From the NCBI RefSeq assembly GCF_030553305.1, contig NZ_JARRAH010000001.1, positions 806,001 to 870,000 on the forward strand: a stretch of 64,000 nt of DNA. Direction: 5' to 3'. A model generated the notes under the pieces. It was not told the origin of the DNA, did no database searches, and saw nothing but the letters and a program-made list of their open reading frames with translations. The stretch is from Halomarina ordinaria. GTDB taxonomy: Archaea; Halobacteriota; Halobacteria; Halobacteriales; Haloarculaceae. Shown piece after piece: positions 1 through 64,000 of this stretch (positions are counted from its first letter, which is position 1; the number at the start of each line of letters is the position of its first letter). Position numbers and translations under genes: made by a program.

Positions 1-116
1 CGGTGGACTTCTCCGGGACGGCCCGCACCAAGATCAGTCAGGTCGGTGAGGCTATCGACCTCGAACAGGCACTCGAACAGAACCCCGAAGGCTCGAACGT
101 CCGGGTGATTCGATGA
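1..116 (+). CDS. rpl18e: Large ribosomal subunit protein eL18 (L18e), C-terminal end only
   Basis: The window opens inside this gene. Reading from base 3, the last 37 codons end in SNVRVIR and a TGA that overlaps the ATG of rpl13 (ATGA, 113-116). The sequence ([11 protein letters not shown], then [15 protein letters not shown]) matches the C-terminal end of archaeal eL18, a structural protein of the 50S subunit. The following genes, rpl13-rps9-rpoN-rpoK-eno-rps2, are the standard haloarchaeal order, which supports the assignment. The start lies outside the window. Confidence 0.9.
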
Positions 117-550
117 GCGTCGCCGAGTTCGACGCCGACGTCGTCGTCGACGCCCGCGACTGCATCCTCGGCCGGGTGGCGAGCAACGTCGCCCAGCGCG
201 CGCTCGACGGCGAGCGCGTCGCCGTGGTGAACGCCGAACACGCGGTCATCACGGGCAACGAGGAGGACGTGATGAGCGTCTACAAGAAGCGCGTCGAGGT
301 CGGCTCCGACCAGGGGCCGTACTACCCCAAGCGCCCCGACCGCCTCCTCAAGCGCTCGGTGCGCGGGATGCTGCCGTACAAGACGCCCCGCGGGCGCACC
401 GCGCTCGAGGGCGTCCGGGTGTACGTCGGCAACCCCTTCGAGGCCGACGGCGAGGTGCTCGAGGAGACCTCGCTTGACCGACTGTCGAACATCAAATTCG
501 TCTCGCTGGGTGAGGTCAGCGAGCAGCTGGGGGCGAACGTCACATGGTAA
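113..550 (+). CDS. rpl13: Large ribosomal subunit protein uL13
   Basis: A 145-residue protein, normal length for archaeal uL13, a 50S component. The N-terminal segment [16 protein letters not shown] and the central basic stretch [19 protein letters not shown], followed by RVYVGNPFE, are family hallmarks. The ATG overlaps the eL18 stop by four bases and its own stop overlaps the rps9 ATG (544-550), so the three genes are translationally coupled in one operon. Assignment is secure. Confidence 0.97.
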
Positions 551-942
551 CCAACACGAGCGGCAAGAAGAAGACCGCAGTCGCCCGCGCCACGGTCCGC
601 GAGGGCCAGGGGCGGGTGCGCATCAACGCACAGCCCGTCGAACTCGTCGAGCCCGAGATGGCCCGACTGAAGATGCTCGAACCGTTCCGCATCGCGAGCG
701 AGGAGCTCCGCGACGGTATCGACATCGAGGTCAGCGTCGCCGGCGGCGGCATCAGCGGCCAGTCCGACGCGGTCCGCACGGCCATCGCCCGCGGCCTCGT
801 CGAGCACTCGAACGACGCCGAACTGCGCGACGCGTACATGAACTTCGACCGGTCGCTGCTGGTCAACGACGTGCGCCAGTCCGAGTCCAAGAAGTGGGGC
901 GGGCCCGGGGCGCGCGCTCGCTACCAGAAGTCCTACCGCTAG
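544..942 (+). CDS. rps9: Small ribosomal subunit protein uS9
   Basis: A 132-residue 30S protein. It starts [18 protein letters not shown] and has the typical [19 protein letters not shown] core. The C-terminal tail ends [12 protein letters not shown]; in the family this basic tail reaches toward the P-site tRNA. The gene overlaps rpl13 by 7 bases and precedes rpoN by 11 bases, as in other archaea where ribosomal and RNA polymerase subunit genes share an operon. Confidence 0.97.
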
Positions 943-953
943 GTGATCCACCC

Positions 954-1145
954 ATGATGATACCCGTCCGGTGTTTCACGTGTGGTAAAGTGGTCGGCGA
1001 GCACTGGGACGCGTACCGCCGACGGACCGAGGAGGGAGAGGACTCCGCGGCGGTCCTCGACGACCTCGGCGTCGACCGCGCGTGCTGTCGGCGCATGTTC
1101 GTCTCGCACAAGGACCTCGTCGACATCGTCTCCCCGTACCAGTGA
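954..1145 (+). CDS. rpoN: DNA-directed RNA polymerase subunit Rpo10 (RpoN)
   Basis: A 63-residue zinc-binding subunit of archaeal RNA polymerase, homologous to eukaryotic RPB10. The zinc ligands are visible as CFTC (residues 7-10) and the paired CC at 44-45. Two ATGs occur in tandem (954 and 957); the first is used here, and starting at the second would remove one residue. Its TGA overlaps the ATG of rpoK by one base, so the two small polymerase subunits are probably made from the same transcript as uS9. Confidence 0.96.
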
Positions 1146-1324
1146 TGGCCCAGACAGAACACAACCGCTACGAGAAGGCCCGCATCATCGGCGCGCGAGC
1201 GCTGCAGGTGTCCTACGGGGCACCCGTCCTCGTCGAGACGACCCACACGGAGCCCATCCTCATCGCCGCACAGGAGTACGACGCGGGCGTGCTCCCGTTC
1301 ACCGTCCACCGGGGTGGCGCATGA
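1145..1324 (+). CDS. rpoK: DNA-directed RNA polymerase subunit Rpo6 (RpoK)
   Basis: A 59-residue subunit, the archaeal counterpart of eukaryotic RPB6 and bacterial omega, involved in polymerase assembly. The conserved stretch [20 protein letters not shown] is followed by the family's C-terminal [13 protein letters not shown]. The ATG at 1145 sits on the rpoN stop, and its stop overlaps the enolase ATG (1321-1324). An open frame extends further upstream, but the rpoN overlap and family length favour this start. Confidence 0.96.
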
Positions 1325-2517
1325 CGCTCGTCACCGAACTCCGACTCCGCCGCGTCCTCGACTCCCGGGGGAACCCGACGGTCGAGGCCGAGGTGACGAC
1401 CGAGAGCGGCGGGTTCGGGCGGGCGGCCGCCCCGAGCGGGGCGTCCACCGGCGAGTACGAGGCCATCGAACTCCCCGCCGAGGAGGCCATCGCCGCCGCG
1501 CGCGAGCGGGCGGTCCCCCGACTCGAGGGGCAGGTGTACGCCGGTGACCAGCGCTCGGTCGACCGGGTGCTGCGCGAGGCCGACGACACCGAGAACTTCG
1601 GCGGTATCGGCGCGAACAGCGCCGTCGCCATCAGCATGGCCGCGGCGAAGGCCGGCGCCGATATGCTCGGCGCGCCGCTGTACCAGCACCTCGGCGGTGC
1701 CTTCCGCGGCGACGAGTTCCCGACGCCGCTCGGGAACGTCATCGGCGGCGGCGAGCACGCGGCCGACGCGACGGACATCCAGGAGTTCCTCGCCGCGCCG
1801 GTCGGCGCGCCGAGCGTCGCGGACGCCGTCTTCGCCAACGCCGCCGTCCACCGGGAGGTCCACGACGTCCTCGCCGAGCGGGGCATCGCCTGCGGGAAGG
1901 GCGACGAAGGGGCGTGGGCGCCCTCCATCGACGACGCCGAGGCGTTCGAGGTGTGCGAGGAGGCCGTCTCGACCGTCGAGGACGAGGTCGGCTTCGAGGT
2001 CGGCTTCGGCCTCGACGTGGCCGCCTCCGAACTGTACGACGGCGACGCGTACCAGTACCAGGACGGCGAGCGCACGCTCGACGAACAGGTCGCGTACATC
2101 GCCGACCTCGTCGAGGAGTACGACCTCGTCTACGTCGAGGACCCGCTCGACGAGGACGACTACGACGGCTTCGCCGACCTCACCGACCGGGTCGGCGACC
2201 GGACGCTCGTCTGCGGCGACGACCTGTTCGTCACCAACACCGAGCGCCTGTCGACGGGTATCGAGCGCGGGGCGGCCAACAGCATCCTGGTGAAGCCGAA
2301 CCAGATCGGGACGCTGTCGGACGCCTTCGACGCCATCGAACTGGCGGTCGAGCACGGCTACGCGCCGGTCGTCTCGCACCGCAGCGGTGAGACCGAGGAC
2401 ACGACGATTGCACACCTGGCCGTGGCGACCGCGGCCCCCTTCATCAAGACGGGGGCGGTGGGCGGCGAGCGAACCGCGAAACTCAACGAACTCGTTCGAA
2501 TCGAGGAAAACGCATGA
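1321..2517 (+). CDS. eno: Enolase (phosphopyruvate hydratase)
   Basis: A 398-residue enolase that interconverts 2-phosphoglycerate and phosphoenolpyruvate in glycolysis and gluconeogenesis, acting in the cytoplasm with magnesium. Signatures visible are [12 protein letters not shown] near the N-terminus, [11 protein letters not shown], the metal-ligand region [10 protein letters not shown], and the catalytic-lysine segment [10 protein letters not shown] followed by SHRSGETED. The gene overlaps rpoK upstream and rps2 downstream by four bases each, so it belongs to the ribosomal operon. Confidence 0.97.
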
Positions 2518-3296
2518 GCGACAACGAAGACGGACTCGAGGAGCTCGCCGAGGAGGAGGCCGCGCAGGCCGACGCCGACGACGAGGCTCAGGGGTCCACA
2601 GACGAGGAAGCGACCGCCGCCGACGAGGCGGCCGAACCGGAAGCGCCGGAGGTCGAGGAGGACCCCGCCGAGGACGCGGGCCCGACCTTCGACGAGGACG
2701 TCATGCCGGACGAGGAGGCCGACCTCCTCATCCCGGTCGAGGACTACCTCGCCGCCGGGGCCCACATCGGGACCCAGCAGAAGACCAAGGACATGGAGCG
2801 GTTCATCCACCGCGTCCGCACCGACGGGCTGTACGTCCTCGACGTGAGCCAGACGGACGACCGCATCCGCACCGCGGCGAAGTTCCTCTCGAACTACCAG
2901 CCCGAGCAGATACTCGTCGCCTCCTCGCGTCAGTACGGTCGGTTCCCGGCCGAGAAGTTCGCCGACGCCGTCGGCGCACGCGCGCGGACCGGACGGTTCA
3001 TCCCCGGGACGCTGACGAACCCGCAGTACGCGGGTTACATCGAGCCCGACGTCGTGGTCGTCACCGACCCCATCGGCGACAGCCAGGCGGTCAAGGAGGC
3101 CATCACGGTCGGCATCCCCGTCGTGGCGATGTGCGACTCGAACAACCAGACGAGCAACGTCGACCTCGTCGTCCCGACGAACAACAAGGGGCGCAAGGCC
3201 CTCTCGGTGGTCTACTGGCTGCTGGCCAACGAGACGCTCGACAACCGCGGCGCGGAGCCGTCCTACGCGCTGGACGACTTCGAGACCGACATCTGA
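2514..3296 (+). CDS. rps2: Small ribosomal subunit protein uS2 with acidic N-terminal extension
   Basis: A 260-residue 30S protein. Residues 1 to about 65 are an Asp/Glu/Ala-rich extension typical of halophiles; the uS2 core begins near [20 protein letters not shown] and continues with [11 protein letters not shown] and [14 protein letters not shown] overlaps the eno stop (ATGA). It is the last gene of the ribosomal/polymerase operon, with a 200-base gap to the next confident start. Confidence 0.96.
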
Positions 3297-3496
3297 ACCG
3301 ACCTTCCCGTTCTTCGCGTCCACCGGCGAGCGGCCGCGCCGTCGCCCTCGTTCTCACGTTTCTCGCCGCCGGATAGTCCCGTCGGGACGCAGCTATCTTC
3401 ATGTCGGTGGACGACCAACGCTCGGGGTCCGACCGCTTCGCGGTGCCGGCCGACCGACGAGCCGACGCGCCCGGAGCGCGTCGGGCGGAGACAGCG

Positions 3497-4000
3497 ATGG
3501 GAGACGTCATTCACGAGAAGGTGCACGCGGAGGTCGACGAGGACTTCGTCGTCTTCCTGGTGGGGATGCGAATCAACAAGCCGTGGCGTGTCGGGAAGTG
3601 GCTCCCGCCGTTCCTGGCGATGCCGCGGCTGTTGCGCCGGCTGGAGGCGGACCCCGACTCCGGCCTGCTCGGCTACAGGGTGGTGTTCAGCCCGCGAGAG
3701 CCGATGGTCGTCCAGTACTGGCGGTCGGCGGAGGACCTGTTCCGTGCCGCCACCGACCCCGAGGGCGGACACGTCCCGGCGTGGCTGGCGTACAACCGCG
3801 ACAGCGACCTCTCGGGTGCGGCCGGCATCTGGCACGAGACGTACCTCGTCCGGGCCGACGCCTACGAGACGTCCTACCGGAACATGCCGCCGTTCGGCCT
3901 GGGGACGGTCGGGCGACTCGCGCCAGCGAAGGGGACGGGGTTCGGTCGACTGGTCGCCGACGCGGAGGCAGTCGAGCGCCCCGGCCCGACCGAAGTATGA
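3497..4000 (+). CDS. DUF4188 domain protein (phenylacetaldoxime dehydratase-like fold)
   Basis: A 167-residue protein from ATG 3497 (MGDVIHEKVHAEVDED). An in-frame ATG at 3401 would add 32 low-complexity residues. Features typical of DUF4188 are FVVFLVGMRINKPW, the YRVVFSPREPMVVQYWRS segment, and WHETYLVRADAYETSYRNMP. The family has a ferredoxin-like monooxygenase-type fold and no well-established role; some members are annotated as aldoxime dehydratase-like, which is not demonstrated. It stands between rps2 and mvk with no overlap. Confidence 0.8.
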   Translation: MGDVIHEKVHAEVDEDFVVFLVGMRINKPWRVGKWLPPFLAMPRLLRRLEADPDSGLLGYRVVFSPREPMVVQYWRSAEDLFRAATDPEGGHVPAWLAYNRDSDLSGAAGIWHETYLVRADAYETSYRNMPPFGLGTVGRLAPAKGTGFGRLVADAEAVERPGPTEV

Positions 4001-4037
4001 CCGCGCCGGAGCACGAGTCGCGCGCTCGTTCGGATAC

Positions 4038-4045
4038 GCTTAAAC
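4038..4045 (+). promoter_or_regulatory. TATA-like element of the mvk operon
   Basis: GCTTAAAC centred about 28 bases before the mvk ATG (4069), the spacing expected for a leaderless archaeal transcript. Assigned by position and composition only. Confidence 0.5.
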
Positions 4046-4068
4046 CGGCACTCCGGTAACGACGGGGT

Positions 4069-5058
4069 ATGACTGTTTCGAGCGCGCCGGGGAAGGTGTA
4101 CCTCTTCGGCGAGCACGCCGTCGTCTACGGCGAACCGGCGGTCCCGTGCGCCATCGAGCGACGGGCGACCGTCACGGTCGAGGCGCGAAGGGACGACCGC
4201 CTCCGGGTCGAGGCGCGCGACCTGACGCTCGACGGCTTCACGGTCGAGTACGGCGCCAGCGGGGACGACCGACCGGACGTTGACGTCGCGACGCCGCTCG
4301 TCGAGGCGGCGATGGGCTACGTCGAGGGGGCGGTCGAACAGGCGCGGGACGCGGCGGACGCGCCCGACGCCGGCTTCGACATGGTCGTCGAGAGCGACAT
4401 CCCGCTGGGGGCCGGCCTCGGTTCGTCGGCAGCCGTCGTCTGCGCGGCCATCGACGCCGCGGCGCGAGAACTCGGCCGTGACCTCACGCCAGAGGCGGTC
4501 GCCGACCGGGCCTACCGCGTCGAACACGACGTCCAGGAGGGGCAGGCCTCGCGGGCGGACACGTTCTGCTCGGCGACGGGCGGTGCCGTCCGCGTGGAGG
4601 GCGACGACCGTCGACGCATTCCCGACGCGCCGAACCTCCCGCTCGTCGTCGGCTACGACGGCGGGGCGGGCGACACGGGCGAACTCGTCGCCGGCGTGCG
4701 CACGCTCCGCGACGAGTACGACTTCGCCGCCGACACGGTCGGCGCCATCGGCGACCTGGTTCGAGCGGGCGAGCGGGCGCTCGCGGACGACGACGTCGCC
4801 GAGGTCGGGCGACTGATGGACTTCAACCACGGGCTGCTGGCGGCGCTCGGCGTCTCCTCGCGGTCGCTCGACGCGATGGTGTGGGCCGCCCGCGACGCCG
4901 ACGCGCTGGGTGCGAAACTGACGGGTGCGGGCGGCGGCGGCTGTATCGTCGCGCTCGACGAGACGCCCGCCGCCCGGACCGCCCTCGACTACACGCCGGG
5001 GTGTGAGGAGGCGTTCCGCGCCGAACTCGACCGCGAGGGGGTGCGCGCGGAACGATGA
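4069..5058 (+). CDS. mvk: Mevalonate kinase
   Basis: A 329-residue GHMP kinase that phosphorylates mevalonate in the archaeal isoprenoid (ether lipid) pathway. N-terminal APGKVYLFGEHAVVYGEPAV, the phosphate-binding loop IPLGAGLGSSAAVV and the C-terminal KLTGAGGGGCIVAL are the three GHMP motifs. The stop overlaps the ipk ATG by four bases, coupling two steps of the same pathway. A TATA-like box 28 bases upstream suggests its own leaderless promoter. Confidence 0.97.
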   Translation: MTVSSAPGKVYLFGEHAVVYGEPAVPCAIERRATVTVEARRDDRLRVEARDLTLDGFTVEYGASGDDRPDVDVATPLVEAAMGYVEGAVEQARDAADAPDAGFDMVVESDIPLGAGLGSSAAVVCAAIDAAARELGRDLTPEAVADRAYRVEHDVQEGQASRADTFCSATGGAVRVEGDDRRRIPDAPNLPLVVGYDGGAGDTGELVAGVRTLRDEYDFAADTVGAIGDLVRAGERALADDDVAEVGRLMDFNHGLLAALGVSSRSLDAMVWAARDADALGAKLTGAGGGGCIVALDETPAARTALDYTPGCEEAFRAELDREGVRAER

Positions 5059-5783
5059 AGGTCCTCAAACTCGGCGGGAGCGTCATCACGGACAAGGACG
5101 TCCCCGAGACGGTCGACGAGCGGAACCTCGAACGGGCGGCCGCGGCCGTCGGCGGGTACGACGGGGACCTCGTCGTCGTCCACGGCGGCGGCTCGTTCGG
5201 CCACCACCACGCGAGCGCCCACGGCATCAGTCGGACCCGGGGGAGCGAGGACTACGAGGGAGTGGTCGCCGTCCACGCGGCCATGCAGCGCCTCAACGAC
5301 GCCGTGCTGGCGGCGCTCCACGCGGAGGGAGTGCCCGCGGTACCCGTCCACCCGTTCTCGGCGGGCTTTCGCAACGCCGTCGACGACCTCGTCCTCCCGA
5401 CGGGGCAGGTGCGCGTCCTCCTGCGCGAGGGGTTCGTCCCCGTCCTCCACGGCGACGTCGTCGCCCACGAGGGGCGGGGCGCGACCATCGTCAGCGGCGA
5501 CGAACTCGTCGTCGAGGTGGCCGACCACCTCGACGCCGAGCGGGTGGGGCTCTGTTCTGCGGTGCCCGGCGTCTACGACGAGGCGGGCGACGTCGTCGGG
5601 CGCATCGAGTCGTTCGAGGACGTCGAGGCCGCCCTCGGCGGGAGTCAGTCGACGGACGTCACCGGCGGGATGGCCACGAAGGTGCGCGAACTGCTCGCGC
5701 TGTCGGTGCCCGCGTTCGTCTTCGACCTCGACGGCGTGGCGGCGTTCCTCGCGGGCGACGACGTCGGGACGCGAATCGGGTAG
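5055..5783 (+). CDS. ipk: Isopentenyl phosphate kinase
   Basis: A 242-residue amino-acid-kinase-fold enzyme converting isopentenyl phosphate to isopentenyl diphosphate, the last step of the archaeal modified mevalonate pathway. KLGGSVITDKD (residues 4-14) and VVHGGGSFGHHHASAHGI contain the family's lysine, glycine-rich loop and catalytic histidine. The ATG overlaps the mvk stop. Downstream come a 256-base leader region, rnj and idsA, a conserved haloarchaeal order. Confidence 0.96.
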   Translation: MKVLKLGGSVITDKDVPETVDERNLERAAAAVGGYDGDLVVVHGGGSFGHHHASAHGISRTRGSEDYEGVVAVHAAMQRLNDAVLAALHAEGVPAVPVHPFSAGFRNAVDDLVLPTGQVRVLLREGFVPVLHGDVVAHEGRGATIVSGDELVVEVADHLDAERVGLCSAVPGVYDEAGDVVGRIESFEDVEAALGGSQSTDVTGGMATKVRELLALSVPAFVFDLDGVAAFLAGDDVGTRIG

Positions 5784-5842
5784 CGTCGGCCGCGTCGTGA
5801 CGCCGTCCGTGAGAGTCGGCGACACGGTGGAATCCAACCCAC

Positions 5843-5852
5843 GCGTTTTTAA
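5843..5852 (+). promoter_or_regulatory. TATA-like element upstream of the rnj leader
   Basis: CGTTTTTAAC lies about 190 bases before the rnj ATG. If used, transcription would start near 5870-5880, so rnj would carry a 5' leader of roughly 160-170 bases, unusual for a haloarchaeal gene. This is inferred from sequence only. Confidence 0.45.
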
Positions 5853-5887
5853 CACCGGAGACTGTAGGGCCGGATAACCGAGCATAC

Positions 5888-6034
5888 GGTCGCCCCGGGA
5901 GCGCAAGCGGGCGACCGGCGGGGTCCGGTGTCGCGTACGACGCCGGACCACGCGGGCCACTGGAGTGCCAGCGGTACGTCTTCGCCGGTCGCGCGTGCGG
6001 CACGCGCTCCCCCGGGCGACTCCTCTCGGAGTCG
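5888..6034 (+). promoter_or_regulatory. Highly structured 5' leader of rnj (candidate RNA element)
   Basis: Nested inverted repeats fill this stretch. 5889-5904 pairs with 6004-6020 (15 bp with one small internal loop). Inside, GCGACCGGC at 5911-5919 pairs with GCCGGTCGC at 5983-5991. A perfect 12-bp hairpin with a CGTA loop spans 5922-5949, a shorter one spans 5955-5969, and GACTCC/GGAGTC forms a hairpin just before the rnj ATG. An alternative local hairpin (5888-5895 with 5909-5916) would compete with the long-range pairing. No known RNA family was recognised. Pairing was found by eye; high GC makes some pairing likely by chance. Confidence 0.5.
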
Positions 6035-6039
6035 GAACC

Positions 6040-7392
6040 ATGGAAATCGAAATCGCAACCATTGGCGGATACGAAGAGGTCGGCCGGCAGATGACGGCCA
6101 TCCGTGCCGGGGACGACATCGTCGTCTTCGACATGGGCCTCAACCTCTCGCAGGTACTGATACACGACAACGTCGAGACCGAGCGCATGCACAGCCTCGA
6201 CCTCATCGACATGGGCGCCATCCCGGACGACCGCGTCATGTCCGACCTCGAGGGCGACGTGCAGGCCATCGTGCCGACGCACGGCCACCTCGACCACATC
6301 GGCGCCATCTCGAAACTGGCCCACCGCTACGACGCCCCCATCGTCGCGACGCCGTTCACCCTCGCGCTGGTCGAACAGGAGATACAGAGCGAGGAGAAGT
6401 TCGGCGTCCAGAACGACCTCGTCGAGATGCAACCCGGCGAGTCGATGTCCATCGGCGACACGGGCAACGTCGAACTGGAGTTCGTCAACGTCACGCACTC
6501 CATCATCGACGCCATCAACCCCGTCCTCCACACGCCGGAGGGGGCCGTCGTCTACGGCCTCGACAAGCGCATGGACCACACGCCGGTCATCGGTGACCCC
6601 ATCGACATGGAGCGCTTCGAGGAAATCGGCCGCGAGGGGCCGGGCGTCCTCTGTTACATCGAGGACTGCACGAACGCCGGCCGGAAGGGCCGGACCCCCT
6701 CCGAGTCCGTCGCCCGGCGCCACCTGAAGGACGTCATGACCTCCGTCGAGGACTACGACGGCGGAATCGTCGCCACGACGTTCTCGAGTCACATCGCCCG
6801 CGTGACGAGCCTCGTCGAGTTCGCCAACGACATCGGCCGTCAGCCCGTCCTGCTCGGGCGTTCGATGGAGAAGTACTCGGGCACCGCAGAGCGCCTGAAC
6901 TTCGTCGACTTCCCCGACGACCTCGGGATGTACGGCCACCGCAAGTCCGTCGACCGGACGTTCAAGCGCATCATGAACGAGGGCAAGGAGAACTTCCTGC
7001 CCATCGTGACGGGCCACCAGGGCGAACCGCGCGCGATGCTCACGCGGATGGGCCGCGGCGAGACGCCCTACCAGCTCGACGACGGCGACAAGGTCCTCTT
7101 CAGCGCGCGGGTCATCCCCGAGCCGACCAACGAGGGCCAGCGCTACCAGTCCGAGAAGCTCCTCAAGATGCAGGGCGCACGCATCTACGACGACATCCAC
7201 GTCTCCGGCCACCTCCGCGAGGAGGGCCACTACCGGATGCTGCAGGCGCTCCAGCCCCAGCACGTCATCCCGGCCCACCAGGACATGAAGGGCTTCGCGC
7301 CGTACACGAGCCTGGCGGCCAGCCAGGGGTACAAGCTCGGGCGCGACCTGCACGTGACGCGCAACGGGAACATGATTCAGCTGACGGAATGA
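6040..7392 (+). CDS. rnj: Ribonuclease J
   Basis: A 450-residue beta-CASP metallo-beta-lactamase nuclease; archaeal RNase J is a 5'-3' exoribonuclease in RNA decay and processing. The zinc-binding motif [10 protein letters not shown] and the N-terminal [19 protein letters not shown] are clear, as are the beta-CASP segment [11 protein letters not shown] and the C-terminal [12 protein letters not shown] and VIPAHQD. The ATG at 6040 is used because the preceding bases form RNA-like inverted repeats and the family begins with ME(I/V)xI. Its stop overlaps idsA by four bases. Confidence 0.95.
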
Positions 7393-8420
7393 GCGCCGAC
7401 AGCGCGCGTGTGGAGGCGGCGATAGAGGGGCGCCGAGAGGCGGTCAACGACGCCATCGCGGAGATGCTCCCGGTCACGCGACCGGAGCGCCTCTACGAGG
7501 CGTCGCGCTACCTGCTGGACGCGGGCGGCAAGCGCCTGCGCCCGGCGATGCTCCTGCTGGTGGCCGAGGCGGTCACCGGCGTCGACCCCCTGACGGAGGA
7601 CTACCGCGCGTTCGGCCCCGAGGAAATCGACATCATGGCGGCCGCCGTCAGCGTCGAGGTCATCCAGTCGTTCACCCTCATCCACGACGACATCATGGAC
7701 GACGACGACCTGCGACGCGGCGTGCCCGCCGTCCACCGCGAGTACGACACCGAGACGGCTATCCTCGCCGGCGACACGCTCTACTCGAAGGCGTTCGAGT
7801 GCATGCTGCAGACGGGCGCACCCGCCGACCGCTCGGTGCGCGCGCTCGAGAAACTCGCGACGACCTGTACGAAGATCTGCGAGGGACAGGCCCTCGACGT
7901 CGCCTTCGAGGCGCGCGGGGACGTGACGACCGAGGAGTACCTCGACATGGTCGAGCACAAGACGGCGGTGCTGTACGCCGCCGCCGCCGCCATCCCCGCG
8001 GTCCTCCTCGGCGCGGACGAGGAGGTGGTCGACGCCCTCTGCGGCTACGGCCTCGACGTGGGCCGGGCCTTCCAGATACAGGACGACCTCCTCGACCTCA
8101 CGACGCCGAGCGAGCGTCTCGGCAAACAGCGCGGGAGCGACCTCATCGAGGGCAAGCGGACCGTCGTCACCCTCCACGCCCGCGACCAGGGCGTCGACGT
8201 CGACGCGCTCCTCGACACCGCGGACCCCGCCGACGTGACGGAGGCGGACATCGAGGCGGCCGTCGGGCGACTGGAGGGCGCCGGCAGCATCGACCACGCC
8301 CGGACGATGGCCCGCGAGATAACCGACCGCGGGAAGCGCCGCCTCGAGGTCCTCCCCGAGGGGGAAGCCCGCGAGACGCTCGCGGGCATCGCGGACTACC
8401 TCGTCGAGCGGGACTACTGA
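7389..8420 (+). CDS. idsA: Polyprenyl diphosphate synthase (geranylgeranyl/farnesyl type)
   Basis: A 343-residue short-chain trans-prenyltransferase making the C15-C20(-C25) precursors of archaeal membrane lipids. [12 protein letters not shown], the first aspartate-rich motif [15 protein letters not shown] and the second, [10 protein letters not shown], are all present. The ATG overlaps the rnj stop (ATGA). Product length cannot be fixed from sequence alone. Together with mvk and ipk it forms an isoprenoid gene group interrupted by RNase J. Confidence 0.95.
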
Positions 8421-8475
8421 CGGTCACGGCGGCGAGGACACGCTTTTTGTACGGTGGGCGAGTCGTCTCGACCGA

Positions 8476-8673
8476 ATGAGCGAGACAGTTCGCTGGGAGT
8501 ACGAGACGCTTCGGCCGCCGCGGGAGGCGACGATGCACGAGGCGACCGACCCGAAGACGGAGCTGAACGAACTCGGTGCCGACGGGTGGGAGCTGGTCTG
8601 CACCGTCGAGTACGCCGGCGGCGGGACGAAGTACCTCGTCCTCAAGCGACCGGCGAGGGACGACGATGAGTGA
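8476..8673 (+). CDS. DUF4177 domain protein
   Basis: A 65-residue protein with the DUF4177 pattern: WEYETLRPP at the start, then LNELGADGWELVCTVEY and a terminal YLVLKRP. The family is small, widespread and without known function. A TATA-like CTTTTTGT lies about 30 bases upstream. Its stop overlaps the next gene's ATG (8666-8673), so the two are coupled and may act together. Confidence 0.82.
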   Translation: MSETVRWEYETLRPPREATMHEATDPKTELNELGADGWELVCTVEYAGGGTKYLVLKRPARDDDE

Positions 8674-9715
8674 GGCGGGCGTCGAACCCGACCACTCCGT
8701 CGAGTCGGAGACGGACATCGGCACCGAGAACACCATGCGGGAGCGGGCCGGCGAGAGCCGCCTCAAACTCTGGCTGGTGCTCGGCGCGAACCGACTGGTC
8801 ATCACCGGCGTCCTCGCCAGCGTGGTGTTCGTCTCGTTCGTCCTCGCGGGGGTGTTCCTGCTCCCGCCGTTCGAGCAGACCGTGGCGGGCGGCGACGTGC
8901 TCGACACGCTGTTCACGACGATGATAAGCGCCGTCATCACGGGCGTGACCCTCGTCGTCACCATCAGTCAGCTGGTCATCTCCCAGGAGAACGGCCCGCT
9001 CGGCGACCAGCGCGAGCGGATGAGCAACGCGCTCGACTTCCGCGAGTACACGAGCGAACTCATCGGGACGACGACCCCCGCGGACCCATCGAAGTTCCTC
9101 GCGGTGCTCGTCGAGACGTCGAACCAGCGCGGCGAGCAACTCCGCGAACTCGCGGAGGGGAGCGACAACGACGACCTGCGTGACGAGGTCGAGGAGTTCG
9201 TCGACAGCCTCTCGGACAACGCGGACGTGGTCGTCGACCGCCTCGACGGCGCGACGTTCGGGACGTTCAACGTGCTGTTCGCGGCGCTCGACTACAACTA
9301 CTCCTGGAAGGTGTTCCAGGTCAACCGCATCCAGGAGGTGTACCGCGACGACATCGACGACGAACTCGGACGGGCGTTCGAGGACCTCCACACCTCGCTC
9401 GCCATGTTCGGCCCCGCCCGCGAACACATCAAGACCCTCTACTTCGAGTGGGCGCTCATCAGCCTCTCGCAGCTCATCTCCTACGCGGCCATCCCGGCGC
9501 TCATCATCGGCGCGCTGATGACGGTGTTCGTCGACAGCGCGACGTTCACCGGCGTCACCTTCGGCGTCTCCGACCTCCTGTGGGTGACGGCAACGGCGTT
9601 CACCGTCACGGTGATTCCCTTCCTGCTGTTCATCTCCTACGTGCTCCGCGTCGCCACCGTCGCCAAGCGGACGCTCGCCATCGGGCCGCTCATCCTGCGG
9701 GACTCCCAGCGCTGA
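8666..9715 (+). CDS. Four-span membrane protein of unknown function
   Basis: A 349-residue protein not assigned to a characterised family. Two hydrophobic spans lie near residues 45-100 (VITGVLASVVFVSFVLAGVF and a following TMISAVITGVTLVVTI) and two near the C-terminus (SYAAIPALIIGALMTVF; FTVTVIPFLLFISYVL). The central soluble part is acidic and helical. ATG 8666 is chosen because it overlaps the DUF4177 stop; a longer open frame upstream is only the alternate frame of that gene. Confidence 0.75.
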   Translation: MSEAGVEPDHSVESETDIGTENTMRERAGESRLKLWLVLGANRLVITGVLASVVFVSFVLAGVFLLPPFEQTVAGGDVLDTLFTTMISAVITGVTLVVTISQLVISQENGPLGDQRERMSNALDFREYTSELIGTTTPADPSKFLAVLVETSNQRGEQLRELAEGSDNDDLRDEVEEFVDSLSDNADVVVDRLDGATFGTFNVLFAALDYNYSWKVFQVNRIQEVYRDDIDDELGRAFEDLHTSLAMFGPAREHIKTLYFEWALISLSQLISYAAIPALIIGALMTVFVDSATFTGVTFGVSDLLWVTATAFTVTVIPFLLFISYVLRVATVAKRTLAIGPLILRDSQR

Positions 9716-9776
9716 GGCGTCCCCGCCGGCGCGCGAATCCACGCCCGTTTTGTCCCTCGGCGTGAACCACTCCCCA

Positions 9777-11492
9777 ATGGACGACGACCTCAGGGAGCGC
9801 GTCGAACGCGCCGCGGAGGCGAGCGCGCTCTACAACGCGCTCAAACACGACAGCGAGGCACAGGTGGGTGCCATCATGGGACCGCTGATGGGCGAGAACC
9901 CCGAGTTCCGCGAACACGGCGGCGAGGTACCGGGCGTCGTCGCGCCCGTCGTCGCGCGGGTCAACGACCTCTCGACGGCCGAGCGCCGCGAGCGACTCGC
10001 CGCCCTTGACCCCGAGGCGCTCGCCGACCTCGAGGCGGAGGACGAGGAGGACGAGCAGGTGCTCCCGGACCTGCCGAACGCCGACGACTACGAGGAGATC
10101 CGTATGCGCCTCGCGCCGAACCCGAACGGCCCGTGGCACCTCGGCAACGCCCGGATGCCCGCCGTCATCGGGACGTACAAGGACCTCTACGACGGCTGGA
10201 TGCTCTGTCGGTTCGACGACACGGACCCGGAGACGAAGCGCCCGGACCTCGACGCCTACGACGCCATCCTCGACGCCGTCTCCTACCTCGGCTTCGAACC
10301 CGACGAGGTGATGCGCGCGAGCGACCGCCTGGAGACCTACTACGACCACGCCCGCGACCTCATCGAGATGGGCGGGGCCTACACCTGCTCGTGTTCGGGC
10401 GAGGCGTTCTCCGACCTGAAGAACGCGGGCGAGGCGTGTCCCCACCGCGGGAAGGACCCCGAGACGGTCCGCGAGGAGTTCGAGGCGCTGGTCGACGGCG
10501 AGTACTCGGCGGGCGAGATGGTCCTGCGCGTGAAGACCGACATCGAACACAAGAACCCCGCGCTGCGCGACTGGGTCGCCTTCCGCGTCATCGACACGCC
10601 CCACCCCCGCGAGGCGGCAAGCGACTACCGCCTCTGGCCGATGCTCGACTTCCAGTCGGGTATCGACGACCACCTCACGGGCATCACCCACATCGTCCGG
10701 GGTATCGACCTGCAGGACTCCGCGAAGCGCCAGCGCTTCGTCTACGACTACTTCGACTGGGAGTACCCGGAGGTCGTCCACTGGGGGAAGATTCAGCTAG
10801 ACGCCTACGACGTGAAGATGTCCACCTCGACCATCAAGGAACTCGTCGAGTCGGGCGAACTCGACGGCTGGGACGACCCGCGCGCGCCGACGCTCGCCAG
10901 CGTCCGCCGCCGCGGCATCGAGGGACAGGCCATCGTCGACGCCATCGTCGAACTCGGCACCTCCACCAGCGACGTCGACCTCGCCATGTCGGCCATCTAC
11001 GCGAAGAACCGCGAACTCGTCGACGACGAGGCCGACCGCGCGTTCCTCGTCCGCGACGGCGAGGAGGTGCCCCTGGCGGGGGCTCCCGACGCCGCCCACC
11101 CGCCGGTCCACCCCGACCACGAGGAGCGCGGGACGCGCGACGTCCCCGTCGGCGACCGGGTGCTCCTCGAACCCGACGACCTGCCGGCGGGCGGCGAGCG
11201 CGTCTGGCTGAAGGGACTCGGCTGCGTCGAGCGCACCGACGAGGGCTTCGAGTTCCGCGACGCGGGTATCGACGTCGTCCGCGAAGAGGGCGTCGACGTC
11301 GTCCACTGGGTGCCCGCCGAGACGAGCGTCCCCCTCACCCTGCGGACGATGGACGGCGACGTGACGGGGCGGGCCGAACCGGGCGTCCGCGAGTACGACG
11401 CCGACACCCTGGTGCAGTTCGAGCGCGTCGGGTTCGCCCGACTCGACACGGTCGACGACGTCGTCGTCGTCGCGTACTACGCCCACCCGTAG
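9777..11492 (+). CDS. gltX: Glutamyl-tRNA synthetase
   Basis: A 571-residue class I synthetase of the archaeal GlxRS type, with the N-terminal helical region (ALYNALKHDSEAQVGAIMGP), catalytic domain (RFDDTDPETKRPD), a CSC...CPH zinc-like region and the KMSKS equivalent VKMSTST. In haloarchaea lacking GlnRS it is expected to charge both tRNA-Glu and tRNA-Gln. The HIGH motif reads HLGN (within PNPNGPWHLGNARM), an unexpected Asn at a normally conserved His. ATG 9777 follows family starts (MDDDLRERV); an upstream TTG would add nine residues. Confidence 0.95.
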   Translation: MDDDLRERVERAAEASALYNALKHDSEAQVGAIMGPLMGENPEFREHGGEVPGVVAPVVARVNDLSTAERRERLAALDPEALADLEAEDEEDEQVLPDLPNADDYEEIRMRLAPNPNGPWHLGNARMPAVIGTYKDLYDGWMLCRFDDTDPETKRPDLDAYDAILDAVSYLGFEPDEVMRASDRLETYYDHARDLIEMGGAYTCSCSGEAFSDLKNAGEACPHRGKDPETVREEFEALVDGEYSAGEMVLRVKTDIEHKNPALRDWVAFRVIDTPHPREAASDYRLWPMLDFQSGIDDHLTGITHIVRGIDLQDSAKRQRFVYDYFDWEYPEVVHWGKIQLDAYDVKMSTSTIKELVESGELDGWDDPRAPTLASVRRRGIEGQAIVDAIVELGTSTSDVDLAMSAIYAKNRELVDDEADRAFLVRDGEEVPLAGAPDAAHPPVHPDHEERGTRDVPVGDRVLLEPDDLPAGGERVWLKGLGCVERTDEGFEFRDAGIDVVREEGVDVVHWVPAETSVPLTLRTMDGDVTGRAEPGVREYDADTLVQFERVGFARLDTVDDVVVVAYYAHP

Positions 11493-11540
11493 CCGACGAA
11501 CCGGTCGGGTGCCCGGACTCCCACGCGTCCGTGAGTGCGG

Positions 11541-11550
11541 AGATATTTTG
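11541..11550 (+). promoter_or_regulatory. TATA box of the usp gene
   Basis: AGATATTTTG is centred about 28 bases before ATG 11574, giving a leaderless transcript. Assigned by position and composition. Confidence 0.55.
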
Positions 11551-11573
11551 CCGTGGTCCGTCGTACCACGACC

Positions 11574-12023
11574 ATGACCGAGAAGGTACTCGTCCCCGTC
11601 GACGGGTCGCCGCTGTCGATGCGCGCGCTCCGGGTCGCCCTCGCAGAGCGGTCGGACGCGACCGTCACCGCCCTGCACGTCATCGACCCGTCGGAACCGG
11701 GGTACAGTTACTTCGGCGCCGACGTCGACGTCCGCTCGGAACCGCGCCACGGGACCGACGAGTGGTTCGAACGGGCGGACGGGTACGAGCGCGACCTGTT
11801 CGCCGAGGCGGCCGACGTCGCGGCGGAGTACGACCGACCGCTGGAGACGGTGACGCTGGTCGGCGACCCCGCGCGGGTCATCGTCGACTACGTCGTCGAC
11901 CACGGCTTCGACCACGTCGTCCTCGGCAGTCACGGCCGGGGCGAGGACAGCCACGTCACGCTCGGGAGCGTCACGGAGGCCGTCGCGTTCCGCGCGCCGG
12001 TACGCGTCTCCATCGTTCGCTGA
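11574..12023 (+). CDS. Universal stress protein (UspA family)
   Basis: A 149-residue single USP domain. It begins KVLVPVDGSPLSMRALRVAL and carries the ATP-binding pattern G-x2-G-x9-G-S in GSHGRGEDSHVTLGSV near the C-terminus, so it is probably a nucleotide-binding member. Its own TATA box indicates independent transcription; seven bases after the stop the phosphoesterase gene begins, so the two may be cotranscribed. Precise role unknown. Confidence 0.88.
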   Translation: MTEKVLVPVDGSPLSMRALRVALAERSDATVTALHVIDPSEPGYSYFGADVDVRSEPRHGTDEWFERADGYERDLFAEAADVAAEYDRPLETVTLVGDPARVIVDYVVDHGFDHVVLGSHGRGEDSHVTLGSVTEAVAFRAPVRVSIVR

Positions 12024-12030
12024 CCCCACC

Positions 12031-13380
12031 GTGACGGAGTACTACTTCATCAGCGACCTGCACATCGGCGGCGACGAACAGCTCCAGACCTGCGAGTTCG
12101 AAGCGGAGTTGACCGAGTTCCTGCAGGACCTCGCGGGCCACGACGACGCCGAACTCGTCGTCCTCGGCGACCTCTTCGGGCTGTGGGAGTTCACCGGGGT
12201 GGAGGGGCTGGCGAAACTCGACCTGCTGGAGGAGCACCACCCCTGGCTGTTCGAGCAGTTGCGCGAGACGGGCGAGACCGTCCAGATAACCCTCATCCCG
12301 GGGAACCACGACTACGAACTCGCCTGTTACCCGGAGTACGAGGAGCGCCTCGCCGAGTACAACGTCTCGCTGGAACGCGAACTGCACCTCACCCGCGAGG
12401 TGGCGGGCCGGACGGTGTGGGCCGAGCACGGGATGCAACACGACCCGAACAACCGGATGCCCGACTTCGGCAACCCCCACGCGAACCCGGTCGGCTACTT
12501 CGTCGTTCGCCGGGTGGTCGCACAGGCCGGTCGGCTGTCGGGGCACAGCCGGTACAACTGGCCCCGCGACATCCAGTCGGTCGCGCCGATGGAGGAGATT
12601 CCCCGGTGGATACTCTCGAACTACTTCTACCGGGAGATGAGCCCCTACCTGCGGTTCGTGGTCGCGCCCGTCCTCCTGCTGTTCAACGTGAGCCTGCTCT
12701 ACCTCGCCGGCCTCGCCCTCGAAGAACTGGGCGCCATCCCGGCGGGGGTGCTCCAGGCGGACGCGCTCGCGCGGACCTTCGGGGTCGCGGGGTTCGTCCT
12801 GGAGGCGTTCCTGTTCGTCAACGTCCTGCTCGTCCTGTTGCTGGTCGTCGTCTCCATCCCCCTGTGGTTCTTCGACCGCGACGTCAGACGGACCATCCGA
12901 CGCTTCGGCCTGCTCACGTCGGGGTTGCAGGTGGGCCAGGGCGACGAGCGTTTCCTCGACGCGGCGCGGTCGGTGTTCGCCGACCGCCCCGACGTGGCGG
13001 TGTACGTGTACGGCCACACCCACCGCGCGTCGCTCACGCGGCTCGGCGACCGACTGGTCCTCAACACCGGGACGTGGCTGAAACGGCTCGTCCGCGTCCC
13101 CGCCCGCATCGGGCGCCTCCCGGGAGTGTACCACCCCTCCTTCCGGCTCAACTACTTCCGCATCCGCGAGGAGGACGGCGACCTCGTCGTCGAGTACGAA
13201 CGCATCGAGAAGGAGCCCGACGAGCGCCTGTCGCCGCTCCAGCGCCTCGTCCGCACCCGCCCTCCCCGGGAGGACCCCATCCCCGAGCGGACCGTCCTCC
13301 CGGGCGACCTCTCAGACGAGGACGACGACCACCATCGCGGCCAGCATCGCCAGCGTGAGCAGTACCTGGACGACGGTTGA
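12031..13380 (+). CDS. Membrane-associated calcineurin-like metallophosphoesterase
   Basis: A 449-residue protein from GTG 12031, seven bases after the usp stop. The metal-binding motifs of calcineurin-like phosphoesterases are present in order: SDLHIGG (residues 8-14), VVLGDLFGLWEF, IPGNHDYEL, and YGHTHRA late in the protein. Two hydrophobic spans lie between the core halves (FVVAPVLLLFNVSLLYLAGL and LEAFLFVNVLLVLLLVVVSI), so it is likely membrane anchored. Related enzymes cleave UDP-diacylglucosamine, but substrate is unknown here. The last 23 codons overlap the convergent DUF456 gene. Confidence 0.85.
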   Translation: MTEYYFISDLHIGGDEQLQTCEFEAELTEFLQDLAGHDDAELVVLGDLFGLWEFTGVEGLAKLDLLEEHHPWLFEQLRETGETVQITLIPGNHDYELACYPEYEERLAEYNVSLERELHLTREVAGRTVWAEHGMQHDPNNRMPDFGNPHANPVGYFVVRRVVAQAGRLSGHSRYNWPRDIQSVAPMEEIPRWILSNYFYREMSPYLRFVVAPVLLLFNVSLLYLAGLALEELGAIPAGVLQADALARTFGVAGFVLEAFLFVNVLLVLLLVVVSIPLWFFDRDVRRTIRRFGLLTSGLQVGQGDERFLDAARSVFADRPDVAVYVYGHTHRASLTRLGDRLVLNTGTWLKRLVRVPARIGRLPGVYHPSFRLNYFRIREEDGDLVVEYERIEKEPDERLSPLQRLVRTRPPREDPIPERTVLPGDLSDEDDDHHRGQHRQREQYLDDG

Positions 13381-13794
13381 GGCGAGGACGCCGACCGTCG
13401 CGTAGAGGGCCGTGCGCGCACCCGCACGAGGGTCGCGGTGGCGGCCGTACTCCAGGACGAACACCGTCCCCGCCACGCCGACGAGGAGGCCGACGGGTCC
13501 AGAGACGAGCATCAGGAGGACGCCGGCCGTCGCCGCGATGGCCGTCGTCGCCACCGACGCGCCGCCCGTTCTCGCCGCGATGGCCCCCCCGAAGTAGTCG
13601 ACGAGCGCCGTCGCCACGCCGACGAGCGTGAGGCCGACGAGCACGACGAGCGTCGGGTCGGCGTACCCCGTCCCCCACCAGTAGACGTAGACGCCCGCGA
13701 GCGAGAGGAGCGCCCCGGGCAGGAGCGGGAGGACCGCACCCACCACGCCGAGCGCGAGGAGGGCGAACGCGAGCAGGGTCGTCGCCTCACTCAT
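13312..13794 (-). CDS. DUF456 family membrane protein
   Basis: A 160-residue, almost wholly hydrophobic protein. The N-terminal LALGVVGAVLPLLPGALLSL, a GVYVYWW motif and the glycine-rich LLVGVAGTVFVLEYGRHR are typical of DUF456, an uncharacterised family of about five membrane spans. Its ATG overlaps the tmcA stop by eight bases (13787-13794), so it is translated from the tmcA transcript. Its 3' end overlaps the convergent phosphoesterase gene by 69 bases. Confidence 0.82.
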   Translation of the reverse strand: MSEATTLLAFALLALGVVGAVLPLLPGALLSLAGVYVYWWGTGYADPTLVVLVGLTLVGVATALVDYFGGAIAARTGGASVATTAIAATAGVLLMLVSGPVGLLVGVAGTVFVLEYGRHRDPRAGARTALYATVGVLASTVVQVLLTLAMLAAMVVVVLV

Positions 13795-15991
13795 CGTACC
13801 GCCCCCGTTCGGCCGCCGACGCGTCGCCGCCGTAGCGCGCACAGAGCGCCCGGCAGGCCCGCCCCACGTCCCGGCGGGCGCCGCTCGCGCTGTGGTAGCC
13901 GAGTTCGGCGGCGACGGCCTCCCAGTCGTGGCCCTGGAGGACGCGCCGGACGAGGAGGCGCTCGGCGTCGGCCGAGAGGGGGCCGTCGGGGTCGGTGAGC
14001 GCCCGCACCGCGAGGCGGCGGAAGGGGTCGGGGTGGACGTCGAACTGGCCGGGGCCGTAGCCGGCGGCGGCGACGAGCCGCCACTCGCGGTCGGTGAGGG
14101 TCGCGGCGAAGGGCTCGTCGGTGGCGGCGAGCGCACCCCTGACCACGTCGGGCGGGAGGTGCGAGAGGGAATCCGAGAGGACGCCCGCGGCGCGTTCGCG
14201 GAACCAGCGGGCGTGGCGCGCCGCGAGCGCCGCCCCACGTGCGGGCCTGAGCATCGCGGCGGAGTGCTCGCCGCTCGTCTCGTTGCGCGTCGTCGAGAGG
14301 TGGACCGTCGCGTAGTCGCGACTCGCCCAGAACGAGAGCAGGCGGGGGGTCGCCCCGTAGCTGACGCCGAACCAGTCGACGTCGCCCTCGAACTCGGCGT
14401 GGACGCGGTCGAGGAGGTGGCCGCCGAGCCCCCGCGAGCGGACCGCGGGGTGGGTGGCGATGCGGACGACGCGGTAGCCGACGGGGCCGCCCGCGTCGGG
14501 GTCGCGCAACTGGCCCAGCATGAGGTCGGGGAGCATGTTCCCCCGGACGCGGCCGACCCGGTAGGTGCGTTCGGCGAGCCCGGGCGAGAGGTCCCCCTCG
14601 CGGGCGAGGAGGGCGACGGCGACGACGTGGCCGTCGTGGGTGAGCGCTCTCGTCGTGACGTTGGGCGCGTCGAGCAACCGCGCGAGGTCGTTGGGTTCCG
14701 TCCGGTAGTGCGCGAGGACGAGCAGGCCGAACAGCTCCCGGAGGACGTGTTCGTCCGCGAGCAGGTCCTCGGGGGTCGGGCGCTCGTAGGCGACCGTCTC
14801 GGGTGTCGCGTCGACCACGAGCGGCTCGACGGGGGGCCCGGCGTCGAGCAGGAGCGCGCGGAACAGCCACGGCTCGACGGGGTCGCTCGCGGCGTACCGG
14901 ATGGGCGCGCGCATCGAGCAGTCGGTCACGTCGCGGTCGCTCGACGCGAGGCGCTCGCGGAACCGCACGGAGAAGCCCCGTCCCGCCCCCTCGTAGCCGT
15001 GGACGGTGGTGGCGAAGCCGACCGGCGGGCCGGAGAGGAACGACCCGAGCAGCGAGACGGGGAGGCCGGCCGCCTCGTCGACGAGGAGCACGTCGGCGTC
15101 GCTCTCGACGGCGTGGGCGGGACGCTCGAAGCGGACGCGGCCGCCGTCGGTCGCGGCGAGCGTCCCCTCCCGCTCGACGAGGACGCCGAGCGTATCGAGG
15201 AGTTCGCGGGCGCGGGCGAACAGTTCGCCCGCCCCCCGACGGCTGGGCGCGGTGACGAGGACGTCGCGGCCGGCGGCGGCGAGCGACCCGGCGGCGAGGC
15301 CGGCGGCGCTCGACTTCCCCCGGCCGCGGTCGGCCTCGACGACCACCACGCCCTCCGGCGACCGGAGCGCCTCGAACGCCCGGAGCGCCGCGACCTGGTC
15401 GTCGGTCAGACAGGCGCGGTAGGCGGCGACCGGGAAGGCGTGGCGCTCGGGAGGTGCGGGTGCGGGGCGCTCGCGCGCCGGGAGCGGGTCGGTCAAACCG
15501 TCGCGCTCGACGGTTCCCGTCTCCGCGTCGAGGACGGCGACGCCGGGGTGCTGGCGCAGGAGGCCGACCAGCCGGCGGCGGAAGTTCCCGCCCACAGCGT
15601 CGAGGTCGGCCGGCGGGACGGCGAGCGACTCGTCGAAGCGGTCGCGTCGGGCGGGCCAGTCGTCGAGCGGCGGGGCGAGGAGGACGAGGAGGCCGCCGCC
15701 GTCGACGGCGCCGGCGGCCCGTCCGAGCGCGTTGGGCCGACACTCCTCGTGGGCGTCGACGACGACGCACTCGCGCGTCGTCCCGAGCAGGTCGTCGGCG
15801 CGGCGCGGTTCGAGGCGGGGGAGGTCGGCGTCGGTGTGGCCGAGCAGGTGGACGTCGTCGACGTCGGCCGCGTCGAGGAAGGGCGAGAGGGCGTCGAGGC
15901 AGGCCCCGTGGGAACCGGTGAGGACGACGAGGCGGCGCTCGTTCGCCCGGCGGGCCTCCGCGCGGAGCGCGCGCGGGAGGGAGTCGAACAT
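13787..15991 (-). CDS. tmcA: tRNA(Met) cytidine acetyltransferase TmcA
   Basis: A 734-residue enzyme that forms N4-acetylcytidine in tRNA using acetyl-CoA and ATP (archaeal homologues also modify rRNA and other RNA). The order is an N-terminal DUF1726-type domain, a helicase-like ATPase with Walker A VEADRGRGKSSAAG and Walker B VLLVDEAAGLP, then a GNAT acetyltransferase domain (VRIATHPAVRSRGLGGHLL) and a C-terminal tRNA-binding part. ATG 15991 (MFDSLPRALR) is chosen; a much longer open frame upstream runs antisense through the next gene and is not coding. Confidence 0.94.
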   Translation of the reverse strand: MFDSLPRALRAEARRANERRLVVLTGSHGACLDALSPFLDAADVDDVHLLGHTDADLPRLEPRRADDLLGTTRECVVVDAHEECRPNALGRAAGAVDGGGLLVLLAPPLDDWPARRDRFDESLAVPPADLDAVGGNFRRRLVGLLRQHPGVAVLDAETGTVERDGLTDPLPARERPAPAPPERHAFPVAAYRACLTDDQVAALRAFEALRSPEGVVVVEADRGRGKSSAAGLAAGSLAAAGRDVLVTAPSRRGAGELFARARELLDTLGVLVEREGTLAATDGGRVRFERPAHAVESDADVLLVDEAAGLPVSLLGSFLSGPPVGFATTVHGYEGAGRGFSVRFRERLASSDRDVTDCSMRAPIRYAASDPVEPWLFRALLLDAGPPVEPLVVDATPETVAYERPTPEDLLADEHVLRELFGLLVLAHYRTEPNDLARLLDAPNVTTRALTHDGHVVAVALLAREGDLSPGLAERTYRVGRVRGNMLPDLMLGQLRDPDAGGPVGYRVVRIATHPAVRSRGLGGHLLDRVHAEFEGDVDWFGVSYGATPRLLSFWASRDYATVHLSTTRNETSGEHSAAMLRPARGAALAARHARWFRERAAGVLSDSLSHLPPDVVRGALAATDEPFAATLTDREWRLVAAAGYGPGQFDVHPDPFRRLAVRALTDPDGPLSADAERLLVRRVLQGHDWEAVAAELGYHSASGARRDVGRACRALCARYGGDASAAERGRYDE

Positions 15992-16069
15992 GGGGTGAGG
16001 TGAGCGACCGGCGGTAATGCCTCCTGCGGTCGGCGGTACAGTAAGGAGCCTCCCCCTCGTCTCGCCGCC

Positions 16070-17092
16070 ATGCGCGAAACCAACCGGCAGTGGGTGCTCG
16101 CCGAGCGCCCCGCGGGCCGCCCGACAGTGGAGTGCTTCGACCTGGTCGAGGAGGCGGTCCCCGACCCCGGCCCCCGAGAGGTGCTCGTCCGAACGCGGTA
16201 CATGTCGGTCGACCCGTACATGCGCGGGCGGATGCGCGACGCCGACTCCTACGCCGAACCGTGGGACGTCGGCGAGGTGATGCACGCGGGCGTCGTCGGC
16301 GAGGTGGTCGAGTCGAACAGTCCGAAGTGGGACGCGGGCGACGTCGTCAACGGCAACCTCCGGTGGGCCGACTACGCGGTGGCCGACGAGGACCAGCTCG
16401 TCGCCGTCGACCCGGAGCGCGCGCCCATCTCGACGGCACTCGGCGTCCTCGGGATGCCGGGGCGGACGGCCTACTTCGGCCTGCTGGACGTGGGCGAACC
16501 GAAGCCGGGGGACACCGTCCTCGTCTCGGGGGCGGCGGGCGCCGTCGGCTCCGTCGTGGGCCAGATAGCGAAACACGCCGGCTGTCGCGTCGTCGGCGTC
16601 GCGGGCGCCGACGAGAAGGTCCACTGGCTGACCGGCGAACTCGGCTTCGACGAGGCCATCAACTACGACACGACCGAGAACCTGCGCGCCGCCGTCGCCG
16701 CGGCCTGCCCCGACGGCGTCGACGTCTACTACGACAACGTCGGCGGCCCCATCACCGACGCGGCGTTCGCCAACCTCGCCGTGCGCGCCCGCGTGGTCGT
16801 CTGCGGACAGATATCGCTCTACAACGCCGAGGAGCGCCCGACGGGACCGCGACAGCTGGGCGAACTCATCACGAAGCGCGCCCGCGTCGAGGGCGTCCTC
16901 GTCCGCGACTACGTCGAGCGCTACGAGGAGGCCAACGAGCGCCTCGCGCGCTGGGTGGGCGACGGGACGGTCCAGTACCGCGAGACGGTCACGGAGGGGC
17001 TGGAGAACGCCCCCGACGCCTTCCTCGGGCTGTTCGACGGCGTGAACGTCGGCAAACAGGTGGTGAAGGTGAGCGAGTACGAGCCGGGGTGA
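16070..17092 (+). CDS. NADP-dependent oxidoreductase, zinc-less MDR family (CurA/LTB4-reductase type)
   Basis: A 340-residue medium-chain reductase. It begins NRQWVLAERPAGRP, has RYMSVDPYMRGRM, and the NADP-binding loop SGAAGAVGSVVGQIAK followed by GVAGADEKVHWLTGELGFDEAINYD. These match the zinc-independent alkenal/prostaglandin reductase-like group that reduces double bonds of enones. The structural-zinc cysteines of alcohol dehydrogenases are absent, consistent with the family. Divergent from tmcA (79 bases apart); the physiological substrate is unknown. Confidence 0.88.
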   Translation: MRETNRQWVLAERPAGRPTVECFDLVEEAVPDPGPREVLVRTRYMSVDPYMRGRMRDADSYAEPWDVGEVMHAGVVGEVVESNSPKWDAGDVVNGNLRWADYAVADEDQLVAVDPERAPISTALGVLGMPGRTAYFGLLDVGEPKPGDTVLVSGAAGAVGSVVGQIAKHAGCRVVGVAGADEKVHWLTGELGFDEAINYDTTENLRAAVAAACPDGVDVYYDNVGGPITDAAFANLAVRARVVVCGQISLYNAEERPTGPRQLGELITKRARVEGVLVRDYVERYEEANERLARWVGDGTVQYRETVTEGLENAPDAFLGLFDGVNVGKQVVKVSEYEPG

Positions 17093-17167
17093 GTCAGAAC
17101 CTCGATGGGTCGCCGGCCGCGCTCGGGGTGGAGTGCCTTGCCGTACCACCCCTGAGCCCGTTCGGAA

Positions 17168-17338
17168 GCGCTTTTATGCAGGGCAGAGTTAGAGCGGGGT
17201 ACAGCCTACGTGGGGTTGATGATGCTCCCAGCCAGGGACTTTCGCCGACAGCGTGTCGGTAAGTGCGCGCGGACGCTCCGTCGTCCGGTCGTCGCACGAG
17301 GCGGGGGAGCGCGAGCCCACGCGTGGGAGTGATCCATC
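17168..17338 (+). promoter_or_regulatory. Promoter and structured 5' leader of rpl7ae
   Basis: A TATA-like CGCTTTTATG at 17169-17178 predicts a start near 17198 and a leader of about 140 bases. The leader contains hairpins CCGACA/TGTCGG (17245-17259), GTGCG/CGCAC (from 17263 to 17297) and the perfect palindrome CCCACGCGTGGG at 17316-17327. A Shine-Dalgarno-like GGAGTGAT lies 9 bases before the ATG. CTCCCA at 17225-17230, just after a TGATGATG box, can pair with TGGGAG at 17324-17329 and cover that site. L7Ae binds kink-turns with GA pairs, so this may be an autoregulatory element; the match to a canonical kink-turn is imperfect. Confidence 0.5.
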
Positions 17339-17701
17339 ATGCCAGTATACGTTGATTTCGACGTTCCGGCAGACCTCGAAGACGACGCCGTCGAGGCGCT
17401 CGAGGTCGCCCGGGACACCGGTTCGGTGAAGAAAGGAACGAACGAGACGACCAAGGCCGTCGAGCGCGGCAACGCGGTCCTCGTCTACGTCGCCGAAGAC
17501 GTCCAGCCCGAGGAGGTCGTCATGCACCTCCCGGACCTCTGCGACGAGAAGGAGATTCCCTTCCTCTTCGTGGAGACGCAGGACGACATCGGCCACGCCG
17601 CCGGCCTCGAGGTCGGCAGCGCGGCCGCGGCCATCGTCGACGCCGGCGAGGCCAGCGGCGATGTCGAGGACATCGCCGACAAGCTCTCGGAGCTCAGGTA
17701 G
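17339..17701 (+). CDS. rpl7ae: Ribosomal protein eL8 / L7Ae, kink-turn binding protein
   Basis: A 120-residue protein that is both a 50S component and the kink-turn binding core of archaeal box C/D and H/ACA RNPs and RNase P. The RNA-binding region [20 protein letters not shown] is intact, followed by [19 protein letters not shown]. It leads the conserved rpl7ae-rps28e-rpl24e-ndk operon; the next ATG follows directly after the stop. Its long, structured leader with a Shine-Dalgarno site suggests translational control. Confidence 0.97.
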
Positions 17702-17926
17702 ATGAGCGCCGAAGGCAACAACGACGGAGCGACGGCGGCCGAGGTCATCGAGATCGTCGGCAAGACCGGCATGCACGGCGAGGCCATGCAGGTCAAGTGC
17801 CGCATCCGCTCCGGCGAGAACCAGGGCCGCATCATCGCTCGAAACGTCCTCGGGCCGGTCCGCGTGGGCGACGTGCTCCAGCTGCGCGAGACCGCCCGAG
17901 AGGCCGACTCCATCGGAGGTCAGTAG
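17702..17926 (+). CDS. rps28e: Small ribosomal subunit protein eS28
   Basis: A 74-residue 30S protein located near the mRNA exit channel. The core [39 protein letters not shown] and the terminal LRETAREAD are diagnostic. Its ATG directly follows the rpl7ae stop and its stop directly precedes the rpl24e ATG, so all three are translated from one mRNA. Confidence 0.97.
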
Positions 17927-18463
17927 ATGCCACAGACACGCACCTGTGACTTCAGCGGCGAGGACATCGAGCCCGGCACGGGCATCATGTTCGTCCGCAA
18001 CGACGGGACCGTGTTGCACTTCAAGGACTCCAAGGCCGAGAAGAACTACTTCATGGGACGGGAGGCGCGCAACCTCGAGTGGACCGAGGCCGGCCAGCGC
18101 GAACACGCCGCCCGCCAGCAGACCGTCGGCTCGCAGGACGAAGTCGAGCAGGTCGCCGCCGAGGGCGAGACGGAACTCGACGAACCCGAGCCCGCGGAGA
18201 CCAGCGCCGACGCCGACCAGCCCGACGTCGACGCCGCCGAGGCCGTCGAGTCCGAGGGCTCGGAGGCGCCCGATCTCGAGGCGGCGGAAGTGACCGACGC
18301 CGGCGTCGAGGGCGAGCCCGCGGCGGGCGACCAGCCCGACGTCGAGGAGGTCGACGCCGCCGACGTCACCGACGACGGTGACGAGGCCGACGAGTCGGCG
18401 ACCGACGCCGACGCCGCCGACGAATCGGACGAGGCCGACGAGGCGGAGGACGACGAGGAATGA
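17927..18463 (+). CDS. rpl24e: Large ribosomal subunit protein eL24 with lost zinc ligands and long acidic tail
   Basis: Residues 1 to about 65 are eL24 ([34 protein letters not shown]). The zinc-binding cysteines of the family, CxxC and a later CxxxC, are mostly gone: only Cys7 remains, the second is Ser10, and the region after HF reads KDSKAEKN. Residues from about 66 to 178 are an Asp/Glu/Ala-rich tail with imperfect repeats ([22 protein letters not shown]), nearly tripling the roughly 65-residue length seen in Haloarcula. The frame is uninterrupted and ends in an ATGA overlap with ndk, so the tail is not a sequencing artefact of the stop. Confidence 0.93.
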
Positions 18464-18921
18464 GCGAGCACGAGCGCACCTTCGTGATGGTCAAGCCCGA
18501 CGGCGTCCAGCGCGGGCTGGTGGGCGACATCGTCGCCCGCTTCGAGGAGCGCGGCCTGAAGCTCGTCGGCGGGAAGTTCATGCGCATCGACCGCGACCTC
18601 GCCGAGGAGCACTACGGCGAGCACGAGGACAAGCCGTTCTTCGACGACCTCGTCTCGTTCATCACCTCGGGTCCCGTCTTCGCGATGGTCTGGGAGGGTC
18701 AGGACGCCGTGGCGCAGGTCCGCACCATGATGGGCGAGACCGACCCCGCCGAGTCCGCCCCCGGTACCATCCGCGGCGACTTCGGCCTCGACCTCGGTCG
18801 GAACGTCATCCACGGGTCGGACACCGAGGAGGGCTCCGCCGAGCGCGAGATCGACCTCTTCTTCGCGGCGGACGAACTGCTCGACTACGAGCGGGTCGAC
18901 GAGACCTGGCTCTACGAGTAA
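18460..18921 (+). CDS. ndk: Nucleoside diphosphate kinase
   Basis: A 153-residue enzyme transferring the gamma-phosphate between nucleoside tri- and diphosphates through a phosphohistidine. The N-terminal [19 protein letters not shown] and the active-site segment [18 protein letters not shown] with catalytic His are intact. Its ATG overlaps the rpl24e stop by four bases. Length is normal for the family. Confidence 0.97.
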
Positions 18922-19028
18922 CCGGTTCGACGTTCTTTCGACAGTAGCCCCCCCGAGTGACGACCACGTCACCCCCGGGCCACGCGTGTAGCCGGAAAGC
19001 CTACACCCCGCGTCGGCGACCGCGAACC

Positions 19029-19529
19029 GTGTGGTTCCCCGCCCACCTCGCCGTCGGTGCACTCCTCGCGCGCCGTGTCCGTCTCGACACCCGGTGGTGT
19101 CTGCTGGGGGCGGCGCTCCCGGACCTCGTCGACAAACCGCTCGGCGTCCTCGGGGTGTTCCCGGCCTACCAGACGCTCAGTCACTCGCTGCTCGGCCTGG
19201 CGCTGGCGGCGACGCTCGCCTCGTCCGTCGGGGGGCGCGCGCTGGCCGCCGGGTGGCTGTCGCACCTCGCCGCCGACTGCCTCCAGTTGACGCTCAACGG
19301 GCGGGCGGTCCACGCCGGCGGGATGCTCGGCTGGCCACTGACCGGGTGGGAGAACCCGATGGTCGTCGGCGACGTTCCCGCCTACGCCGACACGCTGTTC
19401 CCGTCGGTGCCGCTGCTCTCGGAGGGCTACGTCGCCCACTACGTCGGGACGCCCTCGTTCGCGCTCGAACTCCTGCTCTGTGCGTACGCGCTCGGCTCCC
19501 TCGTCTCCGCCGTGCGACTCCGCGCGTGA
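19029..19529 (+). CDS. DUF457/YdjM-like membrane-bound metal-dependent hydrolase family protein
   Basis: A 166-residue membrane protein from GTG 19029 (VWFPAHLAVGALLARR); homologues typically begin with an H-containing first span like this. Conserved points are PAHLAVGALL, the polar LLGAALPDLVDKPLGV, SHSLLGLAL and GWLSHLAADCLQ, where His and Asp could bind metal. Four to five spans are predicted by eye. No substrate is known. A 234-base gap follows. Confidence 0.72.
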   Translation: MWFPAHLAVGALLARRVRLDTRWCLLGAALPDLVDKPLGVLGVFPAYQTLSHSLLGLALAATLASSVGGRALAAGWLSHLAADCLQLTLNGRAVHAGGMLGWPLTGWENPMVVGDVPAYADTLFPSVPLLSEGYVAHYVGTPSFALELLLCAYALGSLVSAVRLRA

Positions 19530-19694
19530 CGGGGGGTTGGGTCGGGAATCGCCGCCGATAGTGTCAGTCCGAGGAAAAAATTGCCGTTATCACGGTCGAA
19601 GTTTCTCTCGCTCTGTGTGTACGTTACCGCGCGACCAGTGGGGGCTCGAACTGTAACGGTCGATAGTGTCGGAACTGTCGTTCCATCTCGTCGT

Positions 19695-19739
19695 CATATA
19701 TAGCGGAGGGTGCTGCCGAGAACACGACCCTCAGCACCC
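19695..19739 (+). promoter_or_regulatory. Promoter and 8-bp inverted repeat upstream of the methanethiol oxidase gene
   Basis: CATATATA at about 19695-19702 is a clear TATA box and predicts transcription from near 19725. GGGTGCTG (19708-19715) and CAGCACCC (19732-19739) form a perfect 8-bp inverted repeat that straddles the predicted start. It could be an operator or, in part, an mRNA hairpin in the roughly 40-base leader. The rest of the 19530-19763 gap is AT-richer than average and shows no ORF. Confidence 0.5.
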
Positions 19740-19763
19740 CCTGTAGCGAAGCCACCGTTAGCT

Positions 19764-21167
19764 ATGAGCGATGCTGACAACCCTGCCACGGACGCGGACG
19801 CCCACGCGCATCACGACCACCACGGTCACGAGGGACCGGGCTACGTGACGCCACAGGCCGCCATCGAGGAGTCGGAGCCGGAGGAGGTGGCGTACGTCAT
19901 CGGCCTCTACGTCGGCACGGACGTCGACGCGCCCGACTTCCTCGCGGTGGTCGACACGGACCCGGACTCGTCGACGTACGGCCAGATAATCGACCGGGTG
20001 GAGATGCCGAACCGCGGCGACGAGTTACACCACTTCGGCTGGAACGCCTGCTCCTCGTCGTGCCACGTCGAGGGCCTCGAACGACAGCACCTCATCGTGC
20101 CCGGGCAGCGTTCCTCGCGTATCCACGTCGTCGACACCGCCGACCGACGGGACCCGGAGCTAGTGAAGGTCATCGAACCGGAGGAGGTGTTCGAGCACGA
20201 CCTGAGCGCGCCACACACCGTCCACTGCATCCCCGACGGGAAGATACTCATCAGTATGCTCGGCGACGCGAACGGTGAGTTGCCGGGCGGGTTCCTCGAA
20301 CTGAACGACGACTTCGAGGTCGAGGGACGCTGGGACACGCCGGGCGACATCGACATGAACTACGACTACTGGTACCAGCCCCGGCACAACGTGATGATAT
20401 CGAGCGAGTGGGCCGCCCCGAAGACGTACTACCCCGGGTTCGACCTGGAGGACGTCGAGGCCGGGAAGTACGGGCGACAGCTCCACATCTGGGACTGGGA
20501 GGCGGGCACCGTCGAGCAGACCATCGACCTCGGCGAGGAGGGGATGATTCCCCTGGAGGTGCGCTTCCTGCACTCGCCGGTCTCGACGCACGGGTTCGTG
20601 GGGGCCGCGCTCTCCTCGAACGTGTTCCACTTCTACGAGGACGGCGGCGAGTGGCACGCGGACAAGGCCATCGACGTCGAACCGCGCGAGCACGACGACT
20701 GGGACATGCCCGTCCCCGGCCTCGTCACCGACCTGCTGGTGTCGATGGACGACCGCTACCTGTTCTTCTCGAACTGGCTCCACGGCGACGTCCGGATGTA
20801 CGACGTGAGCGACCCGGCGAACCCGCGGCTCGCCGACCGCATCTGGGCGGGCGGCCTCTTCGGCCCGCGAAACCCCATCGAGGGCGAGCGCGACGTGTAC
20901 GGCGGCCCGCAGATGCTCCAGTTGAGCCTCGACGGCGAGCGCCTCTACTGGACCACCTCGCTGTTCTCGACGTGGGACAACCAGTTCTACCCCGAGGAGG
21001 GCGAGCAGGGGTCGGTCATGCTGAAGGCGGACGTGAACCCGCGCAAGGGAACGATGGCACTCGACCAGGAGTTCCTCGTCGACTTCGGCGACCTGCCCGA
21101 CGGTCCGGCGCGTGCCCACGAGATCCGCTGGCCCGACGGCGACTGCACCAGCGACGTCTGGCTGTAG
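19764..21167 (+). CDS. mtoX: Methanethiol oxidase / selenium-binding protein 56 (SBP56) family
   Basis: A 467-residue protein of the SBP56 family, which in bacteria and human cells oxidises methanethiol to formaldehyde, hydrogen sulfide and hydrogen peroxide. Family segments seen are LHHFGWNACSSSCH, which includes the conserved Cys, HDLSAPHTVHCIPDGKILIS, FLHSPVSTHGFVGAALSSN and YLFFSNWLHGDVRMYDVSDP. Residues 11-22 are a His/Ala/Asp stretch (ADAHAHHDHHGH) not obviously part of the enzyme, possibly metal-binding. ATG 19764 fits a TATA box 65 bases upstream. A ferredoxin and a membrane protein follow in the same operon. Confidence 0.9.
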   Translation: MSDADNPATDADAHAHHDHHGHEGPGYVTPQAAIEESEPEEVAYVIGLYVGTDVDAPDFLAVVDTDPDSSTYGQIIDRVEMPNRGDELHHFGWNACSSSCHVEGLERQHLIVPGQRSSRIHVVDTADRRDPELVKVIEPEEVFEHDLSAPHTVHCIPDGKILISMLGDANGELPGGFLELNDDFEVEGRWDTPGDIDMNYDYWYQPRHNVMISSEWAAPKTYYPGFDLEDVEAGKYGRQLHIWDWEAGTVEQTIDLGEEGMIPLEVRFLHSPVSTHGFVGAALSSNVFHFYEDGGEWHADKAIDVEPREHDDWDMPVPGLVTDLLVSMDDRYLFFSNWLHGDVRMYDVSDPANPRLADRIWAGGLFGPRNPIEGERDVYGGPQMLQLSLDGERLYWTTSLFSTWDNQFYPEEGEQGSVMLKADVNPRKGTMALDQEFLVDFGDLPDGPARAHEIRWPDGDCTSDVWL

Positions 21168-21485
21168 GTGTCCCACGCACTCACCTTCGAGTGGGCCGAC
21201 GGCCGCACGGCGCGCGTCGACGCGCGCCCCGACGAGACGGTCGTCGAAGCCGCCGAACGCGAGTCGGTCGCCCTCCCGTTCGGCTGTCTCACGGGCGCGT
21301 GCGCCACCTGCACGGCCCGACTGCTCGACGGCCACGTGGCGTACCGTCGGCCGCCGCGCGGACTGAAACCCGACCAGCGCGAGGCGGGGTACGTCCTCGC
21401 GTGCGTCGCCGAACCGCGGAGCGACTGTCGCCTGCGCGTTGGCGTCGACGTCCACCGTGAACTCGTCGACAACCCCTGGAAGTGA
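21168..21485 (+). CDS. [2Fe-2S] plant-type ferredoxin
   Basis: A 105-residue ferredoxin starting at a GTG directly after the mtoX stop. The cluster ligands are Cys40, Cys45, Cys48 (FGCLTGACATC) and Cys79 (VLACV), the C-x4-C-x2-C-xn-C spacing of plant-type 2Fe-2S ferredoxins. The tight spacing suggests it serves as electron carrier for, or is made together with, the methanethiol oxidase. This functional link is inference. Confidence 0.9.
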   Translation: MSHALTFEWADGRTARVDARPDETVVEAAERESVALPFGCLTGACATCTARLLDGHVAYRRPPRGLKPDQREAGYVLACVAEPRSDCRLRVGVDVHRELVDNPWK

Positions 21486-21488
21486 CCG

Positions 21489-22238
21489 ATGACTCGACCT
21501 CGATTCGCCCACGCCGCCCGCTGGCTGCTCGCCGCCGGAACCGTGAGTGCCGCAGCCGGGACCGCGAGCGCCCACGGGACGGGCGCGACCGGCGGCCCCC
21601 ACGTCGACCTCCTGCTCGCGTTGCCGGTCGTCGTCGGCCTCCCGCTCCTCGCCGGCGTCGCCGTCGTGCGCCGCCCCCTCCCGACCCGACGGGCGTGGTA
21701 CCTGGTCGACGCGCTGGTCGTCCTCCTCGGCGCGCTGGCGCTCGCGGGCGCGGCGTCGATGGCGGGCGCGTGGGTCGTCCCCGGCGCGCTGGCGGGCGCC
21801 CTCCTCGCTCGCTCGGCGACCGCTCGCCTCGGCTGCGGCTGTCGGGGGGAGGTCGCCGTCGGCGCGCTGGTCGTCCACCGCACCGTGGAGGGGCTCGTGC
21901 TCGCCGCACTCGTCTCCGCGTCCGCCGCCCTCGCGCTCGCCGGGACGCTCGCGCTCGCCGGTCACGGCGGGCTGGAGGCCGTCGCCATCGCGGGCGCCTC
22001 GCGAGACCCCCGTCGGGGGCTGGCGAGCGTCGCGCTCGCGCAGGCGGGTTTCCTCGCCGGCGTCGTCGTCGGGTGGGCTGCGCTCGCCGGCGTCCCGGCG
22101 GCCGTCGAGTGGGCCGCGCTTGCGGTGGTCGGCGGGGTACTGGTGACCGTGGGGGGCGGCGCCCTCAGGGACCGGACCGACCTCGTGGCGGGACGAACGG
22201 GTGGTCCGAACGTCTCGGCGGCCGCCGACCGGGAGTGA
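21489..22238 (+). CDS. Multi-span membrane protein with N-terminal signal-like segment
   Basis: A 249-residue hydrophobic protein three bases after the ferredoxin stop. Residues 1-28 look like a signal peptide or first span ending ASAHGTG. About six further spans follow. A polar membrane segment, CGCRGEVAVGALVVHRTVEG, contains Cys and a His-x3-Glu-Gly pattern reminiscent of ZIP-type metal transporters, but overall family membership was not recognised. Context suggests a role linked to mtoX, perhaps metal supply; not demonstrated. Confidence 0.75.
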   Translation: MTRPRFAHAARWLLAAGTVSAAAGTASAHGTGATGGPHVDLLLALPVVVGLPLLAGVAVVRRPLPTRRAWYLVDALVVLLGALALAGAASMAGAWVVPGALAGALLARSATARLGCGCRGEVAVGALVVHRTVEGLVLAALVSASAALALAGTLALAGHGGLEAVAIAGASRDPRRGLASVALAQAGFLAGVVVGWAALAGVPAAVEWAALAVVGGVLVTVGGGALRDRTDLVAGRTGGPNVSAAADRE

Positions 22239-22335
22239 CGCCATCACGACCCGTCGCGACCACTCACGACCCGTCACGGTGCGCCGTCTCGACTCGTTTC
22301 GGAACGGCTTTGTCGCACAGCGCGTCCCTCGACGC

Positions 22336-23154
22336 ATGGACGACCGCCTCGCGGACAACCGGGCGCACTGGGAGGAACTCGCCGCCCTCCACCCCGACAC
22401 GGCGTTCTACGACGTCGAGTCGTTCCTCGACGGCGAGAGCACGCTCCGGCCGCTCGAACGCGAGGAACTCGGGGGGCGAGTCGGCGAGGGGACGCGCCTG
22501 CTCCACCTCCAGTGTCACTTCGGCCTCGACACGCTCTCGTGGGCACGCCACGGCGCCGACGTGACGGGCGCCGATTTCTCCGAGACGGCCGTCGAGACGG
22601 CCCGTGACCTGGCGCGGGAGACGGGGCTCGCCGAGCGAGCACGCTTCGTCGAGGGCGACCTCTACGACCTCCCCGCCGTCCTGGACGAGGCATTCGACGT
22701 GGTGTTCACCTCCTACGGCGTGCTCAACTGGTTGCCCGATATCGAGGCGTGGGCCGACGTGGTCGGCCACTTCCTCACATCCGGTGGCACGTTCTACGTC
22801 GCCGAGATACACCCGTTCAGCCACGTGCTGATGGACCTCGACCTGGTCGAGGGACGGCCCGTCCCCGACTGGTCGTACTTCGGCGGCGACCCCCGAACGT
22901 ACGACGAGGACGGTACCTACGCCGACCGGGAGGCCGAACTCGACGACACCGTCACCCACGAGTGGGCCCACGGCCTCGGCGAGGTGGTCACCGCGCTGGT
23001 CGACGCCGGCCTCGACGTCGAGTTCGTCCGCGAACATCCCTTCGCCTGCTTCGAGCAGTTCCCCGGGATGGAGCACGACGAGGACGGCTACTGGTGGCTC
23101 CCCGAAGCGCCCGAGGACGTCCCGCTGACGTTCTCGCTACGGGCGCGGGGGTAG
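22336..23154 (+). CDS. SAM-dependent methyltransferase (class I)
   Basis: A 272-residue class I methyltransferase. Motif I appears as LLHLQCHFGLDTLSWARHGA, with the acidic residue of motif II in VTGADFSETAVETAR and the later FDVVFTSYGVLNWLPD. The second half (GGTFYVAEIHPFSHVL, WAHGLGEVVTALVDAGL) is typical of small-molecule methyltransferases of the UbiE-like superfamily. Substrate unknown. It starts 97 bases after the membrane protein gene and may share its transcript. Confidence 0.85.
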   Translation: MDDRLADNRAHWEELAALHPDTAFYDVESFLDGESTLRPLEREELGGRVGEGTRLLHLQCHFGLDTLSWARHGADVTGADFSETAVETARDLARETGLAERARFVEGDLYDLPAVLDEAFDVVFTSYGVLNWLPDIEAWADVVGHFLTSGGTFYVAEIHPFSHVLMDLDLVEGRPVPDWSYFGGDPRTYDEDGTYADREAELDDTVTHEWAHGLGEVVTALVDAGLDVEFVREHPFACFEQFPGMEHDEDGYWWLPEAPEDVPLTFSLRARG

Positions 23155-23197
23155 GGCCGCCGGAGTTATTCGCCTCCCGTTCCAATCGGACGTCGCT

Positions 23198-23401
23198 ATG
23201 CCCATCAGCGCCAGAAACCGGTTGAGCGGGACCGTCCAGTCCGTCACCGTCGAGGGACCCATCGCCGAGGTGGTCATCGACGTCGACGGCACCGAGGTGA
23301 CGGCGACCATCACCAGCGCGTCGGTCGAGCGCCTCGGCCTCGAGGAGGGCGAGGAGGCCACTGCCGTCGTGAAAGCCAGCGACGTGATGGTCGAGAACTG
23401 A
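23198..23401 (+). CDS. Mop-type molybdate-binding (TOBE) protein
   Basis: A 67-residue single TOBE domain. SARNRLSGTVQSVTVEGPIA at residues 4-23, EVVIDVDGTEVTATITSASV and ATAVVKASDVMV follow the molbindin pattern. Such small proteins bind molybdate or tungstate oxyanions as oligomers. It stands alone between a methyltransferase gene and the convergent metE pair, with no molybdate transporter in the window. Confidence 0.88.
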   Translation: MPISARNRLSGTVQSVTVEGPIAEVVIDVDGTEVTATITSASVERLGLEEGEEATAVVKASDVMVEN

Positions 23402-23508
23402 ACTGCACCGAGCCGACGCGTTCCACGGAGGGTGCGACGCGCGACAGCGACGCGTCGACGGTTGTATCGTCGAGTGAGGGGGCGGTTCGTGCGCCCGGGA
23501 CGAGCGCG

Positions 23509-24582
23509 TCAGTCGTCGGCGCGCGCCGGCGCGCCGAGGTCGACGTCGCCGGCGTCGAGTTCCGCCTCCACCTCGCGGGTCGCCGCGACCATGTTCTCCA
23601 TCTTCCCGTAGGCCACCTCGCGGGGCAGGAGCTTCAGCCCGCAGTCGGGCGAGACGGTGAGGCGCTCCGGGGGGACGACCTCGAAGCCGCGTTTGACGTT
23701 CTCCTTAATCTGGGAGACGGGTTCGACCTCCGCGACGTGGGCGTCGACGACGCCGAGCGCGAGGTCCTTCGTGAACTCGTGTTCGGTGAAGACGTCGAGT
23801 TGCTCGTAGTCGCCGTTGCAGAGTTCCACGTCGAACTCGTCGATGGGGTAGTCGAGGATCTCGGGGTAGATGCGCGAGTAGTCGCCGTAACAGACGTGCA
23901 GGCCGATGCGCACGTCGTCCGGGATGTTCTTCGCGATGAGTTCGAGGCACTCGCCGACGATGGCGTGGTCGTCGGGCGTCGTCGCCAGCGCCGGTTCGTC
24001 GATCTGGATGTAGCGCGCTCCCGCCTCCACGAGCTTCTCGACCTCGAGGTTGACGAGTTCGGCGAGCGCGTACGAGAGGTCCTCCTCGGTGTCGTAGTGC
24101 TCGTTGAACGACCAGTTGGCGAGCGTGTAGGGGCCGGTGATGGGCACCTTGACGGGGCGTTCGGCGGCGGCGTCGACGAACTCGAACTCGTCGACCAGCC
24201 ACTGCTCGTCGTAGGCCACCTCGCTGACGACGCTCGGCTTGTCGAAGTAGTTGTGTCCCCACACCTTCACGGGACCGTTGAACTCGTAGCCCGTGATGCG
24301 GTGGGCGAAGTACTCGACCATCTCGTTGCGCCGCATCTCGCCGTCGACGACGACGTCGAGGCCGGCGCGCTCGTGTTCCTGCGTGATGAGCCGCGAGGCG
24401 TCGGCCTTCGCCTCCTCCCAGTTGCCCTCGTCGAAGGTGACGTCGGCGTCGAGTGCCCCCTCGTAGAGGTCGCGCGCGCGGTTCAGCCACTTGGGCTTGG
24501 GGTAGCTCCCGACGACGGTCGTCAGGATGAAGTGGTCGTTCGGGTGGTTCGGCGGTCGGAACTGGTCTCTCACGTCGGTCAT
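23509..24582 (-). CDS. metE: MetE-like methionine synthase, zinc-bearing single-barrel protein
   Basis: A 357-residue single TIM-barrel protein matching the C-terminal catalytic half of cobalamin-independent methionine synthase, which methylates homocysteine. It has TTVVGSYPKP, VDGEMRRNEMVEYF, QIDEPAL, and the zinc ligands His and Cys in GLHVCYGDY plus the second Cys in SPDCGLK. Archaeal core proteins of this type lack the N-terminal half and may use a methyl donor other than methyl-folate. Its ATG overlaps the stop of the upstream paralogue by four bases (ATGA), so the two are translated together. Confidence 0.9.
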   Translation of the reverse strand: MTDVRDQFRPPNHPNDHFILTTVVGSYPKPKWLNRARDLYEGALDADVTFDEGNWEEAKADASRLITQEHERAGLDVVVDGEMRRNEMVEYFAHRITGYEFNGPVKVWGHNYFDKPSVVSEVAYDEQWLVDEFEFVDAAAERPVKVPITGPYTLANWSFNEHYDTEEDLSYALAELVNLEVEKLVEAGARYIQIDEPALATTPDDHAIVGECLELIAKNIPDDVRIGLHVCYGDYSRIYPEILDYPIDEFDVELCNGDYEQLDVFTEHEFTKDLALGVVDAHVAEVEPVSQIKENVKRGFEVVPPERLTVSPDCGLKLLPREVAYGKMENMVAATREVEAELDAGDVDLGAPARADD

Positions 24583-25580
24583 GCTGTCACCTCCTCCTCG
24601 GCGACGGCGGCGCCGAGGGCGTCGAGTTTCTCCTCGAAGCGGTTCACCGGCAGGTAGAACGTCTCCGTGTTCGGCAGGACGTACGTCCGGTCGAACGACC
24701 CGCCGGGGGTGTTCTCCGCGAACCACTCGGCGCGCTCGCGGATGAGGTCGGGCGACTCGACCAGCGTGTTCTGCCCGTCGACGAGGCCGAGGGCGACGTC
24801 GCCCTTCGTGCCGTACTCGTTGACGTTGTAGAGGTTCTGGTCGTGGTCGGTCACGAGGTCGTAGCCGATGGCCTCGACGTCCGCGTCGAGCAGGTGGGCG
24901 TGGACCTTCTCCTCGAGCGAGCCGTAGAAGGTGTGGACGACGACGTCGGCGTCCGTCGCGCCCGCCACGCGGTCGATTGCCTCGCTCGCGTGGGCGTCGC
25001 GGCCGTCGCCGGGGGCGTGTTCGACCAGCGACGGTTCGAGCAGCAGGACCGTCTCCAGGTCGGGGAAGGCGTCGACCTCCTCGGCGAGGAAGTCGGCGAC
25101 GGCGTCGAGGAAGTCGCCCTCGTCGCCGTAGTGCTCGTCCGTGGCGAGGTCCGACAGCGAGTAGGGGCCGGGGACGACCGCCTGGAGCGCGTCGCTCCCG
25201 ACGTGCTCGGCGGCGCGCTCGAGGTCGGCCGCGAGGTCGCCGTCGAAGGTGAGGTCGCCGCGGACCACCGGCTCGCGGTAGAAGTTGTTGTTGTCGTAGT
25301 AGCGGACGATGCCGCGCGTCTCGACGCTGTCGTGGACGCACAGGGGGTGTGCGAGCATGTCGTCCCAGCGGGCCTGCCCCTCCACGAGGCGGTCGAGGCC
25401 GGCCTCGCGCTGGCGGTCGAGGAGGTCGGTCCGCACGCGGTCGTACGCCGCCACGATGTCGTCGCCCTCGTCGCCGGAGATGAGGTCGTCCTTCTGGTGT
25501 CCCTTGCGGTCGGAGAGCGTCGTCTTCGCTCGGTCGGGGAGCGGGAAGAGCCCCGTCGTCGTCGCGACTAACTCGGTCAT
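24579..25580 (-). CDS. MetE-like paralogue lacking zinc ligands
   Basis: A 333-residue single-barrel protein of the MetE superfamily (TTTGLFPLPD, VEGQARWDDMLAHPL, VVPGPYSLSDLATDEHYGD). At the positions of the catalytic His-x-Cys it reads VVHTFYG, so Cys is replaced, and no later DCG motif is seen. It therefore probably does not bind the catalytic zinc and may act as a partner, as the N-terminal half does in bacterial MetE. It is the first gene of a two-gene operon with its own TATA box 25-35 bases upstream (leaderless). Confidence 0.85.
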   Translation of the reverse strand: MTELVATTTGLFPLPDRAKTTLSDRKGHQKDDLISGDEGDDIVAAYDRVRTDLLDRQREAGLDRLVEGQARWDDMLAHPLCVHDSVETRGIVRYYDNNNFYREPVVRGDLTFDGDLAADLERAAEHVGSDALQAVVPGPYSLSDLATDEHYGDEGDFLDAVADFLAEEVDAFPDLETVLLLEPSLVEHAPGDGRDAHASEAIDRVAGATDADVVVHTFYGSLEEKVHAHLLDADVEAIGYDLVTDHDQNLYNVNEYGTKGDVALGLVDGQNTLVESPDLIRERAEWFAENTPGGSFDRTYVLPNTETFYLPVNRFEEKLDALGAAVAEEEVTA

Positions 25581-25605
25581 CGGTGCGGGCTACGGCATCC
25601 CCGTT

Positions 25606-25615
25606 GATAATAATT
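25606..25615 (-). promoter_or_regulatory. TATA box of the MetE-like operon
   Basis: On the minus strand AATTATTATC is centred about 30 bases before the ATG at 25580. It is the most AT-rich stretch in the neighbourhood and fits a leaderless transcript. Confidence 0.6.
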
Positions 25616-25651
25616 GCTTATGCGAGATATGCTCAGTGGTAATCTTCCGGG

Positions 25652-26047
25652 TTACTCCACGACGACGAGGTCGACCGGGACGTGTTCGCGCAGGTGTTCG
25701 ACGACGTCGACGTCGAGGTCCAGCCGTTCGAGCAGCGCGCCCGCCAGCGGGCGTCGCGGGTGTCGCGTCAGGACGACGACGTCGACACCGTAGCGCTCGA
25801 CCGCCTCCGAGAGGGTGTCCTCGATGCGCGCACCGCTCCGGACGGCGTAGTCCGCGTTCACGTCGGCGAGGCGTTCGCCGACCGCCTCGCGGAGGTCGTC
25901 GCGCGTCACGCGCGTCCCGAGGTGGACGGGGTTCATGTGGAAGACGAGCACCGTCGACGCCGGGTCGGCGGCGAGGTCGGCCGCGCGGTCGAGCGCCCGA
26001 CGGTCACGGTCGGTCAGCGGGTACCGGACGGGGACGAGGACGTCCAC
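25652..26047 (-). CDS. UspA-fold protein without a clear ATP-binding loop
   Basis: A 131-residue protein with USP features: MDVLVPVRYPLTDRDRRALD at the start, VLVFHMNPVHLG, and a late VDVVVLTRHPRRPLAGALLE. The glycine-rich ATP motif seen in the usp gene at 11574 is replaced by RHPRRPLAG, so it is likely a non-ATP-binding member. It stands alone on the minus strand. Function unknown. Confidence 0.75.
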   Translation of the reverse strand: MDVLVPVRYPLTDRDRRALDRAADLAADPASTVLVFHMNPVHLGTRVTRDDLREAVGERLADVNADYAVRSGARIEDTLSEAVERYGVDVVVLTRHPRRPLAGALLERLDLDVDVVEHLREHVPVDLVVVE

Positions 26048-26186
26048 GGCACCTCACCCCTCGCCCCCCGCGGGTCGCGTTCGAGGTCGAACCATACGGT
26101 GAATACGACGCGCTGACACATAGCCCCTGTACCCGATGGACGGGACGGTCCCGTCGCGCGACGGGAGCGCAGTCGGGGGGTCGGAC

Positions 26187-26765
26187 TCAGTCGCGCGGTC
26201 GAAGGTCGAGGACGACGAGACGCTCGAACGGGAACGACGCCTCCGCGACGACGTCGCCACGGAGCCCGTTCGCCCGCGCGCGCTCGCGGACGGCCTCGAT
26301 GTCCGTGAGGGAACTCACGAGGAGGAAGACGCGTCCGCCCGGCGCGAGGACGCGTCGCACGTCGTCGAGGAAGGGGTCGACGAGGCGCCGGCCGTCCGCT
26401 CCCCCCGAGAGGGCGTGTTCCATCCAATCGTCCCACTCGGCGTCGGGGTCCGTCGGGAGGTACGGCGGGTTGAACGCGACGACGTCGAACGCGCCGTCGC
26501 GAAAGGGCGCGAGGAGGTCGCCGCGGACGACGGGCACGCCGCGCTCGCGGGCCGCCCGGACCGCGAGCGGGCTGAGGTCGACGCCGACGGCGTCACAACC
26601 GGTCTCGTCGGCGACCGTCGCCGCGACGTAGCCCGACCCGGTCCCCACGTCGAGGAGACGCTCGTCGCCGTCGAGGCGCTCCGCGACGGCGCGCGCGAGG
26701 AGGTCCGAGTCCTCCGCCGGCTGGTACACCTGTTCGTCGTCCGCCCGTTCCCGGAGGTCGCTCAC
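26187..26765 (-). CDS. HemK2/Mtq2-type protein methyltransferase
   Basis: A 192-residue class I methyltransferase with SAM motif I LLDVGTGSGYVAATVA and the NPPY motif (VVAFNPPYLP) that binds the amide of a target glutamine or asparagine. Archaeal and eukaryotic proteins of this short type (no N-terminal PrmC domain) methylate the GGQ glutamine of release factor 1, the likely role here. The ATG overlaps the ksgA stop by four bases. Confidence 0.88.
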   Translation of the reverse strand: MSDLRERADDEQVYQPAEDSDLLARAVAERLDGDERLLDVGTGSGYVAATVADETGCDAVGVDLSPLAVRAARERGVPVVRGDLLAPFRDGAFDVVAFNPPYLPTDPDAEWDDWMEHALSGGADGRRLVDPFLDDVRRVLAPGGRVFLLVSSLTDIEAVRERARANGLRGDVVAEASFPFERLVVLDLRPRD

Positions 26766-27634
26766 GGCTCGGCCTCCGGCGCGCCCACGTCCCAGGCGAG
26801 ACTGGCGAGTTCGGCGAACTGCGCGGGGGCGAGTTCCCCGGCGCGCGCGCCCATCAGGTCCTCGTCGGCCGCGGCGACGACGGCGTCCGGCTCCGCGAGC
26901 CCCGAGATGTGGGCCGTGTTCCGGACGGCGTTGCGCATCGTTTTTCGGCGCTGGGTGAACACCGCCGTCACGAACCGCAGGAAGAACTCGTCGTCCGGGA
27001 CGGCGTACTCGGGCGCGCGGGGGACGGCACGGACCAGCGCGCTCTCGACGGCGGGCGCGGGGTCGAACGCCTCCTTCGGAACGGTCTCGACGACGCTCAC
27101 GTCGGCGTAGTGGCCCGCCGTCACCGACAGGCGGCCGTACTCCGGGGTGTTCGGCTCGGCCGCCATGCGCTCCGCGAACTCCCGCTGGAACATGAGCACG
27201 AGCGGGATTCCGATGGGAAGGAGGCGGAACGTCACCTCGCTGGAGACGCCGTAGGGGAGGTTCGAGACGGAGGCGGTGGCGTCGTCGGGGAAGTCGACCT
27301 CGAGGGCGTCGCCCTCGACGAGCCGTAACCGACCCTCCTCGATGGCCGCGGCGAACTCCTCGCGAAGGAACGCGGCCAGCCGGGGGTCGCGCTCGACGGC
27401 CGTCACCCGGTCGGCGACCGCGAGCAGGCGGTCGGTGAGCGCGCCCGTCCCGGCGCCGATTTCGAGGACGTGACTCGTGTCGGCATCCGCCGGGAGGTAG
27501 CCCGGAACGCGGTCGAGGACGCGGTCGTCGACGAGGAAGTGCTGGTCGCGGTTCGGGTCGCCGTGCAGGCCGGCGCGGGCGATGAGTGCGTCGGGGTCGC
27601 GGCCACCCGGGCGGCCGCTCGCGGAGTCGGTCAT
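26762..27634 (-). CDS. ksgA: 16S rRNA dimethyladenosine transferase KsgA/Dim1
   Basis: A 290-residue rRNA methyltransferase that dimethylates two adjacent adenosines near the 3' end of 16S rRNA. The signature DQHFLVDDRVLDRV, motif I VLEIGAGTGALTDRLL, and the catalytic VSNLPYGVSSEV are intact; FTQRRKTMRNAVRN is the conserved C-terminal segment. ATG 27634 gives an 18-residue Gly/Arg-rich leader before the core. Its stop overlaps the hemK-like gene. Confidence 0.96.
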   Translation of the reverse strand: MTDSASGRPGGRDPDALIARAGLHGDPNRDQHFLVDDRVLDRVPGYLPADADTSHVLEIGAGTGALTDRLLAVADRVTAVERDPRLAAFLREEFAAAIEEGRLRLVEGDALEVDFPDDATASVSNLPYGVSSEVTFRLLPIGIPLVLMFQREFAERMAAEPNTPEYGRLSVTAGHYADVSVVETVPKEAFDPAPAVESALVRAVPRAPEYAVPDDEFFLRFVTAVFTQRRKTMRNAVRNTAHISGLAEPDAVVAAADEDLMGARAGELAPAQFAELASLAWDVGAPEAEP

Positions 27635-27686
27635 GTGCTGCGAATCGGCCCGGCCCCGATAAACGGTTGTCGTCTGGCGCGGCCGG

Positions 27687-27935
27687 CTACCGGCGCTCGG
27701 TCCCGTACCGCGTCAGCGCGACGGCGACCAGCGCGAGGGCCGCGGACAGCGCGGGGAACGTCACCGCGAGGTCGGCGGACAGTGGGACGGCGCTGGCGGA
27801 GAGCGAGTCGGCTCCGCCCGACGGGCGGCGCGTCGCCACCCGTTCGGTGACGCCGCTCGCGCGCCCGAACGGCACTGCAATGGCGAGGGCGCCGGCCAGG
27901 ACGAACACCGAGACGTCGGAAATTGGAACGACCAC
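27687..27935 (-). CDS. Small two-span membrane protein, hypothetical
   Basis: An 82-residue ORF from GTG 27935 with two hydrophobic spans (VSVFVLAGALAIAVPF near residues 8-23 and FPALSAALALVAVALTRYG near the C-terminus) separated by a Ser/Arg loop. It lies between DUF655 and ksgA on the same strand. The hydrophobic pattern suggests a real gene, but no family was recognised and codon composition alone is weak evidence in this GC-rich genome. Confidence 0.55.
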   Translation of the reverse strand: MVVPISDVSVFVLAGALAIAVPFGRASGVTERVATRRPSGGADSLSASAVPLSADLAVTFPALSAALALVAVALTRYGTERR

Positions 27936-27983
27936 GTTCGAGATACTCCTCGATACGATGTCCTCTCTTAGGAGACATTAACG

Positions 27984-27995
27984 TATTCATGAATA
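27984..27995. repeat. Perfect 12-bp palindrome TATTCATGAATA
   Basis: Found in the AT-rich gap 27936-28096, about 50 bases upstream of the small membrane protein gene. It may be a protein binding site or promoter element. The rest of this gap shows no ORF. Confidence 0.5.
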
Positions 27996-28096
27996 TCAGG
28001 GAGTGAAACTGCGCTGCTCGACGACTGCGCCGTCGGTACGGAAGGCCGGACTGGCCAACCGTCGCCCCGAGGAGGCGACGGGGACCGTCGCGGTGT

Positions 28097-28645
28097 CTAG
28101 CGGGCGAACGACCGGTACTTGAGGTCGTCCTCGCGGACCTCCTCGAGGATGCGCTCGACGAGGATGCTCCGGGAGTCGTGGAGGCCGGCGACGCGCTCTT
28201 CGAGTTCCTCGAAGCTCTCGAACGGTTTGCGCTTTCGCTCCTCCAGGATGGTGTTCCTGAGCTTCTTGCCGATACCGGGCAGGAGGTTCAACTGGTGGAG
28301 GCGGAGGGTGATGGGCTGGGCGTCGTTGTAGTGGTCGACGAAGCGCCGCTCGTCGGCCTCGACGATGGCGTCGACCGCGTACTCGAGTTCCGAGCGTGCC
28401 CCGCCCGAGACGTCGTCGTGCGTGGTCTCACGGACGCGCTCGATGCCGTCGTCGTCGAGCGCGAAGCGGTCGCCGATGGAGAGGTCGGCGTCCTCCGAGA
28501 GCACGCACTCGTAGAGCCGGAAGTCGTCGGCCCCGAGCGCGTAGACGAGCGACGGCTTCTGGTACTGTGGCCGGTCGTCGTCTGCCCGCCCGTGGGGCAG
28601 GTAGTCGAGGACGACGGCGACTGCGTCGCTGTCGGAATCGGTCAT
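28097..28645 (-). CDS. DUF655 family protein (helix-hairpin-helix RNA/DNA-binding type)
   Basis: A 182-residue archaeal protein. The N-terminal part (VAVVLDYLPHGRADD, QKPSLVYALGADDFRLYE) is an OB-like DUF655 domain and the C-terminal NLLPGIGKKLRNTILEERKR is a helix-hairpin-helix motif for nucleic acid binding. ATG 28645 is preferred over an upstream TTG. A minus-strand TATA-like CTTAAATAC (28667-28675) inside the end of rpoF gives it a leaderless start, though it can also be read from the rpl21e-rpoF transcript. Role unproven, probably RNA metabolism. Confidence 0.87.
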   Translation of the reverse strand: MTDSDSDAVAVVLDYLPHGRADDDRPQYQKPSLVYALGADDFRLYECVLSEDADLSIGDRFALDDDGIERVRETTHDDVSGGARSELEYAVDAIVEADERRFVDHYNDAQPITLRLHQLNLLPGIGKKLRNTILEERKRKPFESFEELEERVAGLHDSRSILVERILEEVREDDLKYRSFAR

Positions 28646-28670
28646 ACGTACCAAAACGGGAACCGCGTAT

Positions 28671-29027
28671 TTAAGCGTACTTCGCGACCGCGTTGAGGAC
28701 CTCGTCGAGTTCGTCGCCCGAGAGCGAGTAGCGCTCCTGGGCGAAGACGGCGCGCAGTTCGTCGCGGTTGCGCGGCAGCAGGTCCGCGATCTTGTAGGCC
28801 GTCGCCTCCTCGACCTTCTCGAACTCCGAGAGTTCCTCGACGAGCGCGCGCGCGTCCTCGGCGCTGAGTTCGGCGAAGCGGTTGACGTGCTCGATGGCGC
28901 GGGCGAGTTCGTAGCGCATCTCGCGCTCCTCGTCCAGCGCGCGCTCCGCCTCGATGTCCGCGAGGAGTTCCTTCGCCTCCGAGACGGTGAGGTACTCCTC
29001 GTCGACGATCTCCTTGAAGATGGTCAT
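28671..29027 (-). CDS. rpoF: DNA-directed RNA polymerase subunit Rpo4 (RpoF)
   Basis: A 118-residue protein homologous to eukaryotic RPB4 that forms the polymerase stalk with Rpo7. It reads TIFKEIVDEEYLTVSEAKEL at the start and ends with the HRDC-like YKIADLLPRNRDELRAVFAQ. It follows rpl21e without a gap, the usual haloarchaeal order rpl21e-rpoF-DUF655. Confidence 0.93.
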   Translation of the reverse strand: MTIFKEIVDEEYLTVSEAKELLADIEAERALDEEREMRYELARAIEHVNRFAELSAEDARALVEELSEFEKVEEATAYKIADLLPRNRDELRAVFAQERYSLSGDELDEVLNAVAKYA

Positions 29028-29324
29028 CTATTCGTTCTGCTGGCGGCGGAGGTGGGCGGGACGGACGATGAGCGTCTTGTACTTCCCGCCGTCGTTGATC
29101 TCGACCTGGAACGCGCGGCCCTGCTCACCGACGACCTCGCCGGTGTGGCCGTTGAACCGCGGGTGGAAGCGCCCGTCGGGGACGCTGGGGTCGATCTTGA
29201 GGTGGACCTTCTCGCCCTCCTCGAACTGCTGGATGGCGCGCTGGGGCGGCGACGTACCGCGCTCGCGAGGGTCGTTCGAGAGCTTCTCTCGGGTTCCGTG
29301 GAGAGGGCCTTTGGAACTCGGCAT
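29028..29324 (-). CDS. rpl21e: Large ribosomal subunit protein eL21
   Basis: A 98-residue 50S protein. [20 protein letters not shown], the [20 protein letters not shown] stretch and [20 protein letters not shown] are diagnostic. A minus-strand TATA box CTTTTATAAC (29348-29358) is centred 29 bases before the ATG, so the operon starts leaderless here. Confidence 0.96.
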
Positions 29325-29347
29325 TTGCCGTACGTTCCCCGGACAGC

Positions 29348-29358
29348 GTTATAAAAGG
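29348..29358 (-). promoter_or_regulatory. TATA box of rpl21e-rpoF
   Basis: CTTTTATAAC on the minus strand, about 29 bases before the rpl21e ATG at 29324; fits a leaderless start. Confidence 0.6.
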
Positions 29359-29440
29359 TGCGTTCTCGACTCCGTACGGTAGCGCGTGACGCCGTCGCGG
29401 TCGCTCGCGACGCGACGAACCGAGAAGGATGCGGACCGAC

Positions 29441-29707
29441 TCAGATGCGGCCGACCTGGTCGACGCCGACGCTCTCGACGCCGTCGACGTCGGAGAACGC
29501 CTCCTCGATGGCCTCCGTGCCGCCGGCGTCGTCGGGGACGACGACCGTCGGCATGAGGGCGATGAGACCGAACGCGACGTTCTCGCGGTCGACACGGTTG
29601 ATCTTCGCGCCCTCGGGGAGGGCGTTCTCCAGGCGCTCCTGGAGGTCGTCGAGGTCGATGTCGGGGTTCTGCGGCATGACCTTCATGCGGGCTGCGACCT
29701 TCCCCAT
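29441..29707 (-). CDS. Translation elongation factor aEF-1beta
   Basis: An 88-residue nucleotide exchange factor for archaeal EF-1alpha. It reads [20 protein letters not shown], then [20 protein letters not shown] and ends in the family's [12 protein letters not shown]. Start ATG 29707 is fixed by homologue length and by spacing of two bases after the zinc-finger gene's stop. The pair zinc finger-aEF-1beta is a common haloarchaeal operon. Confidence 0.93.
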
Positions 29708-29709
29708 CG

Positions 29710-29886
29710 TTACGGCCCCGTGAACCCGCACTGCGAGCACTCGTAGAGGTTGCTCTGCTTGCGGCACTTCGAACAGCGGTAGATCTGGTGCCCGCAGTCG
29801 GGGCACTTGAACGCGGCGGCGTTCGTCCCGGAGATGTTTATCCCGCAGGAGACGCACTTTCGCGATCCGCGTTGTTCTGCGCTCAT
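29710..29886 (-). CDS. HVO_2753-type double zinc-finger small protein
   Basis: A 58-residue protein with four CxxC pairs: Cys11/14, 28/31, 38/41 and 50/53 (CVSCG, CPDCG, CSKCR, CSQCG), able to form two zinc sites. It matches the haloarchaeal small zinc-finger family typified by Haloferax HVO_2753, reported to affect swarming and biofilm formation. Two bases separate it from aEF-1beta, so a translation-related role is also plausible. Leaderless start from a TATA element shared with rtcA. Confidence 0.9.
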
Positions 29887-29909
29887 ATACGCCCACAGCG
29901 GCGCGCGAC

Positions 29910-29920
29910 GTTTAATAGTT
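29910..29920. promoter_or_regulatory. AT-rich element shared by divergent promoters
   Basis: GTTTAATAGTT lies 27 bases before the zinc-finger ATG (minus) and about 65 bases before the rtcA start (plus). It is the only AT-rich element between the two genes and may serve both directions. Confidence 0.5.
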
Positions 29921-29978
29921 GCCAAACCCGATGGACCGGAACGCCACTGACATACCGTCGCACGGCGTAACGCCGCCG

Positions 29979-31022
29979 ATGCCCGAGTCGCAACCGCTCG
30001 TCGTCGACGGGAGCGCGGGCGGCGGCCAGGTCCTCCGGACGGCGCTCTCGCTGGCCGCCGTGACCGGCCGAGCGGTCGACGTCGACGACGTCCGGGGGAG
30101 TCGCCCCGCGCCCGGCCTGCACCCCCAGCACCTCGCCTGCGTGGAGTGCGTCGCCGCCGCCTGCGACGCGACCGTCGAGGGCGCCGAACTCGAATCACCA
30201 GCGGTGGCGTTCGACCCCGGCCCCATCGGCGGCGGTGACCTGCGCTACGACCTCCCCACCGCCGGGAGCGTCTCGCTCCTGTTCGACGCGCTCCTCCCGC
30301 TGGCCGTCGCGCTCGACGCCCCCCTCACCGTGACCGCGACGGGTGGCACCGACGTGAAGTGGTCGCCGCCGCTCGCGTCCCTCCAGCACGTGAAACTCCC
30401 GCTGCTCGCCCGGGTCGGCCTCGACGCGACGGTGACCCGCGAGCGGACGGGCTTCTACCCCGCAGGCGGTGGGAAGGCGACGCTCACCGTCCGCCCCTCG
30501 ACGCTCTCGCCACTCTCGCTCACCGAGCGCGGGCCGCTGGAGCGCGTCGCGGTGCACTCGCGGGCCTCGGCGTCGCTCGCGGGCGCGGAGGTGGCCGACC
30601 GACAGGCGAACGCCGCGGCCGAGGCGCTCTCGGCGGTCGGCTTCTCGACGACTATCGAGGAGGTCGCGTACGACGACACCGCCTCCCCGGGGTCGTCGCT
30701 GCTGCTCGTCGGCGAGTACGGGGGGACGCGACTCGGCGTGGACGCCCTCGGCGAACGCGGGAAACCCTCGGAGGCCGTCGCCGCCGACGCCGTCGAGGCG
30801 TTCGAGGACCTCCACGAGGCGGGGGTGGTCCTCGACCCCCACCTCGCGGACCAGTTGCTGGTCTTCCTCGCGCTCGCGGGCGGTGACCTGCTCGCACCGG
30901 CGATGACCGACCACCTCCGGACGAATTGCGACGTGCTCTCCGCGTTCGGCTACGAGGTGACGCTGGAGGAGCACCCGGACGGGACCGCGCGCGTTCACAG
31001 TGCCGGGGAGCGTTCGGACTGA
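29979..31022 (+). CDS. rtcA: RNA 3'-terminal phosphate cyclase
   Basis: A 347-residue enzyme converting RNA 3'-phosphate ends to 2',3'-cyclic phosphates with ATP. VVDGSAGGGQVLRTALSLAA near the N-terminus and HLADQLLVFLALAGG, which contains the region of the nucleotidylated histidine, are diagnostic, with KWSPPLASLQHVKLPLLARV and ERTGFYPAGGGKATL between. ATG 29979 is preferred: the DGSxGGGQ motif normally lies about ten residues from the start; ATG 29931 and an upstream TTG are alternatives. Confidence 0.92.
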   Translation: MPESQPLVVDGSAGGGQVLRTALSLAAVTGRAVDVDDVRGSRPAPGLHPQHLACVECVAAACDATVEGAELESPAVAFDPGPIGGGDLRYDLPTAGSVSLLFDALLPLAVALDAPLTVTATGGTDVKWSPPLASLQHVKLPLLARVGLDATVTRERTGFYPAGGGKATLTVRPSTLSPLSLTERGPLERVAVHSRASASLAGAEVADRQANAAAEALSAVGFSTTIEEVAYDDTASPGSSLLLVGEYGGTRLGVDALGERGKPSEAVAADAVEAFEDLHEAGVVLDPHLADQLLVFLALAGGDLLAPAMTDHLRTNCDVLSAFGYEVTLEEHPDGTARVHSAGERSD

Positions 31023-31213
31023 GGCACCGTCCACTCCGTTCGTGGAGAGGGTGTACTCGGCCACCGTCCCGTCCGCGTCGGAGACGGACGCTGAGTGTTC
31101 CGTCAGTCGTTTCAGCCGCCCGTCCCAAGCGTCGGTTGACGGCGTCGGTCACGTGTAAGGCGGACCCGTGACGCCCGATACGACACAGTTGTCAGGGACC
31201 GAGAACCTTCCGC

Positions 31214-31260
31214 CACCTATTTGGTGTACGGTGCTAAATCTATTTTTAGAGATGTCTAAT
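31214..31260 (+). promoter_or_regulatory. Promoter with three inverted repeats before the metal exporter gene
   Basis: CACC/GGTG (31214-31226), CTAAA/TTTAG (31234-31249) and TAGA/TCTA (31247-31258) are short inverted repeats in sequence. TCTATTTTTA (31239-31248) is a TATA box about 40 bases before ATG 31283. The repeats overlap or abut the TATA box, a usual place for a metal-responsive repressor. The rest of 31023-31213 has no convincing gene. Confidence 0.45.
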
Positions 31261-31282
31261 TCGTCGCTGAGGAGGGACCGTC

Positions 31283-32536
31283 ATGCTTGACGAACTCCTC
31301 GAAATCTTCGTCTTCTCGGTGCGAGACGGCTTCGTGCAGGTCAGCGCGTTCGTCGCGGTGACGGTGCTGCTGTTCAGCTACGTCCAGTACAGGACCGACG
31401 GCCGACTCGTCCGCGAACTCCGGGAGCACGAGCGTGCCCAGCCCCTCGTGGGGGCACTGATGGGCCTCACGCCCGGCTGTGGCGGCGCCATCGTGATGAT
31501 GCCGCTGTACGTCCGCGGGACGGTGAGCTTCGGGACCGTCGTCGCGACGCTCATCGCCACCGCCGGCGACAGCGCGTTCGTCATCCTCGCGCTCGCCCCC
31601 GAGGCGGGGCTGTACGCCTACGGTATCGCGTTCGTCTCGGCCGTCCTGTTCGGCTACGCGGTCGACACGGTCGGTCTCGGCGTCGGGCGCATCGACCGGG
31701 CGGTCGACCGCATCCAGACGACGATGACCGACGGCGGCGCCACCACGAACGCGGTCCACGCACCCGGCGGCAGCCACGTCCACCACTACGAGGACGCCAC
31801 CGCCCAGGCCGCCCGCGACCCGGAGGACCCCATCGTCGAGGACGCGGCCTGTGCGGCCGAACCGACCCGCGACTCCCCGCTCCTGCGCCGGGTGACCGAG
31901 GGTGCGCTCGCGCTCTGGTGGGTCGCGGCCGCGGGCGGCCTCGTCGCGGGCGTGCTCTACCTCGCGCGGGGCGCCCCGGACGTCGCGATGGTCGTCGCGC
32001 CGAGTTTCGCCGGCGCGTTCACCGTCTTCGGCATCGTGGGAACCGTCGTCTCGTTCTACCTCTACTTCGTGGGCCGGCACTACGTCGGCCACGGACGCAT
32101 CGGGCGGGGTGAGAACACGTTCGCCAACGTCTACGAGACGCTCACCCACGCGGCGATGGAGACGTCGTTCGTCACGGTGTGGGTGCTCGCGGCGTACCTC
32201 GCCTACGAGTACCCCGTCGCCCTGTTCAACCTCGACATCGCGGCCATCGCGGCCGCCGCGGGCCTCCTCGCACCCGTCGCCGGCGCCGCCCTCGGTCTCA
32301 TCCCCGGCTGTGGCCCGCAGATCGTCCTCGCGACGGCGTACGCCGAGGGGGCCATCCCCTTCTCGGCGCTCACCGCGAACGCCATCAGCCAGGACGGCGA
32401 CGCGCTGTTCCCCCTCATCGCCATCGACAAGAAGGCGGCCGTCATCGCCAGCATCTACACGACGATTCCGGCACTCGTCGTCGGCGTCGGCCTCCACGCC
32501 GTGCTCGGCCCGATGTTCGGCTTCGGCGTCCTCTGA
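31283..32536 (+). CDS. Putative ten-span heavy-metal/manganese exporter (ArsP_2/DUF2899 family)
   Basis: A 417-residue integral membrane protein with an internal duplication. LMGLTPGCGGAIVMMPLYVR (about residues 60-79) is mirrored by LGLIPGCGPQIVLATAYAEG in the second half, the PGCG motif of this family. A central cytoplasmic loop is His/Asp/Glu-rich (GGSHVHHYEDA) and could bind metal. The family is annotated as putative manganese or heavy-metal exporter; substrate is not proven. A SirR/MntR regulator at 62152 in this window is a possible controller. Confidence 0.85.
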   Translation: MLDELLEIFVFSVRDGFVQVSAFVAVTVLLFSYVQYRTDGRLVRELREHERAQPLVGALMGLTPGCGGAIVMMPLYVRGTVSFGTVVATLIATAGDSAFVILALAPEAGLYAYGIAFVSAVLFGYAVDTVGLGVGRIDRAVDRIQTTMTDGGATTNAVHAPGGSHVHHYEDATAQAARDPEDPIVEDAACAAEPTRDSPLLRRVTEGALALWWVAAAGGLVAGVLYLARGAPDVAMVVAPSFAGAFTVFGIVGTVVSFYLYFVGRHYVGHGRIGRGENTFANVYETLTHAAMETSFVTVWVLAAYLAYEYPVALFNLDIAAIAAAAGLLAPVAGAALGLIPGCGPQIVLATAYAEGAIPFSALTANAISQDGDALFPLIAIDKKAAVIASIYTTIPALVVGVGLHAVLGPMFGFGVL

Positions 32537-32587
32537 CGACCGACTCCCGCGGATTTTTCGTCCCGACGCCGCTCCTCCCGGTAGCCA

Positions 32588-33400
32588 ATGTCCGACGCAC
32601 TCGGCGACCTCGACGGCCACCCCTTCGTCCGCGTCGACGGCGAGGGGACGCCGCTCGTCGTCGTCGTCGGCCTGAACGACCCTCTCCTGCGCGTGACCGA
32701 CGCGCTCTGGTTCGCCGCGAGCGTCGCCGCCCTCGGCCGACGCCTGCGTCGGCGCGGCTACCCCGGCCCCGTCTACCTCCTCAGTCGCCCCGTCGGCCTC
32801 CCGCGCGACGCCACTACCCGAACGCTGGCCGCCGACCTCGGGGAGGTCCTCGACGCGAACGACCTCGCGCCCGCGAACCTCCTCGGCCTCTCGATGGGCG
32901 GGTTCCTCGTCCAGCACCTCGCCGCCGACCGCCCCGACCTGGTCGAGCGCGCCGTCTGCGGACTGGCCGCCGACCGCCTCAGCCCGCACGGGCGACGCAC
33001 CGTCGAACGCTGGCGGGCGTGGGGCGCGGCGGGCGAGTGGGGGCGAATCTACCGCGCCGGGAGCGACGTCGTCGCCGTCGGCGCCCTCCGTCGCCTGCTC
33101 CGCGCCGGGACCTACCCCTACGAGCGACTCGCGAGCGTCCCGCCCGCCGCCGTCGACTTCGACGTCTCGGCGCGGGCGTCCCTCGCACACGACGCCGGCG
33201 ACCGACTCGCCAGCGTCGACGCTCCCACGCTCGTCGTCGGCGGGACGCGCGACCCCTTCTTCTCGGAACGGGCGTTCCGCCGGACCGCGGACGGCCTCCA
33301 CGACGGACGGTTCGTCCGGCTCGACGGCCTCGGCCACGAGGCGGTCATCTGCGCCGGCGAGCGCTTCGACCGCCCCGTCGTCGACTTCCTCGCCCCCTGA
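32588..33400 (+). CDS. Alpha/beta hydrolase
   Basis: A 270-residue alpha/beta-hydrolase fold protein. The nucleophile elbow GLSMGGFLVQHLA, the acid in TLVVGGTRDPFF and the histidine in LDGLGHEAVI form the catalytic triad. Homologues act as esterases, lipases or epoxide hydrolases; the substrate cannot be told. It lies 51 bases after the exporter gene and 41 bases before a flavin oxidoreductase gene. Confidence 0.85.
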   Translation: MSDALGDLDGHPFVRVDGEGTPLVVVVGLNDPLLRVTDALWFAASVAALGRRLRRRGYPGPVYLLSRPVGLPRDATTRTLAADLGEVLDANDLAPANLLGLSMGGFLVQHLAADRPDLVERAVCGLAADRLSPHGRRTVERWRAWGAAGEWGRIYRAGSDVVAVGALRRLLRAGTYPYERLASVPPAAVDFDVSARASLAHDAGDRLASVDAPTLVVGGTRDPFFSERAFRRTADGLHDGRFVRLDGLGHEAVICAGERFDRPVVDFLAP

Positions 33401-33441
33401 GAAACCGCAGTCCCCATACGCCCGGCCCCCGACGTCCGACC

Positions 33442-34362
33442 GTGACCGACGGCCACGAGAACGCCGGCTTCGAACGACTGTTCGGCAGCGACCGCCTCAC
33501 CTTCGGGGCGGGCTTCCCGCTCACGGGCGCCCGGGAGTCGCGTCCCGACGTCGGGCGGGAGATGACCCTCGCGGCGCACGCGGAGGCGGTCGGGTTCGAC
33601 GCGCTGTGGGCGCGCGACGTCCCCCTCTACTGGCCGCGCTTCGGCGACGCGGGCCAGACCTTCGACCCCTGGACGTGGCTGGGCCACGCCGCCGCCCACA
33701 CCGACGAGGTGGCCCTCGGGACGGCGAGCGTCGTCCTCCCGCTCCGGCACCCCTTGCACGTCGCCAAGAGCGCCGCCTCGCTCGACCGGCTCTCGGACGG
33801 ACGGCTCGTCCTCGGCGTCGCCACCGGCGACCGCGACCCGGAGTTCCCCGCGTTCGACGTCGACATCGAGGACCGCGGCGAACTGTTCCGCGAGAGCGTC
33901 GCCTTCCTGCGAACCGTCTGGCGCGAACGGTTCCCCGAGGTCGACTCCCCCTGGGGGTCCCTCTCGGGCGACCTCGACCTCGTCCCGAAGCCGACGACGG
34001 GGACCGTCCCTCTGCTCCCGACCGGCCGCGCCCGCCAGTCGCTCGAGTGGCTGGGCGAGCACGGCGACGGCTGGCTGTTCTACCACCTCCCCGAGTCGAC
34101 GCTCGAATCCTACCTCGCCGACTGGCGGCAGGTCGCTGGCGAGAAACCCTACGCGATGGCCGTCCGCACCGAACTCGCCGACGACCCCGGGGCCGGCCCC
34201 GACCCCCGCCACCTCGGCTACCGCGCCGGCAGCGAGTGGTTCGTCGACTACTTCCGGGGGCTCGAGGACCTGGGCGTCGACCACGTCCTCGTCTCGCCGA
34301 CGGGCGATGACCCCGAGGCGGACCTCGCGCGGTTCGCGGAGACGGTCGTCGAGCAGGTGTAG
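33442..34362 (+). CDS. Luciferase-like (LLM class) flavin-dependent oxidoreductase
   Basis: A 306-residue protein from GTG 33442. TFGAGFPLTGARESRPDVGR, WTWLGHAAAHTDEVALGTAS, RHPLHVAKSAASLDRLSDGR and LGVATGDRDPEFPAF match bacterial-luciferase-fold oxidoreductases that use FMN or F420, the latter being common in haloarchaea. Substrate unknown. ATG is lacking near the N-terminus; the GTG directly precedes TDGHENAGF. Confidence 0.83.
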   Translation: MTDGHENAGFERLFGSDRLTFGAGFPLTGARESRPDVGREMTLAAHAEAVGFDALWARDVPLYWPRFGDAGQTFDPWTWLGHAAAHTDEVALGTASVVLPLRHPLHVAKSAASLDRLSDGRLVLGVATGDRDPEFPAFDVDIEDRGELFRESVAFLRTVWRERFPEVDSPWGSLSGDLDLVPKPTTGTVPLLPTGRARQSLEWLGEHGDGWLFYHLPESTLESYLADWRQVAGEKPYAMAVRTELADDPGAGPDPRHLGYRAGSEWFVDYFRGLEDLGVDHVLVSPTGDDPEADLARFAETVVEQV

Positions 34363-34431
34363 CGCCGGTCGTCGCTCCGTCGAGTCGCCGTATCGGGACG
34401 GATATACCGCTCCGCCGGGTAGGAGCGAGGC

Positions 34432-35280
34432 ATGAACGGCGGCACCTCCCCGGGAGGGGGCGGCTGGTTCGACGGACTCGACCCGGCCGACGACGACGGC
34501 GCGGTCGCGGCGATAACCGACGGCGAGGCCGACGGTCCACGGGAGTGGCCGGCGCTGGCCGTCGAGGCGGGTTACGCCGAGACCGAGTCGGACTACTACG
34601 ACCGACTCCACGAGGCGACCCGGCGCGCGACCCGCGACGCGGTCAGGGAGCGCGAGCGGGCCGACGACCAGCAGTTGAAGCACGCGGTCCGTGCGATGGA
34701 CGACACCGAGCGCGTGGCGAACGAACTCGCCGAGCGGGTCGCCGAGTGGGCCGGCAGCCGCTACGACGACCCCGGGACGGGCGTGCCCTACGCCCGCGCG
34801 CTCGCGCAGCGGGAGGTAACCGACCCGACCGACGAGCGCCTCGTCTCGCTCGCCGGGCGCGTCGCCGACCTCGCCGACGAGAGCGCGGCGCTCCGGGCGT
34901 CCATCGAGCGGACCGCGCCGGACGTCGCGCCCAACCTCTCGGCGCTGGCCGGCCCCGTCCTCGCGGCGCGGCTCATCGCGCTCGCGGGGAGCCTGGAGAC
35001 GCTGGCGCGCAAGCCGAGCGGGACCCTCCAGGTCCTCGGCGCCGAGGACGCGCTGTTCGCCCACCTGCGAGGCCACGGCCCCTCGCCGAAACACGGGGTC
35101 ATCTACGTCCACGAGTACGTCTCGGGGACGCGTCCGGGTCAGCGCGGGTCGGCCGCCCGCGCGCTCGCCGGGAAACTCTCCATCGCGGCGCGCGTCGACC
35201 ACTACTCGGGCGACCTGCGCCCCGACCTGGCCGACGAACTGGACGCGCGCATCGAGCGCATCCGGGGGCGGGAGTCGTGA
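34432..35280 (+). CDS. nop5: Box C/D RNP core protein Nop5 (Nop56/58)
   Basis: A 282-residue scaffold of archaeal box C/D sRNPs, which guide 2'-O-methylation of rRNA and tRNA. The Nop domain signatures LAARLIALAGSLETLARKP, TLQVLGAEDALFAHLRG and PSPKHGVIYVHEYV are intact, followed by ARALAGKLSIAARVDHYSGD. The N-terminal coiled-coil arm is acidic. The fibrillarin gene overlaps its last codons, the universal archaeal nop5-flpA pair. Confidence 0.95.
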   Translation: MNGGTSPGGGGWFDGLDPADDDGAVAAITDGEADGPREWPALAVEAGYAETESDYYDRLHEATRRATRDAVRERERADDQQLKHAVRAMDDTERVANELAERVAEWAGSRYDDPGTGVPYARALAQREVTDPTDERLVSLAGRVADLADESAALRASIERTAPDVAPNLSALAGPVLAARLIALAGSLETLARKPSGTLQVLGAEDALFAHLRGHGPSPKHGVIYVHEYVSGTRPGQRGSAARALAGKLSIAARVDHYSGDLRPDLADELDARIERIRGRES

Positions 35281-35915
35281 GCCTCCCCGAGGGCGTCGAG
35301 CGCCGCACCTTCGACCTCGGCGAGTCGGGGAGCGAGACGCGACTGGCCACCCGGGGGGAGCCGGTGTACGGCGAACCGACCGACGACGGGTGGCGCCTGT
35401 GGGACGCCCGCCGCTCGAAACTCGGCGCGACGTTCGAGAAGGGACTCGACACCGGCCTCACGGGCGGCGAGACGGTGCTCTACCTCGGCGCCGCCTCGGG
35501 GACGACGGTGAGCCACGTCGCGGACTTCGCCGGGCCGACCTACGCCGTCGAGTTCGCCGCCCGGCCCGCGCGCGACCTGCTCGCGGTGACCGACTCCCGC
35601 CCGACCCTCTTTCCCCTGCTGAAGGACGCCCGCGCCCCCGAGACGTACGCCCACGTCGTCGAACCCGTCGACGCCATCGTCCAGGACGTCGCCACGCGCG
35701 GCCAGGCGCGGGTAGCGAACGCCAACCGACAGTTCCTCCGGGAGGGCGGGCGCCTCCTCGCCGCGGTCAAGGCCCGGAGCGAGGACGTCACCGCCGACCC
35801 CGAGCGCGTCTTCGAGCGCTTCCTCGACGACCTCTCGGGCTACGAGGTGGTCGAGACCGCCCGCCTCGAACCGTTCCACGACGACCACCTCGCCGTCGTC
35901 GCACGGCGGGTCTGA
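35277..35915 (+). CDS. flpA: Fibrillarin, box C/D RNA 2'-O-methyltransferase
   Basis: A 212-residue SAM-dependent methyltransferase, the catalytic subunit of box C/D sRNPs together with L7Ae and Nop5. The SAM loop VLYLGAASGTTVSHVADFAG, YAVEFAARPARDLLAV, DAIVQDVATRGQA and LLAAVKARSEDVT are standard. It starts at a GTG (35277) overlapping the nop5 TGA. L7Ae is also encoded in this window. Confidence 0.95.
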   Translation: MSLPEGVERRTFDLGESGSETRLATRGEPVYGEPTDDGWRLWDARRSKLGATFEKGLDTGLTGGETVLYLGAASGTTVSHVADFAGPTYAVEFAARPARDLLAVTDSRPTLFPLLKDARAPETYAHVVEPVDAIVQDVATRGQARVANANRQFLREGGRLLAAVKARSEDVTADPERVFERFLDDLSGYEVVETARLEPFHDDHLAVVARRV

Positions 35916-35955
35916 ACCGACGCACCCTTTTGCCGTCGGACACCGTACGGGAGGT

Positions 35956-36411
35956 ATGAGCCTCGACGTACCGGCGCCCGAGCCACCGGAACTCCAGCAC
36001 GCGCTCGACCCCGACGACTACGCGGACGCGGACGTCCAGGGCGACGAGTACCGCCGCGACGAACTGGAGGAGTTCCTCCGCGATGGCGCCTGGGAACGGG
36101 CGTTCGACGAGTGGGCGGAACACGCCGACCTCGACGAGTCGGAGTGGGCCATCGTCACCGACCTCGGTCTCGTCTCGCGCTACGACTTCTTCTGGGACGA
36201 CTTCGCCGACCGCGTGGGGTATCACGCACCCGGCCTCCCCGAGGACTGGCGCGAGCGCGACGTCCACCCCGACCTCGACTCCTGGGGGACCGTCTCGGCC
36301 ATCAACGCCGGCCTGACCGAGCTCGGCCAGGTCGTCTCCGACGTCCTGAAAGACGAGTACGTCGACTGGGAGTCCGCCTTCGAGGCACCCGACGACCTCC
36401 CCGACTTCTGA
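35956..36411 (+). CDS. Haloarchaeal hypothetical protein
   Basis: A 151-residue acidic protein without transmembrane spans or recognised catalytic motif (pI clearly low; many Asp/Glu and Trp: WERAFDEWAEHADLDESEW, RYDFFWDDFADRVGYHAPG). It follows flpA by 40 bases, with a TATA-like CCTTTTG about 26 bases before its ATG. It resembles conserved haloarchaeal proteins of unknown function; no role can be given. Confidence 0.75.
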   Translation: MSLDVPAPEPPELQHALDPDDYADADVQGDEYRRDELEEFLRDGAWERAFDEWAEHADLDESEWAIVTDLGLVSRYDFFWDDFADRVGYHAPGLPEDWRERDVHPDLDSWGTVSAINAGLTELGQVVSDVLKDEYVDWESAFEAPDDLPDF

Positions 36412-36496
36412 CCCGCCGTCGGACAGGTCGGTGCTCGCAGTGCCAGCGCGTGCATACACCGGTTTCATACGATATCGCTGCGAACGCCGAGACACA

Positions 36497-36946
36497 ATGA
36501 GCGACTGGAACGACCGCATCGTCGGCGCGCGCATGGCGGTCGACCGCGAGTTCGAGGGCCGCATCGCCGACTCGGAGTTCTCCCGTCAGCAGTGGGGGCT
36601 CGTCATGACCGCGACGGAGTTCGAGATCGAGCACCCCGCCTCGCCGGAGCGCGCACGCGTCGTCGCGAACACGGCACACCTCCCCTCGGTGGTCCCCGAA
36701 CTGGAGCGCATGGAGAGCGAGACGGCCGGCGTCCCCGGCGGGGGCGGGCGTTCGGGCGGGGGACTCATCGACTCGCTGAAGGGTGCACTCGGCCTCGGCG
36801 ACGACGAGGACGCCTTCGGCGAGGCCAAGACCGACCGCGCCGAGGCGCTCGTCGCCGAGTACGCCCAGCGCCTCCAGACGCACCTGAAGGAGGACGGCCG
36901 GTGGGAGGAGATATGCGCGGCCGCGGCGAGCGACCGCGGCGTGTGA
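36497..36946 (+). CDS. DUF5799 family haloarchaeal protein
   Basis: A 149-residue protein. It begins SDWNDRIVGARMAVDREFEG and contains EFSRQQWGLVMTATEFEIEH, the pattern of DUF5799, then a Gly-rich linker (GGGGRSGGG) and a C-terminal helix with LVAEYAQRLQTHLKEDGRW. Soluble and acidic; function unknown. Independent gene with an AT-rich stretch (TTTCATACGATATC) upstream. Confidence 0.75.
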   Translation: MSDWNDRIVGARMAVDREFEGRIADSEFSRQQWGLVMTATEFEIEHPASPERARVVANTAHLPSVVPELERMESETAGVPGGGGRSGGGLIDSLKGALGLGDDEDAFGEAKTDRAEALVAEYAQRLQTHLKEDGRWEEICAAAASDRGV

Positions 36947-37042
36947 CGCCGGCGTCGAACGCGAGTTCTCCGAGGTCTCGGAACGCGTGAGAACGAGTGG
37001 CGTAGCGACCGCGTCGGCGAAGCAACCGAGGTCGTCAGGTCG

Positions 37043-38026
37043 TCAGTCGAGGCGGTCGACGACGGCCGTCGTCACGTCCTCGGTGGTCGCGTCGCCGCCG
37101 AGGTCGGGCGTTCGCGGACCGTCCTCGAGGACGCCCTCGACGGCGGCCCTAACCCGCGTCGCTTCGTCGTCGTAGTCGAGGTGTTCGAGCAGCATCGCCG
37201 CCGAGAGGATGGCCGCGACGGGGTTCGCCACCCCCTCACCGGCGATGTCGGGGGCGGTGCCGTGGACCGGTTCGAACAGCGCGTTGTCCGACCCGACGTT
37301 GGCGCTCGGCAGGAGGCCGAGGCCGCCGACCAGCCCCGCCGCGAGGTCCGAGAGGACGTCGCCAGCGAGGTTGGGACAGACGACGACGCCGTACGCCTCG
37401 GGCGAGAGGGCGAGGTGCATCGCCAGCGCGTCCATCAGCGCCTCCTCGTGGTCGGCGCCGCGCTCGTCGGCGACGGCGCGCACCGCGTCCAGGAACTGCC
37501 CGTCGGTGGTGCGCATCACGTTCGCCTTGTGCGCGACGGTCACGTCGTAGCCGTGCCGCTCGGCGTAGTCGAAGCCGAACTCGGCGATGCGCCGCGAGGC
37601 GGCCTCGGTGACGACGCGCGTGAGCGTCGTGACGCCCGGCGCGATCTCGCTCTCGATGCCCGCGTACACCCCCTCGGTGTTCTCCCGGACGAACACGAGG
37701 TCCGTCTCGGGGCGGAGGGCGTCGACGCCCGGATAGGCGCGCGCGGGTCTGACGTTCGCGTAACTCCCCACCGCGGCCCGCAGCGGGAGGATGACGTCGG
37801 CGGCCGACTCGCCCGCCGCGCCGAACAGCGTGGCGTCCGCTCCCTCGACCGTCTCGACCGTCTCCTCGGGGAGCGGGTCGCCGGTCGCCTCCAGGACGGC
37901 GTCGCCCGCGTCCGCCTCGACGAACGCGAAGTCGGGAGCGAGGGCGTCGAGGACGCGCACGGCGGCCGGGGTGACCTCCCGTCCGATGCCGTCGCCGGGG
38001 ACGACGGCGATGCGCGCGTCAGCCAT
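37043..38026 (-). CDS. leuB: 3-isopropylmalate dehydrogenase
   Basis: A 327-residue NAD-dependent decarboxylating dehydrogenase of leucine biosynthesis. It begins [20 protein letters not shown] and has [32 protein letters not shown] and [18 protein letters not shown], all hallmarks of the isocitrate/isopropylmalate dehydrogenase family. LeuC and LeuD encoded immediately upstream support IPMDH over isocitrate dehydrogenase. It overlaps leuD by eight bases and is the last gene of the ilvB operon. Confidence 0.95.
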
Positions 38027-38624
38027 CGAGGTAGGGGAGGGAGGCGGCCGTCGCCGCGATTCGGTCGTCGTTCGCCGCCATGAGGGCGGTAGTGTCCCAC
38101 TTGCCCTCGACCAGCGCGGAGTGCTGGGTGTCGTCGACGGACGCCTCGACGGTCGTCTCGCCGTAGCTGACGCGCTCGTCGGCCACGTCGACCGTGATGG
38201 TCGCGTCCGGGTTCGCGTCGACGAAGTCCTGGAGCGCGTCTATCGACTCGGCGTCCGCCGTGAGGGTGGGGATGCCGAGGGCGAGGCAGTTGCCCGCGAA
38301 GATTTCCGCGAAGCTCTCGCCGACGACGCAGTCGATACCCCAGCGCATCAGCGCCTGGGGGGCGTGCTCGCGCGAGGAGCCACAGCCGAAGTTACTGTTG
38401 ACGACCAGTATCGAGGCGTCGCGGAAGCGTTCCTCGTTGAACGGGTGGTCCTTCTCCTCGTCGTCCTCCGTGTAGCGCTGGTCGAAGAAGGCGAACTCCC
38501 CGATGCCGTCGAAGGTGATGACCTTCAGGAACCGCGCCGGGATGATCTGGTCGGTGTCGATGTCGTCGCCGCGGACGGGGACGCCCGTCCCCTCGACGCG
38601 CGTGACGCGCTCCGCACCGCTCAT
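38019..38624 (-). CDS. leuD: 3-isopropylmalate dehydratase small subunit
   Basis: A 201-residue swivelling-domain subunit that with LeuC isomerises 2- to 3-isopropylmalate. [40 protein letters not shown] and [17 protein letters not shown] are diagnostic. Start ATG 38624 overlaps the leuC stop by four bases; its stop overlaps leuB. Confidence 0.95.
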
Positions 38625-40042
38625 GCGACGGCCACCTCCGGCAGTTCGCGCACGTCCGTCACCTCGCCGGTGACGGCGGCGGCGGCGACCATCGCCGGAC
38701 TCATCAGTATCGTCCGGCCCTCCGGACTCCCCTGCCGGCCGACGAAGTTGCGGTTCGAGGAGGAGGCGCACACCTCGTCGCCGACGAGCTGGTCCTCGTT
38801 CATCCCGAGGCACATCGAACAGCCGGCGCCGCGCCACTCGAAGCCGGCCGCGCGGAACACCTCGTCGAGGCCCTCGGCCTCGGCGGCGCGCTTCACGCGC
38901 TGGCTGCCGGGGACGACCATCGCCCGGACGTCTGGGTGGACCTCTCGCCCCTCCACGACGCGGGCGGCGTCGCGCAGGTCCGAGAGCCGCGCGTTCGTGC
39001 AGGACCCGAGGAAGGCGACGTCGACCGGGTAGCCCTGCATCGTCTCGCCCGGCGAGACGTGCATGTGCTCCTGGGCGCGCCGGGCCACCTCGGCCTTGCT
39101 CTCGGGCAGGTCCGCCGGGTCCGGGATGGGGTCGCCGATGCCGACGCCCTGTCCGGGGGTCGTCCCCCAGGTGACCATCGGTTCGAGCGCGCTCCCGTCG
39201 AGTTCGTACACGTCGTCGTACTCGGCGTCGTCGTCCGACCGGATGGACGCCCAGTACTCGCGCAGTTCCGCGAAGCGCTCGGGGTCGTCCGCGAACTGGT
39301 CGGTCTCGCGGAGCCACTCGAAGGTGGTCTCGTCGGGGTTGACGTAGCCGGTCCGCGCGCCCGCCTCGACGGACATGTTGCAGATGCTCATGCGCCCCTC
39401 CATCGACAGCGACTCGACGACCGGGCCGGCGTACTCGTAGACGTAGCCGACGCCGCCGTCGGTGCCGAGGTCGCGGATGACCGCGAGGATGACGTCCTTC
39501 GCCGTGACGCCCTCGCCGAGTTCGCCCGTGACGCGTATCTGGCGCACCTTCTTCTTCTCCAGGGCGAGACACTGCGTGGCGAGCACGTCGCGTATCTGGC
39601 TCGTCCCGATGCCGAAGGCGACGGCGCCGAACGCGCCGTGCGTACAGGTGTGGGAGTCCCCGCAGACGATGGTCTTGCCCGGCTGGGTGAGTCCCTGCTC
39701 CGGCCCGATGACGTGGACGATGCCCTGTCGACCCGTCTCCGGGTGGTCGAAGTCGATGGGGCGCTCGCCGACGTTCGATTCGAGCGCGCTCATCATCTCC
39801 TCGGCGGCGGCGTCGCGGTAGGGCCGCGACTGGTCCTCGGTCGGGACGATGTGGTCGACCGTCGCGTGCGTGAGGTCGGGGCGGGCCACCTCCAGGCCGC
39901 GCTCCTCGAGCATGCCGAACGCCTGCGGACTCGTCACCTCGTGGATGAGGTGGAGCCCGATGAACAGCTGGTCCTGGCCGCTCGGCAGCGTGGTGACGCG
40001 GTGGCGGTCCCACACCTTGTCGTAGAGGGTTCCTCGGCTCAT
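38621..40042 (-). CDS. leuC: 3-isopropylmalate dehydratase large subunit
   Basis: A 473-residue aconitase-family protein carrying the 4Fe-4S cluster. [56 protein letters not shown] and the second cluster segment [13 protein letters not shown] provide the three cluster cysteines. Full length. It follows a small ORF (40083-40367) in the operon and overlaps leuD. Confidence 0.96.
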
Positions 40043-40082
40043 CGTCCCGTCCGTACGCGACGTACGGTATTCGTCCGTATCG

Positions 40083-40367
40083 TCACTGCTCCTCGTCCTC
40101 CGGCTCGTTCTCCTCGCCGCGCTCGTGGACGCGGTTCGCCCCCTCGCCGTGGGGCGGTTCGTGGTCGACGTCGCCGAGGGTCTGGCGGTCGCCCGAGCGC
40201 TCGCGCGTCGGGTCGCGCCCGCCGTCGGCGGCGACGGCCGGGCCGCGCTCGTAGACGACGCTGTCGCCGAACGCCTCGTCGGTGTAGGGGTTCGTGTGGT
40301 TCACGTCGCCCAGCGTGGGTCGCGGTCGATTCCGATGCTCCGTTCCGGTGTCGTCTCGTCGTGCCAT
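40083..40367 (-). CDS. Small disordered protein with a duplicated TLGDV(N/D)H motif, inside the ilv-leu operon
   Basis: A 94-residue very polar protein between ilvC and leuC. An imperfect repeat is visible: TLGDVNH at residues 18-24 with VYERG at 38-42, and TLGDVDH at 63-69 with VHERG at 80-84. There is no hydrophobic core, so it is probably disordered. Four bases separate it from the ilvC stop, so it is cotranscribed. No function is known; a role tied to this operon is only suggested by position. Confidence 0.7.
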
Positions 40368-40371
40368 CTGT

Positions 40372-41409
40372 TCAGTCGTCCGCCGGTGTGGTCGCCGTCT
40401 CCTCTTCCTCGCCGTCGTCGGCCCACGCGAACAGCGCGCGCAGGTCGGCGCCGACCGACTCGATGTCGTGGTTGATTTCCTTCTCGCGGCGCTGGGTGTA
40501 GCTCGGCCGGCCCGTCTGGTTCTCGGAGATCCACTCGCGGGCGAACTCGCCGTTCTGGACGCCCTCGAGCACCTCCTGCATGTTCTCGCGGACGTGGTCG
40601 TCCACGATGGCTTCGCCGCGGGTCAACCCGCCGTACTCGGCGGTGTCGGAGACGGAGTTCCACATCTCCGCCATCCCGCCCTCGTACATCAGGTCGACGA
40701 TGAGCTTCATCTCGTTGAGACACTCGAAGTACGCCATCTCGGGGCTGTAGCCAGCGTCGACGAGCGTCTCGTAGCCGCCCTTGATGAGCGCGGTGATGCC
40801 GCCACAGAGGACGGCCTGCTCGCCGAAGAGGTCCGTCTCGGTCTCCTCCTGGAACGTCGTCTCGATGACGCCCGCGCGGGTGCAGCCGATGGCCTTCGCG
40901 TAGGCGAGCGCCTCGGCTTTGGCCTCGCCGGTGGCGTCCTGGTACACCGCGAGCAGGCCGGGCGTCCCCTCGTCGGCCTCGAAGTTACGCCGGACGAGGT
41001 GACCCGGCGACTTCGGGGCGATCATCGTCACGTCGACGTCCTCGGGCGGACGGATCTGGTTGTAGTGGATGTTGAACCCGTGGGCGAACATGAGCGTGTT
41101 CCCCGCCTCGAGTTCGTCCGCGATGTCGTCGAACACCGACGGCTGGACGGTGTCGGGGACGAGCATCGTCACCACGTCGGCCTCGGCGGCCGCCTCGCGG
41201 GGCGTACCCACCTTCAGGCCGTCCTCGCGCGCGGCCGACCGCGAGGAGGAGCCCTCGTGGAGGCCGACGACCACGTCAACCCCGCTGTCGGCGAGGTTCT
41301 GTGCGTGGGCGTGGCCCTGACTGCCGTAGCCGAGGACGGCTACGGTCTTGCCGGTGATGTTCTCTGACGCTGCGTCGTCGTCGTAGTAGATAGTCGCGTT
41401 CTCTGTCAT
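40372..41409 (-). CDS. ilvC: Ketol-acid reductoisomerase
   Basis: A 345-residue NADPH-dependent class I enzyme converting acetolactate or acetohydroxybutyrate in valine, leucine and isoleucine synthesis. The nucleotide loop [34 protein letters not shown], and metal-site [14 protein letters not shown] with [19 protein letters not shown] are intact. The C-terminus is acidic. It follows ilvN by 24 bases. Confidence 0.97.
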
Positions 41410-41433
41410 TGTGTATCGTGTGTGTGAATCGGG

Positions 41434-42072
41434 TTACTCCGAATCGGACGTGCCCATCTCCGTCTGCATGCGCTCGTAGCGCTCCTCCTCGGCGTCGGTC
41501 GTCCACTCGTCGCCGCGCGCCAGCGCGGTCTGGCCGGTGCGCGCGAGTTCGCGGATACCGAACTGCCGGTAGGCGTCGATGGCGTCGTTTATCTTCTGTT
41601 CGTCGCCGGTGATCTCGACGGTGATGGTCCGCGGGCCGGCGTCGAGCGTCCGGCCGTCGTACATCTGCGTGATGGCGTTGACCTTGTCGGGTTCGTCGCC
41701 GTGGACCTTCAAGACGACGAGTTCGCGCCGGATGGCGTCGCCGCCGAGTTCCCGGACCGAGATGACCGGCTGGAGCTTCAACAGCTGTTTCTCCACCTGC
41801 CGGACGCCCGGCTCCGGTTCCTCGATGACGAGCGTGATGCGCGCCGTCTCGGGGTTGGTCGTCGAGCCGACGGTCAGCGACTCGATGTTGAACTGCCGGC
41901 GGCTGACCAGCCCGGAGACCTTCGCCAGCACGCCGGGTTCGTGATAGACCAGCGCCGAGAGCGCCGTCCGGCGCGGCTCGTGGGTCGCCTCCGCGTGAGG
42001 GTCGACCCGGATGCCCTGTGAGGAGCGACGGCCGACCGGCCGGGTGCGCTCCTCGGGTGCGGGACCGTGCAT
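41434..42072 (-). CDS. ilvN: Acetolactate synthase small (regulatory) subunit
   Basis: A 212-residue regulatory subunit with an N-terminal ACT domain (ALVYHEPGVLAKVSGLVSRR, FNIESLTVGSTTNPETARIT) that in homologues binds valine for feedback inhibition, and the IlvN C-terminal part (YDGRTLDAGPRTITVEITGD). The first 35 or so residues are an extra polar leader. Its ATG shares one base with the ilvB stop. Confidence 0.94.
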   Translation of the reverse strand: MHGPAPEERTRPVGRRSSQGIRVDPHAEATHEPRRTALSALVYHEPGVLAKVSGLVSRRQFNIESLTVGSTTNPETARITLVIEEPEPGVRQVEKQLLKLQPVISVRELGGDAIRRELVVLKVHGDEPDKVNAITQMYDGRTLDAGPRTITVEITGDEQKINDAIDAYRQFGIRELARTGQTALARGDEWTTDAEEERYERMQTEMGTSDSE

Positions 42073-43871
42073 CACAGGTGGTCCTCCGAGAGGGCGAACT
42101 GGTCGTTGGCACCGCCGCTCGGCACCATCGGGTAGACGTTCTCGGCGGGGTCGACGAACGCGTCGACCACCGAGGGGCCGTCGTAGTCGAGCGCCGCCTC
42201 CAGCGTGTCCGCGACGTCGTCGTAGTCGTCGACGGTGAACCCGCGGGCGCCGAACGCCTCCGCCAGCGTGGCGAAGTCCGGCATCCACCGGTACTCGGAG
42301 GCCATCCGTCGACCGCCGAAGAAGGCGTCCTGCCACTGGCGGACCATCCCGATGGCCTCGTTGTTCAGCACGACCACCGTGATGTCGAGGTTCTCGCGGA
42401 CCGCGACGGAGAGCTCCTGAACCGTCATCAGGAACGAGCCGTCGCCGTCGAAGCAGACGACCTCGCGGTCGGGGGCGGCGAGTTTCGCGCCGATGGCCGC
42501 CGGCAGGCCGTAGCCCATCGTCCCCAGCCCGTGCGAGGAGATGTAGGTGCGCGGTTCGGTGTACGTCCAGAACTGCGCGGCCCACATCTGGTGCTGGCCG
42601 ACGCCCGTGGTGACGAGCGTGTCGTCGGGCGTCATCTCGTCGAGCGCCTCCACGACGAACTGCGGCTTGAGCGGTTCGTCGTCGGGCGTCGTGTAGGACA
42701 TGGGGTACTCCTCCTTCCACGTCGCGCACTGCTCGCGCCACGTCGCCCACCGGTCGTCGGGACCGTCGGGCAGCGTCTCGAACAGCTGGTCGAGGACGAC
42801 GCCCGCGTCGCCCACCAGCGGGTAGTCCGCGTGGACGTTCTTCGATATCTCCGCGGGGTCGATGTCGACGTGGACGACGGTCGCGTCGGGTGCGAACGTC
42901 TCGATACCGCCGGTGAGGCGGTCGTCGAAGCGCGTGCCGACCGCCAGCAGGCAGTCGGTGTGGCTGATGGCCATGTTCGCGTAGCCGGTGCCGTGCATCC
43001 CGGCCCACGACAGACACAGGTCGTGGTCCTCGGGGAACGTCCCGATGCCGGGCATCGTCGTGACGACCGGCACCTCGAACGTCGTCGCGAACCGGCGCAG
43101 TTCCTCGCTCGCGTTCGCCTTCGTGACGCCGCCGCCGGCGAGGACGAGCGGTTTCTCGGCACTCGCGAGCGCCTCGGCCGCCCGCTCGACGGCCTGCGGT
43201 TCGGCCGCGGGCGCCGCCGCCGCGTCGCGCTCCTCCGGCGGTCGGGCCTCCGTCTCCGCGTTGGTGACGTCCTTCGGGAGGTCGACGAGCGTCGGGCCGG
43301 GACGGCCCTCGCCCGCGACCGTGAACGCCTCCGTGACGAGGTCGCCGATGGTCGTCTCGTCGTCCGCGAAGTAGTTCGCCTTCGTGATGGGCCGGGTGAC
43401 GCCGACGGTGTCGGTCTCCTGAAACGCGTCGTTGCCGACGAAGTTCGTCGGGACCTGCCCCGTCAGCGCGAGCACGGGGTCGGAGTCCATGTTCGCGTCC
43501 GCGATGCCCGTCACGAGGTTGGTCGCGCCGGGCCCCGAGGTGGCGAAACAGACGCCCGGCGCGCCCGTGACCTGTCCGTAGGCGTCGGCCGCGTGGGCCG
43601 CGCCCTGCTCGTGGGCCATCGTCACGTGGGCGATGTCCGAGTGGTAGAGCGCGTCGTAGACGGGCATGATGGCCCCGCCCTGCACGCCGAAGACGTGCTC
43701 GACGTTCGCGCGCTCGAGGGCGGTGACCACCGCCGCCGCACCCGTCGTCCGCTCCGGCGTCGCCGCCGCGTCCTCGGTGGTCGCGTCGGCCTCGCCGCCG
43801 GTTTCCCCCGTGGTCTCGGTTTCGGTCTCGGTCTCCTGGCTCGCCGGTCGCGCCGGGCTACCTTCGCTCAT
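42072..43871 (-). CDS. ilvB: Acetolactate synthase large subunit
   Basis: A 599-residue ThDP-dependent enzyme forming acetolactate or acetohydroxybutyrate. HVFGVQGGAIMPVYDAL, the catalytic Glu segment VTMAHEQGAAHAADAYG, GPGATNLVTGIADANMDSDP and the ThDP signature VVCFDGDGSFLMTVQELSVA are present. The first 35 residues are a Thr/Glu-rich leader typical of halophiles. Start ATG 43871 is supported by a GGAGG site 6 bases upstream (43878-43882). This site is unusual for a first gene here and goes with the 199-base leader that holds a small ORF. Confidence 0.96.
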   Translation of the reverse strand: MSEGSPARPASQETETETETTGETGGEADATTEDAAATPERTTGAAAVVTALERANVEHVFGVQGGAIMPVYDALYHSDIAHVTMAHEQGAAHAADAYGQVTGAPGVCFATSGPGATNLVTGIADANMDSDPVLALTGQVPTNFVGNDAFQETDTVGVTRPITKANYFADDETTIGDLVTEAFTVAGEGRPGPTLVDLPKDVTNAETEARPPEERDAAAAPAAEPQAVERAAEALASAEKPLVLAGGGVTKANASEELRRFATTFEVPVVTTMPGIGTFPEDHDLCLSWAGMHGTGYANMAISHTDCLLAVGTRFDDRLTGGIETFAPDATVVHVDIDPAEISKNVHADYPLVGDAGVVLDQLFETLPDGPDDRWATWREQCATWKEEYPMSYTTPDDEPLKPQFVVEALDEMTPDDTLVTTGVGQHQMWAAQFWTYTEPRTYISSHGLGTMGYGLPAAIGAKLAAPDREVVCFDGDGSFLMTVQELSVAVRENLDITVVVLNNEAIGMVRQWQDAFFGGRRMASEYRWMPDFATLAEAFGARGFTVDDYDDVADTLEAALDYDGPSVVDAFVDPAENVYPMVPSGGANDQFALSEDHL

Positions 43872-43877
43872 GCTGTG

Positions 43878-43882
43878 CCTCC
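43878..43882 (-). promoter_or_regulatory. Shine-Dalgarno site of ilvB
   Basis: GGAGG on the minus strand, 6 bases before the ilvB ATG. A complementary CCTCC occurs in the same leader (minus strand, 43964-43968) and could pair with it, masking ribosome binding. Confidence 0.6.
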
Positions 43883-43973
43883 GGTCGATGTGTGGTGTCG
43901 TGTGCTCGCGTCATCGCTGACTGCGGTCGCTGCTCTGAATCGATACGGTAAACGGGGTCTGGGGGAGGATGGT

Positions 43974-43995
43974 GTAGGGGCTAGGCGGCCCCTAC
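43974..43995 (-). promoter_or_regulatory. 8-bp hairpin overlapping the stop codon of the ilvB leader peptide
   Basis: On the minus strand GTAGGGGC and GCCCCTAC form a perfect 8-bp stem with a 6-base loop. The 5' arm starts at the Val GTA codon of the small ORF and the TAG stop lies in the loop and 3' arm. A ribosome paused on the preceding Ile codons, or sitting at the stop, would prevent this stem. No U-tract follows, so it is not an obvious intrinsic terminator. Confidence 0.6.
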
Positions 43996-44070
43996 GATTA
44001 TCGACAGAATCGAGCCGAGCACACCGGTCGCTGCGCGGCCCTGCGGACCCGCGGCGACTGTGCGCGTCAT
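43981..44070 (-). CDS. Candidate branched-chain amino acid leader peptide of ilvB (29 aa)
   Basis: A 29-codon ORF, ATG 44070 to TAG 43981, lying 109 bases before ilvB. The C-terminal part reads GVLGSILSIIVGAA: three Ile, two Leu and two Val in the last 13 residues. The Ile codons are ATT, ATA, ATC and one Val is GTA; ATA and GTA are very rare in this GC-rich genome. The TATA element at 44093-44100 puts the transcript start at the ATG, so the ORF would be translated from a leaderless end. This is the layout of ilv leader peptides used in bacterial attenuation. No such peptide is known to me in haloarchaea; translation is inferred. Confidence 0.65.
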   Translation of the reverse strand: MTRTVAAGPQGRAATGVLGSILSIIVGAA

Positions 44071-44082
44071 TACTCGCCGTGA

Positions 44083-44142
44083 GGCGTCCGCCGTCATAAG
44101 CCTTCGCCGCGCGGCAAATGTGGCTCCGGGTCGGCGGACGCC
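44083..44142 (-). promoter_or_regulatory. ilvB promoter bracketed by a perfect 10-bp inverted repeat
   Basis: The minus-strand TATA element CTTATGAC (44093-44100), preceded by a BRE-like CGAAGG, is centred about 27 bases before the leader ATG. GGCGTCCGCC at 44083-44092 (plus strand) and its exact complement GGCGGACGCC at 44133-44142 flank it, one between TATA and start and one upstream. Each arm is itself palindromic (GGCG-TC-CGCC). The layout suggests a dimeric repressor, perhaps of the Lrp family, binding both sites. Confidence 0.55.
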
Positions 44143-44198
44143 GAACCGACCGCCGCGGCCGTCGCTCCTCGTGCGTGCGAACCGCGGTGGGAGACATC

Positions 44199-45401
44199 TT
44201 ACTGGACGCCCTCCGTCACCGGTTCCGGTCGGCGGACGCCGACCTCGCGGGCGAAGCGCTCGAAGGTGTCGTCGGTGACGCGCTCCTTGGCGGCCCCGTG
44301 GTCCTTCACCCGGCGGGTGACCGCGCGTACCTCCTCGTCGGTCGGCTCGAAGCCGGCGTCGGCGAGGCGCTCGCGGACCGAGTGGGTCCCCGTGTGCTTG
44401 CCCATCACCAGTTCGCGCTCGGCGCCGACCATCTCGGGGGTCATCACGCCCGGCTCGAACGTCGCCGAGTTCTCGATGACGCCCGCGGCGTGGATGCCCG
44501 ACTCGTGGGCGAAGGCGTTGCGGCCGACGACCGGCTTGTTCGCCGGAATCTCCATCGCGCTGGTGCGCTCGACCAGGTCCGCCAGCGCGCGAATCTGGGT
44601 CGTGTCGATGCCGGTGTCGACGTCGTAGAGGCTCTCCAGGGCCATCACCACCTCCTCGTAGGCGGCGTTGCCGGCCCGCTCGCCGATGCCGTTGACGCTC
44701 ACCTGCGCGCTCGCGGCGCCGGCTTCCATCCCGGCGATGGCGTTCGCCGTCGCCAGCCCGAAGTCGTCGTGGGTGTGGACGTCTATCTTCGCGTCCGTGT
44801 GCGCGTCGATGGTGGCGATGAGGTCGGCGAAGCGCGTCGGCGTCGCGACCCCGCAGGTGTCGGGGACGTTGATCCAGTCGACGCCAGCCTCGGAGACGGC
44901 CTCGACCACCTCGACGAGGAACTCGCCGTCGGTGCGCGTGGCGTCCATCGGGGAGAACATCACGTCGATGCCCGCCTCGCGGACGCGCTCGATGGAGCGA
45001 ATCGACCGCTCGACGGCCTCCTCACGCGAGGCGTGCATGGAGTCCTCGAGCTGGACGTCGCTCGTGCTGACGAAGACGTGGACCATGTCCACGTCGGCGT
45101 CGATGGCGGCCTCGACGTCCGCGTCGACGACGCGCGCCAGCCCGCAGACCGTCGCCGTCGTGTCGGCGGCGATGTCGCGGACGGCGGCGAACTCCGCGTC
45201 GGAGTTCACCGGGAACCCCGCCTCGATGACGTGGGTGCCCATCGCGTCCAGACGCGCGGCTATCTCCCGCTTGTCGTCGTACGAGAACGACGTTCGTGGC
45301 GACTGCTCGCCGTCGCGCAGCGTAGTATCGAAAATCTGTGCAGTGCTGATCTCGGAGGTGTTACTCAGCGTGCCCTCGAAGAACTCGACCCGCCGGGGCA
45401 T
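44199..45401 (-). CDS. leuA: 2-isopropylmalate synthase (LeuA/CimA family)
   Basis: A 400-residue homolog of isopropylmalate, citramalate and homocitrate synthases, using acetyl-CoA. It has [20 protein letters not shown], metal-binding [20 protein letters not shown], and [20 protein letters not shown]. The C-terminal regulatory domain of classical LeuA is absent (length 400), as in many archaeal members; the leu cluster context favours isopropylmalate synthase, but citramalate synthase cannot be excluded. ATG 45401 is preceded by a GGAGG site. A second ATG 28 bases upstream in another frame sits at the predicted transcript start. Confidence 0.88.
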
Positions 45402-45429
45402 CCGACGTGTCCTCCGTAATGTTGGACAT
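45361..45429 (-). CDS. 22-codon ORF overlapping the leuA start in another frame
   Basis: ATG 45429 opens 22 codons ([16 protein letters not shown]...) ending TAA at 45361, overlapping the leuA 5' end by 41 bases. The minus-strand TATA element CTTTAATA (45456-45463) puts the transcript start about 4 bases before this ATG. Either it is an upstream ORF affecting leuA, or it is the original leuA N-terminus put out of frame by one inserted base in the GCCCCGG run near 45397. The second reading would give an ordinary acidic halophilic N-terminus. Confidence 0.45.
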
Positions 45430-45455
45430 TGTAACTCACCCAAGCGACGGGAGGG

Positions 45456-45463
45456 TATTAAAG
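45456..45463 (-). promoter_or_regulatory. TATA box of leuA
   Basis: CTTTAATA on the minus strand, 59 bases before the leuA ATG at 45401 and 31 bases before the ATG at 45429. Confidence 0.55.
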
Positions 45464-45587
45464 GTATCTCCGCGGGTCATATTCGCTCCTACCGCCGAGC
45501 GGTGTCACGGCCCCGCGACCTGAGCGACGGCGTTCGCCCGTTCGCCTCGCCGCCTCGACTTCCAGCAATTCCTGACTCGGGGTGGGC

Positions 45588-45595
45588 GTTTATGC
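45588..45595 (+). promoter_or_regulatory. TATA box of ilvD
   Basis: GTTTATGC is centred about 28 bases before ATG 45619, fitting a leaderless transcript. It lies in the loop of a short GGGC/GCCC inverted repeat. The remaining leuA-ilvD divergent gap (45464-45587) shows no other feature. Confidence 0.5.
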
Positions 45596-45618
45596 CCCCG
45601 CGGACGGTTTCGAGTGGT

Positions 45619-47370
45619 ATGAGCCAGCAGCAGCCACGTGACGAGGACCGCGAGGCACCGGGGAAGCCGGAGAAGCCGGCGGGCCTGCGGAGCCGCGAAG
45701 TGACCGAGGGGCCGGAGCGCGCCCCCCACCGGTCGATGTTTCGGGCGATGGGGTTCGACGACGAGGACCTCGCCTCCCCGATGGTCGGCGTCGCCAACCC
45801 CGCCGCGGACATCACGCCGTGTAACGTCCACCTCGACGACGTGGCCCAGTCGGCCATCGACGGTATCGACGGCGCGGGCGGGATGCCCATCGAGTTCGGC
45901 ACCATCACCATCTCCGACGCCATCTCGATGGGGACCGAGGGGATGAAGGCGAGCCTCATCTCGCGGGAACTCATCGCCGACTCGGTGGAACTGGTCGCCT
46001 TCGGCGAGCGCATGGACGCGCTCGTCACCGTCGCCGGCTGCGACAAGAACCTCCCCGGCATGATGATGGCCGCCATCCGCACCGACCTGCCGAGCGTCTT
46101 CCTCTACGGCGGGTCCATCCTCCCCGGCGAGCACGAGGGCCGCGAGGTCACCGTCCAGAACGTCTTCGAGGGCGTCGGCGCCTACGCGCAGGGCGACATG
46201 AGCGAGGAGGAACTCGACGACCTGGAGCGCAGCGCCTGTCCAGGCGCCGGCTCCTGCGGCGGGATGTTCACCGCGAACACGATGGCCTCCATCAGCGAGG
46301 CGCTCGGCCTCGCCCCCCTCGGTAGCGCCTCCCCCACCGCCGAGAGCGAGGGGCGCGCCGCCGTCGCCCGCCGTGCGGGCGAACTCGCCCTCGACGCCAT
46401 CGAGAACGACCGCAAGCCCTCCGACATCCTCTCCCGGGAGTCGTTCGAGAACGCCATCGCGCTCCAGGTGGCGATGGGCGGGTCGACCAACGCCGTCCTC
46501 CACCTGCTCGCGCTGGCCGCGGAGGCGGACGTCGACCTGACCATCGACGACTTCGACGACATCGCGCGTCGGACACCCAAAGTCGCGAACCTCCAGCCCG
46601 GTGGCACCCGCGTCATGAAGGACCTCCACGACGTCGGCGGCGTCCCCGTCGTCGTCCGTCGTCTGCTCGAGGCGGGGCTGTTCCACGGCGACGCCATGAC
46701 CGTGACCGGGCGCACCGTCGCCGAGGAACTGGCCGAACTCGACCTGCCGGCCGACGAGGACATCGAGGCGGACTTCCTCGCACCCGTGTCCGACCCGTTC
46801 GCGGAGGAGGGGGCAATCAAAATCCTGAAGGGGAACCTCGCGCCCGACGGCGCCGTGCTGAAGGCCACCCAGAAGGACGCCCTGCAACACGAGGGCCCCG
46901 CCCGCGTGTTCGAGGGCGAGGAGGACGCGATGCGCTACGTCCAGGAGGGACACATCGAGGCGGGCGACGTCATCGTCATCCGTAACGAGGGGCCGCAGGG
47001 CGGCCCGGGGATGCGCGAGATGCTCGGCGTCACCGCCGCCGTCGTCGGCCAGGGTCACGAGGACGACGTCGCGCTCATCACCGACGGCCGGTTCTCCGGG
47101 GCGACCCGGGGGCCGATGATCGGACACGCCGCCCCCGAGGCGTTCGTCGGCGGCCCCCTCGCCGCGCTCGAGGACGGCGACACCGTCCGCATCGACGTCC
47201 CCGAACGCGTCATCGACGTGGACCTCTCCGAGGAGGAACTCGAGGACCGACTCGCCGACTGGGAGCAACCCGACCCGGCCTACGACTCGGGCGTGCTCGC
47301 GAAGTACGGCCTCGCGTTCGACTCGGCGGCCAACGGCGCGGTGACGAACCCCGGCGTGAAACGCGACTAG
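45619..47370 (+). CDS. ilvD: Dihydroxy-acid dehydratase
   Basis: A 583-residue iron-sulfur dehydratase, third enzyme of valine and isoleucine synthesis. [39 protein letters not shown], and the third-cysteine segment [20 protein letters not shown] show the cluster cysteines; [15 protein letters not shown] and [13 protein letters not shown] are also conserved. The first 35 residues are a polar halophilic leader. Divergent from leuA; the gene has its own leaderless promoter. Confidence 0.96.
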
Positions 47371-47602
47371 CGGCGTCACCCACGTACTCACTAACTCGTT
47401 CGAATCGGGAGCGCGACCACGGCCCGTCGAACCGGAAACGGGCCCGACCGTGCGTCCGACCCGTACTGACCGCCCGAGCGACACGCCCATCGGTGGACGA
47501 GTGCGGAACATGTGCGACATAATCTGACTTTTGCGCCTTTTTCAGGTCTAGAATAGCTGATTTTGCAGAAAGTACTTGTACTCTCGAGAGGTTCTGTCGA
47601 AT

Positions 47603-47845
47603 ATGTCCGGAATGACCTTCCCGACGCGAAAACTGTCCCCTGTCATCGCCGCGTTCTGGATATACGTCGGAATCTGTGGGGCAATCGCGCTCGGAACGAC
47701 CGAACTGGGTGTCTCCAGCGGCGGGGCGTTTCTGGTGTTCCTCGTCGCCGGCGCAGTCCTGCTGAAACCGTTCCTCTCGCTCTCGCGACGGGTCCTGCCG
47801 AGACTCCCTCACGAGCCCGATGGGCGAGTAGAGGAGGCGGAGTGA
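47603..47845 (+). CDS. Small two-span membrane protein, hypothetical
   Basis: An 80-residue protein with two spans (AAFWIYVGICGAIALGTTEL and GAFLVFLVAGAVLLKPFLSL) and an acidic C-terminal tail. ATG 47603 gives MSGMTFPTRKLS; an upstream in-frame ATG would add nine residues. The 230 bases upstream include two inverted repeats (AGTAC/GTACT at 47571-47582 and palindrome CTCTCGAGAG at 47581-47590). No family was recognised. Confidence 0.65.
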   Translation: MSGMTFPTRKLSPVIAAFWIYVGICGAIALGTTELGVSSGGAFLVFLVAGAVLLKPFLSLSRRVLPRLPHEPDGRVEEAE

Positions 47846-48003
47846 GGGCCCAGTGGACCGACGCGTCCACGTGCGACTACCGGTCAGTGTCCCGCGGTGC
47901 CCCAACTGACGACCCACAGACCGCTCCTGTTCCCGGCGGCCGAGCGACGCGAGGCCGCCCGCGTCGAACCCCCGATAGGGGGTGAGACGCGGTTTGGGTC
48001 CAG

Positions 48004-48047
48004 CTTTTACCAGCGAGGCGCGCTTCGCGCGCCGAGCGCAGTAAAAG
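48004..48047. repeat. 44-bp imperfect palindrome, candidate dispersed repeat
   Basis: CTTTTAC (48004-48010) and GTAAAAG (48041-48047) bracket an inner GGCGCG/CGCGCC hairpin with a TTC-containing loop (48017-48033), joined by CAGCGA and GAGCGCA spacers. Such GTAAAAG-bounded palindromes in an intergenic gap look like a haloarchaeal interspersed element. A second hairpin, ACCCCC/GGGGGT, lies about 30 bases upstream. Only one copy was noticed in the window. The rest of the 47846-48086 gap has no gene. Confidence 0.5.
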
Positions 48048-48086
48048 GTGGGAGGAGATATGTAGCCCGCCCCCACAAGACCCGGT

Positions 48087-48380
48087 ATGGCCGACTTCGA
48101 CCTCGACCTGCAGGCGGTCGAGCGCGAGATTGACGAGGCCGCCGAGGCGGGTGACCGCGTCGTCCTCGGCGTGCTCGACGGGACGACGGCGCCGGACGAG
48201 TGGACGCGACTGGTCCGGGAGGGCGTGGTCCTCGTCCTCGCCGTCGAGGGCGACGTGAACGAGTTGGCGTCGGGGTTCGCCCGCGAGGTCCGGGACGTCG
48301 GCGGCCACCTCGTCCACTTCCGGTCGTTCCTCGTCGTCACCCCCGAGGGGGTCCACATCGACACCGACCGACTGGCCTGA
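48087..48380 (+). CDS. DUF5779 family haloarchaeal protein
   Basis: A 97-residue soluble acidic protein (MADFDLDLQAVEREIDEAAE, then VVLGVLDGTTAPDEWTRLVR and DVGGHLVHFRSFLVVTPEG). It matches the small DUF5779 family known only in haloarchaea; no function is established. It ends against the stop of the convergent VOC gene with no spacer. Confidence 0.78.
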   Translation: MADFDLDLQAVEREIDEAAEAGDRVVLGVLDGTTAPDEWTRLVREGVVLVLAVEGDVNELASGFAREVRDVGGHLVHFRSFLVVTPEGVHIDTDRLA

Positions 48381-49067
48381 CTACTCGAGCAGCGTCACGT
48401 AGTGGCCGTCCGGGTCGCACACCCGGACGCGTTCGCCGTCGAGCGGCGCGACCGAGCGCGCCCGCCCCTCGACGCGCGCCGCGGCCGCCGCCGGGTCGTC
48501 GGCACCCACGCCGACGTCGACGTGGACGCCGCCGCGCGCGTCCGCGAGGCCGAGGTGCGGTTCCCACAGTTCGAGGTCGAACCGGCCGGTGGTGAGTCGG
48601 ACGCGTTTTCGTTCCTCACCGCGGTTCGTGACGTCCATCCCGAGGTCGGTGTAGAACGCCTCCGCCCGGTCGAGGTCCTCGACCTCGAGGACGACCTCGA
48701 AGACGCCCGAGAGCGCGCCCGCTCCCTCGCCGCGCTGGCCGATCTCGACGCAGTTCCCCTCCACGTCGTAGAAGTAGAGCGAGCGGGCGCTCCCGAAGCG
48801 GTGTTCGACGAGGTCGAAGGTGTCGGCGAGTCGGTCCCACCACTCCTCGTAGCGGTCGGGGGGCGTCGCGAGCGCGTAGTGGACGTGGAGGCCGCCGCGC
48901 GGGACGCCCGAGGGGGCACGGAGCACGAGGTCGGTCCCGCCGGTGTCGAGGACGGCTTCCGACTCGCGGCGGGTCGTCGGCGAGAGGTCGAGGTGGCGCT
49001 CGTAGAACGCCACCGCGCGGTCGAGGTACTTGACTTCGAGCGCCAGCCAACGCAGCGACGAGAGCAT
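48381..49067 (-). CDS. Two-domain VOC (glyoxalase/dioxygenase superfamily) protein
   Basis: A 228-residue protein with two vicinal-oxygen-chelate domains in tandem: LRWLALEVKYLDRAVAFYER to YFYDVEGNCVEIGQ, and VFEVVLEVEDLDRAEAFYTD to VRVCDPDGHYVTLLE. The repeated AFY and CDP/DVEG motifs mark each half. Metal ligands such as His and Glu are plausible (LHVHYAL, CVEIG), but the reaction is unknown. A minus-strand TATA GGGTTTATG lies 27 bases before the ATG. Confidence 0.82.
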   Translation of the reverse strand: MLSSLRWLALEVKYLDRAVAFYERHLDLSPTTRRESEAVLDTGGTDLVLRAPSGVPRGGLHVHYALATPPDRYEEWWDRLADTFDLVEHRFGSARSLYFYDVEGNCVEIGQRGEGAGALSGVFEVVLEVEDLDRAEAFYTDLGMDVTNRGEERKRVRLTTGRFDLELWEPHLGLADARGGVHVDVGVGADDPAAAAARVEGRARSVAPLDGERVRVCDPDGHYVTLLE

Positions 49068-49170
49068 GGGGGCGGTTCGAGCGCGGGACGCATAAACCCG
49101 CGACGCGCCGGAACCGGCGAGCGCGCCCCGGTTGCCACGGTTTATGTCCCGCGCGGCCGAACCGTCGGGT

Positions 49171-49851
49171 ATGCCGATGAAAGGCTCCGGACGGACGAGC
49201 CTGCGCGAGATCGACCGCTTCGACGGGGGGGTGGGCTGGCTCGCCTACCCTGACGAGCGGATGGAGCGGGCGAGTCACGCCCTCGTCGAGGACGGGGGCG
49301 TGTGGCTCGTCGACCCGGTCAAGGCGCGGGGGCTCGACGACCTGCTCTCGGACCTCGGGACCGTCCGCGGGGTCGTCGTCCTGCTCGACAGGCACCTGCG
49401 GGACGCGGCGGCGCTGGCGCGCGAGTACGGCGTCGCGGTCCACCGCCCGTCGTGGATGTCGTCCGTCGACGACGACCTCGACGCGCCGGTCGACGACCTG
49501 GAGGACACCCTCGACGAGACGGGCTACGGCGTCCACAAACTGCTCGACCGGCCCCCGGTCTGGCGCGAGGCGTACCTCTACAACGAGGAGACGGGGACGC
49601 TCGTCGTCCCCGAGGCACTCGGTACCTCCACGTACTTCCGGACGGGCGTCGAGCGCATCGGCGTCCACCCCATGCTCCGGCCGTTCCCACCCACCGACCT
49701 GCTCGACCTGGACGTCGAGCGGGTGCTCGTCGGGCACGGCGAGGGGGTCCACGACGACGCGACACGGGCGGTCCGTGACGCCGTGCGGAACAGCAGACGG
49801 CGGACGCCGGCGCTCTACCTCAAGACGCTCCGGGAATTCGTCCTCGGGTAG
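49171..49851 (+). CDS. Metallo-beta-lactamase-like protein lacking the metal motif
   Basis: A 226-residue protein with the layout of an MBL-fold hydrolase (SHALVEDGGVWLVDPVKARG, GVVVLLDRHLRDAAALAREY, GVHPMLRPFPPTDLLD, RVLVGHGEGVHDDATRAV), but the HxHxDH motif is reduced to DRHLRDA. It is therefore either a degenerate, non-hydrolytic member or a different fold. ATG 49171 fits TATA TTTATGT at 49141-49147; an in-frame ATG at 49144 would overlap the TATA box. Confidence 0.7.
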   Translation: MPMKGSGRTSLREIDRFDGGVGWLAYPDERMERASHALVEDGGVWLVDPVKARGLDDLLSDLGTVRGVVVLLDRHLRDAAALAREYGVAVHRPSWMSSVDDDLDAPVDDLEDTLDETGYGVHKLLDRPPVWREAYLYNEETGTLVVPEALGTSTYFRTGVERIGVHPMLRPFPPTDLLDLDVERVLVGHGEGVHDDATRAVRDAVRNSRRRTPALYLKTLREFVLG

Positions 49852-49862
49852 AGTGGCGAAGG

Positions 49863-49871
49863 GGTTTTTAC
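49863..49871 (+). promoter_or_regulatory. TATA box of the CHAT gene
   Basis: GGTTTTTAC preceded by a BRE-like GCGAAG; predicted start at about 49895-49899, on or next to the ATG of a 12-codon ORF. Confidence 0.55.
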
Positions 49872-49898
49872 CTGTCGGCCGATTCTACATATCCAACC

Positions 49899-49937
49899 AT
49901 GAGTATCGCGGCGGTCGGACGCGGAGGGTCGGCGTGA
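49899..49937 (+). CDS. 12-codon ORF at the predicted transcript start of the CHAT gene
   Basis: ATG 49899 reads MSIAAVGRGGSA and stops at TGA 49935-49937, overlapping the GTG start of the CHAT gene (GTGA). It is in another frame from that gene. A GGAGG site at 49923-49927 lies within it, 6 bases before the GTG. It may couple translation of the CHAT gene to initiation at the leaderless 5' end. Peptide function is not implied. Confidence 0.4.
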   Translation: MSIAAVGRGGSA

Positions 49938-52030
49938 CGTTCGTCACCGTCGAACCCGACGAGGCTTCCGGGGTCGTCGTCGTCGACCGCATCGAGCGGC
50001 GACGGTGCCGGCTCCGGACGGCCGGGGCGGTCGACCCGCGGGCGTGCCCCGCCGAGCGCCTGCCCCTGCCGGTCGACGCGGCGGCGACGGTGACGACGCG
50101 CGAACTCACCCTCGGCCAGAGCGTCGACACGTACGTCAGGGACACGGACGGTGCGCTCGTCTTCCCGGTGGCACACTTCGAGGAGCGACGCCTCCCCGCG
50201 GGGGAAGTGGTCGTCGAACTGAACGCCTCCATCAAGTGCTACCTGTCCCTCCGTGGGCCGGGGACGGTGACCGTCGGGGCGGGCGAGACGACGGTCCGAC
50301 TGGAGCACGAGGGCGAGGTGGTCGTCGGCGCGCGCTCGTACCACGAGCGTCCCGCGGCGACGGTGACGACGACGGCCGACCCCGACGACGTCTTCGCCGC
50401 GCTCTCGACGCTCGGGTCGGCGCTGAAGACGACCACCTGCGAGCGCTCGTTCCCGACGCTGCGCGGCCACCCGCCGGCCATCGAACTCGGCGAGGCGTTG
50501 TCGATTCCCGACGGGCTCGAACCGCCCGACACCGGCGTGACGCTCGAACTCCCGCCGACGCTCGAGGCCGGCCTCGTCGCCGCACCCCTCGCGTACTACC
50601 TCGGTGCGCGTGTCGAGGTCGGCGACGCGCACGCCCCGCGCATCCGGACCGAGACCGGCTTCAGCTACCCGCTCGACGGACCCGACGGCTACGAACGGAC
50701 CGTCGAGCGCGTCCTCAGGCACGTCTTCCTGCTCGACTGTCTCGTCCGGACCGAGGGGTTCTACCCCGTCGACCTGGCCGAGCGCCGGACGCTCGAAGGG
50801 CGTGCGTCCCTCGACCTCGAATTCGCGGCGCTGTACGACGCGCCGCTCGCCGAGCAGCTCGAGGCGTACCTCGCCGTCCCCTTTGAAGCGCTCGACGCGG
50901 TCGCCCCGACGTGGAAGCAGACCGCGCACGTCGAGGCCGTGCCCGCCAGCCTGGAGACCTTGCCGTTCCTCGTCGCGGACCTCGCCGTCGTCCGCACGCC
51001 GGCGGGTCACACGCCCGTCGCGGGCGCCGCGAACACGGAGTCGCTCGAGGCGTTCATGCGCGGTGCGGCGACGCGTGGCGCGTCCACGCACGGGCCGGTT
51101 CGCGCGACCGAGACGGCCACGTCGACCCCGGACCTCGTCCGGCCCGCGCCGACGGACTCGCTCGAATCGGTCTGGGTCGGTCCCGAGGCGCCCGTCGGTG
51201 CGAGCAAGGCCTCCGTGGCGGCCTTCCGGAACCGACTCGACCAGCAGCCGAAGGAGGGTGACATCCGCGTCGCGGTCGTCTGTAACGACGAGACGATGCT
51301 CGAGGAACACGCCGGCGCGCGGGGTGCCTACGGCGCGCGCGACGACCTCCCCTACGCCGTCTCGCTCTACCGCGACCTGACGACCGACCGCCTGCGCCTG
51401 CTCCTCGAATCGGACGTCGACTACTTCCACTACATCGGTCACATCGACGACGATGGGTTCCGGTGTGCGGACGGCTACCTCGACGCCACGACCGTCGACT
51501 CGGTCGGCGTCGACGCCTTCTTCCTCAACGCCTGTTCGTCCTACCGACAGGGGATGGCGCTCATCGAGGCGGGCGCCATCGGCGGTGTCGCCACGCTCGA
51601 CCCGGTGGTCAGCACCGGCGCGACGACGGTCGGCCGGACGATGGCCCGGCTCCTGAACGGCGGGTTCACCCTCCGGGCCGCCCTCGCCGTCGCCCGCGAG
51701 GAGAGCATGGTCGGGGGACAGTACCTCGTCGTCGGCGACGGGAACGTCGACATCGCCCAGCCGGAGAGCGGCGTCCCGATGGTCTGTGAGGTCGAGTCGG
51801 TCGGCGACCGCTACGAGATGACCGTCAGGACCTTTCCGACGGACTCGATGGGCATGGGGACGCTGTTCTCGCTCGCGCTCCCGGGGTACGAGACGCGTTC
51901 GCTCGTCCCGAACAGTACGCCGACGTTCTCGCTCACGAGGAAGGAGTTCGAGTGGTACCTCGCACTCGACGATGCGCCGGTGCGAATCGATGGAGAATTG
52001 ACGTTCAGTTCTGACTTTCTCGAAGACTAA
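49934..52030 (+). CDS. CHAT-domain cysteine protease-like protein
   Basis: A 698-residue protein from GTG 49934 with a Shine-Dalgarno site upstream. The first about 480 residues form a haloarchaeal-specific all-beta and helical region. The C-terminal CHAT domain (caspase/separase-like) has the catalytic His503 in FHYIGHIDDDGF and Cys534 in FFLNACSSYRQGM, then GAIGGVATLDPVVS and a C-terminal beta-rich extension. CHAT proteases cleave specific partner proteins in several immune or cell-death systems. The convergent neighbour encodes a 44-residue single-span protein. A longer open frame from 49775 runs through the promoter and is not used. Confidence 0.85.
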   Translation: MTFVTVEPDEASGVVVVDRIERRRCRLRTAGAVDPRACPAERLPLPVDAAATVTTRELTLGQSVDTYVRDTDGALVFPVAHFEERRLPAGEVVVELNASIKCYLSLRGPGTVTVGAGETTVRLEHEGEVVVGARSYHERPAATVTTTADPDDVFAALSTLGSALKTTTCERSFPTLRGHPPAIELGEALSIPDGLEPPDTGVTLELPPTLEAGLVAAPLAYYLGARVEVGDAHAPRIRTETGFSYPLDGPDGYERTVERVLRHVFLLDCLVRTEGFYPVDLAERRTLEGRASLDLEFAALYDAPLAEQLEAYLAVPFEALDAVAPTWKQTAHVEAVPASLETLPFLVADLAVVRTPAGHTPVAGAANTESLEAFMRGAATRGASTHGPVRATETATSTPDLVRPAPTDSLESVWVGPEAPVGASKASVAAFRNRLDQQPKEGDIRVAVVCNDETMLEEHAGARGAYGARDDLPYAVSLYRDLTTDRLRLLLESDVDYFHYIGHIDDDGFRCADGYLDATTVDSVGVDAFFLNACSSYRQGMALIEAGAIGGVATLDPVVSTGATTVGRTMARLLNGGFTLRAALAVAREESMVGGQYLVVGDGNVDIAQPESGVPMVCEVESVGDRYEMTVRTFPTDSMGMGTLFSLALPGYETRSLVPNSTPTFSLTRKEFEWYLALDDAPVRIDGELTFSSDFLED

Positions 52031-52034
52031 CTTC

Positions 52035-52169
52035 TTACGGCCCCGGCGTCGCGCCTCCCTTCGCCGCCAGTGCCGACCCCGCCTGCGAGAGCAGCAGCAG
52101 GGCGGAGAACAGGACGCCGGTCATCTTCGGGTGCTCAGCCAGGTACGCCGCGATTGCGTTGTCGGACAT
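52035..52169 (-). CDS. 44-residue single-span membrane protein (DUF7503-like), CHAT neighbour
   Basis: A tiny gene: ATG 52169, TAA 52035-52037. The protein begins MSDNAIAAYLAEHPKMTGVL, has one hydrophobic span around residues 18-31 (VLFSALLLLSQAG) and ends AAKGGATPGP. It resembles the very short haloarchaeal DUF7503 proteins commonly found beside CHAT genes. A minus-strand TATA AATTTAAGTTT is centred 29 bases before the ATG, giving a leaderless start. It converges on the CHAT gene with four bases between stops. Confidence 0.8.
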   Translation of the reverse strand: MSDNAIAAYLAEHPKMTGVLFSALLLLSQAGSALAAKGGATPGP

Positions 52170-52300
52170 TACAGATTTTCCTTGTCGCGCTGAAACTTAA
52201 ATTTTTTGTCAATTTCGTCGGAATGTTAATACATTCAATTTAGATAGACGTACTCCGACAATTGGCAGACAACGAGGAATTTCGTTCGCGTGACTTAATG
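52170..52300. promoter_or_regulatory. AT-rich divergent promoter region
   Basis: This is the most AT-rich stretch of the window. It holds the minus-strand TATA of the 44-residue gene (52193-52203) and the plus-strand TATA GACTTAAT (52292-52299) 29 bases before GTG 52324. No other ORF is seen. The base composition, unlike its surroundings, may indicate acquired DNA around the CHAT module or simply promoter density. Confidence 0.5.
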
Positions 52301-52323
52301 TCTCTGGCCGACAACCGTGTACC

Positions 52324-52725
52324 GTGCTCTACATCACGGCGGGGCTGGTCGAGGGGTTGCTCGCGCTAGCCGACGAGCGCGACCCCGAGGGGGTCACCAT
52401 CGGCCTCCTGACGACCGAGGCGGGCGCGCTCGAGGGGTCGGTCGACCTCGACCCCGAGACGCAGGTGTTCACGCACTTCTACCTCCCGGAGTCCGCGGAG
52501 TCGGTGCGCGCGGTCTTCGGCGTCGACCTCGGCACGCCGCGCACTCAGGGGCGGTTCGTCTCGCACCCGGACGGCTACCTCGGGGTGCGGAAGTCCGACG
52601 ACCTCCACGAGGTGGTGTTCGTGGCGGTCCCGCCGTGGGAGCGCGTCGTCCCGTTCGGCCGGGACGGGCGACGGCGCGAACTCGTGGTCCTCGACGCCGT
52701 CCCGCCGACGGAGTCAGTCGCGTAG
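52324..52725 (+). CDS. Haloarchaeal hypothetical protein
   Basis: A 133-residue protein from GTG 52324 (MLYITAGLVEGLLALADERD). Segments such as TIGLLTTEAGALEGSVDLDP, QVFTHFYLPESAESVRAVFG and FVSHPDGYLGVRKSDDLHEV show an alpha/beta soluble protein, possibly related to the JAB/MPN-type metalloprotease fold, but its metal ligands cannot be assigned. It converges on a ribbon-helix-helix gene, overlapping by 12 bases. Confidence 0.72.
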   Translation: MLYITAGLVEGLLALADERDPEGVTIGLLTTEAGALEGSVDLDPETQVFTHFYLPESAESVRAVFGVDLGTPRTQGRFVSHPDGYLGVRKSDDLHEVVFVAVPPWERVVPFGRDGRRRELVVLDAVPPTESVA

Positions 52726-52926
52726 GTAGCCGAGGTCCCGGAGTTGCTTGGCGATCTCCTCGAACTCCGCCTCGCTCAGGCCGCCGCGACGCTGGTGCTG
52801 GATGACGATGCTCCGCAGGAGAAATCGTACCAGGTCGCTCGTGCTGGAGAAACTCGTCCCCTCGAGGGTCTCCTCGACGCGCTCCGCGAGCGGCTTCGGT
52901 ATCGACACCGTGGTGTACTCGGTCAT
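52714..52926 (-). CDS. Ribbon-helix-helix (CopG-type) transcriptional regulator
   Basis: A 70-residue protein. TTVSIPKPLAERVEETLEGT followed by FSSTSDLVRFLLRSIVIQHQ is the ribbon-helix-helix DNA-binding domain, ending in a short charged tail. RHH proteins bind palindromic operators as dimers and often repress neighbours. The target is unknown; the adjoining plus-strand gene overlaps its 3' end. Confidence 0.82.
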   Translation of the reverse strand: MTEYTTVSIPKPLAERVEETLEGTSFSSTSDLVRFLLRSIVIQHQRRGGLSEAEFEEIAKQLRDLGYLRD

Positions 52927-53012
52927 CGGTCGATGCGTGGGTCGGGGGCCGCATATGGGTTGTGTCCCGCGATAGCGCAGGGTTTTCGGGGGCTTCGTCC
53001 GTACCCCCCGCT

Positions 53013-53342
53013 ATGGGCGTTCGACCACCGACTGACGACTCCACTGACACCCCCGAGACGCTGGCGTTCGGCATCGCCGCGCTCGACGAACGACTCGAGC
53101 ACGCCGACCTCGGCTTCCCGGCCGACGTCGAGACCGTCCGGGCGGCCATCGGCGACGAGGCGGTCCCCTACGACGGGTCCGGTCGGACGATGACCGTCGC
53201 CGAGGCGCTGGACGACGTCGAGGCGACCCGGTTCGACTCCGAGCGCGAGTTCCTCAACGCGCTCCACCCGGTGTTCGAAGCGCAGCGTCGGAACTCCGCG
53301 CCGGGGCTGTTCGGTCGGCTACGCTCGCTCGTCCCGTTCTAG
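53013..53342 (+). CDS. Haloarchaeal hypothetical protein
   Basis: A 109-residue acidic soluble protein (FGIAALDERLEHADLGFPAD, MTVAEALDDVEATRFDSERE, FLNALHPVFEAQRRNSAPGL). It may be related to small DUF5789-type proteins but this is uncertain. Its 3' end overlaps the convergent aglJ-like gene by 24 bases. Confidence 0.65.
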   Translation: MGVRPPTDDSTDTPETLAFGIAALDERLEHADLGFPADVETVRAAIGDEAVPYDGSGRTMTVAEALDDVEATRFDSEREFLNALHPVFEAQRRNSAPGLFGRLRSLVPF

Positions 53343-54353
53343 CGGTCGGCGCTCGTACCCCTCCGCGGCCTCCCCGACGCCGGCCCCGTCGGTGCGGCGC
53401 ACCGCGGAGTCGGTGGGAGACGACGGCGATTCGACCTCGAGGCGGTCGGTCAGTTCCTCGAGACGCCGCGTCTGCTCGCGGTTGACCGCGACGATCATGT
53501 CCGAGAGGAACCCGAAGGCGAGCAGTTGCGTCCCCAGGAGGATGGCGATACCCGCGACGATGGCGAGCACCTCGTGGGAGATGCGCTGGGTGAACCACTC
53601 GAAGCCGACGTACCCGGCCATGGCTCCCCCGAACAGCACGAGGAGTAGACCGACGCTGCCGAAGTAGAACAGCGGGTTGTTGGTCTTCGTCAGCGCGTAG
53701 AGCGCGAAGATGATGCGCCCACCGTCGCTCAACGGGTTGAGGTTCGTGTCCGACTCGTCCGGGCGGGCGTGGTACCGGACGGGGACGACGGCCGTCGGGA
53801 CCCGGTGTTTGACGCACTCGACGGCCAGTTCCGTCTCGATGGTGAAGCCGTCGGCCGTCAGTTCGAAGCGCCTGACCGAGTCCATCGTGAACGCCCGATA
53901 GCCGCTCAGGATGTCCGCGAAGTCCCGGCCGTGGACCACCTCGAAGACGGTGTTGATGAGTCGGTTGCCGAAGCCGTTCAGCCAGGTCATCGCCCCGTCG
54001 TCCATCTCGGCGAAGCGGTCGCCGATGACGTGGTCCGCGTAGCCCTCGAGCAGCGGTTCGAGCATCCGCTCGGCGTCGCGCGGGTCGTACGTCGCGTCAC
54101 CGTCTATCATCAGGACGTACGGGGCGGTGATGTACTGGAGCGCCTCGCGGACGGCCTGCCCCTTCCCCGTTCCGGACTGCTCGATGACGCGCGCACCGTG
54201 CTCGCGGGCGACGTCCTGGGTGCCGTCGGTCGAGTTGCCGTCGACGACGAGGACGTTGTCGAACCCCTGCTCGGTGAAGCCGTCGACCACCTCACCGATG
54301 GTCTCGGCTTCCTGGTAGGTGGGCACGAGGACGCACACCTGCGAGTCGGTCAT
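53319..54353 (-). CDS. Dolichol phosphate hexosyltransferase, GT2 family (AglJ-like)
   Basis: A 344-residue glycosyltransferase. The GT-A domain has VCVLVPTYQEAETIGEVVDG, VVDGNSTDGTQDVAREHGAR and the metal-binding region YVLMIDGDATYDPRDAERML, followed by FADILSGYRAFTMDSVRRFE. Two C-terminal spans (LLLVLFGGAMAGYVGFEWF, LAIVAGIAILLGTQLLAFGF) and a polar tail follow. The pattern matches haloarchaeal AglJ, which adds the first sugar to dolichol phosphate for protein N-glycosylation. AglD-type or other DolP transferase remains possible; aglB and an AglG-like gene lie nearby. Confidence 0.85.
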   Translation of the reverse strand: MTDSQVCVLVPTYQEAETIGEVVDGFTEQGFDNVLVVDGNSTDGTQDVAREHGARVIEQSGTGKGQAVREALQYITAPYVLMIDGDATYDPRDAERMLEPLLEGYADHVIGDRFAEMDDGAMTWLNGFGNRLINTVFEVVHGRDFADILSGYRAFTMDSVRRFELTADGFTIETELAVECVKHRVPTAVVPVRYHARPDESDTNLNPLSDGGRIIFALYALTKTNNPLFYFGSVGLLLVLFGGAMAGYVGFEWFTQRISHEVLAIVAGIAILLGTQLLAFGFLSDMIVAVNREQTRRLEELTDRLEVESPSSPTDSAVRRTDGAGVGEAAEGYERRPLERDERA

Positions 54354-54429
54354 TGAGGGAAATCTACCACGGACCCGCAAAAACCCCTCGGCCGACCGTG
54401 AGCCGCGCTACCGGGAGTCGAAGCGCCGC

Positions 54430-54615
54430 TCACCGCGTCGGTTCGACGACCTCTCGGTCCGCACCGACGTCGGTCTCCGCATCGGTCGCCGCCTCCCCCC
54501 GCCGCTCGCTCAGGTGTTCCCACACCTCGGTGCAGCCACAGCCGTCCGCCAGGCCGTCGAAGTGGCGCCGGTCGTCGTCGCTGGGGTCGTCGGTCGGAGG
54601 CTCGTTGGGCGTCAT
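54430..54615 (-). CDS. Small conserved haloarchaeal protein
   Basis: A 61-residue polar protein. DDDRRHFDGLADGCGCTEVW is the notable part, with CGC that could bind a metal, followed by EHLSERRGE and an acidic tail. No spans. An AT-rich TATA-like element GTTATATT (54650-54657) is upstream. Function unknown. Confidence 0.65.
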   Translation of the reverse strand: MTPNEPPTDDPSDDDRRHFDGLADGCGCTEVWEHLSERRGEAATDAETDVGADREVVEPTR

Positions 54616-54709
54616 GGTTACTCGGTCGTCGAGTAAATCAGCTCGCGTGAATATAACTCTTCGGGCAGGTGGCACGACGGGCGCGTCGCGTGCGACCGGG
54701 GCGCTTACG

Positions 54710-54725
54710 GTCACACCACGGTGAC
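54710..54725 (+). promoter_or_regulatory. Candidate operator: GTCAC/GTGAC inverted repeat before the trmB-like gene
   Basis: GTCAC (54710-54714) and GTGAC (54721-54725) with a 6-base spacer, located just after a TATA-like GCTTACG and just before ATG 54734. This is where an autorepressor would bind. By-eye finding. Confidence 0.45.
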
Positions 54726-54733
54726 TCACCCCC

Positions 54734-55567
54734 ATGAGCGACGAGGTGTTCGAGCGACTCGGCCTCACCGAGTACGAGCGGACCGCGCTGACGGAACTGC
54801 TCTCGCTCGGTCGGACGACCGCACCCAACCTCGCGGAGGCGACGGGCATCCCGAAGGCGCGCATCTACGGCGTCCTCGACTCGCTCGCGGACGAGGGGTA
54901 CGTGAAGGTCATCCCGGGCCGACCCAAGCAGTACGTGCCGCGCTCGCCCGCGGAGATACTCGACCGGGCCGAGGAGAACAGACGACAGGCGTACGAGCGG
55001 TTCGTGAGCGACCTCGAGGACGAGCGCGAGGCGTTCCTCGCGGAGTTCGGCCCGCGCTTCGAACACGCCGAGGAGTCGGCCACGCCCGCCGAAGAACTGT
55101 TCCACGTCGTCGACGTGGGCGAACCGAGCGAGGGCGAGACCCGGCGCATCTACCACGCGGCCGACGAGCGGGTGCGCGTGCTCACCAAGGCCTTCGAGTA
55201 CATCGACAGCGTCGAGGAGGCGCTCGCGGACGCCGTCGACCGCGACCTCGACGTCCGTGTCGTCATGCGCCACCCGGACGCGCTCACGCCGGAGAACCGC
55301 GAGCGACAGCGGGCCGTCGTCGAGCGCCTCGACCGCGAGTTCCCGGCGGTCGGCGTGCGGTTCAGCCGCGAGGCGCTCCCCTTCCGCGGGACGCTCGCCG
55401 ACCCGACGATGGAGTACGACGACGGGACGGCCATCCTCCTCGTCCAGGAGGACGACGTACCGAACCACCTCAGACAGGCGGTCATCACCGAGAACGGCGC
55501 GTTCGTCGCCGGGCTCAACCGTTACTTCGACCTCGTCTGGACCCACGAGAGCGAGTCGGACGTCTGA
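54734..55567 (+). CDS. TrmB-family transcriptional regulator
   Basis: A 277-residue regulator. The N-terminal winged helix is LGLTEYERTALTELLSLGRT, ATGIPKARIYGVLDSLADEG and YVKVIPGRPKQYVPRSPAEI, followed by a coiled-coil linker and an effector-binding domain with IYHAADERVRVLTKAF. TrmB proteins sense sugars or related metabolites and control transport or central metabolism genes. Its stop abuts the stop of the AglG-like gene. Target unknown. Confidence 0.88.
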   Translation: MSDEVFERLGLTEYERTALTELLSLGRTTAPNLAEATGIPKARIYGVLDSLADEGYVKVIPGRPKQYVPRSPAEILDRAEENRRQAYERFVSDLEDEREAFLAEFGPRFEHAEESATPAEELFHVVDVGEPSEGETRRIYHAADERVRVLTKAFEYIDSVEEALADAVDRDLDVRVVMRHPDALTPENRERQRAVVERLDREFPAVGVRFSREALPFRGTLADPTMEYDDGTAILLVQEDDVPNHLRQAVITENGAFVAGLNRYFDLVWTHESESDV

Positions 55568-56491
55568 CTAGCGCCACTTGGCGTAGCCGTAGAGGTAACC
55601 GAATCCCACCGCCGCGGTGAGGACGACGAGCGTCACCAACTGGAGGGCTTTCGTCCGGGAGGGACCGGTGAGCAAGTCCCAGAGTCGGCTCGGGACGAAG
55701 TCGGTGAGGAGGTCGCCGAGGAACGCCCCCTCCTCGCCGGTCGAGGCGGGGACGAACACCTCCATCCCGCGCTTGGAGTAGCCCTGCCAGAACGCCCGCC
55801 GGACGAGCCACGCCGGGTCGGTCCGGTAGTCGAATATCTTGTGCGCGACGAGCGCGTCGGGGGTGTAGTAGACGCCGGCGCCGTACTCGTCGCGCAGGCG
55901 GGCGCACAGTTCCGTCTCGCCGCCCTGGAGGTGCCTGTCGCCCTTCCGCCCGCCGATATTGGTGTCGAACCCTCCCAACGCCTCGAACACCTCCGCGCGA
56001 AACGAGATGTTCGAGCCGAAGGTGTTTCGCACCTCGCCCGGTCCGTCGGCGAACCCGCGGTGGGTGACGCCGACGAGCCAGTAGAACTCCGCGGGGAGGA
56101 AGGTGGGCTTGCCGGCGACCCACTCGGGGACCATCTTGCCGCCCGCAGCGCGGACGTCCTCGTCCGCGTCGTAGGCCGCGACGAGTTCCTCGAGCCAGCG
56201 CTCGTCGGCGAGTGCGTCGTCGTCGAGGAAGGCGACGACGTCGCCGGACGCCACCGAGGCGCCCGTGTTCCGGGCGGCGAGCAGTCCCCTGTTCTCCGAC
56301 TGGAGGTGGACCGTCACGTCGTCGTGGTCGGCGTAGTCCTCGCGCGCGAGGGCCGCGACGGCCTCGCTCCCGTCGCTGACGACGACGACCTCCCGGTCCC
56401 GGTAGGTACCCGCGAGGACGCTCTCGACGGCCTCTCGGAGGTCAGGGTAACGGTCGGTGGTGTGCGTACAGACGACGACCGAGACGCGCAT
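55568..56491 (-). CDS. GT2 glycosyltransferase (AglG-like)
   Basis: A 307-residue glycosyltransferase. It has RVSVVVCTHTTDRYPDLREA, VVVVSDGSEAVAALAREDYA, GDVVAFLDDDALADERWLEE with the DDD metal motif, and GGFDTNIGGRKGDRHLQGGE. Two C-terminal hydrophobic segments anchor it. The closest recognised pattern is Haloferax AglG, which transfers a hexuronic acid in N-glycan assembly; the sugar here is not known. ATG 56491 is used; a GTG three codons upstream is also possible. Confidence 0.8.
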   Translation of the reverse strand: MRVSVVVCTHTTDRYPDLREAVESVLAGTYRDREVVVVSDGSEAVAALAREDYADHDDVTVHLQSENRGLLAARNTGASVASGDVVAFLDDDALADERWLEELVAAYDADEDVRAAGGKMVPEWVAGKPTFLPAEFYWLVGVTHRGFADGPGEVRNTFGSNISFRAEVFEALGGFDTNIGGRKGDRHLQGGETELCARLRDEYGAGVYYTPDALVAHKIFDYRTDPAWLVRRAFWQGYSKRGMEVFVPASTGEEGAFLGDLLTDFVPSRLWDLLTGPSRTKALQLVTLVVLTAAVGFGYLYGYAKWR

Positions 56492-56603
56492 GACCGACAC
56501 TCTCCGGGGGAGGGTTATGGCGTTTCCCCTTCGACCCGTCGCGTCGTCCGCCAGTCGTCGCCCGCGGATCCGAGGGACGGTATCCCGCGTCCGACCTCGA
56601 GCG

Positions 56604-57401
56604 TCAGACGAGCGTGGCCGCGATGACGACGACTCCCGCGACCCCGGCGGCGACGCCGACGCCGCGAGCCAGCCGTTCGCCCCAGGCGACCACCCGTTCG
56701 AGCGAGAGCACCACCGTGATGAGCGCCATCCAGAGGAGGTTCATCGACCCGACGACGACCATGAACGCGAACAGGGCCCAGCAACAGCCGACACAGAACG
56801 TGCTGAACTCCCAGCTCGTCCGGACGGCACCGCGGACCCCCGGCCGGTGGTGGCTCATGAGGAACCCGAGCGGCGAGCGACAGTACCGGAGACACCGGTA
56901 CTTGTAGGGGGAGAGCTGGTAGGCCGAGAGGAGGACGAGCGTCCCGCCCAGCAGGAAGCCCGTGTACTCGTCGGCGAGGGTGGCGATGGGCACCACCGCG
57001 TTGACGACGAGCGGGACCACGCCCGCGACGGTCCACACCAGCGCGTACGTCAACATGAACGCCCCGACACGTGCGGCCTTCCCCGTCCGCGACGTCCCCT
57101 CCAGCGTCCGGTAGTACAGCCCGAAGAGCGGGACCGACGAGGGGTACATCATGGCGACCATCATCACGCCCCACATGAGCAGGTAGAGGACGACGCCGGA
57201 GAGACCGTTCGAGAGCGCCATCGCCTCCGGTGCCCCGGCGCTCGACATCCGCATCGGCGCGTCCATCTCCCCGCCCGGCATCGGGAGCCAGCGGTAGACG
57301 AGCGCGAGCCACGCGAGCAGCGCGACGACGTAGGTGACGAGTGCGACGACAGGGAGGTCCGCGAGGGAGCCCCGACCGCCGACCGCCTCTCGAATCGACA
57401 T
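56604..57401 (-). CDS. DUF2182 predicted metal-binding membrane protein
   Basis: A 265-residue multi-span protein. The signature VVLYLLMWGVMMVAMMYPSS is followed by YKYRCLRYCRSPLGFLMSHH and FCVGCCWALFAFMVVVGSMN, with Cys, His and Met residues suited to soft-metal (copper-like) binding. The family is uncharacterised. It lies 22 bases after the DUF1326 gene, a pairing seen in many prokaryotes. Confidence 0.85.
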   Translation of the reverse strand: MSIREAVGGRGSLADLPVVALVTYVVALLAWLALVYRWLPMPGGEMDAPMRMSSAGAPEAMALSNGLSGVVLYLLMWGVMMVAMMYPSSVPLFGLYYRTLEGTSRTGKAARVGAFMLTYALVWTVAGVVPLVVNAVVPIATLADEYTGFLLGGTLVLLSAYQLSPYKYRCLRYCRSPLGFLMSHHRPGVRGAVRTSWEFSTFCVGCCWALFAFMVVVGSMNLLWMALITVVLSLERVVAWGERLARGVGVAAGVAGVVVIAATLV

Positions 57402-57423
57402 GGTCGAAGCGGGAGCCGTGCCC

Positions 57424-58035
57424 TCAGGCGTTGGCCAGCTCGAAGTCGCCGAGGTAGGCGTTGTTCTCGGAGACGTCCCAGGTGTACTCGTCGTCGTAGG
57501 AGACGGTCGCGAGCGTCGACTTCCCCGTGTGGAGTTCCTGACTCGCCGTCAGTGGATGGGGGGAAATCGTACCGACTTCGTCGTTGAAGCCGCCTTTTCC
57601 GACGACTTCGACGGAGACGACGTCACCCACCTCGACCGAGAAGTCGGTCCCGTCGCGTCTGAACGAGAAGGGCGCGGCCGCGACCTCTGCGCGCTCGACG
57701 TGCGCGTCGGCGGCGGCACCGAAGATACCGCCGGCCCGGCCGAGGTAGATGTCCTCGAGCGCGGCCCGCTGGTCGTCGTCGGCCGCCTCGTCGACGATGA
57801 GCACCACGTTCCAGACGGTGCCGGGGGCGAACATGACGCCCTCCTCGGTGCGGATGAGCAACGCCGTATTGAGTCCAGACAGGTCGGTATCGCCGTACCG
57901 TCCCTCCTCGATGTGCCAGGCGAGCGAGGCCGAGCAGACGCCGTCGTCCGGTGGTTCCATCCAGATGCACTGGCAGGCTACGTCACAGTTGCAGGCCTCG
58001 ACGTAGTCCCCCCTGAGTGTCCAGTTCTCTGCCAT
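57424..58035 (-). CDS. DUF1326 domain protein
   Basis: A 203-residue soluble protein. It begins ENWTLRGDYVEACNCDVACQ with the conserved Cys pattern CNC-x3-CQC, and has AWHIEEGRYGDTDLSGLNTA and VMFAPGTVWNVVLIVDEAAD, as in DUF1326. ATG 58035 is preferred to an upstream TTG. It is translated with DUF2182; together they may be a metal or redox module. Function unproven. Confidence 0.85.
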   Translation of the reverse strand: MAENWTLRGDYVEACNCDVACQCIWMEPPDDGVCSASLAWHIEEGRYGDTDLSGLNTALLIRTEEGVMFAPGTVWNVVLIVDEAADDDQRAALEDIYLGRAGGIFGAAADAHVERAEVAAAPFSFRRDGTDFSVEVGDVVSVEVVGKGGFNDEVGTISPHPLTASQELHTGKSTLATVSYDDEYTWDVSENNAYLGDFELANA

Positions 58036-58202
58036 GAGCAATCACCGTGGCACGTGTCAACTTCCATCATGATAAGTGTATCGTCCGGGGGACCCTCGTA
58101 CGGACGGGCCGTCGAAAGCCGCACCGCACCTCACCGGTCGTCCATCCGAGGGCGACGGGTCGTCGAGTGTATTTCTTTCAGTTCCGACACGAGGTCAGAA
58201 GG

Positions 58203-58210
58203 CTTATGAC
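58203..58210 (+). promoter_or_regulatory. TATA box of aglB
   Basis: CTTATGAC, centred 28 bases before ATG 58234; leaderless. The other half of the gap (58036-58202) holds the DUF1326 upstream region with an ATCATGAT palindrome and no ORF. Confidence 0.55.
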
Positions 58211-58233
58211 CGCGTTGTGACTCCCTCTGGTCA

Positions 58234-61110
58234 ATGAGCCAACGCACGGAGCGGGAGGACCGGTTCGCGTTCGACGCGGACGCGGTCCTCGACCGCGTGC
58301 AGTCGCTGTACCACATCCCCGTGCTCGCCCTCCTCTTCGCGTACATGCTCTGGGTCAGGGTCCAGTCATGGGAACGCTTCTTCGTCGACGGGCGGGTGCT
58401 GTTCGACGGCAACGACGCCTGGTACCACCTCCGCCAGACCTCCTACACCGTCCAGAACTGGCCGTTCACGATGCCGTTCGACCCGTGGACGTTCTACCCC
58501 TACGGCACCGCCTCGGGCCAGTTCGGGACGTTCTACGACCAATTGGTCGCCACCGCCGCCATCGGCGTGGGACTGGTCTACCCCGGGCCACAGTCGGAGG
58601 CGACGGCCGTCACGCTGCTGTTCGCGCCGGCGGTCATCGGCGCGCTGACCGCGGTCCCGACCTACTACCTCGCCAAGCGCTTCGGCGGCCGGTTCGTCGG
58701 CGTCGTCGCCGTCCTCGTCCTCGCGCTGTTCCCCGGGGCGTTCCTCTGGCGCTCGCTCGTCGGCTTCTCCGACCACCACGCCGCCGAGGCGCTCTTCCAG
58801 GCCATCGCCGTCCTCGGCGTGGTCGTCGCCGTGAGCGTCGCAGAGCGCGAGAAACCCGTCTACGAACAGTTCACCGAACGCGAGTTCGACTCCCTCAGGG
58901 CGACGCTCCTCTACGCGACGCTCGCGGGCGTCGCCATCGCCCTCTACCTCTGGGTGTGGCCGCCGGGCGTCGTCATCGCCGTCATCCTCGGCGTCTTCTT
59001 CCTCGTCCACCTCGTGGTCGTCTTCCTCCGGGGACACAGCCCCGAACACGTCGCCATCGCGGGCGTCGTGATGCTCGTCGTCGCCGCCCTCATGATGGTG
59101 GTGCGCGTCTCGACGTTCGAACTCACCGCGACCGACTTCTCGCTGCTCCAGCCGCTCCTCCTGCTCGCGCTGGCCGCCGGTCTCGTCGTCATGGCGGCGC
59201 TAGCGCGGGTGTTCGAGGCGCGCGCCCTCACTCCCCTCGCCTACCCGGGCGTCATCGTCGGGACGGTCCTCCTGGCCGTCGCCGTCGTGGCGCTCGCGAC
59301 GCCCGACCTCTACGACTACTTCGTCAAGCAGGCGCTCCGCGTGTTCGGCCTCGACGCGAGCGCACAGGCGCGCACCGTCGGCGAGGCCCAGCCCGTCGAA
59401 CGGGGCGAGTGGGGGGCGTTCTTCTTCGGCTCCTACGGCCTCGCGTTCTACGCGGCGCTGGTCGGCGCGCTGGTCCTGCTCGGGCGCTACCTCCTCAGCG
59501 ACGACCCGCGCGGGGAGGGACTGCTGGTCATCGTCTGGACCGCGATGATGGCGCTCGCCGCGCTCACGCAGGTGCGCTTCGACTACTACCTCGCGGTGCC
59601 CGTCGCCACGCTCACCGCGGCGCTGGTCGGCGAGGTGTTCGGCCTCATCGGCCTCGACCAGCGGAGTCGACTCACCGACGTCGACGCCGCCCAGGTGATG
59701 GTCGTCGCCACCGTCGTCATCATCCTCGTCGTCCCGTTCACGGCCAGCGGCTTCGCGCTGCAGGCCACCGAGACGGGCCAGGCCACCGGCCCCGGCGAGG
59801 TCCGAAACTGGCAGGGGAGCCTGGAGTGGATGGACGAGAACACCCCCGAGGAGGGTCAGTACGCCAACCCCGACGGCGAACCGATGGAGTACTACGGCCA
59901 GTACGACCGCGTCGAGGACTTCGACTACGGCGAGGGCACCTACGGCGTGATGTCGTGGTGGGACTACGGCCACTTCATCACCGTCGACGGCGAGCGCATC
60001 CCGAACGCCAATCCGTTCCAGCAGGGGGCCACCGCGGCCGCGAACTACCTGCTCGCGCCGAACGAGACGCGCGCGAACGAACTCGTCACCGAGGGCGACC
60101 AGAACACCCGCTACGTGATGCTCGACTGGAAGCTGGCGCAGGCGAACTCTGACAAGTACTTCGCACCGACCGTCTTCTACAACGACGGCGAGAACGTCGG
60201 CGTCCGGAACCTCTACCGGCCGGTCTACAGCCAGCAGGGACAGACGATTCTCAACATGCACCAGGACCGCCACTACGAGAGCATGCGCACGAAGCTGTTC
60301 ACGTTCCACGGGAGCGCGGCCGCCCCGCGCCTGCCGAGCGGGCAGGTCCCCGTCGTCGACTACGAGCCGCGGCAGTTCTCCGACGGCACCACCCGCCTGA
60401 CGCCGCCCGACAACGCCTCCGACCTCGTCCGGTACTTCGACACGATGGAGGAGGCCGAGGCGTTCGTCGAGGAGGACGGGACGGCACAGATCGGCGGCCT
60501 CGAGGGCGTTCCCACGAAGCGCATCCCGGCGCTCGAACACTACCGCCTCGTCCACGTCAGCGAGGAGAACAACCGCCAGACGCCGTGGGTGAAGACGTTC
60601 GAGCGCGTCGACGGCGCGAACGTCACCGGGGAGGGCCCGGCGAACACGACGGTCACGGCGCGCGCCCAACTGGAGATGCCCAACGGGGAGACGTTCACCT
60701 ACGCCCAGCAGGCCCAGACCGACGACCAGGGCGACTTCGAGATGACGCTCCCCTACTCCACCACCGGGTACGACGAGTGGGGGACCGAGGAGGGCTACAC
60801 GAACGTCAGCGTCCGCGCGACCGGCCCGTACGAGTTCGTCGCGTTCACCCAGGAGGGCGACGGTAACGCGACGGCCACGACGACGTGGAACACCACCGCG
60901 GACGTCACCGAGGGGCAGGTCATCGGCGAGGACGACGGCGAGGTACAGGTCGCACTCGAGGAGGGAGCGACCGAGACCGACGGGAACGGGACCAACGTGA
61001 CGCAGAACCCCGCCACGCCGGCCGACGCGCTCCCGTCGCCGAGCGAGGCCGCCGGGGGGACGGCGCCGTCGTCGGTCGGAACCGACATGGCGCTCGCCCG
61101 CGCCGGATAA
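58234..61110 (+). CDS. aglB: Oligosaccharyltransferase AglB (STT3 family)
   Basis: A 958-residue membrane enzyme that moves N-glycans from dolichol (pyro)phosphate to Asn in N-x-S/T sequons outside the cell. The first metal-site acidic motif is in LFDGNDAWYHLRQTSYTVQN, about a dozen spans follow to near residue 520, and the catalytic WWDYG is at 575-579. The external C-terminal domain includes beta-rich modules and a Glu/Thr/Asn-rich tail. Leaderless promoter upstream; DUF368 begins four bases after the stop. Confidence 0.96.
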   Translation: MSQRTEREDRFAFDADAVLDRVQSLYHIPVLALLFAYMLWVRVQSWERFFVDGRVLFDGNDAWYHLRQTSYTVQNWPFTMPFDPWTFYPYGTASGQFGTFYDQLVATAAIGVGLVYPGPQSEATAVTLLFAPAVIGALTAVPTYYLAKRFGGRFVGVVAVLVLALFPGAFLWRSLVGFSDHHAAEALFQAIAVLGVVVAVSVAEREKPVYEQFTEREFDSLRATLLYATLAGVAIALYLWVWPPGVVIAVILGVFFLVHLVVVFLRGHSPEHVAIAGVVMLVVAALMMVVRVSTFELTATDFSLLQPLLLLALAAGLVVMAALARVFEARALTPLAYPGVIVGTVLLAVAVVALATPDLYDYFVKQALRVFGLDASAQARTVGEAQPVERGEWGAFFFGSYGLAFYAALVGALVLLGRYLLSDDPRGEGLLVIVWTAMMALAALTQVRFDYYLAVPVATLTAALVGEVFGLIGLDQRSRLTDVDAAQVMVVATVVIILVVPFTASGFALQATETGQATGPGEVRNWQGSLEWMDENTPEEGQYANPDGEPMEYYGQYDRVEDFDYGEGTYGVMSWWDYGHFITVDGERIPNANPFQQGATAAANYLLAPNETRANELVTEGDQNTRYVMLDWKLAQANSDKYFAPTVFYNDGENVGVRNLYRPVYSQQGQTILNMHQDRHYESMRTKLFTFHGSAAAPRLPSGQVPVVDYEPRQFSDGTTRLTPPDNASDLVRYFDTMEEAEAFVEEDGTAQIGGLEGVPTKRIPALEHYRLVHVSEENNRQTPWVKTFERVDGANVTGEGPANTTVTARAQLEMPNGETFTYAQQAQTDDQGDFEMTLPYSTTGYDEWGTEEGYTNVSVRATGPYEFVAFTQEGDGNATATTTWNTTADVTEGQVIGEDDGEVQVALEEGATETDGNGTNVTQNPATPADALPSPSEAAGGTAPSSVGTDMALARAG

Positions 61111-61114
61111 GGAA

Positions 61115-62107
61115 ATGGCACTCCGAGAGTGGGTCGGTATCTACCTGAAGGGCATCGCGATGGGGGCGGCCGACGCCGTCCCCGGCGTCTCCGGCGGGAC
61201 CATCGCGCTCATCACCGGTATCTACGAACGCCTCATCACGGCCATCACGGAACTCGACCCGCGCGCGCTGGCGCTCGTCCCCGGCGCGATTCGCGCCGAG
61301 GGGCGAGCGCGCCTGCGCGCCCGCCTGGTGGAGATGGACGTCTGGTTCCTCGCGGCGCTCGGCCTCGGCGTGGTGACGGCGCTCGTCACCGTCTCGCGCG
61401 CCGTCGAGTACGCCGAGGAGACGTTCCCCGCCCTCCTGTTCGCGTTCTTCTTCGGTCTCATCGCCGCGAGCGCCGTCGTCCTCTACGGCGAGGTCGACGT
61501 GAGCACGCCGCGGCGGGCGTTCGCCGGCCTCGCGGGCGTCGTCCTGGCGTTCGTGGTCGCCGGCGAGGTGGCGGGCGCGCTCCCGCACACGCTCCCGGTC
61601 GTCGCCGTCGCGGGCGCCGTCGCCATCTGCGCGATGATACTGCCCGGTATCTCCGGGGCGTTCATCCTGCTGTTGCTCGGCCAGTACATCTACCTCACCG
61701 AGACGCTGTCGACGTTCGTCGACGCGCTGCTCGCACTGGTCACCGGCGGGGACGCGAGCGCGCTCGTCGCCGCGGGGAGCGTCGTCGCCGTCTTCGGCGT
61801 GGGCGCCGTCGCCGGCCTCCTGACCATCGCCCACGTCGTGAAGTACGCCCTGACGCACTACCGGGCGGCGACGCTCACCTTCCTCGTGAGCCTGATGGTC
61901 GGGGCGCTTCGCTACCCCGCCGAGCAGGTCCTCGGGAACGTCGGCGCGTGGACGCCGGCGCGCGCCCTGCCGGTCCTCGCCGCGGCGCTGGTCGGCGGGG
62001 TGCTGGTCGTCGCCATCGACCGCTACACGGACGACCTGGACCTGGCCTCGGAGGTCGACGCCGGGGAGGACCCCGCGCCCGCCGCCCCGGACGGCGGGAA
62101 CCGATAG
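61115..62107 (+). CDS. DUF368 membrane transporter (PopT-like polyprenyl-phosphate translocase)
   Basis: A 330-residue membrane protein of DUF368. The first motif GAADAVPGVSGGTIALITGI near the N-terminus is repeated in the second half as MILPGISGAFILLLLGQYIY, the sign of internal duplication. About eight spans are seen. Bacterial DUF368 proteins (PopT) were reported to bring undecaprenyl phosphate back across the membrane. Placed four bases after aglB, whose lipid carrier is dolichol phosphate, it is a good candidate for recycling that carrier in archaea. This role is inference. Confidence 0.88.
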   Translation: MALREWVGIYLKGIAMGAADAVPGVSGGTIALITGIYERLITAITELDPRALALVPGAIRAEGRARLRARLVEMDVWFLAALGLGVVTALVTVSRAVEYAEETFPALLFAFFFGLIAASAVVLYGEVDVSTPRRAFAGLAGVVLAFVVAGEVAGALPHTLPVVAVAGAVAICAMILPGISGAFILLLLGQYIYLTETLSTFVDALLALVTGGDASALVAAGSVVAVFGVGAVAGLLTIAHVVKYALTHYRAATLTFLVSLMVGALRYPAEQVLGNVGAWTPARALPVLAAALVGGVLVVAIDRYTDDLDLASEVDAGEDPAPAAPDGGNR

Positions 62108-62122
62108 CGGACAGGGGAACCG

Positions 62123-62129
62123 TTTTACC
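62123..62129 (+). promoter_or_regulatory. TATA box of the sirR-like gene
   Basis: TTTTACC centred about 26 bases before ATG 62152; leaderless. Confidence 0.5.
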
Positions 62130-62151
62130 GGGGGAGAGCCGAGTATCGGCA

Positions 62152-62871
62152 ATGCTGAGCGACGTGATGGAGGACTACCTGAAGGCCATCTACCTCCTCC
62201 AGCGGGACGCGGCCACCGGCACCACGAGCGGAGACCCTCCGAGCGAGGCGCCCGTCCGCGCCGAGCGCGTCTCGACGTCCGCCATCGCCGAGCGCATGGA
62301 GGTGACGCCGCCGACGGTGACGAGCATGCTCGACAAACTCGAGGAGCGCAGCCTCGTCGAGCGCGAGAAGTACAAGGGCGTGCGCCTCACCCGCGAGGGG
62401 GAGACGGTCGCCATCGAGGTCATCCGTCACCACCGCCTCATCGAGGCGTACCTCGCGGAGGCGCTCGACTACGAGTGGACCGACGTCCACGAGGAGGCCG
62501 ACCGCCTCGAACACCACATCAGCGAGCGCTTCGAGGCGCGCATCGCCGAGGCGCTCGGCGACCCCACCGTCGACCCCCACGGCGACCCCATCCCGGGGAC
62601 CGACCTCGCGCCGCCGGAGGACGTCCCCGGCCACCGTCTCGACGAGTGCGAGGTGGGCGACCGGGTGGTCGTCCAGCGCGTCCGCCACCGCACCGACGAG
62701 GAACTGCGCTACCTCGCGGAGGCGGGCGTCGCACCGGGGACGGAACTCGAAGTCGCCGAGATCGCCCCCTTCGGAATGGTGACCGTCACCGGCGAGACGG
62801 GGCGACAGAGCCTCCCCGCGGAGGTGGCCCGCCAGATTCGCGTCGCGGGCGTCGCCGTCACGCGGGAGTGA
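62152..62871 (+). CDS. DtxR/MntR-family metal-dependent regulator (SirR-like)
   Basis: A 239-residue regulator. The N-terminal winged helix is VMEDYLKAIYLLQRDA, STSAIAERMEVTPPTVTSML, DKLEERSLVEREKYKG, with metal and dimer domain GETVAIEVIRHHRLIEAYLA, HEEADRLEHHISERFEARI, and a C-terminal FeoA/SH3-like domain (TELEVAEIAPFGMVTVTG). A Gly/Pro/Ser insert (TGTTSGDPPSEAPV) lies inside the wing-helix region. Such proteins repress Mn or Fe transporters when metal is bound. The heavy-metal exporter at 31283 may be one of its targets; not shown. Confidence 0.9.
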   Translation: MLSDVMEDYLKAIYLLQRDAATGTTSGDPPSEAPVRAERVSTSAIAERMEVTPPTVTSMLDKLEERSLVEREKYKGVRLTREGETVAIEVIRHHRLIEAYLAEALDYEWTDVHEEADRLEHHISERFEARIAEALGDPTVDPHGDPIPGTDLAPPEDVPGHRLDECEVGDRVVVQRVRHRTDEELRYLAEAGVAPGTELEVAEIAPFGMVTVTGETGRQSLPAEVARQIRVAGVAVTRE

Positions 62872-62920
62872 CCGCCCGGTATCCGGAGGGTTTAGTCCCT
62901 CGCGCGCCGTCCGGGTAGCC

Positions 62921-63688
62921 GTGCGAATCGAGAACAGCTTCATTCCGGTGGCGGGCGTCGGCGAGCGGACCGAGCGGCGGTTGTGGGAACGCGGCATCAC
63001 TCACTGGGACGACTTCGAGCGCGACGCCGTCGGCGAGACCACCGGCGAGCGCATCGCGGCGTTCATCGAGGACGGCCGGACCCACCTCGACGCCGGGAAC
63101 GCGCGCTACTTCGATTCGGCCTTCCCGAGCGCCCACCAGTGGCGCCTCTACGAGAACTTCCGCGAGGAGGCCTGCTTCTTCGACATCGAGACGACCGGCC
63201 TCTCGCACTCGCGCGACGACGTGACGACGGTGAGCCTCCACCGCGACGGGGAGACGCGGACGCTCGTCAACGACCCCGACCCGTTCGTCGGCGACCCGCT
63301 CACCCGCGAGGCCGTCGCGGACGCGCTCGGCGACGCCTCGCTACTGGTGACGTTCAACGGCAAGCGCTTCGACGTCCCCTTCCTCGAGACGACGTTCGAC
63401 CTCTCGCTCGACGCCCCCCACATCGACCTCATGTACCCGTGCAAGCGACTCGACCTCACGGGCGGGCTGAAGGCCGTCGAGCGCGACGTCGGCATCGAGC
63501 GCGACCGCCCGGACCTCTCGGGGTACGACGCGATTCGCCTCTGGCGGGAGTACGAACGCGGGGCGGACGAGTCGCTGGAGACGCTCGTCTCGTACAACCG
63601 CGCGGACACGGTCAACCTGCGGACGCTCATGGACCACGTCGCCGACGCGCTCCACGACCGGACGTTCGCCGAGTTCGACGCGGACTAA
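62921..63688 (+). CDS. RNase H-like exonuclease-fold protein (YprB type)
   Basis: A 255-residue protein from GTG 62921. The N-terminal FIPVAGVGERTERRLWERGI is a helix-hairpin-helix-like segment, followed by an RNase H-like exonuclease domain: FFDIETTGLSHSRDDVTTVS (Exo I), LVTFNGKRFDVPFLE (Exo II) and SYNRADTVNLRTLMDH (Exo III). Catalytic acidic residues are therefore present. Homologues of the YprB type are uncharacterised; a DNA or RNA 3'-exonuclease is likely. Confidence 0.85.
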   Translation: MRIENSFIPVAGVGERTERRLWERGITHWDDFERDAVGETTGERIAAFIEDGRTHLDAGNARYFDSAFPSAHQWRLYENFREEACFFDIETTGLSHSRDDVTTVSLHRDGETRTLVNDPDPFVGDPLTREAVADALGDASLLVTFNGKRFDVPFLETTFDLSLDAPHIDLMYPCKRLDLTGGLKAVERDVGIERDRPDLSGYDAIRLWREYERGADESLETLVSYNRADTVNLRTLMDHVADALHDRTFAEFDAD

Positions 63689-64000
63689 CAGCGCGGACGG
63701 AGGCCCTCGTCGGCCGGCGAGACGTCCACGATGTCGATGGTACCGACGGTGAGCGCGTCGGGGACGTACTCGTTCGTCCCCGGGAGGTGCGCTCCCGTGG
63801 GGTCGAGCCGCGTCGAGACGAGCACCTGCGGCGTCCCGTAGAGGCTGTGTTCTTGCGGGAAGACCGCGACGGCGTGGCGCTCGCAGCGGTGGAAGAGCGG
63901 CGACCAGACGCCGTCGACGCGCTCGACTTCGAGCTGGATGACGTCGCCGGCGCGCAGACAGCAGGGCTCGTCGTGGAAGCTACAGGTCGCTCGGTCCGGC
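63685..64000 (-). CDS. Partial hypothetical protein, cut by window end
   Basis: The C-terminal 105 codons of a minus-strand gene, ending TAG at 63685-63687 and overlapping the convergent stop by four bases. The protein part is rich in Cys and His (ATCSFHDEPCCLRAGD, LFHRCERHAVAVFPQEHSL, ending LRPRC), so a metal site is possible. No family was recognised. The start is outside the window. Confidence 0.7.
   Translation of the reverse strand, partial: PDRATCSFHDEPCCLRAGDVIQLEVERVDGVWSPLFHRCERHAVAVFPQEHSLYGTPQVLVSTRLDPTGAHLPGTNEYVPDALTVGTIDIVDVSPADEGLRPRC

Follow-up and report, generated by a model that had tools for sequence, protein, structure and literature searches.

Is the synthesis of branched-chain amino acids in an archaeon controlled by a leader peptide? 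The question is raised by a short open reading frame (ORF) situated between leuA and ilvB in Halomarina ordinaria, within a window of 64,000 nucleotides that makes up the whole stretch of DNA analysed here (contig NZ_JARRAH010000001.1, positions 806,001 to 870,000). All coordinates below refer to this window, and all of the features described lie on its minus strand. A reading made from sequence alone, without database searches, had proposed that this ORF encodes an amino acid-sensing leader at the 5′ end of the ilvB-ilvN-ilvC-leuCDB transcript. Attenuation mediated by the ribosome is a textbook mechanism in bacteria and relies on the coupling of transcription and translation; archaea are thought to couple these processes too. 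A review of transcription-translation coupling in archaea contains no example of attenuation (PMC8116511), and no report of a leader-peptide attenuator in an archaeon was found in the open-access literature searched, which did not cover subscription papers. To our knowledge, no ribosome-driven leader switch of the ilvB type has been described outside the bacteria.

The leader ORF and its operon

The leader ORF is composed of 29 codons and a TAG stop (44070-43981), with its ATG at 44070 and its stop codon at 43983-43981, and would encode the peptide MTRTVAAGPQGRAATGVLGSILSIIVGAA. A TATA-like element, CTTATGAC (44100-44093), is situated 23-30 bases 5′ of the ATG, and 109 bases separate the ORF from the ilvB ATG (43871). 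The position of the ORF, the position of the TATA element and the length of the gap to ilvB had all been given in the sequence-only reading, and each held exactly. An alternative start codon 27 nt upstream (44097) is unlikely, as it overlaps the TATA element. The ORF ends with the codons ATT CTG TCG ATA ATC GTA GGG GCC GCC TAG, among which are the ATT, CTG, ATA, ATC and GTA codons previously pointed out. The candidate control codons, GTG CTC GGC TCG ATT CTG TCG ATA ATC GTA (V L - - I L - I I V), occupy 43993-44022.

Upstream of the leader lies a leuA-like gene for a 2-isopropylmalate/citramalate synthase (44199-45443; NF002085, E 9e-138). Downstream, a Shine-Dalgarno (SD)-like GGAGG, recognised by its sequence (43878-43882), precedes ilvB, the first structural gene after the leader, which encodes the large subunit of acetolactate synthase (42072-43871; TIGR00118, E 1.3e-214). 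There follow ilvN, for the small subunit of the same enzyme (41434-42075; TIGR00119, E 5e-43), ilvC, for ketol-acid reductoisomerase (40372-41409; TIGR00465, E 9e-134), leuC, for the large subunit of 3-isopropylmalate dehydratase (38621-40042; TIGR00170, E 7e-174), and a leuB-like gene for isopropylmalate dehydrogenase (37043-38026; TIGR02088, E 4e-113), with leuD (NF002458, E 1.2e-59) between the last two. The locus meets one criterion for an attenuator, namely a short ORF rich in codons for the amino acids of the pathway and placed between the promoter and the first structural gene. An Rfam search of the leader region returned no significant family match, and the criterion of a known riboswitch or T-box was not met.

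Conservation among the haloarchaea

The ilvB loci compared came from two sources, 40 related genomes and a scan of GTDB species genomes; they number 110, two of which lacked upstream sequence. Because some species occur in both locus sets, statistics were based on 96 distinct sequences. Across these two main searches, an equivalent of the leader is present at every one of the 108 assessable haloarchaeal ilvB loci. In 103 of them it takes a strict form, in which a short upstream ORF (uORF) ends in I-V-G, one to four further codons and a stop, over the motif AT(T/C)GTAGGG. The shared layout consists of an ATG approximately 30 nt past a TATA box, a peptide end of (I/R)-I-V-G-(A/V), a stop codon in or just past a GC hairpin (AGGGGC/GCCCCT), and then approximately 20 bases free of G. 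The alignment across haloarchaea that had been suggested as a check on the sequence-only reading was thus strongly positive and makes the observation stronger than first described: the uORF has been retained together with its frame, an ATG close to the promoter and its branched-chain content. The conservation of the ilvB leader, along with its frame, promoter spacing, codons and hairpin, is established.

Five loci were missed by the uORF search, and counting them as absences was rejected since each carries a variant of the same leader. One ends in IVRAR-stop, with the stem now CGGGC/GCCCG (L019), and another in RVGAP-stop (L103); the other three have no stop in the loop and terminate a few codons past an intact hairpin (L065, L093 and L108). 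A further draw of genomes yielded the motif at nearly every added haloarchaeal ilvB, plus one more variant (L124), which ends in SIRVRAAMAH-stop over the stem GTACGGGCC...GGCCCAC. A paralogous ilvB on another contig (L216; G016:C9:13200-16000) has its own leader, ending in NSIIGASY-stop, in which the hairpin is kept and the GTA codon is lost. When 40 genomes were scanned with the pattern TRTAGGGGN{4,14}CCCCTA, the ilvB leader was the sole site. The distance between leader and ilvB ranges from 43 to 333 nt, and a recognisable ilvB SD is missing in 37 of the 96 relatives.

The leader is absent from two deep-branching genomes (L211 in G031 and L212 in G033), where leuA reaches almost to ilvB. These genomes, which are placed in the same order, mark a possible point of origin of the leader within the group.

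A probably leaderless frame, inferred to be translated

Although the leader ORFs range from 14 to 54 codons in length, A+T content still peaks sharply at positions -32 to -27 from the ATG across the 96 loci, where it is at least 0.8. A start of transcription at or close to the ATG would produce this spacing, and thus the leader is probably leaderless. A transcription start at the leader ATG itself agrees with the TATA spacing and is inferred from that spacing alone, without a mapped start site. When a TATA box was chosen blindly, the ATG approximately 30 nt past it shared the frame of the hairpin motif in 70 of 74 loci.

The enrichment in branched-chain residues is specific to this frame. Over the eight codons before IVG, Ile, Leu and Val account for 38% of residues in this frame but only 5% and 7% in the two others, and for 10% in the rest of the same ORFs and 18% in ilvB. 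This stretch holds 295 such residues, as compared with 155 ± 9 when codons are shuffled within the peptides. The richness in Ile, Val and Leu described in the sequence-only reading therefore holds, well above chance, by both frame comparison and codon shuffling. The enrichment peaks over the last five codons ahead of the conserved Ile-Val, and it is codons -5 to +1 relative to this pair that define the candidate control codons. With 5% acidic and 11% basic residues, the leader peptides are basic, and toward their N-termini they show very little conservation of sequence or length. An open frame by itself was given no weight, as frame +2 is also open in these GC-rich sequences. Translation of the leader has only indirect support and is inferred from the frame-specific codon bias, the TATA spacing and the conserved stop.

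The hairpin at the stop codon

The end of the leader forms a perfect hairpin, GTAGGGGC-CGCCTA-GCCCCTAC (43995-43974), in which the TAG spans the loop and the first base of the 3′ arm. The earlier reading made no mention of this conserved hairpin around the stop codon, which was added by the present follow-up. The 53-nt hairpin stretch has a fold energy of -17.4 kcal/mol (z = -3.3 versus dinucleotide shuffles), and the core stem is paired in essentially all 111 loci, so that a second attenuator criterion, a conserved hairpin at or just after the control codons, is met. The stop remains in or just past the hairpin, though its identity (TAG, TAA or TGA) and the loop vary.

Stem pairs were counted by a script with anchored arms, as a plain MAFFT alignment could not handle the variable loop. 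Compensatory changes were found in L019 and L124, both of which replace Gly with Arg, and in L014, which replaces Ala with Pro. As these swaps alter the peptide, the RNA is evidently kept at the peptide's expense at these three loci. L029 and L035 were left out of the count because the pattern had matched an upstream GTACGG, which leaves L019 and L124 as the only real C-G swaps at G1. The covariation is genuine, but with approximately three independent events it is thin, because the stem is almost invariant.

The codons show a similar mixture of constraints. The conserved Val codon is GTA in all 96 distinct loci, while GTA accounts for 0.6% of the Val codons in ilvB, and it is retained in 27 loci where its A has no pairing partner. 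The conserved Ile codon is ATT in 76% of loci versus 7% in ilvB, and CTT makes up 32% of Leu codons near the leader end versus 3% in ilvB. The emphasis that the sequence-only reading placed on rare codons thus held in part: GTA is conserved, as is ATT, but the rare Ile codon ATA is not. Near the leader end, Arg and Gly too are enriched in rare codons ending in T, and hence part of the codon bias acts at the nucleotide level and does not concern branched-chain codons. GTAGGGG is itself almost invariant at the nucleotide level. Constraint on the nucleotides, as seen in the hairpin and GTAGGGG, matters as much as constraint on the peptide.

The G-free tract and possible termination

Behind the loop at the Halomarina locus is a G-free run of 21 bases (43980-43960), which begins in the 3′ arm and continues as a C/A/U tract predicted to be single-stranded. 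Past the 3′ arm, the G-free stretch has a median length of 20 nt versus 2 nt at control positions. Folding of 92 leaders gave one dominant helix, the hairpin, and no consistent competing or antiterminator helix; the tract was mostly unpaired by prediction, and its pairing with the SD region was rare (mean 0.09). Pairing of the tract with the ilvB SD, or the formation of any alternative hairpin, is unsupported by this folding. A U-tract directly past the stem was not found in the haloarchaeal leaders, nor did a scan for bacterial-type terminators find any, and a T-run of at least four occurs in the next 40 nt in only 17 of the 96 haloarchaeal loci. With one helix and no U-tract, the leader fits neither the standard two-helix attenuator nor a terminator of the U-tract type.

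Among the 3′ ends mapped in Haloferax volcanii, 503 have a hairpin no more than 10 nt upstream, and a hairpin tested in a reporter terminated 59% of transcripts (PMC7237163). These data make a hairpin terminator without a U-tract plausible in this group. The termination factor FttA is reported to prefer U-rich RNA (PMC11616081), which, given the C-rich tract, speaks against its simple recruitment. A hairpin without a U-tract, together with this preference of FttA, implies that the proposed termination step would not be of the standard archaeal kind.

Leaders at other archaeal loci

At 21 of 30 haloarchaeal pheS loci, the gene is preceded by a short ORF that ends in a Phe-rich stretch, mostly GFGFFF(A), with a TATA element approximately 29 nt before the ATG of the ORF. 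This uORF is a possible second attenuator, responding to Phe. In Haloferax volcanii, a 26-residue pheS uORF was listed in a study of transcription start sites without a regulatory reading (PMC4983044, Table 2). The pheS loci (L181-L210; e.g. L184, G000, C1:1989695-1990525 minus) also show a stem past the stop, many with a conserved GGCGGACUC on the 5′ side and GACGAAA on the 3′ side.

A second archaeal family (f21; L144, L146-L148, L222 and L231-L246), tentatively identified as probably the Archaeoglobaceae, has a short ORF before ilvB in 18 of 18 genomes. These leaders carry five to nine branched-chain residues in their last 10, with a full TATA box 26-34 nt before the ATG. Several possess a hairpin and a T-run, and so a U-tract is present there; others abut the ilvB ribosome site. 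This independent ilvB leader, along with the conservation in haloarchaea, supports the earlier proposal of an amino acid-sensing archaeal leader, with regulation by amino acids itself unproven and inferred. No comparable ilvB ORF with such a promoter was found in 18 genomes of other lineages, and an Rfam search of the pheS and second-lineage loci returned no significant family match.

A conserved leader of the ilvB kind was absent at haloarchaeal trpC, trpS/tyrS, ileS/valS and hisG, where some gene starts were assigned mechanically and may be wrong. Haloarchaeal trpC (L151-L180) appears to be leaderless, and its promoter often has a TGTACA-containing inverted repeat around the start. Control of trp may possibly be exerted at the DNA level rather than by a leader peptide.

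A proposed mechanism

The ilvB leader is likely to be a ribosome-mediated attenuator that senses charged tRNA for the branched-chain amino acids. Its translation, the stalling of the ribosome, the response to amino acids and the off-step are all inferred from sequence alone. It is likewise inferred, and likely, that this attenuator acts on the ilvB-ilvN-ilvC-leuCDB transcript. Transcription would start no more than a few bases from the uORF ATG, such that the leader ORF would be the first thing read by the ribosome, through leaderless initiation. During a shortage of charged tRNA for Ile, Val or Leu, the ribosome would slow in the I/L/V run just before the hairpin, mainly at GTA, the rare Val codon that never varies, and at the Ile codon, which is usually ATT. 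The slowed ribosome would cover the 5′ arm (GTAGGGG), the hairpin would not form and RNA polymerase would continue into ilvB. When the amino acids are plentiful, the ribosome would get to the stop in the hairpin and depart, allowing the hairpin to form with the G-free tract bare. The formed hairpin may then bring transcription to an early end, either in a hairpin-dependent manner like that of Haloferax volcanii or with the aid of a factor. The I/L/V codons lie at most approximately 15 nt from the 5′ arm, which is the position that the mechanism would need, as inferred from the size of the bacterial ribosome.

For the off-step, transcription termination at the hairpin is inferred, at slightly better than even odds, and is preferred over a translational or mRNA-decay step, which is held to be clearly less likely. 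The weak point of the model is timing, as a ribosome close behind the polymerase would itself hold the hairpin open in the replete state. This problem leaves some probability for control through ilvB translation or mRNA decay. Also counting against the model are the lack of an antiterminator pairing, the nucleotide-level share of the codon bias and the missing leader in two deep lineages.

Alternative explanations

The likeliest rival is leader-peptide control through ilvB translation or mRNA stability, in which the hairpin and tract would govern how accessible ilvB is, or target the mRNA for decay after the leader ribosome has departed. It is possible but rather unlikely. The missing U-tract past the hairpin favours it, as does a pyrimidine-rich tract that in some species could pair with the SD of ilvB. 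In the second archaeal lineage, the stop is found beside a GAGGTGG sequence, 15-43 nt ahead of the core start of ilvB, an arrangement that suits translational control there. Against this rival, folding predicts a haloarchaeal tract that is unpaired and seldom paired to the SD region, the spacing to ilvB varies over the wide range given above, and more than a third of ilvB genes (37/96) have no recognisable SD.

A second alternative holds that the inverted repeat GTAGGGGC/GCCCCTAC is a DNA operator or a protein-binding RNA site and that the ORF is incidental. The near invariance of GTAGGGG at the nucleotide level and the palindromic nature of the element favour it, and a TGTACA-type palindrome apparently serves trpC. 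However, the I/L/V enrichment is frame-specific, 70 of 74 loci have their TATA-defined ATG in frame, and the stop position is kept despite changes in stop identity and loop. The distance from the promoter also varies by 120 nt, compensatory swaps that alter the sequence are tolerated in the stem, and a parallel Phe leader exists at pheS. This alternative is thus very unlikely.

Nascent-peptide arrest, in which the IIVGA end would stall the ribosome at the stop when a ligand is present, in the manner of tnaC, finds support in the conserved C-terminus IVG(A/V) and the stop inside the hairpin. It is also very improbable: the Gly and its flanking residues vary (IVRAR, IRVRAAMAH, IIGASY and IVGALSPHF) while the hairpin stays, the last residues vary freely, and a biosynthesis operon requires a sign of regulation opposite to that of tnaC. 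Finally, it is highly improbable that the uORF encodes a functional microprotein merely co-transcribed with ilvB. Haloarchaea do have many small proteins of annotated size (PMC4983044), but here the N-terminal part shows very little conservation, the peptide is basic, unlike haloarchaeal proteins, and the invariant wobble bases indicate a function at the RNA level.

Relationship to known systems and implications

The type of mechanism proposed here, attenuation by a leader peptide, is known from bacteria; the archaeal setting and the single-hairpin layout without a U-tract are new as far as can be checked. The actinobacterial ilvB leaders (the Corynebacterium ilvB-II motif, PMC10272879; Mycobacterium and Streptomyces, PMC1262725) are alike in comprising a short ORF with runs of Ile, Val and Leu codons before the same operon, the end of which overlaps a hairpin. 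These bacterial leaders differ in having a terminator and a poly-U tract, and in Corynebacterium also an antiterminator, whereas the haloarchaeal leader has a single hairpin with the stop in or just past it and no U-tract, and no sequence relationship was seen between the two. The leaderless cysteine-rich uORFs of mycobacteria (PMC4633059) are alike in their C-terminal regulatory codons, their placement as the first cistron and the lack of an obvious U-tract terminator, and they are leaderless, as the haloarchaeal ORF probably is. They are, however, bacterial and concerned with cysteine, and Rho-type or translational control has been proposed for them; archaea lack Rho.

Enterobacterial attenuators (ilvBN, ilvGMEDA, trp, his, pheA and pheST) carry codons for the amino acid of the pathway before biosynthetic or synthetase genes. 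They present the same combination of ilv and pheS targets as the haloarchaeal leaders, but have SD-led leaders, alternative 1:2, 2:3 and 3:4 hairpins and a U-tract terminator, none of which is found in the haloarchaeal leader. The mutually exclusive antiterminator and terminator helices of the enterobacterial type were not predicted in the 92 haloarchaeal ilvB leaders folded, and the U-tract of that type is likewise missing from the haloarchaeal leaders. The 26-aa pheS uORF listed among the 5′-UTR small proteins of Haloferax volcanii (PMC4983044, Table 2) seems to correspond to the Phe leader described above; ilvB is not in that table.

A bolder reading, toward which the evidence leans without settling it, is that amino-acid-responsive leader-peptide attenuation is widespread in Archaea in a leaderless form, serving ilvB and pheS in Halobacteria and ilvB, with unrelated peptides, in a second archaeal class. 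In place of the U-tract terminator, the halobacterial form would rely on a single hairpin surrounding the leader stop and on a G-free tract. If true, this layout implies an off-switch that has not been described for bacterial attenuators. Nearly all haloarchaeal genomes examined carry the leader, among them genera for which genetic tools exist, and it would offer a natural means of reporting on coupling, leaderless translation, codon-specific stalling and termination without a U-tract in Archaea. Together, the pheS leader and the second lineage suggest that the mechanism may be old or may have arisen more than once.
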